Of a DNA stretch of 50,074 bases, positions 1 to 50,074 are shown in pieces. How positions within the stretch are numbered: the stretch's first letter is position 1; every line of letters begins with the position of its first letter. Below the pieces are notes generated by a model. It saw nothing but the letters and a program-made list of their open reading frames with translations. It was not told the DNA's origin and searched no databases. Where the stretch lies: assembly GCA_016782835.1 (NCBI GenBank), contig JADHXS010000003.1, positions 1 through 50,074 of the forward strand, given 5' to 3'. Made by a program: the position numbers and the translations under genes. This DNA is from Phycisphaerae bacterium. Lineage in GTDB: Bacteria; Planctomycetota; Phycisphaerae; Sedimentisphaerales; Anaerohalosphaeraceae.

Positions 1-412
1 TGATGCCGCGACCGACCAAATGGGGAAATTGAATGTGTTGGGGGCTTTTGACAATATGTATTTTCAACAAATGCCGTCGCAGTATCCGGCCTGTGCGCTG
101 ACGGCGCGGGTGCGATTCGAGAGGGTCGAGGAGGGAAATCATGCGATACGAATCTATATTATGGACGAGGATGGCGCTTCCATCGGACCCAAACTGGACG
201 GTAATATTTCCGTGAAGATTCAGGATAATGTGGGAACCGCCATGGTGAATCTTATTCTAAACATGCGAGGGCTGGAATTCAAGCAATTCGGTAAATACCG
301 TGTTGATTTGGCCATCGACGGAAACATCCAGGCTTCGCTGCCGCTACGGGTTAGTCAGGCGCCAAACCGTCCGTCACAACATTCCATCAAACCTCCCGAA
401 CAAACTGATTGA
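1..412 (+). CDS. Conserved hypothetical protein (DUF6941-like), 5' truncated by window edge
   Basis: The frame stays open upstream of the ATG at 20 (DAATDQMGKLNVLGAFD...); this family normally begins ...ADAA..Q.GKLNVLGAFD, so the true start is probably outside the window. Confidence 0.6.
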   Translation, partial: DAATDQMGKLNVLGAFDNMYFQQMPSQYPACALTARVRFERVEEGNHAIRIYIMDEDGASIGPKLDGNISVKIQDNVGTAMVNLILNMRGLEFKQFGKYRVDLAIDGNIQASLPLRVSQAPNRPSQHSIKPPEQTD

Positions 413-516
413 TAGTGTGAATTATTTTGTTTTTTAGACCTTGATTTACGCTGAAATTAGATATTTTGAATGATTGCATTTTTGCCAAAAGAATCTTATG
501 TTTTAAATAGATACTT

Positions 517-592
517 CGGAGAAGGTTTTAAGAAAAGGGGCTGTCACAGGATACACTCGGGTATCCTCGAGCCCCTTCTCCGGAGGGGAGAA
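517..592 (+). other. Nested inverted repeats, possible structured RNA leader
   Basis: CGGAGAA(517-523)/TTCTCCG(576-582), GGGGCT(537-542)/AGCCCC(570-575), GGATAC(549-554)/GTATCC(561-566); TTCTCC(576-581) can also pair with GGAGAA(587-592). Confidence 0.4.
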
Positions 593-793
593 AACTCATC
601 TATTCCTACGTTTTATCGGGCATTCTGTGCGGCGTCTGTTTTTGTGTTCTTTTTATTTGTAAAGAGGGGGTTTTTCTGCAATTTTTTTGGTCTTCAAAAA
701 GCATTTCCGGTGTTTTGACAATGTCTGAGAATTCGGGTATTCTTCTATTATGGTTCCCAAAAATACCGGAATAGAAAAAGACAGAATAGAAAC

Positions 794-1474
794 ATGATGA
801 TTAATGAACTATTTTATTCGCTTCAGGGCGAGGGTCAATTAGCCGGGGTTCCGAGCGTTTTCATTCGCGTGGCGGGCTGTCCGTTACGGTGCCGCTGGTG
901 TGATACGAAATATGCCTGGGCTTTGGATGCGGGGGAGGTGCTGACGCCGGAGCAAATCATCGAGAAGATTAGCGACTATCCCACACAGTTTGCAGTCGTT
1001 ACCGGCGGTGAACCGATGGTTCACGAGGGGATCGACGAACTGGTCGGGCTTCTTCACAAAAATGACTATCATATAACAATCGAAACGGCCGGGATAGAGT
1101 ATATTGCCGGTTTGCCGGTTGATTTAATGAGCATCAGCCCGAAATTAAAAAACTCTTTACCAAGCAATGCTGAACAGGCCATCGAATATGAACAAAAGCG
1201 TTTTCAGCCAGAGGCATTGAAAGGGCTGATGAAATCGTATGATTATCAGTTAAAATTTGTTGTGGATACACCGAATGACATAGACGAGGTCGCTGATTGC
1301 CTCGAACAGTTGGAAGATGTCAATCCCTATAAAATTTACCTGACGCCGCAGGCAACGGAGCCGAAGGATTATCTTGAAAAATCCCGCTGGCTGGCGGACT
1401 ATTGCCTGCAATCCGGCTTTGCGTTTTCACCGCGGCTGCAGGTGATGCTCTGGCCCGGACAAAAGGGCAAATAA
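794..1474 (+). CDS. queE: 7-carboxy-7-deazaguanine synthase (radical SAM, QueE-like)
   Basis: N-terminal NELFYSLQGEGQLAGVPSVFIRVAGCPLRCRWCDTKYAW with CX3CX2C cluster motif, TGGEP motif, about 226 aa. Confidence 0.9.
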   Translation: MMINELFYSLQGEGQLAGVPSVFIRVAGCPLRCRWCDTKYAWALDAGEVLTPEQIIEKISDYPTQFAVVTGGEPMVHEGIDELVGLLHKNDYHITIETAGIEYIAGLPVDLMSISPKLKNSLPSNAEQAIEYEQKRFQPEALKGLMKSYDYQLKFVVDTPNDIDEVADCLEQLEDVNPYKIYLTPQATEPKDYLEKSRWLADYCLQSGFAFSPRLQVMLWPGQKGK

Positions 1475-1559
1475 AAACGCAACGGCGCAAACCGTGCGAA
1501 TGTGTTTGTATAGGGTGCTGCGTTCTCTTCGCATGGCTTGCGCCATAGCGTTCTTGTGC

Positions 1560-2066
1560 TTACTTCTTCAATCCCCATTTTTGCAGCAGTTCCAGTAACG
1601 TCGGGTCTTGTGCATTTCCCCCAAGCGAATGGACACCAAAGGCTCCGCCGCCGATGGCATAGTAACCAACCGCACAGCCGCCGACGGCAATGGTTCCGAT
1701 AGCTAATCCACCGGCTGCAAATCCCAGGCTGATTCCGACACCTCCCAGGGCTGCCAGCAGACCGAGACCAACGCCGCCGAATGCAATCAATCCAAAGGCT
1801 GTGCCGCCAATCGCCAGCCAGCCGATAGCAATACCTCCGATGGCAACGATGCCTTTGGCGATACGCAATTTTGCAGTTGCCGGGTCGAGTGCCGGTCCCA
1901 TGACAATATGCACCAGCGGCAGACCAAAGAGCTTGCGTTTTGAGACGTATTCGAAACAATAAAAGCCGCCCGTACCGCCACGGGATGAATACCCGCACAT
2001 CGGGCACATGACGGCTTTATCCGAGATTTCATTTCCGCATTCAGGACAGGGTATGAGCGACATCAT
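1560..2066 (-). CDS. Zinc-ribbon protein with Gly/Ala-rich decapeptide repeats
   Basis: N-terminal CPECGNEISDKAVMCPMCG zinc ribbon, followed by tandem AIGGxAxGxx repeats. Confidence 0.7.
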   Translation of the reverse strand: MMSLIPCPECGNEISDKAVMCPMCGYSSRGGTGGFYCFEYVSKRKLFGLPLVHIVMGPALDPATAKLRIAKGIVAIGGIAIGWLAIGGTAFGLIAFGGVGLGLLAALGGVGISLGFAAGGLAIGTIAVGGCAVGYYAIGGGAFGVHSLGGNAQDPTLLELLQKWGLKK

Positions 2067-2560
2067 ATTGCTCCTTTATCTGGATAGTGTGAGTTTTCTA
2101 TTGTCTTTACGGGAAAGAGATATCGTATTGCGCTAAATGCCAGTACCATTAAAAGGAGATTGAGAAATGAAACCAGCCATGCTCCGGCCATGCCAAAAGA
2201 CAGCACATGGATTCCGGTGATAATCTGAAAAAGAAAAAATACCCATTTCCATGCCTTCAACAACCCCACGATAAAAAGGATTTTCGCCAAAATCCATATG
2301 ATGGCCCATGGGTATTTTGGAATTATAAACAGGTTTTCAATTCCTTCCCATACTAATATGAAAACGATCACCCAGATTTGCCACGGCACTTGTCGAAATA
2401 AAAATTGACTTGCAGTATTATTTTGTCGAGGTGTATTGTGAGTTAAATCCGGTTGCGGATTTTTATGAATCGCCTCCAATAGCTGACGGTATTCTTCTTC
2501 GGTGATCCTGCCTTCTTCCAGCAATTGCCTTAGTTCCTGTTCAGAGTTTATATTTTCCAT
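2063..2560 (-). CDS. SHOCT-like N-terminal motif membrane protein
   Basis: SEQELRQLLEEGRITEEEYRQLLEAI short helical motif plus several hydrophobic segments; start/stop overlap with the 1560-2066 gene. Confidence 0.65.
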   Translation of the reverse strand: MENINSEQELRQLLEEGRITEEEYRQLLEAIHKNPQPDLTHNTPRQNNTASQFLFRQVPWQIWVIVFILVWEGIENLFIIPKYPWAIIWILAKILFIVGLLKAWKWVFFLFQIITGIHVLSFGMAGAWLVSFLNLLLMVLAFSAIRYLFPVKTIENSHYPDKGAI

Positions 2561-2576
2561 TTTTTATCCTTCCTAT

Positions 2577-2984
2577 TCAAGCAACGAATATTATTGATAG
2601 TACGAGTAAAATACCCGCTGTAATTGCTGCTGCTTTTCCCAAGCTATCCTTCCATGAAATGATTCCTATTACAAATGCAGCGAAGTCCATCCCCCAAAAC
2701 AGGAAGAACCAAGGTCCAATCGCTGTCCCAGCATTCGGGGGGCACAAAAAAGTATCAACCACAAAATAACCCATAACAGGAAGGACAACACCGCCCAATG
2801 TCAGAATCAAAGCGAACTTTCCGAGTTTGTGAGGTGGATTAGATATATTTTTAGTTCCGTCCTGACTGGTAGATTGCCCCTTGTTTATTTCGGTCATAGC
2901 ATGTTTGAGTTCATGGTATTCTTCTTCGGTAATTTTGCCTTCTTCGAGCAGTTGTTTCAATTCTTGTTCACTGGTTGGTTCCAT
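2577..2984 (-). CDS. SHOCT-like N-terminal motif membrane protein (paralog of neighbour)
   Basis: SEQELKQLLEEGKITEEEYHELKHAM, nearly the same motif as the adjacent gene; hydrophobic C-terminal segments. Confidence 0.65.
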   Translation of the reverse strand: MEPTSEQELKQLLEEGKITEEEYHELKHAMTEINKGQSTSQDGTKNISNPPHKLGKFALILTLGGVVLPVMGYFVVDTFLCPPNAGTAIGPWFFLFWGMDFAAFVIGIISWKDSLGKAAAITAGILLVLSIIFVA

Positions 2985-3000
2985 AATTTCTCTCCTGTGG

Positions 3001-3041
3001 CACGGCCATCTTGGCCGTGATTCACGGGCTGGAAGCCCGTG
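3001..3041. repeat. Two tandem perfect hairpins (intergenic palindromic repeat)
   Basis: CACGGCCA-TCT-TGGCCGTG (3001-3019) and CACGGGCT-GGA-AGCCCGTG (3023-3041). Confidence 0.8.
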
Positions 3042-3407
3042 CTACGTTAATTTCTCCAGTCTTTTTTTGGCTTCGGCGACGGTAATCTCGCCGGAGCGGA
3101 GTTTTTCGAGAATGGCCTTTTTCTGTTGCTCCGAATGTATGAGGGATTTGGTGTTGGCGATGAGTTTGTCCAGCCGGGTGCGGATGGCGGCATAACCTAG
3201 GTTGGTATTCTCCTCAAGGGCCTTGATGCTGAATCCCGATAGCAGGTATTCCAGCAAAAACTGCTGGTCATCGTTGTTGAGCCGCCCGAAAATCGAATCA
3301 TTGAAGGGGCCTTCCACCTTGACCCCGCAAGCGGTACAACTCATCGCGGCAATCTGCATTTTCAGCCCGCAACAGGGGCATCGATTGGATAGGTTTTTTC
3401 GTTCCAT
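3042..3407 (-). CDS. DUF2089-like zinc-ribbon/HTH protein
   Basis: CPCCGLKMQIAAMSCTACG ribbon, then FNDSIFGRLNNDDQQFLLEYLLSGFSIKALEENTNLGYAAIRTRLDKLI, and a C-terminal ILEKLRSGEITVAEAKKRLEKL SHOCT-like helix. Confidence 0.75.
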   Translation of the reverse strand: MERKNLSNRCPCCGLKMQIAAMSCTACGVKVEGPFNDSIFGRLNNDDQQFLLEYLLSGFSIKALEENTNLGYAAIRTRLDKLIANTKSLIHSEQQKKAILEKLRSGEITVAEAKKRLEKLT

Positions 3408-3541
3408 AACAATAATTATTGACTAAGCACTGTCTTTTGTCAAATAAAATTCGGAAAAATAGCAAAAAATCCTAAAAATATTTAGAAGCAAGAAAAGGCT
3501 TGCTAAATCGCACATTTTCGGTAAAATCGCCTTCTCTTGAT

Positions 3542-3627
3542 GCCCGGGTGGCGGAATTGGCAGACGCGTTAGGTTGAGGGCCTAATGAGGCTTATACCTC
3601 GTGCTGGTTCGACTCCAGTCCCGGGCA
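3542..3627 (+). tRNA. tRNA-Leu (anticodon GAG)
   Basis: Acceptor GCCCGGG/CCCGGGC, anticodon loop TTGAGGG in stem TTAGG/CCTAA, long variable arm, T-loop GGTTCGACTCC; CCA not encoded. Confidence 0.95.
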
Positions 3628-3685
3628 TTTTTTTCTCAATATCCGTCCATCCGTCCATTTTCCAAGTCTCATTGCGTAATTAAAC

Positions 3686-3717
3686 TTGACAAGTTTTTGC
3701 TTATTCATTTATATAAT
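3686..3717 (+). promoter_or_regulatory. Possible sigma-70-type promoter for ferritin-like gene
   Basis: TTGACA at 3686-3691; TATATA/TATAAT at 3710-3717 (spacing 18-20, slightly long). Confidence 0.35.
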
Positions 3718-3764
3718 ATCAGGATATAATTATCGAATATTAAAACCTGAAAAGGAGAAAACCC

Positions 3765-4304
3765 ATGAGTCCCAATAAAGAGCAGGGCAAAAAAGCGGTG
3801 ATTGACGTACTGAACAAGGCACGTGCGATGGAACTCCAGGCGATTGGTCAGTATATGAATCAGCATTACAATCTGGACGATATGGATTATGGTGAACTGG
3901 CCGCGAAGGTTAAGCTGATTGCCATCGATGAGATGCAGCACGCTGAAATGTTTGCCGAACGGATTAAAGAATTAGGCGGCGAACCGACGGCGGATTTGGC
4001 GGATAAGGTTAAAAAAGGACAGAAAGTAGAAGCCCTCTTTCCGTTCGATGCCAAACTTGAAGATGACACGGTTGCGATCTACAATGGATTTTTGAAAACA
4101 TGCGGGGAAAATGGCGATAATATATCCGTCAAAATTTTTGAAGATATTATTGCTCAGGAGCAGGTCCATTTCAATTATTTTGACAATGTTCGCGGCCATA
4201 TCGAAAATCTGGGTCAGGCCTATCTGGCCCGCATTGCCGGAACTCCTTCAGCGACGGGCCTGGCTACGCAGGGTTTTGTGGCGCGCGAACAGGCGGTCGG
4301 ATAA
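3765..4304 (+). CDS. Bacterioferritin-like ferritin-family protein
   Basis: ELQAIGQYMNQHY, IDEMQHAEMFAERIKELGG and EDIIAQEQVHFNYF match Bfr-type diiron ligands; Met of DEMxH present. Confidence 0.8.
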   Translation: MSPNKEQGKKAVIDVLNKARAMELQAIGQYMNQHYNLDDMDYGELAAKVKLIAIDEMQHAEMFAERIKELGGEPTADLADKVKKGQKVEALFPFDAKLEDDTVAIYNGFLKTCGENGDNISVKIFEDIIAQEQVHFNYFDNVRGHIENLGQAYLARIAGTPSATGLATQGFVAREQAVG

Positions 4305-4389
4305 ATCTTCAACAAAATGGTATGAATCTGAGTGAGATTGAAAGAGTCCTAAATATATTTTTAGAACTTTTTTTGTTGGTAAAAACCTG

Positions 4390-5382
4390 TCAGGATAGTG
4401 CCTGGATTGACGTAATTCCCACAGTTGCCACGATATCACGTGCGACGCATCCGCGGGACAGGTCATTAATCGGTTTAGCCAGCCCCTGCAGGATTGGCCC
4501 ATAAGCCTCAGCACCCGCCAGACGTTGTGTGGATTTGTAACAGATGTTTCCTGCACCCAGGTCCGGGAAGATGAACGTATTGGCCCGGCCTTTCAAAGGA
4601 CTGTCGGGAGCTTTAGTTGCGGCGGTGGCCGGTATATAGGCCGCATCGAATTGCAGTTCTCCGTCAATAAGAACCGTGTCACCGAAAATTGCCGTGATAC
4701 GTTCTTTCGCACGTTCAGCGGCAAGCGCGATTTTAACGGCGTGTTCGCCTTTGGCCGAGCCTTTGGTTGAATAACTCAGCATGGCGATGCGCGGCTCAAA
4801 GCCAAACTGCAGGCCTGTTTTGGCCGTGGAGATGGCGATGTCGCACAGTTGCGCTTCCGTTGGGGCTTCGACGAGGCCGCAATCTGCGAACAGCAGTGTT
4901 TCTCTCGGGAAACTCATGAAAAACATACTGGAAATTGTTTTAATCCCTTCCGCCGGTTTGATAATCTGAAGAGCCGGTCGAATGGTGTCTGCCGATGAAT
5001 GGCGAGCACCTGACACTAAGCCGTCGGCGTATCCCAGTTTGACCAGCATGGTTCCGAAATAGCTTTCGTCCTGTACGATACCGTCTGCCTGCTGGAGCGT
5101 GATGCCTTTGTGTTTTCGCATTTCATAAAAGGCGTTGGCAAATTCATCACGTCTGGCATCCGTGGCGGGATTTAATATCTGAAGACCGGAAGGGTCAGCT
5201 CCTTTTTCTTTGAGCCGGGCGATGATGCGGTCGATGTCGCCGAGAATAATGATTTTGGCGAAGCCCAATTTAAGAACGTTGACTGCCGCATCAATTGTTC
5301 GTTCGTCGGAGCCTTCGGGCAGAACGATGGTTTTTATATTTTCAGACGCTTTTTTGATAATCTTATCAAAGAAAACAGACAT
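4390..5382 (-). CDS. pta: Phosphate acetyltransferase
   Basis: IVLPEGSDERTIDAA N-terminus, SGARHSSADTIRPALQIIKP, GAGNICYKSTQRLAGAEAYGPILQGLAKPINDLSRG. Confidence 0.93.
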   Translation of the reverse strand: MSVFFDKIIKKASENIKTIVLPEGSDERTIDAAVNVLKLGFAKIIILGDIDRIIARLKEKGADPSGLQILNPATDARRDEFANAFYEMRKHKGITLQQADGIVQDESYFGTMLVKLGYADGLVSGARHSSADTIRPALQIIKPAEGIKTISSMFFMSFPRETLLFADCGLVEAPTEAQLCDIAISTAKTGLQFGFEPRIAMLSYSTKGSAKGEHAVKIALAAERAKERITAIFGDTVLIDGELQFDAAYIPATAATKAPDSPLKGRANTFIFPDLGAGNICYKSTQRLAGAEAYGPILQGLAKPINDLSRGCVARDIVATVGITSIQALS

Positions 5383-5443
5383 AAAAACATACCTTTATTT
5401 ATTTCATCCAAGAGCATTGATCATTGCGTGTTGCACGGAAAAA

Positions 5444-5517
<74 letters not shown>

Positions 5518-5720
5518 TTTTTTCAATATCCAAGCGTGCGTCCCGGGGTTTGCCCCCAAAAGAAGAAAGCATCATAGCCAATTACGTTTGGATTTCAAGT
5601 AGTTCCTGTTAAAACCCTTAGTTTTTTTGCGGAATCCACGAAAAAAGACATACCAAAACTTGATTCTATCCTTGTAGATGTCATGCTGGGCTTGCTCCGG
5701 CATTCAGTGGGGTATGCTCT

Positions 5721-5750
5721 GGATCCCGGCTCAGGAGCCGGGATGACAAA
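5721..5750. repeat. Intergenic palindromic repeat
   Basis: GGATCCCGGCTC-AG-GAGCCGGGATGACAAA; 10-bp perfect arms 5723-5732/5735-5744. Confidence 0.7.
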
Positions 5751-5970
5751 TTTGTAGCCGCAAAAGAACATAATGCATTCTTTTAATACCCGCGTATCAG
5801 GTATCCCAATTTATCAAGTCCTTCGCCTTCCAATACCTGCGGATTGAATTTCATGTTCAACAGGTGGAATTATTCTATTTCAACAGATTCTTCACCTTCG
5901 GCTCAGAATGACAATACCGCGTGGGGCATTCGTCTTTGCTAAAGCTATTCTGGAAAAGCGGTTCGACCTA

Positions 5971-6381
5971 TTATTTTTTGTAGGCTTCTTTGGGATCGTA
6001 GACCTTTTCGGCGATGAACTCTAATTCGCCAGCGTCTTTTTTGACAGCTCGGTAGAAGCAAGACTGGTAGCCGACGTGGCACTGGCCCTGGTCGACGGTG
6101 ACCTTGAGAATGAGGCAATCCTGGTCGCAGTCGACGAGGATTTGTTTGACTTTCTGGACATGGCCGGACTCTTCGCCTTTTTTCCACAGCTTTTGGCGGC
6201 TCCGGCTGAAAAAGACCGCGTTGCCCGTTTCGAGCGTCAGTTTCAACGCTTCGTCATTCATATAAGCGACCATCAGCACCTGGCCCGTTTCGACATCCTG
6301 TGAGATGGCGGTAATCAGTCCGTTTGCGTCAAACTTCGGCATGAAGCCGAGGCCTTCTTCGATTTGTTTGTTTGCTGCCAC
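5971..6381 (-). CDS. hisI: Phosphoribosyl-AMP cyclohydrolase
   Basis: VLMVAYMNDEALKLTLETGNAVFFSRSRQKLWKKGEESGHVQKV...DCDQDCLILKV.QGQCHVGYQSCFYR. Confidence 0.95.
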   Translation of the reverse strand: MAANKQIEEGLGFMPKFDANGLITAISQDVETGQVLMVAYMNDEALKLTLETGNAVFFSRSRQKLWKKGEESGHVQKVKQILVDCDQDCLILKVTVDQGQCHVGYQSCFYRAVKKDAGELEFIAEKVYDPKEAYKK

Positions 6382-6527
6382 GATATAAACTCCATATCAA
6401 AAATTAAAAATCAAATAGCAAAAAACAGGATTTGGCTGTTGGTCGAGACTAAATATTAAATCCTGTTGCAGAGGCTCCTTTTACACGGTATCTTATAGAA
6501 AAACAAGTATTTTTCAGGAAACTCTCT

Positions 6528-7553
6528 TTGACGGACGGCAGGAATACAACAAAAAAGTCTTATGCATCACTGATCATTCGGTTGGCGATTGCGGGCGTTG
6601 CCTGCTGGATTATTTATCAGAAAATCGACCCGGGCGAATTGGCTGGTGCGTTCGAGCGATTGCGCCTGTCCACATTACTCCTTGCCGTGCTGGTGTTTAA
6701 TGCGGGGGTGTGCCTGATCGGAACGCGATGGTGGGTGTTTATGCGGGCCCAGGATATTCGTGTGCCGTTGTTTCTGGCCATCAAGCTGATATTTCTGGGA
6801 CAATTTTTTACGAATTTCATGCCGAGTGCCGTCGGCGGCGACGTGGTTCGGGCGTGGTATGTATCCCGGCATACGCATAAACGGCTTCAGGCGGCATTAG
6901 GTGTGGCTGTGGACCGGTTGATGGGGTTGGCCGCAACGTTTATCTTAGCAATCACAAGTTATTTGTTATTTATGCGTGGGCAGGGGATATTTCAGGTCAG
7001 CCGGAAGGGGCCGAGCCGAATCAGTGCTTTTTTTGACAGACATCCCGTTTCAGTGTATCAGGTCTTGCTAATTGTCATCATTTTTGTCGGAATTTTGTTT
7101 TTCTTTGCCGGTTTTTTTAATTTAAAGCAATTTTTCAAGCGGATTTATGGTCATTTTATCCATCTTTTTGGCCAATTAAAAGAAGTATTATTCGTTTACT
7201 ACCATCATCCGCTGGTCTTGATTTTTGGACTTTTGGTAACCATTTTACTACAAAGTGCGGTTATCTTGTCACTATGGCTTGTAGGAAGGGATTTGGGGAT
7301 GAGTGCCGAAATTCGGTTCTATTTTGTCTTTTTCCCGATGGTCTGGGTGATCGGGTCGATTCCCGTCAGCATTGCGGGGATTGGAATTCTCGAAGGGGGG
7401 ATTATTTTGCTGTTTGTGCAGTTTACCGGAGCCGCCCCGGAAGCAGGAATTGCGCTGGCTCTTTGTCAGCGTCTGACGTGGGTGATTGCTTCGGTTCCGG
7501 GGATGGCGGTCCACCTGAGCGGATCCCATCGCCATAAAGAGCAATCCGGTTAG
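6528..7553 (+). CDS. Lysylphosphatidylglycerol synthase TM-region/UPF0104 family flippase-like membrane protein
   Basis: Multi-TM; FMPSAVGGDVVRAWYVSRHTH and VWVIGSIPVSIAGIGILEGGIILLF family motifs. Confidence 0.8.
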   Translation: MTDGRNTTKKSYASLIIRLAIAGVACWIIYQKIDPGELAGAFERLRLSTLLLAVLVFNAGVCLIGTRWWVFMRAQDIRVPLFLAIKLIFLGQFFTNFMPSAVGGDVVRAWYVSRHTHKRLQAALGVAVDRLMGLAATFILAITSYLLFMRGQGIFQVSRKGPSRISAFFDRHPVSVYQVLLIVIIFVGILFFFAGFFNLKQFFKRIYGHFIHLFGQLKEVLFVYYHHPLVLIFGLLVTILLQSAVILSLWLVGRDLGMSAEIRFYFVFFPMVWVIGSIPVSIAGIGILEGGIILLFVQFTGAAPEAGIALALCQRLTWVIASVPGMAVHLSGSHRHKEQSG

Positions 7554-7693
7554 ATTTTTATTGACGAATTTACCTATTCCGTCCATAATACCGGTTGTAT
7601 GATAGGGTTGGGGCTAAAACAGATGAAATTTTATCACAAATTGTGATATTTACGATATTTATTGGCACGATGCCAGGGACAGTGTACGCAGCG

Positions 7694-8518
7694 ATGCAAG
7701 CGGTTAAAAATTTCAGGACATACTTTTTTCGGGGGTTGGCGGCCTTACTGCCTACGATCCTGACGATATGGATATTTTGGCAGTGCTATGTTTTTATTCA
7801 GGAAAAGGTGAGTATCCATATTAACCGCGGCGTTGTTTACGGAACTGTTGTGCTGATTGATTGGTATCCACCGATTACCGATGAAGACAAACAAGCCTAT
7901 GCGATAGCGCAGAACCCACAGTTATTGGGTGATAACGAAAAAATTGCTCAGCGGATTCAGGATAAAGATATTATTTATGGAACTCGGATTGCTGTGGCCG
8001 AACAGTTCTGGGTCTACGGCCGCGGCCAGGTAACAGGATTTGTCGTTGCGATTATCGGTGTTTGTGCCATCGGTGCGTTTTTGGCCAGTGTGATGGGGCG
8101 TACGCTTTGGCACGTGATCGAGAAGACGCTAATGAACCTACCGCTGATCAAACAAGTATATCCCTATATTAAACAGGTAACAGATTTTCTGCTGGCGAAG
8201 AAAAACCTGAGGTTCAATAAAGTCGTTGCTTTTGAGTATCCGAGAAAGGGGACCTGGTCGATTGGCCTGGTGACGGGCGATGGACTTAGGAAAGTTGTCA
8301 GTTCTGTGAAACGGGAGTTATTGACGGTGTTTGTCCCGACGTCTCCGACACCATTTACGGGATACGTCATTATGGTGCCGAAAGATGAGGCGATCGAACT
8401 GGAGATGTCAATCGAAGAGGCACTGCGATTCGTGATCAGCGGCGGAGTGATTACTCCCGCTGAGCATTTGGCGTTTGAGGCGTCGAGAAAATCTCCGGAT
8501 AACGTGATGGAACAATGA
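7694..8518 (+). CDS. DUF502 family membrane protein
   Basis: MQAVKNFRTYFFRGLAALLPTILTIWIFWQCY start chosen over ORF-track start 7595; VFVPTSPTPFTGYVIMVPKDEAIELEMSIEEALRFVISGGVI signature. Confidence 0.85.
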   Translation: MQAVKNFRTYFFRGLAALLPTILTIWIFWQCYVFIQEKVSIHINRGVVYGTVVLIDWYPPITDEDKQAYAIAQNPQLLGDNEKIAQRIQDKDIIYGTRIAVAEQFWVYGRGQVTGFVVAIIGVCAIGAFLASVMGRTLWHVIEKTLMNLPLIKQVYPYIKQVTDFLLAKKNLRFNKVVAFEYPRKGTWSIGLVTGDGLRKVVSSVKRELLTVFVPTSPTPFTGYVIMVPKDEAIELEMSIEEALRFVISGGVITPAEHLAFEASRKSPDNVMEQ

Positions 8519-8553
8519 AAAGAATGTTATTTTAGAGAAATCAGGAGGTACAG

Positions 8554-8916
8554 ATGCTTTTTACCATTACCGGTAAACACATCGAAATTACCGATGCGAT
8601 GCGAATGCATGCACAGGAAAAGATTGAAAAGCTGCCGCGTTATTTTAACAGTATCAGCCAGATCGAAGTGATCGTGGAAGGCAACGAGGGCAGCAAGCAA
8701 AGCGTGGAAATAATCGTTCATGCTGAACATAGCGACTTGCTGATCGCCAAAGAAGTCGGCGATGATATGTACGCATGCATTGACCTTGCAATTCATAAAC
8801 TTGAACGTCAATTGCGAAAAGCAAAAGAAAAACAACGCAGCCATAAACGTACGGTTGATGTTGAGCCGTTACAATCCGGACCTGTTTTAGAATCGGAAGA
8901 AGATAATGCGGTCTGA
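8554..8916 (+). CDS. hpf: Ribosome hibernation-promoting factor (HPF/RaiA family)
   Basis: ITGKHIEITDAMRMHAQEKIEKLPRYF...DDMYACIDLAIHKLERQLRKAKEKQRSHK; RBS AGGAGG upstream. Confidence 0.9.
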   Translation: MLFTITGKHIEITDAMRMHAQEKIEKLPRYFNSISQIEVIVEGNEGSKQSVEIIVHAEHSDLLIAKEVGDDMYACIDLAIHKLERQLRKAKEKQRSHKRTVDVEPLQSGPVLESEEDNAV

Positions 8917-8975
8917 AACGGTTCTGGAAAGCGGCTTGCAGGATAGAAAATAAATGCTGTGTCTAAGGAGATTTT

Positions 8976-9449
8976 ATGAAGTTAGCAGATATCGTTTGTG
9001 TTGGCGCCATTATTCCGCAATTGGAGTCAAGGGAGCGGGATGGGGTGATTCATGAGCTGATTCAAGCTTTACTTAAAAACAAAAAACACGCTAAAATCGA
9101 TCCCAAAGCATTGGCCAAAGCAGTCATTAAGCGGGAAAATGAGGCCAGCACCGGCATCGGCAAAGGGGTGGCGGTACCGCATGTCAAGCATGAAGCCGTT
9201 ACCGAACCCATTGCGGTTGTTGGTTGTTCGTCGGAGGGCATCGATTTTATTTCGTTGGATAAGCAGCCGGTTTATTCGGTGTTTCTGCTGCTTAGCCCGG
9301 CGGATGAACCGGACAAGCATTTGCAGGCGATGGAAACCATATTCAGGAATTTGCAGAAAGATGATTTTCGTCGTTTCCTTCGTCAGGTTCGGAATCGAGA
9401 AGATGTGATAGAGGCGATCAAGGACGCTGATGAGTCGTCTGCAGAATAA
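8976..9449 (+). CDS. ptsN: PTS EIIA domain protein (PtsN/IIA-Ntr-like)
   Basis: GIGKGVAVPHVKHEAV active-site His context; PTS_EIIA_2 length and fold pattern. Confidence 0.85.
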   Translation: MKLADIVCVGAIIPQLESRERDGVIHELIQALLKNKKHAKIDPKALAKAVIKRENEASTGIGKGVAVPHVKHEAVTEPIAVVGCSSEGIDFISLDKQPVYSVFLLLSPADEPDKHLQAMETIFRNLQKDDFRRFLRQVRNREDVIEAIKDADESSAE

Positions 9450-9500
9450 GGTTGGCAGACCATAAACAAAAAGACGGGAGCCCAGAACGAAAGATGAACT

Positions 9501-9806
9501 GTGTCTAAACTGACATACGAAACTGAAGCAGAAGTCAAAAGTCCGGATGGACTGCATATGCGTCCGGCGATGCTGTTTGTGGATTTGGCAAATACATTTG
9601 AGTCAGACATCACAGTCAGCAATGGGGATATGACGATTGACGCTAAAAGCATTATGCAAATGACGATGCTCGCTGCGACTCATGGAACACGTTTGAAGAT
9701 TCGAGCGGAAGGTCCGGATGCTCAAAAGGCGGCACAATCTCTTCGGGAGTTGCTGGAAAGTCAGCTTATAGGTGATTCGACGGCTGTGAGCGAAAAGGAA
9801 GGATAG
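9501..9806 (+). CDS. ptsH: HPr family phosphocarrier protein
   Basis: SPDGLHMRPAMLFVDLA (His site), AKSIMQMTMLAATHGTRLKIRAEGPDA (regulatory Ser context); GTG start at 9501. Confidence 0.9.
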   Translation: MSKLTYETEAEVKSPDGLHMRPAMLFVDLANTFESDITVSNGDMTIDAKSIMQMTMLAATHGTRLKIRAEGPDAQKAAQSLRELLESQLIGDSTAVSEKEG

Positions 9807-9814
9807 AAAACTCG

Positions 9815-11551
9815 ATGGAGATCAGAAAGGGAATTGCAGTTTCGCCCGGTATTGCAATAGCAAAGCCGATGGTGATCGATTCGAAAGATTACCGGATCCC
9901 CAGACGGTCTATCATGCCCTCACAACGCGATAAGGAAATTCAACGCTTACGAAAAGCCTTTTCGAAGGCCATTTTAGAATTGGAAAACCTCGGATCGTCG
10001 AAGGCGATACAGGAAGGTAAAATCGGCGATATTTTTGCTGTTCATATGCGTTTTTTGAAAGACCGCAGTTTCCGTAAACGGGTGACGGATTTCATTTCGA
10101 AAGACTTGGTGACCGCCGAATATGCTGTGTCCACAATTTTACGAGAAATCGCTTCACACTTTGCCGGGATTGACGATGCTTATATCAGTGAACGGGCGGC
10201 AGATATTTTTGACATTGAAAAGCGCTTATTGACTCATCTTCTCGGAAAAAAACAGGAAGAGGTTGATCATTTACGTGAAGAAGTAGTGATCCTTGCGGCT
10301 GATTTAACACCCACCCAAACTGCAGGATTTAATAAATCATTTGTGAAGGGATTTGCGACGGAAAAAGGGGGGCGCACCAGCCATACGGCGATTGTGGCTC
10401 GTTCGCTGGGGATTCCCGCGGTAGTGGCCTTAGGTGATTTATCCTCTGAAGTACCGCCGGAGTGCGTGGTGATTGTTGACGGCAATCGCGGTGTTGTGAT
10501 TATAGACCCGGATGATGACACGCTGAAACAATACGATGTGTATGCCCAACAGATGACCCAGTTTGTTCATGAACTGGACCAGCTTCAGGAATTACCGGCT
10601 GAAACCCGGGATGGTGTTCATATCAAAATGTTGGGAAATATCGAATTTCCGGATGAAGCCGAGCAAATCATTGAAAAAGGCGGTGAAGGAATCGGGCTTT
10701 ATCGAACGGAGTTTTTGTTTCTGTATGGCGGCCAGGAACCCACAGAGGAAGATCATTATAATGCGTATGCAGAGGCGATACGTGCTGTCGGCGATAAGCC
10801 GGTTGTTATTCGTACCATGGATTTAGGGGCAGACAAACTTCCCCATACAAGGTGGCACCCGAATGAAACCAATCCTGTCCTGGGACTGCGTTCGATACGC
10901 TATTGCCTGCAGGATCTTTCCTTGTTCAAAACCCAGTTGCGGGCAATCCTGCGTGCCTCTGTCCTGGGAGATGTACGTGTTATGTTTCCCCTCATAACGA
11001 ATCTTCAGGAGCTGCGCCAGGCCAAAATGATTCTTCGAGATGTCATGGAAGACCTGGATGAATTTGCAGTCCCCTACAATGCGGATTTGCCGGTGGGAAT
11101 TATGATCGAAACCCCCAGTTCGGCCTTGACGGCTTCATTATTAGCCAATGAATCATCATTTTTCAGTGTTGGAACCAATGACCTGATTCAGTATACCCTT
11201 GCGGTGGACCGTGCTAACGAGCATGTCTCAACGCTGTTTTCCGCTGCAGAGCCTGCTGTTTTGTATTTGATACGCAGTGTCATTCATGAGTCGTACAAAG
11301 CCGGAATCGGTTTGAGCATTTGCGGTGAAATTGCTTCGGATCCTGAGTTTATCATGCTGCTTTTGGGAATGGGCGTTCGGACGCTGTCGCTGGCTCCGCC
11401 GATGATTCCGGAAATCAAAAAAATTATTCGTTCCGTGACGATTGAAGAATGCAATAAATTATCACGTGCCGTATCAACCATGGATTCAGCCAGACAGATC
11501 AAAAATTATTTACGGGATGCGGCGATACGCATTCTGCCGGAAACATTTTAG
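9815..11551 (+). CDS. ptsI: Phosphoenolpyruvate-protein phosphotransferase (EI)
   Basis: GGRTSHTAIVARSLGIPAVV, GIGLYRTEFLF, FSVGTNDLIQYTLAVDR, LSICGEIASDP. Confidence 0.96.
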   Translation: MEIRKGIAVSPGIAIAKPMVIDSKDYRIPRRSIMPSQRDKEIQRLRKAFSKAILELENLGSSKAIQEGKIGDIFAVHMRFLKDRSFRKRVTDFISKDLVTAEYAVSTILREIASHFAGIDDAYISERAADIFDIEKRLLTHLLGKKQEEVDHLREEVVILAADLTPTQTAGFNKSFVKGFATEKGGRTSHTAIVARSLGIPAVVALGDLSSEVPPECVVIVDGNRGVVIIDPDDDTLKQYDVYAQQMTQFVHELDQLQELPAETRDGVHIKMLGNIEFPDEAEQIIEKGGEGIGLYRTEFLFLYGGQEPTEEDHYNAYAEAIRAVGDKPVVIRTMDLGADKLPHTRWHPNETNPVLGLRSIRYCLQDLSLFKTQLRAILRASVLGDVRVMFPLITNLQELRQAKMILRDVMEDLDEFAVPYNADLPVGIMIETPSSALTASLLANESSFFSVGTNDLIQYTLAVDRANEHVSTLFSAAEPAVLYLIRSVIHESYKAGIGLSICGEIASDPEFIMLLLGMGVRTLSLAPPMIPEIKKIIRSVTIEECNKLSRAVSTMDSARQIKNYLRDAAIRILPETF

Positions 11552-11617
11552 CGTCAAGAATGAAATACCGGACTTCTTAACCGGTTGAGAATTTCAAACG
11601 ATAGTAAAATATTATAT

Positions 11618-12295
11618 ATGCAGGAAAAACGACAAACATTGATCGCGGATTTCGCAATTCAGGGACGATTGGCTTATTTGTCGCATCAGGAAACATTGAC
11701 GATGTTACAACGGGCTCTTTTGCGGGCGGAGGTGCCTGTTGCATTTTCCAGAGGATTTAATCCTCGACCGCGTCTATCCATCCCGCTGCCTCGCAGTGTC
11801 GGAACGCAATCCGGCACAGAGCGGCTCTGTGCCGTCCTTTTGACAGAAAACCCAATCCGTGCTGCGGATGTCTCATCTCGGTTTACCAAACAGCTTCCGG
11901 CAGATTGTGTCCTTCTGGACGTTCAGTGTGTTGAAGGGAAACGCTCTTTTTATCCGAGTGGTGTTCGTTATGTATTCACCCTGTTAGAAAATCTTGATAG
12001 TGACCGACAGCATTATTTTGCGGATTGCCAGGCCGACATCGAAGCAGGCCGGCCGATTGAGGTGCAGCGATATCGGGCCAAAAAGAAAACGCAGCAGCCG
12101 TTCGATATCTCCCCCTTTGTTGAGCAACTTTGTTTTTCAGAAAACCAGGTGGAGATTTTCTGCCGTGTCAGTCAGGAAGGAAGCGTGCGAATCGATGAAT
12201 TGATGCAATGGCTGCATCTTGAAGCCGATCAATTAAAAGAACCTGTCAAACGGACAGAAATTCAATGGGAACAGAATTCTCAGGAGCATAACTAA
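11618..12295 (+). CDS. TIGR03936/DUF2344 radical-SAM-associated protein
   Basis: GRLAYLSHQETLTMLQRALLRAEVPVAFSRGFNPRPRLSIPLPRSVG; located directly upstream of rng. Start re-assigned from 11585 to ATG 11618. Confidence 0.85.
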   Translation: MQEKRQTLIADFAIQGRLAYLSHQETLTMLQRALLRAEVPVAFSRGFNPRPRLSIPLPRSVGTQSGTERLCAVLLTENPIRAADVSSRFTKQLPADCVLLDVQCVEGKRSFYPSGVRYVFTLLENLDSDRQHYFADCQADIEAGRPIEVQRYRAKKKTQQPFDISPFVEQLCFSENQVEIFCRVSQEGSVRIDELMQWLHLEADQLKEPVKRTEIQWEQNSQEHN

Positions 12296-12297
12296 GA

Positions 12298-13821
12298 ATG
12301 GCAAGAGAAATGCTAATTAACGTTTCGGAAGGTGAAGAATGCCGCGTCGCCGTGGTTGAAGACGGTTCACTGGAAGAACTCTATACCGAGCGATTTCACC
12401 TGGCCAGCCATGTCGGCAATATTTACAAAGGCCGGATTGTCAATGTTGAACCCGGTATCCAGGCGGCATTTATCGATTTTGGTTTGGAGAAAAACGGTTT
12501 TTTACATATCAGCGACATCCATCCGCGTTATTTCGGTAAAAAGGAAACGATTGAAAATATCGGCCGACGAAAAGCATTAAAGCAGCGTCCTCCGATTCAA
12601 AAGTGCCTGAAGAAAGGACAGGATATTATTGTTCAGGTTACAAAGGAAGGAATCAATACCAAGGGCCCGACACTGACAACCTATATTTCACTGCCCGGAA
12701 AATATCTTGTTCTGATGCCGTGGATGACAGGGGTTGGGGTTTCACAGAAAATCGAAGAAGAGGAAGAACGTAAAAAGCTGCGTGAAGTGGTCGAATCCGT
12801 TTCGCTGCCCAAAAATGCGGGTGTTATCATTCGTACCGCTGCAATGCTGGCGAAAAAACGTGAGCTCCAAAATGATATCAATTATTTGAAGCGGCTCTGG
12901 CGAGTCATCAATAAGCGAATCGAAACCGAAAACTCCCCCGTCGAGGTTTATCAGGAATCCGACTTAGCGATTCGGACCGTTCGGGATATTTTTGACAGTT
13001 CCATACGAAAAATCTTCTGTGACAATGAACAGGTAACCCGAAAAATTCGTGATTTTCTTTCGATTGTCCAGCCCCGGCTTAAGCGACGGGCCACCTACTA
13101 CGACGGAAAGAGTCCGTTATTTCACAAGTACAATATTGAAAAGGAAATCGAAAAAATCCAGTCCAGTCATGTTGAATTAAAAAGCGGCGGTTCTCTGGTC
13201 ATTGAACAGACCGAAGCGCTGGTCGCAATTGATGTCAATAGCGGCAAATACCGTAAACAGTCCAATGCCGAACAGACGGCGTTTAAAATTAATCAGGAAG
13301 CTGTGGTTGAAATTGTGCGGCAGTTAAAACTACGTGATATGGGGGGGCTGATCATCTGTGATTTTATTGACATGCGGGATAACAAACATCGGCGTGAGAT
13401 TGAGAAAATTTTTCGTGAGCAGCTTCGTTCGGATCGTGCTCGCTCGCGTGCTTTACGGATGAGTGCTTTCGGTCTGATCGAACTAACACGTCAGCGGATG
13501 CGTCCTTCGCTGCAATCGAGTACCTATTTAACCTGTCCCCATTGTCACGGAAGCGGTGTGGTTAAAAGTTTTGAATCTCAGTCCATCGAGATTTTAAGAA
13601 TGATCCGTTTAGCCGCCTCTAAAAAGGAGATTTGCAGGATTGAAGTCATGGTGTCTGCTGATGTTGCGAACTTCCTGCAAAATCGCCGTCGGGTTGTTCT
13701 TACTCAAATTGAAGAAACATTAGAGAAAGCGATTGTGATTCATCCGAATTTTCTGGGAACGACCGGTGAGCAGAAAATCGTTTGTTATGATGAACGCGGA
13801 GCGGTCGTCAAGTTTGGATGA
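12298..13821 (+). CDS. rng: Ribonuclease G/E family
   Basis: NIYKGRIVNVEPGIQAAFIDFGLEKNGFLHISDI, ALVAIDVNSGKY, GGLIICDFIDM, zinc link CPHCHGSG. Confidence 0.95.
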   Translation: MAREMLINVSEGEECRVAVVEDGSLEELYTERFHLASHVGNIYKGRIVNVEPGIQAAFIDFGLEKNGFLHISDIHPRYFGKKETIENIGRRKALKQRPPIQKCLKKGQDIIVQVTKEGINTKGPTLTTYISLPGKYLVLMPWMTGVGVSQKIEEEEERKKLREVVESVSLPKNAGVIIRTAAMLAKKRELQNDINYLKRLWRVINKRIETENSPVEVYQESDLAIRTVRDIFDSSIRKIFCDNEQVTRKIRDFLSIVQPRLKRRATYYDGKSPLFHKYNIEKEIEKIQSSHVELKSGGSLVIEQTEALVAIDVNSGKYRKQSNAEQTAFKINQEAVVEIVRQLKLRDMGGLIICDFIDMRDNKHRREIEKIFREQLRSDRARSRALRMSAFGLIELTRQRMRPSLQSSTYLTCPHCHGSGVVKSFESQSIEILRMIRLAASKKEICRIEVMVSADVANFLQNRRRVVLTQIEETLEKAIVIHPNFLGTTGEQKIVCYDERGAVVKFG

Positions 13822-13834
13822 AGGGAGTTTTCAA

Positions 13835-14857
13835 ATGCTCAATAAAGAAAAGACAAATGCAGCTTCCGCCAATACGGGAGCAATTGATATTGATTTTGCG
13901 GAACGTGTGATTCAAGCGGAGGGCCGTGCTGTAATGGGATTGTCTGTTTTGGCACGGCAACCTGTTTTTGAAGAAACGGTTCGACAATTTCTGGAGTGTA
14001 GTGGTTCTGTGATTGTTACGGGCATGGGCAAAGCGGGGATTGTCGCCCATAAGATCAGTGCGACCCTGGCGTCGACAGGGACGGCCAGTCATTTTCTGCA
14101 TCCGGCTGAAGCGGTTCACGGAGATTTGGGCAGGATTCAGACCAATGATATTGTATTGGCACTGAGTCACAGCGGTGAGAGCGAAGAGATTGTTCGTTTA
14201 ATTGAGCCGTTGAAGCAGCGGGAAATAAAGCTCATTTCGATTGTCGGAGATTCGCAGTCACGTCTGGCGGTTCACAGTGATATTGTGTTGTGTATGGGAA
14301 TGCTGACGGAGGCGTGCCCACTGGGCGTGGCCCCGACGGTTTCAACAACCTGTATGCTTGCACTGGGCGATGCACTGGCACTGACAACGATGAAAGCTCG
14401 TGATTTCAGTGTCGAAGATTATGCCCGATTCCACCCGGCCGGAGCGTTGGGCCGAAAACTGCTGACGGTCGGGCAAACCATGTGGTTCAAGCCCGGTGAG
14501 TCGCTTCCGCTGGCGATGCTGGATGATACAATTGAAGAAATGCTGGTAAAAAATGAAACGACTAAGCGTCGTGGTGCAGTCATGGTGACGGATGCATCCG
14601 GGAAATTGGCGGGTATTATTACGGATGCGGATTTACGGCGTGCCATGGCCAAAAGCGGCGTCGCCGTTTTTGCCTGCAAAACAGCCGAGTTAATGACACC
14701 AAATTGTAAACGGGTACGAGAAGATGCCTTAGCCGCTGAAGCGATGGCGATTTTTCATAAGTATCGTATCGATGAATTGCCGGTTATCGATGCCGACGAT
14801 AAACCGGTTGGGCTGATCGATGTTCAGGATATTGTTGCGATTAAGATTGTAGGATGA
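13835..14857 (+). CDS. kdsD: KpsF/GutQ-type arabinose-5-phosphate isomerase (SIS + 2 CBS)
   Basis: VIVTGMGKAGIVAHKISATLASTGTASHFLHPAEAVHGDLG, ALSHSGESEEI, FHPAGALGRKLL, CBS pair. ATG 13835 follows AAGGGAG; ORF-track start 13766 overlaps rng. Confidence 0.92.
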   Translation: MLNKEKTNAASANTGAIDIDFAERVIQAEGRAVMGLSVLARQPVFEETVRQFLECSGSVIVTGMGKAGIVAHKISATLASTGTASHFLHPAEAVHGDLGRIQTNDIVLALSHSGESEEIVRLIEPLKQREIKLISIVGDSQSRLAVHSDIVLCMGMLTEACPLGVAPTVSTTCMLALGDALALTTMKARDFSVEDYARFHPAGALGRKLLTVGQTMWFKPGESLPLAMLDDTIEEMLVKNETTKRRGAVMVTDASGKLAGIITDADLRRAMAKSGVAVFACKTAELMTPNCKRVREDALAAEAMAIFHKYRIDELPVIDADDKPVGLIDVQDIVAIKIVG

Positions 14858-15381
14858 TTTTTATGATGGACGTGGACTTTTCAAAGTTCAGATTACTGGT
14901 CATGGATGTGGATGGTGTTTTAACGGATGGGGGGATTATTATCCATTCCGATGGGACGGAAAGTAAACGTTTTCATGTCATGGATGGGCATCGCATCAAG
15001 ATGTGGCAGCGGGCGGGGCTTGAGGCGGCGATTATTAGCGGCCGACAGACGGAAACGACCGTCTTGCGTGCCAAACAGCTTGGGATTAAGCGGATATTAC
15101 AAGACTGTAAGGAAAAACTGCCGGTGTTTGAATCGTTGCTGGCCGCGACCGGATTCTCGCCCGATGAGGTTGTCTGTATCGGTGATGACTTAATGGATAT
15201 TCCGCTCATTAAACGGGCCGGGTTTGGTGTTGCGGTTGCAAATGCGGCAAATGAATTAAAAACTGTTGCTGATTATGTCACCTCCCGGAACGGCGGCGAC
15301 GGGGCAGTCGCGGAGGTGATTGAGATGATTCTCAAAAATAGCGGAACATGGGACTCGCTAATACAGCGGTATCTGGTATAA
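14854..15381 (+). CDS. kdsC: KDO 8-phosphate phosphatase, HAD family
   Basis: LLVMDVDGVLTDGGIIIHSDGTESKRFHVMDGHRIKMWQRAGLEAAIISGRQ...VCIGDDLMDIPLIKRAGFGVAVANA. Confidence 0.92.
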   Translation: MIFMMDVDFSKFRLLVMDVDGVLTDGGIIIHSDGTESKRFHVMDGHRIKMWQRAGLEAAIISGRQTETTVLRAKQLGIKRILQDCKEKLPVFESLLAATGFSPDEVVCIGDDLMDIPLIKRAGFGVAVANAANELKTVADYVTSRNGGDGAVAEVIEMILKNSGTWDSLIQRYLV

Positions 15382-15426
15382 TAAATCAGCTTAAAATGAT
15401 TTAGCGTTATAAACGAGTTTTATCAA

Positions 15427-18357
15427 ATGAGAAAAGTTCTGATTGGTCTGATAGCCTTTGGGATCGTCCTTTTGGGGTTCTGGGGATACGTTGCTTGGAT
15501 GGATACGCCTCCGATTCAGGTGCCGCATGCAACTGATGCGCAGGACATGGATATACCGCCCACTGATACCGATCCGCAGCCGATGGGTGACACGACGCTG
15601 GAAGTTGTGGGTCGAACTCGGTATTTTAAATATGACCCAGTCACGAAAGAAGCAATGGCTGAGTATGGTTTCCAATTGCTGTTAAATCCGGGAGAGGGGT
15701 CATCTCGCTGGCGTGTGGAAAAGCCCTATCTGGTCTTTTATCAACCGGATTACCAGTGCCGCATTGATTCTGAAAGGGGGACGTTCCAGGTTGAAACGGC
15801 CGGGTCTCAAAGTGTTCCGAAAGATGCGCAGTTGGATGAAAATGTGGTGATTCATATCACGTCTCGTCCGGGAAGCCGGATCAATGAAACAACCATCTAT
15901 ATGGATGATTTGACATTCAGCAGTGAGCGTTCGGAATTCGCAACAGACGGCCCGGTAACCGTTCAATCTATACAACTCCAACTGGAGGGGCATGGTTTAG
16001 TTTTGATTTTTAATACGGGTATCGGAAAGGTGGAATATTTACAAATTAAGGATTTGGACTTTCTTCGGCTCAAAGGTTTTGCGTCTTCAAATTCCTCGTT
16101 AGAGTCGAAACCAACCGAGGTCTCTGGTGAAGACAAAATGCCATCAGAACTTCAGCCTGCAGACCAGACGACCTCTCCGGAAATTGCAGCGTCTGAGCAG
16201 GATGTTTCGCAGCAGAAGGAGCCTGATTCATCGGATAACCTTTACCGGTGCGATATCCGAGACAATGTGATGATTCAATACGGTAATGAGTTGGTCGTGT
16301 CAGGCGCCGATCAGGTGGATATCCTGAATATCCGTCCCTCAAGTATGAATGATGCGAATACGGATGACAGCGATAATAAAAATAAAGGTCGTTCCGGCGA
16401 CATTGCGGATGCGGCCATACCATCGTCTCCGCAACAGCCGGGCTCTGTTTCGAATTCTCCCGAACCGACGCGGTCGCAGGCGGTTGCTCGGACCGATGAG
16501 TCGCAGGATGTTATCGTTAATTGTGATGGCGGGATGATTTTTCAGCCGATGCAGCGTGCGGAGTCGGTCAGTAACAAGGCGTCGGATTCGGCTCTGGCAT
16601 TTGAAATGTCCGGAACTCCTTTGAAGATAGGCCGTGTTCGCACCGGTTTATTAGATAAGGGTTCTGAAACACTGGCCCATTGCGGGGCTTTATATTATAA
16701 ACCTACTGAAGATATTCTGCGTTTGTTTACGAATAAACGCCAGCCTCAGATTTTGTTAAATACGCAGGAATCCAACAGTCGGATCGAAACAAACGGAAAT
16801 GTTTTTTGGGACCGCAAAGCTCAGCGAGCCAATATTGCCGGACCGGGAAAGGTTTATATCGGCAATGTCAAAAATCCAACAGCCCAACCCAGTGAAATTT
16901 CGTTTGATGGTGTGATGGACCTGTTGTTTGCACAGATGCCGGATGATGTTTCGTTGGCGACGACGATCCGGACAATCAATTTTACCGGCGGCATGGACGC
17001 AATCCTGCGGCAAAACGGTACGCTGAAAACACTAGCGGATTCAGCCGTGCTTGAGTTTGGACGCGAGAATGAACTCTCTGAAGCACGTTTAGACGGGGAT
17101 GTTCATTTTGAATCATTTGAGGCGGGAAAATCCTCATCGCAAGCTGCTGCTGAATCGGCAATTTTTCATTTTGACAACAATCAGATTTCAACGGCGGATC
17201 TAAAGGGAGCCGTTCATTTTGTGTCAGCTTCGGGCCAGATGGATTCTTCAAACGCACGGATTGAATTTGACCCGGATTCAAACGGGACGATGCATCCAAA
17301 AATGATTCGAACAAATGGTGATTCGGTTTTGCAGAGCCCTTCTTCCGGAACAGAACAGCCTTCAGCAAGGTTTGAGGCGAAAAAAATTGATTATGACATG
17401 CAAACGGGAACCGGGCTGGCGCATGGACCTATTCGTTTTACGTTTTATCAGCCGGCCCAGCCGGATGCGGCCACGGTTGAATTATGGGTCCCTGTGACGA
17501 TTACGGCCGATGAAAGCGCTCAATTTCGCGCGAATACTGACCGGACGATTAAACAGGTTGTGTTCAATAAAAACGTGATTGCGTTACGTATTTTGGAAAC
17601 ATCTCTCTATACGCAGCGAGATGAGTTTCATGGGGACAAGTTAATTGTTGATGTTGATAAAAACGAGGCAGGTTCGGCGGGTATCAATCGTATTACATTT
17701 ACGCAAGGGCGGGTATTTGGTCAGTCTAAAAAACTGCGAGGCGAGGAGATTCTGTTTAATGTGCGACTGACCTGCAAAGAGATGGTTTATGACCAAACTA
17801 CCAGCGTCGTTCTTGCTAAAGGTCCGGGCCAAATTCAATTGGACAACAGCAACGCCGAACCTTCCAATTCCGGCAATGTTGGTATCAATTTCCGACGTCC
17901 GTGTTATGCACTTATCGAAGGATTTGATACAATTCAATGGGATCTCGATAATCAGCAAATTGCAGCCAATGGAGACGAAAAGACAATGCAGTTTGCCTAT
18001 GTTCCATTAATTAATGGGGAAGTGGAAAAATACATTTTTGTGAATTCGCAAACGTTAGATGCAAGTTATCAGACGGATGCATTCGGAACACCGGCTATCA
18101 AACGTGTTTTTACCGATAAAGCGATTACTTATGTTGAAACGGATCGGGATAAAAAGAAAATATTGTTGACACTGGTTGGCCAGACACTGGAATATAATGC
18201 GATATCCGATGTGGGCTGGTTGACGATTACCGGTTCTGAAGCCAATCCCTGTTTCATAAATGGGAATCGTACCCCGGCCATTCGTTATAATGTTAATACC
18301 GGGCAATTTGATGCGTCGCTGTCACGGACGCCGGGTGTCTTGAGTCCTTTGAAATAA
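15427..18357 (+). CDS. Very large LptC/LptA (OstA)-like envelope protein
   Basis: Single N-terminal TM, then LptC-like TIYMDDLTFSSERSEFATDGPVTVQSIQLQLEGHGL; later OstA-like repeats (RIETNGNVFWDRKAQRANIAGPGKVYI, LKGAVHFVSASGQMDSSNARIEFD); follows kdsD-kdsC as lptC does in proteobacteria. Confidence 0.65.
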   Translation: MRKVLIGLIAFGIVLLGFWGYVAWMDTPPIQVPHATDAQDMDIPPTDTDPQPMGDTTLEVVGRTRYFKYDPVTKEAMAEYGFQLLLNPGEGSSRWRVEKPYLVFYQPDYQCRIDSERGTFQVETAGSQSVPKDAQLDENVVIHITSRPGSRINETTIYMDDLTFSSERSEFATDGPVTVQSIQLQLEGHGLVLIFNTGIGKVEYLQIKDLDFLRLKGFASSNSSLESKPTEVSGEDKMPSELQPADQTTSPEIAASEQDVSQQKEPDSSDNLYRCDIRDNVMIQYGNELVVSGADQVDILNIRPSSMNDANTDDSDNKNKGRSGDIADAAIPSSPQQPGSVSNSPEPTRSQAVARTDESQDVIVNCDGGMIFQPMQRAESVSNKASDSALAFEMSGTPLKIGRVRTGLLDKGSETLAHCGALYYKPTEDILRLFTNKRQPQILLNTQESNSRIETNGNVFWDRKAQRANIAGPGKVYIGNVKNPTAQPSEISFDGVMDLLFAQMPDDVSLATTIRTINFTGGMDAILRQNGTLKTLADSAVLEFGRENELSEARLDGDVHFESFEAGKSSSQAAAESAIFHFDNNQISTADLKGAVHFVSASGQMDSSNARIEFDPDSNGTMHPKMIRTNGDSVLQSPSSGTEQPSARFEAKKIDYDMQTGTGLAHGPIRFTFYQPAQPDAATVELWVPVTITADESAQFRANTDRTIKQVVFNKNVIALRILETSLYTQRDEFHGDKLIVDVDKNEAGSAGINRITFTQGRVFGQSKKLRGEEILFNVRLTCKEMVYDQTTSVVLAKGPGQIQLDNSNAEPSNSGNVGINFRRPCYALIEGFDTIQWDLDNQQIAANGDEKTMQFAYVPLINGEVEKYIFVNSQTLDASYQTDAFGTPAIKRVFTDKAITYVETDRDKKKILLTLVGQTLEYNAISDVGWLTITGSEANPCFINGNRTPAIRYNVNTGQFDASLSRTPGVLSPLK

Positions 18358-18444
18358 TCCTGTTCCGTCAGGTACGGCAACAGGGGGCACTGTTATTTTG
18401 AATCCCGATAGCCTTAATACACATGAAACAGTGAGGTTTGTTCG

Positions 18445-19320
18445 TTACTCAAAATCTTCGGGCAGAAATTGTGTTTCGAATTTGGTTCCGCCAAGTCGCA
18501 GGGCGGCCAGTTCCGCCTCGCTGACCTTACCATGAATAAATTGCTGAACAACGTCGTGCGGATGGTTACGGATATGGTCTGCATCGCCGTCTGCGATGAT
18601 TCGCCCTTTATGGAACATGATAATCCTGTCCGCAATCTTATAAGCGCTTTTCATATCATGGGTAACGACCACGCTTGTAGCAGCCAATTCCTTTTGGAGT
18701 TTGATAATGAGTTCATTAATTACATCCGAAGTAATTGGGTCCAGACCCGTTGTGGGTTCATCGTACAAAATAATTTCAGGGTTTAACGCAATCGCACGTG
18801 CCAGTGAGACGCGTTTTTTTTGTCCGCCGGACAGCGAAGCGGGATAATAATTCTGAAAGCCATCCATGCCGACCATCGCCAGCTTTTGCTTAACCGTGTC
18901 CGCCAGCGCTTTATAATCTTTGATTTTATAATGCTGTTCGACGGGGAAAGTAATATTCTCATAGACCGTCAAACTGTCAAATAGGGCTCCCATCTGAAAA
19001 CAAAAGCCGAACTGGGTGCGGATTTTAGCAAGCCGGTGTTCTTCTTTGTCATCAATCCTTTCGCCCTTGAAATAAACGCTTCCTTCGGTAGGACGCTCCA
19101 GGACAATTAGATGCTTCATAAAAACGGTTTTCCCGCAGCCGGAAGGGCCGATGATAACGGTTGTTTTGGCTTTTTCGATAGCGATAGAGATATTTTCGAG
19201 AACGACTCGTTCACCGAATTGCTTGGTAATATTCTGTGCGACGAGTATTCCGTCTTCAGGTTTTACGATTTTTCGCGGCACGGTAAGGTTTTCTCCTACA
19301 GCAGCGGCCTGATCGGCCAA
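18445..19320 (-). CDS. mlaF: MlaF-like ABC transporter ATP-binding protein
   Basis: IIGPSGCGKTVFMKHLIVLERPTEGSVYF, LSGGQKKRVSLARAIALNPEIILYDEPTTGLDPI; adjacent MlaE permease. Confidence 0.85.
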   Translation of the reverse strand: MADQAAAVGENLTVPRKIVKPEDGILVAQNITKQFGERVVLENISIAIEKAKTTVIIGPSGCGKTVFMKHLIVLERPTEGSVYFKGERIDDKEEHRLAKIRTQFGFCFQMGALFDSLTVYENITFPVEQHYKIKDYKALADTVKQKLAMVGMDGFQNYYPASLSGGQKKRVSLARAIALNPEIILYDEPTTGLDPITSDVINELIIKLQKELAATSVVVTHDMKSAYKIADRIIMFHKGRIIADGDADHIRNHPHDVVQQFIHGKVSEAELAALRLGGTKFETQFLPEDFE

Positions 19321-20105
19321 AAACTTTTATAGACTGCGTCCAGCACAACAGCAAAGATATAATTTAACGCAAGGATGGAAATAAAACAACCGACAAACGC
19401 TTCGGTGCAGGCCTCACCAACACCCTGGGCGCCTTCCCGGCAGGTAAATCCTTTATAGCAACTAATCAGAGCGATTGCGCCGCCGAAGAAAAAACCTTTT
19501 AAAATTCCTGTGCAAACATCCCAGCGTTCAACACCGATGGCACTATAGTTCCAATAGGCTCCGGCGTTAATTTTTAATTGCCATACACTAATCAAATAAC
19601 CACCGAGAATGCCGAGCAGGTCCGCATAGATGATCAGCAGGGGGGTTAGTAACAGACACGCCAGAACACGCGGCGCGACAAGATAGCGAATCGGATTCGT
19701 TCCCATGCTCTGGACAGCGGCAATCTGTTCGGTGACATTCATGGTTCCCAGTTCGGCGGTCAGGGCGCCTCCGACACGGCCGGCGAGCATCACAGCCGCA
19801 AGAACCGGGCCGAGTTCTTTGACCACAGCAATGTTAATCAGGACGCCGAGGCGCTCTTCCAGCCCCATACTTGCTAACTGACCATATGTCTGAATTGCCA
19901 GGATCATTCCGACAAAAGCGCCGGTTGCCATGACGACCGGAACGGATTGGACACCGATGGTGTACATTTGAGCCCAGATTAGCGGATAAGTGCGGGGCTT
20001 GAAAAGGCACTGAGCCATAGCCCCGAATGTGCGCGCGACAAATCGCGAAAACCGGCCCAGGTTCTCAATCCCCTCAATTGTTTTCCGGCCTATCGTTTCG
20101 ATCAT
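19296..20105 (-). CDS. mlaE: MlaE-like ABC transporter permease
   Basis: VVMATGAFVGMILAIQTYGQLASMGLEERLG, VVKELGPVLAAVMLAGRVGGALTAELGTMNVTEQIAAVQSMGTNPIRYLVAPRVLA. Confidence 0.9.
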   Translation of the reverse strand: MIETIGRKTIEGIENLGRFSRFVARTFGAMAQCLFKPRTYPLIWAQMYTIGVQSVPVVMATGAFVGMILAIQTYGQLASMGLEERLGVLINIAVVKELGPVLAAVMLAGRVGGALTAELGTMNVTEQIAAVQSMGTNPIRYLVAPRVLACLLLTPLLIIYADLLGILGGYLISVWQLKINAGAYWNYSAIGVERWDVCTGILKGFFFGGAIALISCYKGFTCREGAQGVGEACTEAFVGCFISILALNYIFAVVLDAVYKSFWPIRPLL

Positions 20106-20357
20106 GAATTTTGAGCCTTTTTAATCAACGGTGACCCATAAAAAACGCTGAATTTCATGTATTTATACTGCCTTTGCTATCTTTTTGCACTTGAAATATC
20201 GGCCTTTTTAGCGGTCAAACTTGAGAACCTTCCGTATTCATCTATTTATAGAGGGCTTTTTTGTCGCCATCTTGGTTTTGATTGGAAAATTTAGCGCAAT
20301 ACTACCTGTTAACCCATTACTTCTCTTTTTATACTCATTTCGAATTTGACAGGCGCC

Positions 20358-20386
20358 TTGCATGTTCGGCACACCAATGGTATAAT
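20358..20386 (+). promoter_or_regulatory. Sigma-70-type promoter for tmRNA
   Basis: TTGCAT (20358-20363), 17-nt spacer, TATAAT (20381-20386), about 27 nt before mature tmRNA 5' end. Confidence 0.7.
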
Positions 20387-20412
20387 ATGTATTTGATGTT
20401 CTTTGACAAGAA

Positions 20413-20760
20413 GGGGGCGACTGGCTTCGACCGGACAGGTAGATGGTCAGGTGGCATGCCCAGGATGACGGTTGGCCTGGTAAAAAATCCGTTAAATAAT
20501 TTAACTGGCACTAACCAGTATAGTTTGGCTGCTTAAGAGCGGCCCGTCCTGTGAGATCTTCTCCTGCGGGTTTCATAAGGGCGCCGAAAGCGGGATAGTC
20601 GGTCTGTGTGTTCGCGGCTGATCGGCGAAACTTAGCGAACTAGCGAAGGGTGCAGCCTGTCGTTTGGCGGTACGTGGGGCGAATCTTAAATGAACGACTA
20701 TGCATGTAGAGGCCTGGCTTGAAATGTCACGGGACGGGGGTTCGAATCCCCCCGCCTCCA
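20413..20760 (+). ncRNA. ssrA: tmRNA (one-piece); inferred tag GTNQYSLAA
   Basis: GGGGGCGACTGGCTTCGACC 5' domain; acceptor GGGGGCG/CGCCTCC+A; TTCGAATCC T-arm; GTTGGCCTGGTAAAAAA as in E. coli tmRNA; tag frame GGC ACT AAC CAG TAT AGT TTG GCT GCT TAA at 20507-20536. Confidence 0.95.
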
Positions 20761-20762
20761 TT

Positions 20763-20826
20763 GCCCTCGCTCATCGAAGATGAGCGAGGGCGGATGTCCT
20801 GAGCGAACGAAGTGAGTCGAAGGGCA
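20763..20826. repeat. Perfect 13-bp hairpin plus dispersed-repeat-like sequence after tmRNA
   Basis: GCCCTCGCTCATC-GAA-GATGAGCGAGGGC (20763-20791), followed by TCCTGAGCGAACGAAGTGAGTCGAAGGGC. Confidence 0.65.
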
Positions 20827-20892
20827 GCAGAAGAGATTAACCGATTGTAATATTAGACCTTGGCTATCTTGCAATTTCATGAAGGGCTGATA

Positions 20893-21204
20893 ATGTGGCA
20901 CGTTTATATTCTTGAGTGCTCAGACGACAGTTTTTATGTCGGTCGCGCTGACAATCTACAGTCCAGACTCTTGCGTCATAACGAGGGCCGCGGCGCTAAA
21001 CACACCGTACGCCGGAGACCGGTAAAGCTCGTTTGGCAGGAAGCGCACGAGACAAAAGAATCTGCCGTAAAATGTGAAAAACAAATCAAAGGCTGGACAA
21101 AAGCAAAAAAGAAAGCATTGGTGGAAGGAAATATTGAAGTTTTATGCACTTTAGCCAAATGCAAAACTGCTTCCGGAAGGGCATTCGCTAAAAAACAATT
21201 ATAG
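20893..21204 (+). CDS. GIY-YIG nuclease superfamily protein
   Basis: WHVYILECSDDSFYVGRADNLQSRLLRHNEGRGAKHTVRRRPVKLVWQE, UvrC-like N-terminal nuclease module. Confidence 0.9.
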   Translation: MWHVYILECSDDSFYVGRADNLQSRLLRHNEGRGAKHTVRRRPVKLVWQEAHETKESAVKCEKQIKGWTKAKKKALVEGNIEVLCTLAKCKTASGRAFAKKQL

Positions 21205-21233
21205 ATAGCGTATGCTTTTCATTGTTCAATTTT

Positions 21234-24200
21234 TTATCTGAGTCGGGTGATTTTTTCAAGCAGACGATGGAGCATCTTTTTTTCAGCTTCGTCAGCCCCG
21301 GAAAGAGAAAGGTGTTTGTCGATAGCCGTTAAAATATCGTTTTGAAGAATAGGATACAGGCGAAGCAGGACATTCTCCACGGCTTTCCTAACGGATGAAA
21401 TCGGACAACTCAGCGCATCCAGCAGGCAGTTAACAGCCTCAGGAACGGTTAATCCCTCGCGTAAAATCATATTGGCCAACTCTGCTTCGGGAGCATCCGC
21501 CATACTGACAATCAGACGCATGGCAGCGATGTGATCCGGAAACGCAATGCCGGCCATCATTGAATACGTCTGGATATACTCATGGAGCAATCGGAGCCAG
21601 CGATGGTCGGTGTTAAAGGCATTGTACGATAAATCACGATATCGCAGTTTTTTCGGACGTCCCTTTTTGTCAAAATACTTTAAACGCCTGTTATCATAAT
21701 AGATACTGACGGCATCGAGCAGGGCGTCCAATAGTGATTGGCCGGTAAAGCCGCTAAACTTGATGCCGTTGGAGGGAAATTCCTTGTCGCCGAAATCACG
21801 ATCCGAGACGGTTCGCTGCAAACCATCCTGATGATGCGCAACGACGGGGGTTCCGCCTGCATGGGCTTCCTGCTGGCTGATGCCGCAGGGTTCACCCACT
21901 TCGCCGCCGGACGGCATTATAAAGAACTGACTGCCGACATAGAGATTGCGATAGAGAGACGGTGACAGAGAACCTTCCGGGTAATACGCAAAACGTCCCC
22001 GGAACTGGGGCAGAGAGGCGATTCTGCGGAAATGCATATCAAATCGTCTCCCGTCAAAACTGTCTTCAACGCGGCCGGCAATCACATATTGAATTCGTTG
22101 GTCGGTAGACAGGAAGTACTCAAGAACCGTTGGCCCCATCATTTTCCACGGCTCATATGTCACCCACCGGCGGCCGCCCTCATCTTCATAGACTTTCCAG
22201 TCTACCAGCAGTTCGAACCCTTTTTGTTTGCAGATGCGATGGAGCATGGAAAAGATAACATGTTTAGTTTTTTTATCGTCGAAAGCCAGTTGGGTGTTTG
22301 GGTCGGACTGTAATCCCCGTTTGGCGAGCTTTTTCGCGTGGGTATATTTAGAAAACAGGCGTTTGCGGGCCGCAGGGTCATAGGTTTCAAGGATACTTTT
22401 CTTTGACCTGAACCAAAAACGCTGACGTGCGGCCATATTAAAGCCGTTACGCCGGCTGAAAAAACGTTCTTCTGCATGCAGTTGCTGGTATAAGACCCCG
22501 TGCCTAAACACACCGGGTTCGTCGAGCATCCGGTGCCGCATGGCTTTACTGACAGTGCCGATGTAATCTGATGTTTTGAGCATGAGGTATGTCAGATCAA
22601 TTTCATATCCACTGTAGCTGTCGGGATTGATACAGATGTCGGCGTTGGCAACGGCATCCATTCCAAGAATCATGCAATAATAATACCGTTTGAACATATT
22701 TGCTTCATCCATGACAATGCTGTAGGATGGATGCGGGTTATGCATCATGCTGCCGACGCGGGTATTGAAAAAATGCGGATCGGTGGAATATTCAGTTCGG
22801 CGTTTGAGATAGGCCGAGACAAGCCAGGTTGGCCATTCATTGGTCTGGATAATCGAGGGGTAATAATTGTAGGCTCGCAGCGCTTCCAGTGCTCCCTGTG
22901 AAAGAATTCGAGCCCGGCGAATTTTGTCTTCACCGGTAAGTCCGCCATATGGCGTATCAAGATACTTGCCGTTTTCAAGATAGAGCACTTCTACACGGGC
23001 CGATTTTCCATGTTTGAAACGAAGTAGGTTGCTCCGCAGAATATTAATGACATCCGGGATGGTGTTTCTTCGAATCGATTGCGTCCTGTCATCAAACTCC
23101 GGAAACTGGACCGTAAAACAGTGTCCATCGTATCGCGGCGCAAAGTTTTTAATGATTTTTTCACGGTGCGATTCGTAAAGGGGTGTCACAACAACAACAT
23201 GGAATCCGAGTTCGCTTAAGACGTCGGCGATGTCCGTGGTGTAAATACCCACACCACCGGCGGCCCCGCTGTAAAGGGACTCCGGCGAAACCAGTGCAAT
23301 GGTGCCGAGGTTCATGCCATGCAGAATATCGACCGCCGACTGGCACACGCTGTTTTCAAAGTGTTTTTTTTCATTGACCGCGATGCGCATTAGGAAATTG
23401 GTAATCCGGTGACGTCGAATCAAATGGTCTTCGCTGATTTCGGCCAATAACATTGAAAGGCAGCTAAGACCCGATTTGTGTTTTTTATCGATCCATTTTG
23501 CCAGGCATTCAAATAATTCGGCAAACGCCTCAAAATCTTCTTTGGTATTATCAATTATTTTAAAAAATACCTGGGCGACATAACTATAGTGTACGCGATC
23601 CTGCTTTCCATAAAGCGGATATCGCCGAAAGGAATCCAGAAGCATTTGCTCATGGTTAGAGGAATTGCCTTTATCGATGAATTCAAAAACATGTGATGAA
23701 ACCGGTGCCAAAACGCCGCCGAATCCGAGATGGATCAATTCATTTCCCGACCAAAATTCTTTCTTGGCACGGCGTGTTCGGCCTTCAGCATTGTTATAGC
23801 GCTCGATGACTTCATAAATCCGATTTGGTTGTATGTCATTCATCGGCAATTCAGTATTGCTGCCGCCGATCAAAAAATTAAATTTTCTTGCTACGGCCTG
23901 CTGGCCTTCGATATAAGAATTGGGGAAATTGAAGATACATAAATGCAATCGCTCTTTATAGATTCTCAGAAACGCGGCAATCCGAGTATTCTGAGTGGGT
24001 ATTGGTACAATCATTCCCCGTGTAAAAGCCGGGTTTTCGTCAACAAAACGGTAAAGTGCTCTCAAATATTTGGCAAAACCATAAAGAATCGGATAATCGG
24101 CAAGAATCTGCCATCGCGTGCGGTTTTCTTTGTCCCATGGATGCGAAAAACGATTGTTGACCCAGTGTTTCCAGCACTCCGTATAAGCATCATCAAAACG

Positions 24201-26753
24201 CTGCTGCATCGAACCGACTTCCGATCCGGGAAGCCGACTAATATGGTACATAATCGGTCCCTGGCTGCTTAACACCAGGAATGTAGCAACCGGCCAGATC
24301 ATGTTTTGATAATTGCTGGTAGGAGATTCTTCATCATGGCTGTTAAACAGGGAAAGCGTTTGGCCTCCATGTGTGTGATAAATTTTGTTTAAATAAAGCA
24401 GATTGTCATTGAGCCCCAATGCGTCATGAACACTCTGGCCGCTTCGAATGTTTTCAAGATTCTTAATCAGGGAATTGTAGGGGATATTACCAGACTTAAT
24501 CATGCGTGTTTCGTTTCCGTGCCACTGTTCAGAATAAACAACAACTGCTTTGGGAACTGCTTTCTGGATTTTATAGCACAGGTAGAGCAGGGGAATATTA
24601 GGCTCATCAGTTCCTCGCAAATCAATCGGTTCAAAGCCACCGGTGGTAACTTCTCCCATCAATCGGGTATTTCCACGAAGTGTTGCATCAATCGGAAAAA
24701 CGGCATCAAAGCCGTGCCCAACATCAATTCGCAGCCCGAAACCCATGCCTGCCAGTTCAGTGGCGATACCGGCCAATGTTTCCACATTTTCAAAATTGCG
24801 CATGTTGACCATAAAACTGTCGAGCCATTCGCTCCATTCCCCATCCCAGCCGGCCCGGCGGGTAAGTTTCCCGTCTTTGTTGACGATATAAACCGGCATG
24901 TGATAAGCGTAGGAGGTGTTGGCCCGCGAAAAATGGGAAAGAACGCACAGGAGGATTTTCATGCCCAGTGCATCGGCTTTTTCACGTAACCGCAAAAGCG
25001 CTTCAAGTCCGCCTAAATCACGTCGAACCGTTTTCCCGTCCCATACGGAAAAAACAGAGGGGTCCGGTCCCGCTTCCCCGGCCCACCCAAGTTCCAAAGC
25101 CCCCAGGGGGTAAATTCGGGTATAGCCTTCCTCGCGAATACCTTCGAGTTGTTCAGCGATTTCATCAAATGTGCCGTAAACAAACATGCCGTTCTCATCC
25201 TTCACCGGCTCAAATGATTCATCGAGTTTCAAGTTAAATGTATCGGCATAGAAACTCAATACGCGCTGTCCGCGTTCATCGGCGACATATTTTAACAGAC
25301 CCTGCGAGTTATCGTCCAGTTCTTCCGATTGCCAGGTTTTCCCTTCATTGAACGAGACCTGTACGGAGTAGTGTATCCACCCGTTCCGGACCGGAAAAGC
25401 AGCGGCAAATGTCACAAATCCGCCGGGAGCAATGATTCCACCTTGTGTCATCATCAGCGGCTTTTTGCGTCGTCCATTAACCGACCACAGAACGCGAGCC
25501 TTAAATTTATCTTTTCGAAGGTTTCGGGGTTTTTGAGTTGTGATTCTAATAGAGGCGGGTTTGGGCCGAAAAACGGAACGATTGATGCGGCTCGGCGGAA
25601 ATGTAAAAGGTCTTTCCGTGAGTACGTCTTCCAGAATGGCACTGACTTCCAGAGCAATGGAACGGCACATTCCCTTGTCGGGATTATTCCAGTAATAAAG
25701 TGCTGAATACAACAACCGAAACGATTGTCGGAGATTTTCTTTTCTGCGAATTTTTTTGACCAGTTGTCCGATGGCGGTTTTGACTTTGTGCAAATCGTCG
25801 GAAAGAAGCATCTCTTCCGATGTAAATAGGGATGAATCCTTTGCATAGGTTTGCAGTTTTGTGACCCAATCGTTAATCCAGTGCCCGTGGTCATGAAAGA
25901 TGTCTGTTCGGATATTCTGATGGGTAACCGACCGGCAGGCAGCCTGGCTCGTCATGGCATCGATCTGATGGCGATCACACAAACGAATGACTTTTACCAG
26001 GTTGTCCTGCAGTTTATAGACCAGCACGACGCAGTCATTATCCGTAAAAAGCCATTTGAAGTTTGTCAATATCTTGACGGTTTTAAAGTCTTTGATTTGA
26101 AATTCTTTTCGGATGGTATCCGCAAAGTCCGCCAATATATTCCTGATTTTGGGCCGAATTTGTGATTTCGTCCCCCGCATTGCTTCGACAATCGTTTTGG
26201 CCGCAGTTGTGTGGCCGAGAGCCGTCCAGAAACGGTCCAGGAGAAGAAGGATGTTAACCTGTTGAAGCGAATTGAGCCAGTCGGGTTCATTAAATTCAGA
26301 AGGATGAGCCTCCATCTCATGGATAGTTGATTTGAGAATTTTTTTATGAGCTTGATAAAACTGCAGACTATGCAGACGAACCTGTGTGATGTGCAGTTCA
26401 GGATTGCATAAATGATAAAAAACACGTTCAAGTGCTCCGACAAGCAGTCGATGGCGGTGAATTGAACATCGTTTTTCGACGTTCAGCAGGGCGGCATTCA
26501 GAATGATATCATGAGGCAGCAGCAAAGCTGTCCCTGTCATATCATCGGTGATTCGTATTTGAATATGTCTTTTTATCAGAGATTTGTGAAAAGCGGGAAA
26601 ATACTCCTTAATCGCCGCAAAGCTATGAATTAGGGCCGTTTCAAAAATAATTTTCTGGCTTTTGTCAAGGTTCTGAAGCAGTGTTTCAGGTGTGGTATAG
26701 TGAATCGTACCCAAGGCATCATACTGGAACACGATTATTGTGTTCATTGGCAA
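21234..26753 (-). CDS. Giant GH13-like plus GT5 (glycogen/starch synthase-like) fusion, 1839 aa
   Basis: GH13-like central domain: GLRIDVGHG (D677), VVYSEQW (E742), FNSHDEES (D807). GT5-like half from about residue 1147: ALVSPESLYSGAAGGVGIYTTDIADVLSELGFHVVVVTPLY ... GEVGEPCGISQQEAHAGGTPVVAHHQDGL. Confidence 0.8.
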   Translation of the reverse strand: MPMNTIIVFQYDALGTIHYTTPETLLQNLDKSQKIIFETALIHSFAAIKEYFPAFHKSLIKRHIQIRITDDMTGTALLLPHDIILNAALLNVEKRCSIHRHRLLVGALERVFYHLCNPELHITQVRLHSLQFYQAHKKILKSTIHEMEAHPSEFNEPDWLNSLQQVNILLLLDRFWTALGHTTAAKTIVEAMRGTKSQIRPKIRNILADFADTIRKEFQIKDFKTVKILTNFKWLFTDNDCVVLVYKLQDNLVKVIRLCDRHQIDAMTSQAACRSVTHQNIRTDIFHDHGHWINDWVTKLQTYAKDSSLFTSEEMLLSDDLHKVKTAIGQLVKKIRRKENLRQSFRLLYSALYYWNNPDKGMCRSIALEVSAILEDVLTERPFTFPPSRINRSVFRPKPASIRITTQKPRNLRKDKFKARVLWSVNGRRKKPLMMTQGGIIAPGGFVTFAAAFPVRNGWIHYSVQVSFNEGKTWQSEELDDNSQGLLKYVADERGQRVLSFYADTFNLKLDESFEPVKDENGMFVYGTFDEIAEQLEGIREEGYTRIYPLGALELGWAGEAGPDPSVFSVWDGKTVRRDLGGLEALLRLREKADALGMKILLCVLSHFSRANTSYAYHMPVYIVNKDGKLTRRAGWDGEWSEWLDSFMVNMRNFENVETLAGIATELAGMGFGLRIDVGHGFDAVFPIDATLRGNTRLMGEVTTGGFEPIDLRGTDEPNIPLLYLCYKIQKAVPKAVVVYSEQWHGNETRMIKSGNIPYNSLIKNLENIRSGQSVHDALGLNDNLLYLNKIYHTHGGQTLSLFNSHDEESPTSNYQNMIWPVATFLVLSSQGPIMYHISRLPGSEVGSMQQRFDDAYTECWKHWVNNRFSHPWDKENRTRWQILADYPILYGFAKYLRALYRFVDENPAFTRGMIVPIPTQNTRIAAFLRIYKERLHLCIFNFPNSYIEGQQAVARKFNFLIGGSNTELPMNDIQPNRIYEVIERYNNAEGRTRRAKKEFWSGNELIHLGFGGVLAPVSSHVFEFIDKGNSSNHEQMLLDSFRRYPLYGKQDRVHYSYVAQVFFKIIDNTKEDFEAFAELFECLAKWIDKKHKSGLSCLSMLLAEISEDHLIRRHRITNFLMRIAVNEKKHFENSVCQSAVDILHGMNLGTIALVSPESLYSGAAGGVGIYTTDIADVLSELGFHVVVVTPLYESHREKIIKNFAPRYDGHCFTVQFPEFDDRTQSIRRNTIPDVINILRSNLLRFKHGKSARVEVLYLENGKYLDTPYGGLTGEDKIRRARILSQGALEALRAYNYYPSIIQTNEWPTWLVSAYLKRRTEYSTDPHFFNTRVGSMMHNPHPSYSIVMDEANMFKRYYYCMILGMDAVANADICINPDSYSGYEIDLTYLMLKTSDYIGTVSKAMRHRMLDEPGVFRHGVLYQQLHAEERFFSRRNGFNMAARQRFWFRSKKSILETYDPAARKRLFSKYTHAKKLAKRGLQSDPNTQLAFDDKKTKHVIFSMLHRICKQKGFELLVDWKVYEDEGGRRWVTYEPWKMMGPTVLEYFLSTDQRIQYVIAGRVEDSFDGRRFDMHFRRIASLPQFRGRFAYYPEGSLSPSLYRNLYVGSQFFIMPSGGEVGEPCGISQQEAHAGGTPVVAHHQDGLQRTVSDRDFGDKEFPSNGIKFSGFTGQSLLDALLDAVSIYYDNRRLKYFDKKGRPKKLRYRDLSYNAFNTDHRWLRLLHEYIQTYSMMAGIAFPDHIAAMRLIVSMADAPEAELANMILREGLTVPEAVNCLLDALSCPISSVRKAVENVLLRLYPILQNDILTAIDKHLSLSGADEAEKKMLHRLLEKITRLR

Positions 26754-26922
26754 TTCCTGAGATTGAAGTCAGTCATTGGTTGCTGAAAAACCACAGCAAA
26801 GCAGAAGCTTTTATTTTTTTATTATTATATCTTAATGATTTCTCCTTTCAAGTCAAGCGATTAAAAAGAAAATACTTTTACGAACCAATGACGAAGTAAT
26901 TGTTGCAGATAGATGAAAAAGG

Positions 26923-27309
26923 TTATTGCAATGTTAAAAAGACATTCTGCAGTTTATAGTCAACAGAAAAACGGCTGTCTTCGGCATGACCGATAATCAG
27001 GAGCATTTCCCCATTGGTCATATCTTGAACACGTTCAATCCGGCAATTGATGTGTCTGATACCATCTTCGATTGTAAGAATAATGGGGTCTTCCGGAACA
27101 AGGAGCTGAACTTTCTCGCGATTTTGCTGTGCCCACGCTTGACCGCTCAGACAGGCATTTTGTGCCTGCGCCTGAAGTTCTCCTCTGCGAGTTCGGATGA
27201 TGAGCAAATTACTGTTGGTCATGATGATGGCCAGAACCATCCCGATCAGTGGGATCATGGCTATAACGAGCAATAAGATGAATCCGTTTTTTCGTATCGT
27301 GTTTTGCAT
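26923..27309 (-). CDS. Small pseudopilin-like protein without Glu5 (GspK/PilX-like)
   Basis: RKNG-FILLLVIAMIPLIGMVLAIIMTNSNLL prepilin-like TM helix; last gene of the pseudopilin operon. Confidence 0.5.
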   Translation of the reverse strand: MQNTIRKNGFILLLVIAMIPLIGMVLAIIMTNSNLLIIRTRRGELQAQAQNACLSGQAWAQQNREKVQLLVPEDPIILTIEDGIRHINCRIERVQDMTNGEMLLIIGHAEDSRFSVDYKLQNVFLTLQ

Positions 27310-27341
27310 CGATTTAAGCTCTTTAATCTGATTGATTAATA

Positions 27342-28151
27342 TTAGTCCGGCTCTTTAAATTGACTCATCCATTCCGGCCACTCCGGGAGCGGGGCACGGG
27401 TATCAAATGTCCGGTGCCATTTCAGCCGCCACAAACTTTTCGGGCTAAGCGTCTCAATACTGCCGTCAAGAAACAGAACATTCAGTTTTTTTCGATGCCG
27501 GTCCGTGCAAAACCGGCGCATGTTATTGTTCGTCTGCGTTGTCCAGTCGTTATCAGAAAGAGAGTCGTTATTCTCCGACGGTAGGTCGTCATCTTCCGGC
27601 AGGCCAGTAAACCAAAGTGCATCTGCCATGAGGGGTATCCGGCTCCGGTTACTGCCGGGATACATTGTCCGCCAGTTATTGCGTGTGTCGTGACCTGCAT
27701 TTTCGAGGATTTCTTTCGGCGGGTTGCACACCCAGCCGTTCAGACCATAGCTGCCGGAAAAGACATCATCGGGATTCTCTCCCCAGGCAGAACGGGAAAA
27801 AGAACGCCCGCCGTTGCGTGCACGAGTAGCGGATGGACAGAATTTCAGCTTTCCGTCCTCATAATATGGCTGCATGGCATACGGCCACATGTCGAAATCG
27901 CTGTTCTGCAGAATAGCACCGTTTGCGTCGGTATAGTTGTAATACCCGGCGAAAAAAAAGTCATCGTTGTCTTCGGCGTATAGCGCAAACAACATGCCCC
28001 ATTGTGTCAGGTTTGTCATGCAGACCGTTTTACGAGCCTGATCTTTAGTCGCCGACAAAGCAGGCAAAATGATTGACATGAGTAAGGCAATGATTGCAAT
28101 AACCACCAGCAATTCAATTAATGTAAAAGCACTGTTTTTATTTGTTTTCAT
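27342..28151 (-). CDS. Prepilin-type N-terminal domain / H-X9-DG protein
   Basis: [27 protein letters not shown] and [16 protein letters not shown] (exact H-X9-DG). Confidence 0.88.
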
Positions 28152-28645
28152 GGCTTTAGACTCCCTGTTTTTGAAAAATAAACAGATGATTGCTCAAATT
28201 TTTTCCGGGTTTTATTCAGGACGATTCGCTCCGTCCATGTTGTAATTTCAACGGCGTAAGGCATATTATCATTTTCCCATACTTGCCAGTTGATCTTAAC
28301 ATGCGGCAGATCCCAACTGTTCTCTGAGGTGTCGATTTGCCGCAAAACCTGACTATCGGACAATGAATAGCTGACAAGCTTTTCCGACTGCTGGAGATAC
28401 AACAGCTTACTGCTGATACGCGGGTCGATATCGATAATTTTTATTTGGGTTGATTGTTCAACATCGTTTTTTAATTGTCTTAGCATGTCCTGTGTCTGTA
28501 TCCATGTTTGAAAGTCCCGGTTGGCGCGAGGAATATCAGCGATAAGCATTTTCATCGGCTTGGTAGCCAAGGTCATCAATACAACGAGTGCCGCAATGAC
28601 TGCCAGTATTTCCATTAAGGTATAAGCCGAACGTATGTGTTTCAT
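28148..28645 (-). CDS. Pseudopilin-like protein
   Basis: [29 protein letters not shown] overlap with the next gene. Confidence 0.75.
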
Positions 28646-29046
28646 ATTTGTAATTCCTTATCTGCCGGGATATAGCGAGTCAGCGAAGTCTTGACGGTTT
28701 TTCCGTGGGATTTTGCTGACAGGTGCAATTCAACTTTCCGAAGTCCCTGCCACAGGTTTTCGCCTTTGCTGATTTCCACGGTACATTTCACCTTTGGCCA
28801 GAGCCGTTTGAATGTTGCCTTTTCAATTGGCTTTCCGGTTACGGCAATGGCGTCCATTTGGGCCTGCCCTGCGGCAATCATTGTATGCCGTGCCCAGCGG
28901 TGGTCATTAACTTTTTTGAATGAATTTCCCACCGCAGCAAGTACACTGAAAAGAGCGGCCATGATGCCGACGGCAACGATCATTTCAATACTCAACGACC
29001 CGGCTTGCTTTTTGCGGCTTATTTTGATTTTTTTCGGGGTTATCAT
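28642..29046 (-). CDS. Pseudopilin-like protein
   Basis: KQAG-SLSIEMIVAVGIMAALFSVLAAVG with Glu5; 4-nt overlaps on both sides. Confidence 0.7.
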   Translation of the reverse strand: MITPKKIKISRKKQAGSLSIEMIVAVGIMAALFSVLAAVGNSFKKVNDHRWARHTMIAAGQAQMDAIAVTGKPIEKATFKRLWPKVKCTVEISKGENLWQGLRKVELHLSAKSHGKTVKTSLTRYIPADKELQI

Positions 29047-30506
29047 AACATGACCTCGATCATTTTAACCATTGGTAAAAACATGGCACTAACCACAAAG
29101 CCGACACAAACCCCCAATCCAATCACCATCAGCGGGCAAGCTACGGCATTTAACAGATTCAGGCGATAATTGTAGCGGCTGCGGTAAATCTCTTCGAGAC
29201 TTTCCAGAATCAGCGGCGCATTACCTTTGTTAACGGAGTCATCCATCGCCCAGGCGAGCGTTCTGCCGATACCGGTTTTCGATGCGGAGAGTGAAATATT
29301 TTCACCCTGTTCGATTCGCGCAAGCCATTTGCCCATGCGTTTTCGGTAACAGTGATTCACGTCAAGGGCCAATGCGTTTCGAATCGTCGTATTGACCGGA
29401 TAGCCTGCCTTCAGTCCGACCTTGAGAATCTCGGTCAGTTGCAGTTGGGCGTAATTTTCTTCGAACCAGTGCAGCATTGGAATATGCCATTTCAGAAAAT
29501 CACCGATGCGGGATGACAAAAGCGGTTGCTCGGGATTTCGTCTGCGAAATCGAATGAACATGAGATGCAGCATAATCCACATGAACGGTATAAATATCAA
29601 AAAGATGTTAAGACCGTGACGGCCTTTAAGCCAGTTTGCTATATCCAGAAGTACTTGGGTCATCCATGGCAGCTCCGCTTGGCCGTCAGTCATGTCGGAG
29701 AGAACTTCCGCAAATGTCGGAACAATAAAGTACATCAGCCCCATCATAATGGTAAATGTAATAATGCCAATTATCACGGGATATGAGAGATGAACCGGGC
29801 GGACTTTTTTATAGTCATTGATTTTTTCGGCAATATCCGCCTGGATTGTTTCAATCGCATTTGGAAGTTGATTCATTTTTTCAGCAGCAGTAACAGAAGC
29901 AAGCAATTCCGGTGGACATTTCCGATAGCCCCGGCGAAGTGATTCTGAAAGACAATAACCCTGCGTAAGCCAATGAGCAATATCGTTCAGGATTTTCGCT
30001 TCTTTGCGTTTTTGGCCGTAGGCGGCCGTCGTAAGGGCCATTGGCAGCGGCAATGACTGACGCATACTCATACCAATCGTCGAAAGGATCTCCATCGCCA
30101 GCGAATATTTATGTGTCTGTTTGTAACGAACAACCCCAACAACAAACAATACGAATAAAAGGGGGCCAAAATATTGAAAAACAAGCGTCAGGATTGTCAG
30201 GATAATGAGATATTGAAAAATCATGGATACGATGGTTGCAAACGCTTTATACCAGGGGGTTTCAAGCGGACTGGAGGATGGTGCCCATCGCACAATGCAG
30301 ATGGTTACCGGAAACAATAAAAACGGAAAGAGAAAAAAGAACAGCAGTTCTTCAAATATCTCCTCTCCCAAAGTAATAAACGCAATGAGTATCAATCCTG
30401 CAATCACAAACGGCATAAGAACAAGGCCCCATCCGGGATTTTTCCAGACAAACAGACCAAAACCGACGAAAACAATAATCGAAATGATAAGCGTTAGCCA
30501 GTCCAT
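29043..30506 (-). CDS. GspF/PilC-family inner-membrane protein with TM-rich N-terminus
   Basis: YFIVPTFAEVLSDMTDGQAELPWMTQVLLDIANW and C-terminal FLPMVKMIEVML match the neighbouring GspF; N-terminal about 130 aa strongly hydrophobic. Confidence 0.8.
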   Translation of the reverse strand: MDWLTLIISIIVFVGFGLFVWKNPGWGLVLMPFVIAGLILIAFITLGEEIFEELLFFFLFPFLLFPVTICIVRWAPSSSPLETPWYKAFATIVSMIFQYLIILTILTLVFQYFGPLLFVLFVVGVVRYKQTHKYSLAMEILSTIGMSMRQSLPLPMALTTAAYGQKRKEAKILNDIAHWLTQGYCLSESLRRGYRKCPPELLASVTAAEKMNQLPNAIETIQADIAEKINDYKKVRPVHLSYPVIIGIITFTIMMGLMYFIVPTFAEVLSDMTDGQAELPWMTQVLLDIANWLKGRHGLNIFLIFIPFMWIMLHLMFIRFRRRNPEQPLLSSRIGDFLKWHIPMLHWFEENYAQLQLTEILKVGLKAGYPVNTTIRNALALDVNHCYRKRMGKWLARIEQGENISLSASKTGIGRTLAWAMDDSVNKGNAPLILESLEEIYRSRYNYRLNLLNAVACPLMVIGLGVCVGFVVSAMFLPMVKMIEVML

Positions 30507-31705
30507 TACATCATCACCTCAACCATTTTAACCATTGGCAAAAACATTGACAGAATGATCAGACCGATGACGCCGCCAATCGTAATCAGCATCGTCGGCA
30601 GGAGAATGGCCTGCAATTGCGACTGAAGTGAATAGGTCTTGCTGGCATACATTTGTCCCAGTCCCTCGAGATTATTTTTCAGTTCATTACGCTGTGAACC
30701 GAGTTGGATTGAATACAAAAACAGACGGGGAATCACCGAGCAACCCATCCCCGCTTCCATAATATTAAAACCTTCTCGCAGTTGTCCGGCCAGAATCGAA
30801 CAGTCTCGTTTGAGCAACTCACTGCTGGAGGACTGTCCGGACAGTTCCACGGCCGCATCCATCGTGCAGCCGGCATTGATCAACACGGCCATTGCCTCAG
30901 CCAGTCGAGCCAGCAAGCCGTTCTTGTAAACCCGCCCAATCAGGAGCAGATGCATAAAGAATTGTTCCTTGGAACGTCTGCCCGCGGCCGTTGTTGAAAG
31001 CAACATCCAGAAAAATACGAGTGCGCCGATGATGACCAATACGACAGCCCAAAAAGTCCAGACATGTCCGGCCATATCCAATACCACCTGTGTCAGAAAG
31101 GGAAGCCCGGCTCTGCCGCTTGACATATCCGTCAAAACCTCAGCAAAAGTCGGAATGATCAGGACAAAGACCGCCGTAATTAAAACAGCGGCAAGGCAAA
31201 GAATGACGGCTGGATAGCAAAGAGCTTCGAATACAATACGTTTGGTGCGTTGTTCAACCTGCAAATGACGATTCAGATTGGCAAGCATTTCACTCAGTCG
31301 TCCCGTCTCAATCCCGGATTTAAGAATCATGCCGTACAGGGGCGGAAAGTGTTTCTGGCGTTTTTCCACGGCTTGGTCGATGGGCATGCCCTGTTCAAGG
31401 TCGTTGGCAATACCGCCTATCAGCGATTTCATTTTTGCCGAACCGGCATCTGCGGCCAGTTCCCGCAAACCTCGTTCAAGTGGAATGCCTGCCTTTGTCA
31501 GCGAAGCAAGCTGCTCATTGAACATCAAAAATTCATTGCGCCCGACCGATTTGGGAATTACCGGTGCCTTGGCCTGTTCCAATTCGGTGATGCTAAGCCC
31601 CAGTTCGTCAAGCGAGACGCGGGCCTGTTCAATGTCGGCTGCTTCAATCGTACCGGTCATCAAACGGCCTGCCTGAGTACATGATCGATATTCAAATAAT
31701 GCCAT
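30506..31705 (-). CDS. gspF: Type II secretion system F family protein (GspF)
   Basis: MALFEYRSCTQAGRLMTGTIEAADIEQARVSLDELGLSI, PLERGLRELA, LIIPTFAEVLTDMSSGRAGLPFLTQVVLDMAG. Confidence 0.92.
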   Translation of the reverse strand: MALFEYRSCTQAGRLMTGTIEAADIEQARVSLDELGLSITELEQAKAPVIPKSVGRNEFLMFNEQLASLTKAGIPLERGLRELAADAGSAKMKSLIGGIANDLEQGMPIDQAVEKRQKHFPPLYGMILKSGIETGRLSEMLANLNRHLQVEQRTKRIVFEALCYPAVILCLAAVLITAVFVLIIPTFAEVLTDMSSGRAGLPFLTQVVLDMAGHVWTFWAVVLVIIGALVFFWMLLSTTAAGRRSKEQFFMHLLLIGRVYKNGLLARLAEAMAVLINAGCTMDAAVELSGQSSSSELLKRDCSILAGQLREGFNIMEAGMGCSVIPRLFLYSIQLGSQRNELKNNLEGLGQMYASKTYSLQSQLQAILLPTMLITIGGVIGLIILSMFLPMVKMVEVMM

Positions 31706-31735
31706 TGTTGAATCCCCTGAATATAACAGGTAATT

Positions 31736-32884
31736 TTATGTTCCACATACGCGCCGGACTTCGTCTTCAGTCGTAATGCCCTGATTAACCAGTCTTCTCC
31801 CATCCTGCATCAAATTCATATGCCCTCGTGATGTTAAAAGTTCTTCAAGGCTGTCCATATCGGACCGTTTGAGAATGGCCTCTCGAAGCTGACCGTCTAA
31901 TTCGACCATTTCCGCCAGCAGCACGCGTCCGTGATAGCCGGTATCATGGCATTTCTCACAGCCGACGGCCCGGTATATACCATCGCCCGTTTGTTGTTTA
32001 CAATCCTGGCATAGCCGCCGGACAAGTCGCTGGTTAAGAATCGCTGAAACGCCGGACGTAACCTGATACGGCTCAATCCCCATCTCAAGAAGCCGCAGCA
32101 AAGCCCCGCTGCAGCTTCCGCTGTGCATCGTGCTCATCAGCACGTGTCCGGTCAGTCCCGCTTCGATGGCGATGGTGGCGGTTTCAGCGTCTCGGATTTC
32201 ACCAATCATCAAAACCTGCGGATCTTGACGCAGCAAAGACCGCAGGGCGACAGGAAATGTCATCTCCCCGTGCGGTTCGATTTGAACTTGCGTAATGCCC
32301 TCAATCGCACGCTCCACGGGGTCTTCCAATGCCACAATGCTTTTACCGGGACACTGTGTAAGAATGTAACGAAGCAATGCCCCAAGGGTCGTACTTTTTC
32401 CGCTTCCGGCCGGGCCGGTCAACAACAGAATACCCTGATTTTTCCGCGAAAAGTTTTTCAGGGCCGATTCAATATAGTCATTGAACCCCAGTTTTTCCAG
32501 TTCCATCAGCCCTTCGTTTTCATAGAAGATTCTCACAACCGCACGCTGTCCGTAAATCGTGGGGAAAACCGCCAGTCGTTTGTCGGTAACTTTTCCGGCC
32601 TCCGAAAAAACCGCATCATCTTTAAGACCTTCGATCCGGCCCTCCTGCGGAATATCGTTGCGATACGTCAGCAGATTGCCCAGAACCTTCAGACGCGCAA
32701 TAACATTGTCACTAATTGCGGCAGGGAGACTTTCGACGGTTTTCAACGCTCCATCCAGACGATACCGAACCTGCAATTCAGTGCTGGTGGGCTCAAAGTG
32801 GATATCGCTGGCCCTGAATTGAATCGCTTCAAGAAGAATCTGTTCGACTAACTGAGCGACATTGGGTTGTGCGGAATGATTCAT
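31736..32884 (-). CDS. gspE: GspE/PilB family ATPase (short N-terminus)
   Basis: RASDIHFEPTSTELQVRYRLDGALK, Walker A GPAGSGKSTTLGALL, LLRQDPQVLMIGEIRDAETATIAIEAGLTGHVLMSTMHS, CQDC...CEKC tetracysteine. Confidence 0.95.
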   Translation of the reverse strand: MNHSAQPNVAQLVEQILLEAIQFRASDIHFEPTSTELQVRYRLDGALKTVESLPAAISDNVIARLKVLGNLLTYRNDIPQEGRIEGLKDDAVFSEAGKVTDKRLAVFPTIYGQRAVVRIFYENEGLMELEKLGFNDYIESALKNFSRKNQGILLLTGPAGSGKSTTLGALLRYILTQCPGKSIVALEDPVERAIEGITQVQIEPHGEMTFPVALRSLLRQDPQVLMIGEIRDAETATIAIEAGLTGHVLMSTMHSGSCSGALLRLLEMGIEPYQVTSGVSAILNQRLVRRLCQDCKQQTGDGIYRAVGCEKCHDTGYHGRVLLAEMVELDGQLREAILKRSDMDSLEELLTSRGHMNLMQDGRRLVNQGITTEDEVRRVCGT

Positions 32885-33064
32885 AAGTCCTTATATCCTT
32901 TAAGGTTAGTTATTTTCAATAAAAACATAAGTCCCCTCACTCCAATAAGACGGTTTCTGGACAGAAGATGTTATCTTGGAAAAATAAAAATTTTTCCCCG
33001 TTTTTTATAAAAATAAGGTAACATAAAGGTATCTGATTTTGTCTTATAAAACGGATGAAACAAT

Positions 33065-33634
33065 GTGGTGAAGGGAATTATGGCCGTTTACCCAGCCAGT
33101 TTAGAGAGTGTACTTGATCTGACGCAGGTTGATGCGACATGCAGTCAGCGGTGGATTTTGACGGCAATGCAGCAGCATGGGGCGGTCTTGGTATCCATGC
33201 TATGGCGCATCCTTGGTAACGAACAGGACGTCTGCGATATTTATCAGGAAACATTTCTGCGCTTGGCTCATCTGGAAAACCAGGCAAAACCCGACAATGT
33301 TCGGGCGTATCTTTTCAGGACGGCGTCAAATACGGCCATTACAATGCTTCGTCGTGAACAATTAAAAGTCCAATATCAGCGTCAGCTCTGTGAGAAGTAC
33401 AAACCCCATACCCATGATCCCGCCGGTTATCTGGATACGATGGATTTGCAGCAGCGACTCCGAGACGCCATCGCCAAACTTCCCGATTACCTCGGAGATG
33501 TTGTGGTCCTGCGGGATTTAGCTGAGATGCCGTATAAACAAGTGGCGAAAATTCTGGGAATTACAACCGCGGCCGCCAGGGTGTATCGTCATAAAGCGCT
33601 GAAACTGCTGGCGATGTGCATATCTGAAAAATGA
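33065..33634 (+). CDS. RNA polymerase sigma factor, ECF type
   Basis: LWRILGNEQDVCDIYQETFLRLAHLENQAKPDNVRAYLFRTASNTAITMLRRE and LPDYLGDVVVLRDLAEMPYKQVAKILGITTAAARVYRHKALKLL. Confidence 0.9.
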   Translation: MVKGIMAVYPASLESVLDLTQVDATCSQRWILTAMQQHGAVLVSMLWRILGNEQDVCDIYQETFLRLAHLENQAKPDNVRAYLFRTASNTAITMLRREQLKVQYQRQLCEKYKPHTHDPAGYLDTMDLQQRLRDAIAKLPDYLGDVVVLRDLAEMPYKQVAKILGITTAAARVYRHKALKLLAMCISEK

Positions 33635-34155
33635 ACGGTAGGTGCGTTATGAAAAAAATGAATCATTCCAATCCATGCAAACAGGTGCGAAACAGGCAGG
33701 GTTTGTGGGCCTCATTAAAAGAGCGAGCCTGCCGGCATCTGGCTGATCACATTGCGACATGTCCGCGATGTCAGAAAAGACTGGCTCTGGTTAATCGTGT
33801 CGAGTTAGCGATGAGTCTCGTCAAATCTCAGCAGCACAATCTTGATTTGCTGGCCCGTGCAAATGCAAAAGCGATTGGCGTGTTAAAGCATTCTTTACGC
33901 AATACCCCCAAAACCGAACAACTCCGTCATTCAAAGCCGGACTGTCATTGGATTGAGAGAAAACGTCCGGTTATTGAGAGATTACTTAATATCGCTGCAT
34001 GTTTGTTCGTGGTCATGATGATTCGAATGGGAGTGACATCGTTGTTAACGAATGTTCAAACCAAAGGGAAAACCGCTCTTCATAACTATTATGCCCGCAA
34101 TCTGGACAGCGGGTTGGTCAACGAGATATTCCCCGACGATACAGCCCATGTGTAA
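33631..34155 (+). CDS. Putative ZAS-type anti-sigma factor
   Basis: HIATCPRC (HX3CX2C) and one TM helix (LLNIAACLFVVMMIRMGVTSLL); ATGA overlap with sigma gene. Confidence 0.75.
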   Translation: MNGRCVMKKMNHSNPCKQVRNRQGLWASLKERACRHLADHIATCPRCQKRLALVNRVELAMSLVKSQQHNLDLLARANAKAIGVLKHSLRNTPKTEQLRHSKPDCHWIERKRPVIERLLNIAACLFVVMMIRMGVTSLLTNVQTKGKTALHNYYARNLDSGLVNEIFPDDTAHV

Positions 34156-34169
34156 GATAATCCATTCCT

Positions 34170-35027
34170 TTATTTCAGTGTTTTATAGATTGTGAAGCAG
34201 CCAAGCAGAATCGTCACGATGGCAATGGCGAGCTTCAATTTTCGTTCACTGATAAATTTAACGCTTTTCGCCGACAGGGGAACAGACGCAATGGCCCCGG
34301 CAATAATCCAGGGAGCCAGTCTCCAACTGATCTCCTTGCCGATTAACAGGTACATCACCACGCCGACAAAGCAGGTAATCGATTCGGCCAGCGAAGTAAT
34401 CCCAACCGCGCTTTTGCCCTCGACACCGGAAAGCACCTGCCCGGCGGTAACAACCGGTCCGTAACCACCGCCGCTGATACCCTTGTTAAAAGAAGCAAGC
34501 AGTCCCATCCCCGTGACCTTCGCAAAGGAAAATTTCAGACTTCGATTGAAAAATATAAGAATCAAAATACCCATCGACAGAACAAGCACGCCGATGTACA
34601 TCTTGAGCCAGAATTTAGGAATATTGACGGCAACATAAACGGCCGCCACGGCCCCGACAGCGCTGCAGGCCCCGAACAGCAGGGCGATTTTAAGATGCAT
34701 CGGGAAAGATTTTCGCATACCCTGGAAATATTGAACAGGATGTGAAAACAGGTGATGAATACGAAGGGCATCTCGGTTGTTCGGACGAAAGTTGACGTTG
34801 CCTTCGGCGTGATGACAGATGCCCGCCAGCAGGCCGGTACAGAGTTCGCTGACGAGAATCGCCGGGACAATTTCGCTGACCTGAAACCCCATTAGCATAA
34901 ACACCGGCGTCAGGGTCGTGCCGTACCCCATTCCCAGCGTCGAGTCCATATATTCGCAGGCAAAAGCCAATACCATAATAGTGATAATTGTTGCAAGAGT
35001 CAGTTCCATGTTAATCCTCCACTTCAA
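34170..35027 (-). CDS. Sulfite exporter TauE/SafE (TSUP) family protein
   Basis: Multi-TM; EYMDSTLGMGYGTTLTPVFMLMGF and FNKGISGGGYGPVVTAGQVLSGVEGKSAVGITSLAE motifs. Confidence 0.85.
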   Translation of the reverse strand: MKWRINMELTLATIITIMVLAFACEYMDSTLGMGYGTTLTPVFMLMGFQVSEIVPAILVSELCTGLLAGICHHAEGNVNFRPNNRDALRIHHLFSHPVQYFQGMRKSFPMHLKIALLFGACSAVGAVAAVYVAVNIPKFWLKMYIGVLVLSMGILILIFFNRSLKFSFAKVTGMGLLASFNKGISGGGYGPVVTAGQVLSGVEGKSAVGITSLAESITCFVGVVMYLLIGKEISWRLAPWIIAGAIASVPLSAKSVKFISERKLKLAIAIVTILLGCFTIYKTLK

Positions 35028-35425
35028 ATAAGGTCTTTTAAAGTCAGTTTTTCAAGTTTATCTGAAATATAGTCTCGGATGTCCTGAAAGACCGCCAGCA
35101 GGTTGGGTTCTTTCGAAAGCGGGGTATCCGAATGAAAGTATGTGCTGACCGATTCGGTCGGTGCCAATGCTCCGTCCATCAGGCGGATGACCGAGGCCAG
35201 CGAGATTTGGCCGGCAGGTTGTGCCAGTTGGTATCCGCCTTGTTTACCCCGGCGGGTTTTGATGAGGCGATGTTGGCGCAGGGTCATCAACAGAAATTCG
35301 AGATATTTCTTGGGGATATCACAGGCCGCGACAATCTCATCAACCTTGACAAAATGGTCTTTCGTCTGGCGGGTTAAATACAACAACGCTAAAATTGAGT
35401 ATTCACTTTTTGTCGTCAGTTTCAT
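35024..35425 (-). CDS. Rrf2 family transcriptional regulator
   Basis: MKLTTKSEYSILALLYLTRQ...IPKKYLEFLLMTLRQHRLIKTRRGKQGGYQLAQPAGQISLASVIRLMDG. Confidence 0.92.
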   Translation of the reverse strand: MKLTTKSEYSILALLYLTRQTKDHFVKVDEIVAACDIPKKYLEFLLMTLRQHRLIKTRRGKQGGYQLAQPAGQISLASVIRLMDGALAPTESVSTYFHSDTPLSKEPNLLAVFQDIRDYISDKLEKLTLKDLI

Positions 35426-35445
35426 AGCTTTTCTTTTCCCTAAGA

Positions 35446-36090
35446 TTAAAATGAAAAAATGGTTTCAAAACCGGTTATAAAAACATCATCCCGTCCGTGG
35501 GTGGTTTTGTCTTTTTGGTGGATAAAGAAAAAATCAATATCCAATGTCTTATTAACATCCCAGACCACGCCGGCGTAAATACGATTTCGATTGTATCCGC
35601 TTTCTTCCTGGATGTAGATTTCATCGGCGATATACGGACGCAACGGCAAATCAAACAGATTTTTCGTTGAAGCCAGTTTCAGCCGGTTGCGATAACGAAA
35701 AACATCTTTTTTGTTCTCGAAATCACGAAATTCAAGGCGGTTACGATCCGAACATTTCAAACCCCATACTTCCTTTTTGATGCTCAACTCCACGTAAGGG
35801 CGGTTTTCCCGCTGCCATTCATGACTGGAATCTTCCTGATGGACCTGTCGAAAGCCCAGACCAAGGTCCAGCATGTCAGAAAACCCCTTATAGGTAAACA
35901 GGATTTCATTATGCTGCTCGAAGTGTTCACCATTGCGAAAACGGAAGTCCTCTTTAATTTTCATTTCCCAGTTGTCGTTCAGCCGGAAAGAAAAACTGGT
36001 CGCGGCCCAATGTTGCTGATTGTCGTCGCCTGCATGACACAAACACGAAACCGCAAGAACAAGGATGAAACAAAGCGTCGTTTTATTCAT
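35446..36090 (-). CDS. DUF2490-like outer-membrane beta-barrel protein
   Basis: Signal peptide, QHWAATSFSFRLNDNWEMKIKEDFRFRNGE..., alternating strand pattern, C-terminal Phe (FETIFSF). Confidence 0.75.
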   Translation of the reverse strand: MNKTTLCFILVLAVSCLCHAGDDNQQHWAATSFSFRLNDNWEMKIKEDFRFRNGEHFEQHNEILFTYKGFSDMLDLGLGFRQVHQEDSSHEWQRENRPYVELSIKKEVWGLKCSDRNRLEFRDFENKKDVFRYRNRLKLASTKNLFDLPLRPYIADEIYIQEESGYNRNRIYAGVVWDVNKTLDIDFFFIHQKDKTTHGRDDVFITGFETIFSF

Positions 36091-36258
36091 ATTTATTCCC
36101 TTAAAATCAAAAAAAACCGTCGAATGCCTAAGCCAAAATAGCCTGGATATCAGTTACTTCGGCTTATCTTTATTAACTCTATAAACATAATAGAGAAAAT
36201 CCATGCAAAAGTCAATACAAAATTTTCAGTTTTGAAAAAAAAGGGGATTTGCTACTTT

Positions 36259-36837
36259 TTAGGCTGCTAAAATGTGGGCAATGAGAATTTTCAGCCCAAT
36301 GGCGATAAGGATAAGCCCGCCGAGAATTTCGATTTTGTTTTCGAAGAAATGTCCCATTTTTTTGCCGATTTCATAGCCGATGTAGGATAAGGCAAAGGTA
36401 ACAGCCCCGATGAGGATGACCGCGGCGTAAATATGGTGCGTGACGAGCGACAGTGTTACGCCAACGGCCAGCGCATCGATACTGGTGGCAATACTTAATG
36501 CCACCAGAACGATAAGATTGGACGGGTTCTGCGGCGTTTTTTCCACCGCTTTGATTTTAAACGCCTCATAGATCATCTTGCCGCCGATGAGAACCAGTAG
36601 GCCGAACGCGATCCAGTGGTCATAATTGACAATATACTCGGCAAACGCATTTCCCGCTAAATAGCCCAAAAGGGGCATGATTGCCTGAAAGGCCCCGAAG
36701 AAAAACGCCATCCGCAGCGCATACCGAATATGCAGTTCTTTAAAAACCGAACCACTGACGACGGAAACCGCGAAGGCATCCATCGCCAGCCCGACGGCAA
36801 TCCCGGTTATCGTTATGATTTCAATGATGTCATCCAT
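36259..36837 (-). CDS. mntP: MntP-family manganese efflux pump
   Basis: AVGLAMDAFAVSVVSG, FFGAFQAIMPLLGYLAG, LVALSIATSIDALAVGVTLS, EILGGLILIAIGLKIL. Confidence 0.92.
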   Translation of the reverse strand: MDDIIEIITITGIAVGLAMDAFAVSVVSGSVFKELHIRYALRMAFFFGAFQAIMPLLGYLAGNAFAEYIVNYDHWIAFGLLVLIGGKMIYEAFKIKAVEKTPQNPSNLIVLVALSIATSIDALAVGVTLSLVTHHIYAAVILIGAVTFALSYIGYEIGKKMGHFFENKIEILGGLILIAIGLKILIAHILAA

Positions 36838-36853
36838 ACGATTCTAATTCATT

Positions 36854-37801
36854 CTATTGTGTCTGAGGCGCGATGTCAAAGACGGTGATTTCCGGGCGGG
36901 CAAACAAACGAACCTTTGGCGACCAACCGCCTTCCATGCCGATTCCGCGATTGACATAAAGGTGAATAGCCCCTTGCTGGTACAGGCCGGCCTCGTATTT
37001 TTTGCCGTGTTTGGACAGCGTCGTCAGGGCGCCGTAAAACGGCAATGCAATCTGTCCGCCATGCGTATGCCCGCACAGATACAAATCAATGGGCTTCTCA
37101 TCGATGGTGTCCATCATATCCGTATTATGATACAGAAGCAAATTAAACATTTCCAGCCGAAGTTGGTCGATAAGTTTTTGGTTATGCCGCCCGTTTTCAT
37201 AAGCAAGTCCTGCGATCGTGATGGATTCTCCGTCTTTTTCGATGACTTTTTTGTGCAGCCGCAATTCTTCAAAGCCGGTTCCTTCGAATAAGTCGAGATG
37301 TGACCAGTAACTGAAATCCCAATTACCCGTTACGGCGAATTTGCCCAACGGAGCTTTTAACGTTGCCATTGTGTTTTGAAATAACCCCAGTGCGGATGCC
37401 CGATTGAGGCAATCGCCGGTAAAAACAATGACATCTGGATTCAGCGCATGGATGATGCCGGGAAGTTTTTCTTCAAGACGGATTTTTTTATCACAATGCA
37501 GGTCGGATATCTGAACAACCCGGAAGTGGATATGCCGCAGTTTATCTGTTTTAATTGAAATGGTATTGATTTGAAACCAATACGGCTCAACAAAGTAACC
37601 ATAGAGAAAACAGGCAATTCCGATGATGCCGACAACATGCAGGAAAATGGCAAACCGGCCGGTCAGGATTTTGCGCGTATCCTTTTTGCGGATTTTCCGG
37701 ATCACCCACGTCAACCACAGGCGAGCGTAAAGATAATAGATCAGCAGAATGCTGCCGGCGAAGATCATAGCCGGCAGGGTGGACAGGGCGATCGATCTCA
37801 T
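36854..37801 (-). CDS. Membrane-anchored metallophosphoesterase (YkuE-like)
   Basis: VVQISDLHCDKK, VIVFTGDCLNRAS, AVTGNWDFSYW, LYLCGHTHGGQIALPFYGAL; N-terminal TM segments. Confidence 0.9.
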   Translation of the reverse strand: MRSIALSTLPAMIFAGSILLIYYLYARLWLTWVIRKIRKKDTRKILTGRFAIFLHVVGIIGIACFLYGYFVEPYWFQINTISIKTDKLRHIHFRVVQISDLHCDKKIRLEEKLPGIIHALNPDVIVFTGDCLNRASALGLFQNTMATLKAPLGKFAVTGNWDFSYWSHLDLFEGTGFEELRLHKKVIEKDGESITIAGLAYENGRHNQKLIDQLRLEMFNLLLYHNTDMMDTIDEKPIDLYLCGHTHGGQIALPFYGALTTLSKHGKKYEAGLYQQGAIHLYVNRGIGMEGGWSPKVRLFARPEITVFDIAPQTQ

Positions 37802-38586
37802 GGCAAATCCTCAGGTGATGTCTCCGCATGACCGCATTGGCCGCAGTGGGGCTCGCTTTTCATAATATGCGGCTCGGTCAGGTCGTCACGAATCATTTCG
37901 CCCGGATTGACAACCAGAAAATCGTCAGGGTTACAGTCGCCGTCCAGCAGTCGCTGCATCAGCGATGGGTCGCCTTTGATTTCGTCATATGCCCAGTTAA
38001 GGTAAGCGGCACACTGTTTGGTATAGGCTTTGGCATCCTCTGTTCCCGGCAGATTCCAGTCGATAAAAACCGCCCGCTGATATTCGGCAATCCAGGTCTG
38101 TTCGGTTTCCATCAGGTACTGTGCGTTGTCCGGGCCAAACTTTTCGGTATATTCGGCAAGTTTCTGTTCGTATCGGTCTTTGCCCGGCATCAGGTCGTTG
38201 CATTGTTCGAGCCAGCCGACACTGTACCAGTAAACACCCTTATGCGCATCGAAGTAGTCCTGATAGATATGCCGCGAGCCGAGCAGCAGGGTCATGCAGT
38301 CATGCCCGCGGGCAACGATAATCCGAATATCACTGTGAAGGCCGGTAATGCCGTTACTGCACAGGCAATAGCCCAGCAGGACAGCATCGTATGGCTTGCC
38401 GGCTGCATCGGTCGTTTTGTCCAATTCTTTCTGGACCTCGTTGCGCAGCACATCCGGCGTATCATGCAGTCCCTGCGGCATCAGCACAATATCGATGATG
38501 TTCTTGCTGCGGGACGCACACAAATACGCTTCCCGCTGCATCACTTTACAGGTTACAAACTTCAATCGCATGAGGATATTATACAC
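37798..38586 (-). CDS. DUF1638 family protein
   Basis: DAVLLGYCLCSNGITGLHSDIRIIVARGHDCMTLLLGSRHIYQDYFDAHKGVYWYSVGWLEQ; start could be ATG 38571. Confidence 0.85.
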   Translation of the reverse strand: MYNILMRLKFVTCKVMQREAYLCASRSKNIIDIVLMPQGLHDTPDVLRNEVQKELDKTTDAAGKPYDAVLLGYCLCSNGITGLHSDIRIIVARGHDCMTLLLGSRHIYQDYFDAHKGVYWYSVGWLEQCNDLMPGKDRYEQKLAEYTEKFGPDNAQYLMETEQTWIAEYQRAVFIDWNLPGTEDAKAYTKQCAAYLNWAYDEIKGDPSLMQRLLDGDCNPDDFLVVNPGEMIRDDLTEPHIMKSEPHCGQCGHAETSPEDLP

Positions 38587-38648
38587 CGAATATCGCTAAA
38601 TGCAATTTCAAATCGGTATTCGGTTTTAAGATGCCCATTTCTGCATAA

Positions 38649-38677
38649 AAAAAGCCGGACACGCTGCCCGGCTTTTT
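38649..38677 (-). terminator. Rho-independent terminator
   Basis: AAAAAGCCGG-ACACGCTGC-CCGGCTTTTT; downstream of the 38698-40556 minus-strand operon. Confidence 0.85.
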
Positions 38678-38697
38678 GTTCACTCGATTACTTACAA

Positions 38698-40023
38698 CTA
38701 TTGACCGGCGTCTATTTCTGCGAATGACTCGGCAAGTTCCTTCAGCCTGTCAAGACTCATTTTTTTATTGGCAGACAGACTCAAAACAACCCCGTTTGGC
38801 ATAACGATCATTGCCGTAAACCGTTCTTCGCTCAGGTTTTTAGCATCAAAGAACGCCGGACTGGCCTGTGCCAGACTGGTGAGGAAATGTTCTGCGTAAA
38901 TAGCGCCATTTGGATGACTGTAAAGTTTAATGTCGTTATCCGTCTCAAGAAGCAGTTGCTGTTGAGGTATCCACACCATCCGGTTCATATCATAATAATC
39001 CCCCTGAACGATAACGATGACATTCCCGTCGTCAACGTGTATTCCGGTCATATACACTTTGGCTCTCGACCCTAACGGATCAATCGTTTCTATGGCGCAG
39101 ATTTGATTCATCCACGGCAGTGTTATAACGGTGTACGCTGTATGGCTAAGATTCTTTTGAACGTTTTCAGGGGCAATTTCCGTCGGCTCAAACGGTCTAT
39201 AATCCTGTGTAATAGTTTCTATCGCGTATCCATCAGGAATATCTGTACTGAAAGCAGAAGGCTCAAGGTCAAAATCAAACTCGAATTCATCCAGGAAGAT
39301 GGTTTGCCTCAGTTGGCCGTCAATCAGATGTTTTAGTTCAATTTCTACCGGCAGTTTAGTCTCCGGATCCACCCAGACCGTAAAATCATTATTCGCGTTC
39401 GGTTGATGTCTAAAGCCCTGTAGAATTTTTCCGTCCTGCTTTTTGGTGCCCAGTTTTTCGGTTGACTCCTGCTCGAATTGCTTGACCATGTCGATGATGT
39501 CCGGGTCTTTTTTGGGACCAAATCCAAGGAGCTTTGTAACGACCGCTTTCTTTTGATCGGGGTAAAGCTCAATCGTTATTGCATCCGTTCCTCGCATGTC
39601 GATGATATGGATAGACCCATCCTCAACTTCCTGGCGTCTTAGAGAAAGATTCATGTGATACACATTCATTGTAGGCTGTTGAGGGCCTTCTTCACGAACA
39701 ACTCGTTGTCGGCATTTATATTTTTCATGATGATTAAGCTGCTCAACAACCTGAGCCCAGGCAACAGAGGCGCCGTCGATCGAACCGGTTATCCAATTGA
39801 TACCGACCAAAACGGCAAGAATAACAATTGCCGCCGCGGCGTATTTTGTGACTGGATATTTCATGATTATTCTCCAAAGTGTCGGCCGTAACGATGGGGC
39901 GGAAGATTGTGGGGTGTCCAGTTCGTTGTAACAATCGGCTAAAATCTTCCGGTCCAGTTCGGGCCGGGTTTGGTCATTAAAATTTTGTATGAGGTTTTCT
40001 ATTTTTTTCTCTGTTGGTCTCAT
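38698..40023 (-). CDS. Membrane-anchored protein with LolA/outer-membrane-lipoprotein-sorting-like periplasmic domain, possible anti-sigma
   Basis: N-terminal cytoplasmic region, TM (YAAAAIVILAVLVGINWITG), WAQVVEQLNHHEKYKCRQRVV...; ATGA overlap with upstream ECF sigma. Confidence 0.55.
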   Translation of the reverse strand: MRPTEKKIENLIQNFNDQTRPELDRKILADCYNELDTPQSSAPSLRPTLWRIIMKYPVTKYAAAAIVILAVLVGINWITGSIDGASVAWAQVVEQLNHHEKYKCRQRVVREEGPQQPTMNVYHMNLSLRRQEVEDGSIHIIDMRGTDAITIELYPDQKKAVVTKLLGFGPKKDPDIIDMVKQFEQESTEKLGTKKQDGKILQGFRHQPNANNDFTVWVDPETKLPVEIELKHLIDGQLRQTIFLDEFEFDFDLEPSAFSTDIPDGYAIETITQDYRPFEPTEIAPENVQKNLSHTAYTVITLPWMNQICAIETIDPLGSRAKVYMTGIHVDDGNVIVIVQGDYYDMNRMVWIPQQQLLLETDNDIKLYSHPNGAIYAEHFLTSLAQASPAFFDAKNLSEERFTAMIVMPNGVVLSLSANKKMSLDRLKELAESFAEIDAGQ

Positions 40024-40556
40024 TTTTCAAGTTCCCCGTTAAGTAAAGACCTCAGTTTATCAATCCCGTAACGATAGCGTCCCTGAACGGTGGGAATACT
40101 GGTCTGTTGAATTCGGGCGATGTCTTTAAACTTCAGGCCGGCCTTGACCCGCAACACCACGACTTCCCGCTGCTCATCCGGCAGGGCTGACAGGTGCATT
40201 CTAAGCCTGTCAGCGATTTCCTGCGACTCAATCGGACAATGTGATGGGGATGCCTGCGGTTCCACCTGAAAATCCGTTGACACTGCATGGATCTTTTGTT
40301 TTCGCAACTGGCTTCTGGCCCTGTTGGCAACGCACGTCGCCAGATAACTTTTCAGGCTGCTCGTCAGATGGAAATCGCCGATATTTCGCGTGAAATTAAC
40401 GAAAACATCATGCAGGACATCTTCGGCCAGAGACATATCATGTAAAAGAGCGTTTGCCAACGTCAGCAGGAAATCCTTATGCCGGAGGTAGAGAATGCGC
40501 AGGGCGTCCTGATTGCCATTTTTCATCTGCTGAATCAATTTTTTGTCTGATTGCAT
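40020..40556 (-). CDS. RNA polymerase sigma factor, ECF type
   Basis: LAEDVLHDVFVNFTRNIGDFHLTSSLKSYLATCVANRARSQLRK and LPDEQREVVVLRVKAGLKFKDIARIQQTSIPTVQGRYRYGIDKLRSLL. Confidence 0.92.
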   Translation of the reverse strand: MQSDKKLIQQMKNGNQDALRILYLRHKDFLLTLANALLHDMSLAEDVLHDVFVNFTRNIGDFHLTSSLKSYLATCVANRARSQLRKQKIHAVSTDFQVEPQASPSHCPIESQEIADRLRMHLSALPDEQREVVVLRVKAGLKFKDIARIQQTSIPTVQGRYRYGIDKLRSLLNGELEK

Positions 40557-40704
40557 CCTCTTTGAGTACTCCGACTAAAGCCTTCGATACTATAACGCTT
40601 TAAGAGGCGGTTTTGGTATAATTTTACGAAAAAAACTTGCGAAAATGAACCGGTTTAGGGTTTAATAGATAGAAACAATAGAAAAACAGACCTTTTTAAG
40701 GAGC

Positions 40705-41595
40705 ATGGCAATGAAACGAACCCTTCAGCAAAATATCGTGATATTAGCATGTCTTTTGATGGTGTTTTTGGCCGGATGTACGGATGTGGCTATCACTGGG
40801 CGAAAACAGCTTAATCTGGTACCGGATTCGATTATCAACTCCATGGCACTGTCAGAATATAACGACTTCTTGAAAAGCCCCGAAACCAAGCTTAGTACCG
40901 ACGCTGAAAAAACAGCCATGGTCGAGCGTGTCGGAACCCGTATTGCCGCGGCGGTCGAGCGGTACATGAACGAAAACTACATGAACGACCGCATTGCCGG
41001 ATACAAGTGGGAATTTAATCTTGTCGATAGCGAGGAAAAGAATGCATGGGCGATGCCGGGCGGTAAGGTGGTCGTCTATACGGGAATTCTGGAAATTGCC
41101 CAGGACGATGCAGGACTGGCGGTGGTGATGGGCCACGAAATTGCTCATGCGATTGCCAAACACGGCGCCGAACGCATGAGTCAGGCATTACTGGTAACGG
41201 CAGGCGGTGTTGCGCTGGATACGGCCATGAAGGATGAATCCTCCGGAAAACGTACAGCGTTTTTGACGGCCTACGGGGTCGGGACGACGGTCGGGCTGAT
41301 GCTGCCGTACAGTCGCACGCATGAAAATGAGGCGGACCGACTGGGACTGATTTTTATGGCGATGGCGGGATATAATCCGGAAACCGCGGTCGGATTCTGG
41401 GAACGCATGGCCGCGGACAAAGAGGGAGCACAGATACCGGAATTTTTAAGCACACACCCGGCGGGCGAGACACGCATCCAGAACATCAAAAACAATCTGT
41501 ATGAAGCCATGCCGTATTATAACAAGTCCTTGCAAGAGTCCGGACAGCCGGCGCCTGCACAGAATGCAGATAATCTGGGCGTTTACGGATTATAG
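40705..41595 (+). CDS. M48 family metallopeptidase, lipoprotein
   Basis: Lipobox VFLAGC, MGHEIAHAIAKHGAERMSQ (HEXXH), HENEADRLGLIFMAMAGYNPETAV, FLSTHPAGETRIQNI. Confidence 0.94.
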   Translation: MAMKRTLQQNIVILACLLMVFLAGCTDVAITGRKQLNLVPDSIINSMALSEYNDFLKSPETKLSTDAEKTAMVERVGTRIAAAVERYMNENYMNDRIAGYKWEFNLVDSEEKNAWAMPGGKVVVYTGILEIAQDDAGLAVVMGHEIAHAIAKHGAERMSQALLVTAGGVALDTAMKDESSGKRTAFLTAYGVGTTVGLMLPYSRTHENEADRLGLIFMAMAGYNPETAVGFWERMAADKEGAQIPEFLSTHPAGETRIQNIKNNLYEAMPYYNKSLQESGQPAPAQNADNLGVYGL

Positions 41596-41618
41596 AGAAT
41601 TGCGTGAAATGTCTTCCC

Positions 41619-41642
41619 ATAAAAACGCCATGGCGTTTTTAT
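41619..41642. terminator. Perfect 24-bp palindrome, probable bidirectional terminator
   Basis: ATAAAAACGCCATGGCGTTTTTAT between convergent genes. Confidence 0.75.
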
Positions 41643-42178
41643 TCCTTAATGCGTTCGGGAGCTAATTCGGCGATGAAGGGCAACTCACGGTATTGCCCGT
41701 CGAAGTCAAGTCCGTAACCAATGACAAAAACGTCCGGGACTTTCATGCCGGGAAAGTCGATAGTAATGTTTTTATCGTGGGGGACTTCTTTTTCCAGCAA
41801 AACACAGGTTTTAATGCTTTGGGGATTGCTATCCTTAATCCATTTCAGCAGAGTGGACAACGTCCGGCCGGTGTCATAAATATCGTCAATCACAAGAATA
41901 TTTTTGCCTTTTAATCTTTCATGCAGATTATCATTGACATTCATCGCCACAGTGCAGCCGGAAGCTGTCCCGCAATAACTGGAGGCTTTGAGATAGTCGA
42001 TTTCGATGGGGAAAGAAAGCTGTTCCAGTAAGTCCTCGGCAAAATATTTGGCGCCTTCAAGGATGACCAGGGCCATGACGTTTTCCATCGTTGCATACGC
42101 GGCATTGATTTGGCTGGCAAGGTAGGCAATGGTTTCTTTTAGTTTTTCTGTGCTAATCAGAATACGCTTATGCTCCAT
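41639..42178 (-). CDS. hpt: Hypoxanthine phosphoribosyltransferase
   Basis: RGxK-type start MEHKRILISTEKLKETIAYLA; YLKASSYCGTASG; NILVIDDIYDTGRTLSTLL. Start re-assigned from 42256 to 42178. Confidence 0.9.
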   Translation of the reverse strand: MEHKRILISTEKLKETIAYLASQINAAYATMENVMALVILEGAKYFAEDLLEQLSFPIEIDYLKASSYCGTASGCTVAMNVNDNLHERLKGKNILVIDDIYDTGRTLSTLLKWIKDSNPQSIKTCVLLEKEVPHDKNITIDFPGMKVPDVFVIGYGLDFDGQYRELPFIAELAPERIKE

Positions 42179-43007
42179 CGGAATCCCCCTGTAAATCGAG
42201 TGGGTAGGCCAGTGGTTCGGCATTGAGAATTTTCTGGAAATCATCGGTGTCCGCAAATCCTTCGGCTGTATTCTGTGTGTGCTTGGTTAGAAGTTTGACT
42301 GCCGCGGCGAATTTTTTGTCCAGGGGGGCGACAAATGTTTGCAGTTGTTCAGCATCCGGCGATCCCACCGGAATTGTCAGTTGATAAGCGTGCAATGTCA
42401 GCCGACTAATCATAGCCGATTCGTCTTTATCACGTTTGGCTCGATAGCCGTTTTTATAAGCCGACAGCATCAGCGGGGCATTGGATCCATAAACCGGGTC
42501 GATGGCCAGCGGCATCCCGCGATGTGAAAAGTGAACGCGAATCTGATGTGTCCGGCCGGTTACCGGTTGAACTGCGACCAACGACAACACCCCGAAGTCC
42601 GCTAATTGTTGCCAGACGGTATGAGCGGGCTTGCCCAGACGCGGGTGGACATGCATCGCCTGCGGATTGCGCTTACTGCGGGCGATGGGGTCTTTGATAG
42701 AGCCTTTAGGGTACGCAAGCGGGCCGTTGACAATTGCCAGATACAACTTGCTGGTTTGCCGTTTAGCGAAACGACGACTGTAGCGGCTTTGTGCCTGTTT
42801 GTTTTTAGCAATGACCATGACGCCGGAAGTCTCTTTGTCCAGCCGGTGAATCAGCCGCAACGATTCTGTTAGTGTGAGTTGTTTTGTCAAAAGCTGTTGA
42901 ATATCCTCTGCACCCGTACGGTCCGGCGTCACCGAGATTCCCGTTGGCTTGTTAATCAGCAAAATCCGGTCGTTCTCAAACAGAATGTCGATTTTGTTTT
43001 TGGTCAT
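42168..43007 (-). CDS. RluA family pseudouridine synthase
   Basis: LRLIHRLDKETSGVMVIAKNKQAQ, VTGRTHQIRVHFSHRGMPLAIDPVYG. Confidence 0.93.
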   Translation of the reverse strand: MTKNKIDILFENDRILLINKPTGISVTPDRTGAEDIQQLLTKQLTLTESLRLIHRLDKETSGVMVIAKNKQAQSRYSRRFAKRQTSKLYLAIVNGPLAYPKGSIKDPIARSKRNPQAMHVHPRLGKPAHTVWQQLADFGVLSLVAVQPVTGRTHQIRVHFSHRGMPLAIDPVYGSNAPLMLSAYKNGYRAKRDKDESAMISRLTLHAYQLTIPVGSPDAEQLQTFVAPLDKKFAAAVKLLTKHTQNTAEGFADTDDFQKILNAEPLAYPLDLQGDSDGA

Positions 43008-43020
43008 AGGAATTTTATAC

Positions 43021-43050
43021 TTCTGGATTCCCGCCTGCGCGGGAATGACA
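43021..43050. repeat. Intergenic palindromic repeat (CTGGATTCCCGC..GCGGGAATGAC type)
   Basis: CTGGATTCCCGC-CTGC-GCGGGAATGACAAA. Confidence 0.75.
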
Positions 43051-43124
43051 AAAAAGGATCGTTTTGTTAATAATCATGCGGGTATTATAGCAGAAAATGT
43101 TGAAATCGAAAGGGAAAAGACAGC

Positions 43125-43640
43125 TTAGGGCCAGAAGGCCGCGATGGCGACCAGTAGCCAGATGAGGCATCCGATGGCGAATTTGCTGAGTGTGCCGATA
43201 AGCACACCAGTTCCGGCACCGACGCCGGAACGAATGGAATGCTTGTGTTCCTTGCCGGAAACGCGTTCGGCAATCCATGTAAACAGACCCGCGCCGAAAC
43301 AGGCGCCCAGCATTGTGCCGAACGGAGGCACGGGAATGGCAAATGTCCCGACTAATGCACCAAAAATTGCTCCAGCTATCGCGGCGATGGCACCCATCCA
43401 GCCGGCACCTGCTTTTTTGGCGCCACCGGCGCCGGCGAAAAATTCGATCAACTCGGCGATGAGAGCAAGTACCGTGATGACAATCAATAACGGCCAACTG
43501 AAAACGCCTCGATCCCATTGCCACCACACGAACAAATAAGTACTAATAACCATCAGCCAATTGCCCGGCAGCGTAAACGGAACCATCCCCAGCCAACAGG
43601 CATTCAGCAAAATAAGAATGACCAGATAAGCATAAATCAT
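43125..43640 (-). CDS. DUF456 family membrane protein
   Basis: TLPGNWLMVISTYLF, AELIEFFAGAGGAKKAGAGWMGAIAAIAGAIFGALVGTFAIPVPPFGTMLGACFGA. Confidence 0.88.
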   Translation of the reverse strand: MIYAYLVILILLNACWLGMVPFTLPGNWLMVISTYLFVWWQWDRGVFSWPLLIVITVLALIAELIEFFAGAGGAKKAGAGWMGAIAAIAGAIFGALVGTFAIPVPPFGTMLGACFGAGLFTWIAERVSGKEHKHSIRSGVGAGTGVLIGTLSKFAIGCLIWLLVAIAAFWP

Positions 43641-43690
43641 ACAGGTATTCTATCGTTAGTTTTTTTTATTCGCAAGAAAAACATTCGAAA

Positions 43691-46273
43691 CTATCGTTTC
43701 TTGAACGTGAATGCGTGGGCGTCGGCGTCGATGCGAATTTTGTCGCCTTCGGTGAATTTCCCGGCGATGATTTCCGTTGCCAATTGGTTCTCCAATCGCT
43801 GTTGGATGACTCGTTTGAGCGGCCGGGCGCCGAATGCCGGGTCATAGCCTTCGTCCATGAGCTGGTTTTTCGCGGCTTCGGTAAATTCAACATCAAACTG
43901 CCGCTCTTTGAGCCGTCGTGTCAGATAGCGAAGCTGAATCTCGACGATTTTCTCCAGATTTTCCCTTGTGAGTATGTGGAAAATAATCGTTTCATCAATC
44001 CGGTTCAAAAATTCCGGCTTAAAGTATTTTCGCAACGCTTCTTTGACATGGGCTTCAATCTCCCAGTCAGCGCCGCTTTCTTCGCTGAGCTGCAAAATCT
44101 GCTGACTGGCAAAGTTGCTGGTCATAATGATGACGGTATTTTTGAAATCGACCGTCCGGCCTTTACCGTCGGTCAAACGCCCATCGTCAAAGACCTGTAG
44201 GAGCACATTGAAAACATCCGGATGAGCTTTTTCGATTTCGTCCAGCAAAATAACCGAATACGGTTTTCGACGGACGGCCTCGGTGAGTCTGCCGCCTTCT
44301 TCATAGCCGACATAGCCGGGAGGGGCGCCGATGAGTCGTGCGACGGAGTGTTGTTCCATGAATTCGCTCATGTCGATGCGCACCATGCTGTTGGGGTCGT
44401 TAAACATAAACTCCGCTAATGCTTTAGATAGTTCGGTTTTACCGACGCCGGTGGGGCCTAAAAACAGAAATGTTCCAATGGGGCGATTGGGATCCCCCAG
44501 TCCGGCCCGGCTTCGACGCACGGCGTTGCAAACTGCGGCCACCGCTTCATTCTGCCCGACAACATGTGTGCTGATTTCATTTTCCATTTGCATCAGCCGC
44601 TGACGCTGACCGCTCATTAGTCGCGAAACCGGTATGCCCGTCCACTTGCTGACGACCTGGGCAATATGTTCTTCGTTCACTTCGTTATGGATCATGGCCG
44701 AGCCGTTTGCTTTGGTGACGATTGCATCCGCGTCAGACAGTTCTTTTTGCAGACCGAGAATCGTTTCGTATTTCAACCGAGCCGCACGTTCCAGTTCGCC
44801 GCAGCGTTGAGCGTCTTCAAATTCAGCCTGTGCGGCAGTAACCTTTTCTTTGAGCAACTTGACTTTGTCAATCATGCCTTTTTCATTCTCCCAGCGTGCG
44901 GACAATTCTGTGTCGTTGGTCTTCAGTTCGACAAGTTGTTTTTCGCACTTTTCCAATTGTTTTTTACTGGCAGGGTCTGTTTCTTTTTTAAGCGCTTCCC
45001 GTTCGATCTCTAATCGCATGATTTCCCGCCGAATACCATCCAGTTCTGAAGGCAGCGAATCATTTTCGATACGAAGCCGGGACGCCGCTTCATCCATCAG
45101 GTCAATCGCTTTGTCCGGCAGGAAACGGTCGGAAATATAGCGGTTTGACAATGTTGCAGCAACAACAAGAGCCGCATCGGTAATGCGAACACCGTGATGC
45201 GCATCGTAACGGTCTTTAAGACCCCGCAAAATCGCAATTGTTTCCTCAACGGTAGGGGGCTCAACCACCACCGGCTGGAAACGGCGTTCCAGGGCCGCAT
45301 CTTTTTCGACATACTTGCGGTATTCGTCCAGTGTTGTAGCACCGATGCAGCGAAGTTCACCCCGTGCCAGAGAAGGCTTCAGCAAATTGCCCGCATCGAC
45401 GGAGCCTTCTGTTTTACCGGCACCGACAATCGTATGCAGTTCATCGATAAACAGGATAATCTGTCCGTCGGATTGGATAACTTCTTTGAGCACTGCTTTG
45501 AAGCGGTCTTCGAATTCACCCCTAAATTTCGTCCCCGCGATTAAAGCCCCCATATCCAGAGCAATGACTTTCTTATCTTTTAGACCGGTCGGAACATCAC
45601 CCGCAACAATGCGCTGGGCCAGACCTTCGACAATAGCGGTTTTCCCTACACCCGGTTCACCGATGAGAACGGGATTATTTTTAGTTCGTCGATTTAACAC
45701 CTGCATACAACGGCGGATTTCATCATCGCGTCCGATGACCGGGTCAAGTTTGCCCTTCCGGGCCATCTCAATGAGATTAATCCCGTATCGTTCGAGCGCT
45801 TTGTATTTGCTTTCAGGATTTTCATCGGTAATTTTGGTATCGCCGCGAAGGTCTTTAATGGCTTTGGCAATTTGTTCGGCAGAAATCGAATTGACGCTCA
45901 GGATTTCCTTAGCATCACTTTTTACATCCGCTAATGCTATCAACAGGTGTTCGACACTCAAAAATTCGTCACCCATTTTGTCGGCCTTATTCTGTGCATC
46001 AAGAACAACCTGGCTATAGGCTGGGTCGGGCATCATCATCCCGCTAGTCTGTCCCTTCGGCAAACGGTTCAATTCACTGTCCGTCATTTCTTTAATGCGG
46101 TCGGCATTGGCGCCGATTTTCTTCAATAGCATGACGGGCAATCCTTGGTCGTCCTGCAGCAGAGCAGCCAAAAGGTGCACAGCCGTAACAACGGTATGGC
46201 TGCGGCCCATTGCCAACTGCTGACTGGTCGCCATCGCTTCCTGGGCCTTGACTGTAAATTTATCAAATTTCAT
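43691..46273 (-). CDS. clpB: ATP-dependent chaperone ClpB
   Basis: [11 protein letters not shown]-domain, [18 protein letters not shown], middle domain, [49 protein letters not shown]. Confidence 0.98.
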
Positions 46274-46484
46274 GCTCGTTTTTCCTTCCCTATTAAGACA
46301 TTAAAACACTTGTCTTTTATATCGCAAATACCGTACCTCGAAGAGATATTTTTTTAAGTCTCTTTTTGGAAAGGAGATACATTTTTTTGGTTTGGAAAAA
46401 GTGCCTGCCAAACTGGCAGTTAAGAGCGTTTTCGATAGGCTGATAATGGCACACCCGTTTGCTGGGACAAAAGTTTTGGTTTTC

Positions 46485-46883
46485 CTAAGTAATAACAGCA
46501 AGGATGTCTTTGCGGCTGATGATACCGATAAGTTTTCCATCTTTGTCGACAATCGGGACTCGCCGGAAATTATGATCGACCAATGCTTCACATATTTGAG
46601 TCAGCGGGGTTTCCTCATCAAACATAACGACATGGGTCGTCATAATGTGATGGACAGTTGTTTCGCATAGCAGCCGCTCATTCATTATGTCGAGAATGTT
46701 TTTATCCAGCAGAAAATGCAGGATGTCTTTCTCTGTGACAATCCCCGCGACAGAGGAATCTTCATTCAGCACGGGCATTCCGGTGATATTATACTGGATG
46801 AGAATATCGATGGCTTTATCCAGCGGGGTTTCGGGATGTACGGTAAGAACATCTCTTTTCATAATGGTTTTAGCACACAGCAT
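46485..46883 (-). CDS. CBS-domain pair protein
   Basis: AKTIMKRDVLTVHPETPLDKAIDILIQYNITGMPVLNEDSSVAGIVTEKDIL and second repeat NFRRVPIVDKDGKLIGIISRKDIL. Confidence 0.92.
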   Translation of the reverse strand: MLCAKTIMKRDVLTVHPETPLDKAIDILIQYNITGMPVLNEDSSVAGIVTEKDILHFLLDKNILDIMNERLLCETTVHHIMTTHVVMFDEETPLTQICEALVDHNFRRVPIVDKDGKLIGIISRKDILAVIT

Positions 46884-47042
46884 CGCTCAAGCCCTTCCCG
46901 GATTGTGGTTTTTAATTGTCTCCAACATACCTTTATATTATAGCCCGATTATTCGTCCCTCGCAAGCAAATAGTGAATTCTTGATATTCCGGGATATATC
47001 GGATATAGTGCTTGCATCCTTGTTTGACGGAAAGGACCCGGA

Positions 47043-48233
47043 TTGAAACTGAAGATTCACACACAGATTCTGATGGCGGTTCTGTTGGGGATTCTAACAG
47101 GATACCTGTTAGGCGAACACGCAAAACACCTGCAAATTGTGGGCGATTTATTCATCCGCCTGCTGAAGATGATTATTATCCCCCTGATTTTCGCGACGAT
47201 GGTCTCCGGCGTCGTCAGCACCGGACAATTCGGTCGACTCGGACGCATTGGGGCACAAACATTCACCTATTATCTCATTACGACCGTTCTGGCGATAACA
47301 GTCGGGCTGGTCTTGGTAAATATAATCGCTCCCGGTATAGGTGCCAATCCGCTCACCGAGCAGGTTTTTTCACCAACCGACCATCAGCCGCCGACAGTAA
47401 CATCCATCCTTTATGATATTGTTCCCGCCAATATTTTTAAGGCGATGGCACAGGGCGACGTATTGCCGGTCATTTTCTTTTCATTGTTGTTGGGGGCGGC
47501 ACTTTTGGGGGTACGCGACAAGGCCGAACCGGTCATTGTCTTTTTCAAGGGCTTCGATGCGGTCATGATGAAACTGACCGACTGGATCATGCGCCTGGCG
47601 CCAATCGGTGTCTTTGCACTAATTGCGGTCATGGTCAGCAGACTCAACAAAGATGACATATTCGCACTGGCCAAATATATGCTAACGGTTATTGCGGGCT
47701 TGGCCGTTCATGCGTGTATCGTGCTGCCGATTCTCCTGAGGATTTTTGCTAAACGCAATCCGCTTACCTTTTTCCGCCAGATGTTCAATGCGCTGGTAAC
47801 CGCTTTCAGCACCGACAGCTCCGCCGCGACATTGCCGGTCAGCATGGAGTGCCTGGAGCAAAACGCGAAACTGCCCGAACGCATTACCAGTTTTGTCATG
47901 CCCATCGGCGCCACGGTCAACATGGACGGCACAGCACTGTATGAAGCGGTGGCGGTGATGTTTATCGCGCAGGCCTACGGCGTGGAGATGACGTTTGCCA
48001 ATCAAGTCGTAATTGCCCTGACGGCAACGCTGGCCTCTATCGGCGCCGCAGCCATTCCCAGTGCAGGTTTGATTACGATGGTTATCGTTCTGCGGGCCGT
48101 CAATCTGCCGCTGGAGGGCATCGGTATGATTTTGGCGGTGGACCGCATTCTCGACATGTGCCGCACAACCGTCAACGTCTGGGGCGACGCCTGCGGCGCC
48201 GCCATCATCGCAAAACTCGACGAAAAAAATTAA
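47043..48233 (+). CDS. Dicarboxylate/amino acid:cation symporter (DAACS family)
   Basis: LFIRLLKMIIIPLIFATMVSGV, TAFSTDSSAATLPVSMECLEQN, PIGATVNMDGTALYEAVAVMFIAQ, DRILDMCRTTVNVWGDACGAAIIAK. Confidence 0.94.
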   Translation: MKLKIHTQILMAVLLGILTGYLLGEHAKHLQIVGDLFIRLLKMIIIPLIFATMVSGVVSTGQFGRLGRIGAQTFTYYLITTVLAITVGLVLVNIIAPGIGANPLTEQVFSPTDHQPPTVTSILYDIVPANIFKAMAQGDVLPVIFFSLLLGAALLGVRDKAEPVIVFFKGFDAVMMKLTDWIMRLAPIGVFALIAVMVSRLNKDDIFALAKYMLTVIAGLAVHACIVLPILLRIFAKRNPLTFFRQMFNALVTAFSTDSSAATLPVSMECLEQNAKLPERITSFVMPIGATVNMDGTALYEAVAVMFIAQAYGVEMTFANQVVIALTATLASIGAAAIPSAGLITMVIVLRAVNLPLEGIGMILAVDRILDMCRTTVNVWGDACGAAIIAKLDEKN

Positions 48234-48243
48234 TCATAAAAAA

Positions 48244-48263
48244 CCCCGATTCAATAACCGGGG
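48244..48263 (+). terminator. Possible terminator hairpin
   Basis: CCCCG-ATTCAATAAC-CGGGG after the symporter gene; weak T-tract. Confidence 0.4.
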
Positions 48264-48283
48264 CTTAAAAATATTCAATAGCC

Positions 48284-48307
48284 ATCCCGACGACGTCGGG
48301 ATTCCAC
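48284..48307. repeat. Intergenic palindromic repeat, same general type as 5721 and 43021
   Basis: CATCCCGAC-GAC-GTCGGGATTCCA. Confidence 0.6.
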
Positions 48308-48343
48308 ATTTTTGATATTTGCTTTTTAATATTTGATATTACT

Positions 48344-49792
48344 TTAGTATCGATAGTGTTCCGGCTTGAAGGGACCGTCTATGGGAATGCCCAGGTAATC
48401 GGCCTGTTTTTCCGTCAGGCGTGTCAGTTTTCCGCCAAGCGCCTGAATATGCAGCATGGCCACTTCCTCATCCAGCTTTTTCGGCAGCGTATAAACCCCC
48501 GCTTCCAGCGTCTGTGTGGCCAGCATGATCTGCGCCAGGCACTGATTCGTAAAGCTGTTGCTCATGACAAAGCTGGGGTGCCCTGTCGCACAGCCCAGGT
48601 TTACCAGACGACCCTCCGCCAGTACGATAATCGACCGGCCGGACTTGAGTGTCCACTTATCGACCTGCGGCTTGATGTTGTCCCGTTCGCAATCGCCGCT
48701 GTTCTCCAGATAGCTCATCTCGATTTCGCTGTCAAAGTGCCCGATATTGCAGACAATCGCCTCGTCCTTCATCTGCTCCATGTGCTCGCCGCGAATCACA
48801 TCGCAGCAGCCGGTGGTCGTCACAAAAATATCGCCCTTGGAAGCGGCCTTTTCCATCGTCGTCACTTCATAGCCTTCCATCATCGCCTGCAAGGCACAGA
48901 TCGGGTCAATCTCGGTAATCAGCACACGCGCCCCCAGTGCTTTCATGGAGTGGGCACAGCCTTTACCAACATCGCCATAGCCGGCGACCACGACAACCTT
49001 GCCGGCAACCATTACATCCGTAGCCCGTTTAATCCCGTCGGCCAGTGATTCCCGACAGCCATACAGATTGTCGAATTTGGATTTGGTAACCGAGTCATTC
49101 ACGTTAATCGCCGCAAACGGCAGTTCACCCGATTCCTGCAATTGATACAGCCGATGCACACCGGTCGTTGTTTCCTCAGAAACGCCGCGTAAATTGTTTG
49201 AAACGGTGGTCCAGCGGGTTGGATTGTCGGCATAATTGAATGCAAGGCGGTCCATAATAATTTGGAACTCCTTGTTGTCGTATTTCTTCTCCAGCAGCGA
49301 CGGGTCATTTTCGACACGCTTGCCTTGAATAACCATCAAAGTTGCGTCGCCGCCGTCATCGACAATCATATCCGGCCCGGAACCATCCGGCCACGTCAAT
49401 GCCTGTTCGGTACACCACCAGTAATCCGCAAGCGTTTCGCCTTTCCACGCAAACACAGCGCTTCTGCCTGCAGCCGCAATCGCCGCCGCTGCGTGATCCT
49501 GTGTCGAAAAGATATTGCAGGACGCCCAGCGGACATCGGCACCGAGGATCTCAAGCGTCTCAATCAGCATCGCCGTCTGTATCGTCATATGCAGTGAACC
49601 GGTAATCTTCAATCCCTTCAGCGGTTTTTCCTTACCGTATTTTTCGCGTGTGGCCATTAATCCCGGCATTTCTTTTTCGGCAAGCTGCATTTCTTTGCGG
49701 CCGAAGTCCGCCTGCGAAATATCCGCCACCTTGTATTTCAAATTCGGGTTATATTTCTGTACACTCTTCGTTGAATTTTGCACCATTTTCAT
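48344..49792 (-). CDS. ahcY: Adenosylhomocysteinase
   Basis: [61 protein letters not shown]-terminal [10 protein letters not shown]. Confidence 0.98.
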
Positions 49793-50052
49793 CCAATTTT
49801 CCTTTCGAGTTCGTTTGAAACCATTAACTATGGGAGTATAGTCTAAAAAAAATCCTCATGCAACCAAGAAAAAAACGCTTTTTAAGCATATGATGGGCAT
49901 TTTCGTACAAAAAAAGCTTTTAAAATATAAAAATTATCACTACTGTCCCGTTAACTTTTGAGTAATTTGTCGTAAAGCAAATAAATATAATAGGTTGTGA
50001 GAAAAAATGGTTGGGATCGACTTGAAAATGCCCATAGGTTTAGGCCATAACA

Positions 50053-50073
50053 CTTTCAATAATTTATTGAAAG
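50053..50073. repeat. 21-nt near-perfect palindrome at window edge
   Basis: CTTTCAATAA-T-TTATTGAAAG, fully complementary 10-bp arms. Confidence 0.7.
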
Positions 50074-50074
50074 G

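Follow-up and report, generated by a model that had tools for sequence, protein, structure and literature searches.

A conserved fusion of GH13 and GT5-like domains in a single bacterial protein from one planctomycete order

The window analysed here, a stretch of 50,074 nt from contig C101 of a planctomycete genome (2.25 Mb, 137 contigs, 91% complete), encodes a GH13-GT5 mega-enzyme which is a real, conserved, and unusual fusion. The chain runs from an N-terminal domain through a beta-sandwich to a GH13 barrel and its C-domain; a helical linker then leads to a GT5-like synthase, which is followed by a helical tail (Table 1). The fold families, the domain order, the conserved catalytic residues, and the absence of membrane segments were established computationally.

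With respect to function, we give an even chance to a cytosolic bifunctional protein which combines an alpha-glucan synthase with a GH13 transglycosylase (branching or chain transfer). The GH13 domain would act as a retaining transglycosylase on the same glucan as the GT5 domain, so that one chain would both elongate and reshape a glycogen-like polymer, and the beta-sandwich and the N-terminal domain may serve in glucan binding or in positioning the two active sites. This reading is based on the two enzyme families, their kept catalytic residues, the strong conservation, and the lack of a transmembrane-like segment. It is also based on a host without another detectable GH13 protein, canonical GlgA, or GlgC, yet with glucan-degrading genes. 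That the product may be glycogen or a different alpha-glucan, as the preliminary description cautiously put it, is reasonable. We infer that both sites are active and share one substrate and that the GH13 part transfers rather than hydrolyses; what we propose for donor and linkage, and for the functions of the remaining domains, is to be taken in the same sense.

Table 1. Features of the mega-enzyme gene, with positions in the window. Residue numbers are counted from the TTG codon.
Feature	Position	Strand	Evidence
Mega-enzyme CDS, 1837 aa, ATG at 26747, stop 21234-21236	21234..26747	-	orthologues full length
Shine-Dalgarno-like AGGA before ATG	26755..26758	-	sequence
N-terminal domain, residues 3-392, alpha/beta then helical	25578..26747	-	model m89f89b8fce7a, pLDDT mostly 75-94
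Beta-sandwich before barrel, residues ~400-480	25314..25556	-	model strands, pLDDT mostly ~73-82
GH13 barrel, residues ~520-905	24039..25196	-	hhalign 94.5%, E 7.8e-8; Foldseek
GH13 nucleophile D677 in GLRIDVGH	24723..24725	-	invariant in 16 sequences; aligned with GFRLD
GH13 acid/base E742 in YSEQWHGNE	24528..24530	-	invariant in 16 sequences
GH13 transition-state stabiliser D807 in NSHDEE	24333..24335	-	invariant in 16 sequences; aligned with NHDE
GH13 C-terminal beta domain	23664..24038	-	PF16657 Malt_amylase_C in 12/14 relatives, best E 6.9e-5; model strands
Helical linker GH13-GT5	23316..23663	-	model pLDDT ~77-89
GT5-like glycosyltransferase, residues ~1147-1740	21534..23315	-	PF08323, hhalign, Foldseek
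E1621 in GEPCGISQQE, E-x7-E motif, 3-residue insertion relative to GlgA before EPCG	21891..21893	-	alignment
C-terminal helical tail, poorly conserved, variable	21237..21533	-	conservation

The fusion gene, its locus, and its distribution

As the preliminary description had it, the ORF at positions 21234-26753 is single and uninterrupted, with 1839 aa counted from TTG. The description did not give the strand, which is minus; the plus strand of this interval is full of stops. The likelier start is the ATG located 6 bases inside the TTG (1837 aa), which has an AGGA 7 bases upstream. Residue numbers nevertheless follow the TTG numbering unless M-start numbering is stated. In TTG numbering, the motifs were found at the places previously assigned to them: CVLSHF (603-608), GLRID677, YSE742QW, HD807, SGAAGGVG (from 1162), and EPCG with E1621.

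Within one planctomycete order (Phycisphaerae, probably Sedimentisphaerales), 27 of the 162 genomes searched encode relatives with 48-71% identity. The carrier genomes are split over two families (f1 with 20, f7 with 7), and 18 loci were found in the species-level genome collection. About 20 orthologues (54-71% identity) are full length and devoid of internal stops, and 473 of the 1839 positions are invariant across 16 aligned sequences. The ORF is thus real, intact, conserved, and more than a chance reading frame. Both catalytic parts are strongly conserved over the whole family. Fragmentary matches also exist, several of them at contig ends, and none contains a stop codon.

When a profile of the GT5 half was applied to 299 genomes of the class, the mega-enzyme was detected only in this order, together with one weak 63-residue match. 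Among 393 genomes of the phylum, those from outside the order gave matches to pieces of ordinary GlgA-like type. A genome-wide scan with six exact peptides, one of which (YTECWKHW) is nearly invariant in the family, returned planctomycete records only, and distant relatives may exist in other phyla. Spread by phages or plasmids was considered and rejected: no relative was found in the IMG/VR scan, and plasmids gave distant GlgA only. A report of a GH13-GT5 fusion with this architecture was not found in the open-access literature on GT5-GH13 fusions and on planctomycete or Sedimentisphaerales glycogen, which was covered incompletely; no mention of it was seen in a 2024 review on the alpha-glucan enzymes of prokaryotes (PMC11046441) or in a 2024 survey of Phycisphaerae genomes (PMC11266412).

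Two atypical relatives were encountered. One of them (G032, L041:7968-11554) consists of two overlapping frames which part at the barrel start, with 39% identity in the N-terminal part and 63% in the rest; this reflects either a sequencing error that shifts the frame or a genuine split of the gene. The other (G709:C1:6085-7878) is a 639-aa frame which matches only residues 2-599 of the mega-enzyme.

The N-terminal region of about 390 aa, for which no clear identity had been proposed, does not have a Pfam match in any of 14 relatives. It is the least conserved folded part of the protein, with invariant positions which include R65, H79, H112, H119, F284-H285-D286, and Y351-Y352-W353 (M-start numbering). 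A GH13 protein of about 1500 aa from relatives was considered as a parent of the N-terminal half and was rejected, as it is a fusion of GH13 with a debranching enzyme and has no profile similarity.

That no other glycogen gene is nearby, as stated in the preliminary description, holds for the window neighbours which were checked; glucan genes are located elsewhere in the genome. The absence of an adjoining glycogen gene, in a neighbourhood which is partly shared between relatives, argues against the bifunctional reading. A partner in an operon or neighbourhood was not identified, since some neighbours are common to subsets of relatives, with none found in all and none being informative. A tmRNA gene (20413-20760, plus strand, tag GTNQYSLAA) lies directly downstream of the mega-enzyme gene together with a small ORF (20893-21204, plus strand) which was recognised as GIY-YIG-like by eye; a functional link was seen for neither. 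Elsewhere in the window, KdsD- and KdsC-like genes (identified by eye) precede a gene for an LptC-like protein (15427-18357, plus strand) which, with 976 aa, is far above the usual LptC size.

The two catalytic halves

The middle domain had been described as GH13-like with the contexts of nucleophile, acid/base, and stabiliser, and this is borne out by profile comparison and fold search. When compared with GH13 proteins from the same order by hhalign, the barrel scored 94.5% (E 7.8e-8), with GLRID paired with GFRLD and NSHDE with NHDE of GH13. The first 50 Foldseek matches were all GH13 enzymes, obtained with a barrel model which is poor (many blocks with pLDDT <50, shallow alignment). Control profile comparisons were negative for GH13 against GT5 and for the N-terminal domain against both. 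R675 and H680 are, like the three catalytic carboxylates, invariant in 16 sequences.

The Asp of region I (DxxxNH) is nearly universal in GH13. In the mega-enzyme family, this residue is Cys in 13 of 16 sequences and Asp in three (L015, L026, L034), with the region I His kept in all 16, so that the position has changed within the family. The degenerate region I reported previously (CVLSHF) is real in the mega-enzyme but is not a family-wide trait, since three members have kept the Asp.

In its fold match, catalytic carboxylates, and C-terminal beta domain, the mega-enzyme resembles GH13 enzymes of the neopullulanase/MalZ, GlgE, and TreS types. It differs from them by the degenerate region I and by the lack of a GlgE N/S domain detectable by Pfam. 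As Pfam did not detect the N/S domain of GlgE (GH13_3) in any of 14 members (E 0.1), assignment of the mega-enzyme to GlgE is unsupported.

For the GT5-like synthase, which had been placed from about residue 1147 onward with E1621 in EPCG, the evidence is concordant. PF08323 is above the gathering score in the mega-enzyme (E 2.8e-17) and is present in 15 of 15 relatives, hhalign to GT5 scored 100% (E 1.1e-38, 474 columns), and Foldseek returned starch synthase IV (SS4) as best match, with GlgA among others (model pLDDT 69). Taken with the GH13 profile score, the clean negative controls, and the hydropathy data given below, this upholds the previously described succession of GH13 and GT5 in one soluble bacterial chain.

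The GT half shares with GlgA and starch synthases the PF08323 score, the GT-B fold match, and, in the members aligned, the positions corresponding to H161, R299, K305, and E377 of E. coli GlgA. However, it misses the cut-off of TIGR02095 (GlgA, ADP-glucose type) with 93.8 versus 328.45 bits. The lysine of KxGGL (K15), which is a mark of ADP-glucose GlgA, is gone in the members aligned (GAAGGVG, VSAGGVG, GASGGVG, GSSGGVG). TGGL of GlgA is replaced by QDGL, and three residues are inserted before EPCG (PSGGEVGEPCG). A second Glu turns EPCGISQQE into an E-x7-E motif, known to be used by retaining enzymes of GT-B fold, e.g., of families GT3 and GT4; in this respect the sequence is similar to EPFGIAPLE from a GT4-like protein of the same genome and unlike EPCGLTQLY from GlgA. 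The phylogeny which had been proposed for the GT5 half was computed against GlgA and starch synthases. In the maximum-likelihood tree, the 16 mega-enzyme GT domains all cluster in a single clade (100/100), and the branch leading to it measures 3.2 changes per site. The clade falls outside GlgA, starch synthases, and GH57-GT5 proteins, a placement which is weak (70/81) and carries a warning of long-branch joining. Judged by its sequence, the fused GT5 half is not an ordinary GlgA, because it forms a separate long-branched clade, has lost the KxGGL lysine, and has acquired the insertion and the E-x7-E motif.

Some of these residue changes argue against the bifunctional reading, namely the missing KxGGL lysine together with QDGL, and the Cys which replaces the region I Asp in most members. 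The same two losses, and a GH13 domain which is below Pfam detection in single mega-enzyme sequences, would fit a protein in which one domain only is active while the other has become a glucan-binding or regulatory module (e.g., an inactive GH13 domain holding the glucan for the synthase). We consider this possible but unlikely, given that both domains have retained their remaining catalytic residues throughout, as would be unusual if one of them were inactive. Quite improbable is a product other than a storage polymer, such as a small glucoside, a maltooligosaccharide phosphate, or a short glucan serving as osmolyte or primer: the E-x7-E motif is shared with GT4-type enzymes and the C-terminal part of GH13 has weak TreS-like matches, but the GT half is nearer to GT5 than to GT4 in sequence and fold, and the negative search for the GlgE N/S domain also speaks against such a product.

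Topology and comparison with Ags1

The preliminary description had noted that no TM bundle is evident, and this is supported by a hydropathy scan: none of the 19-residue segments of the mega-enzyme reaches a Kyte-Doolittle value of 1.6 (highest value 1.39), while two membrane proteins encoded in the window reach 2.42 and 2.83. In the N-terminus of the mega-enzyme, MNTIIVFQYDALGTIHY, neither inspection by eye nor the hydropathy scan showed a hydrophobic stretch as long as that of a signal peptide.

Fungal Ags1p consists of a signal peptide, an extracellular GH13 domain, a TM segment, an intracellular synthase domain, and a multi-TM region (PMC5753165). Compared with this published description, the mega-enzyme has the same order of GH13 and GT5 within one chain. 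It differs in being bacterial and predicted to be cytosolic, without a TM segment, an exporter, or an evident signal peptide, and in having the additional N-terminal domain of about 390 aa. Of the Ags1 likeness which had been put forward, the order of the two catalytic domains therefore stands, whereas TM segment and multi-TM region have no equivalent and a signal peptide is not evident. Membership in Ags1 thus fails on topology, with the catalytic order matching, and the mega-enzyme may still work in a way which is related to Ags1.

A true bacterial counterpart of Ags1, in which GT5 would make alpha-1,3- (or mixed) glucan, GH13 would join the chains, and export would be left to another protein or not occur, agrees with the domain order (PMC5753165) and could explain by a changed specificity why the GT5 half is so far from GlgA, but is very unlikely in view of the missing TM segment and exporter, the extra N-terminal domain, the lack of any hint of a cell-wall glucan in the window, and Ags1 itself, where overexpression points to alpha-1,4-glucan being made by the synthase domain, which caused its accumulation (PMC5753165).

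Alpha-glucan genes of the host and implications of the fusion

The host genome (91% complete) was searched for further genes of alpha-glucan metabolism. Another PF00128 (GH13) match, a GlgA over the curated cut-off, and a GlgC at E 1e-20 were not found in it. Nor was GlgC above cut-off detected in any of 60 relatives, and ADP-glucose from GlgC was thus rejected as the donor source. The NTP-transferases of the host look like two mannose-1-P guanylyltransferases, one GlmU-like protein, and one further protein.

Two alpha-glucan phosphorylases of the TIGR02094 type are encoded in the host genome, and contig C24 (L113:3-4679) carries genes for a GT4-like glycosyltransferase, a GH57 protein, and a debranching enzyme side by side. 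Because of the phosphorylases, the debranching enzyme, and the GH57 protein, alpha-glucan is probably degraded, so something must make it; we thus consider it likely that the host both makes and breaks down alpha-glucan. The GT4-like protein (456 aa) and the GH57 protein were matched in nearly all relatives examined, and the three-gene cluster is a candidate for a core alpha-glucan pathway which is independent of GlgC/GlgA/GlgB. The mega-enzyme is not the sole candidate polymerase in the genome. That the GT4-like protein could make a storage glucan alone counts against the bifunctional reading.

Another fusion, GH57 followed by a GlgA-like GT5 (~912 aa; L061:214-2949, L137:10582-13338, and others), gave a strong match in about 42 of 162 genomes of the order (hand count). 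In one of them (G056), a short alpha-glucan phosphorylase is encoded one gene away from it. Like the mega-enzyme, it has a glucan-acting GH domain N-terminal to GT5, but family and fold of this GH domain are different. In the tree, the GH57-GT5 fusions, which come from sister lineages, are placed with the order's standalone GlgA, so that the two fusions most likely arose separately. Mutual exclusion of the two was considered and rejected. An overlap was not seen in the first 60 genomes and appeared at 162 genomes, where 3 of 27 carriers (G239, G707, G708) have both, with about 7 expected by chance.

Long frames which match GH13 and encode about 1415-1527 aa were found at L117:4707-9281 and in G039, G043, G044, G047, G052, G056, and G059. 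In the L117 protein, a partial GH13/hDGE-like amylase domain is joined to a bacterial-type glycogen debranching enzyme (GDE_N, GDE_C). This protein resembles the eukaryotic bifunctional debranching enzyme.

It is conceivable, if rather doubtful, that bacteria arrived independently at the Ags1 design with the mega-enzyme, as a soluble, self-contained alpha-glucan synthase. In it, a GT5-like lineage outside GlgA, with a new specificity for donor or linkage, would act together with a GH13 transglycosylase belonging to a new subfamily on an undescribed polymer. If the bifunctional mega-enzyme is active, one soluble protein would elongate and remodel alpha-glucan in bacteria without a detectable canonical GlgA, GH13 branching enzyme, or GlgC. 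It would add to GT5 a lineage in which known motifs do not reveal the donor, and would offer a single-gene route to tailored glucans. It would also allow the long-standing question of GH13-GT5 cooperation in Ags1-type enzymes to be studied in a soluble and tractable system.
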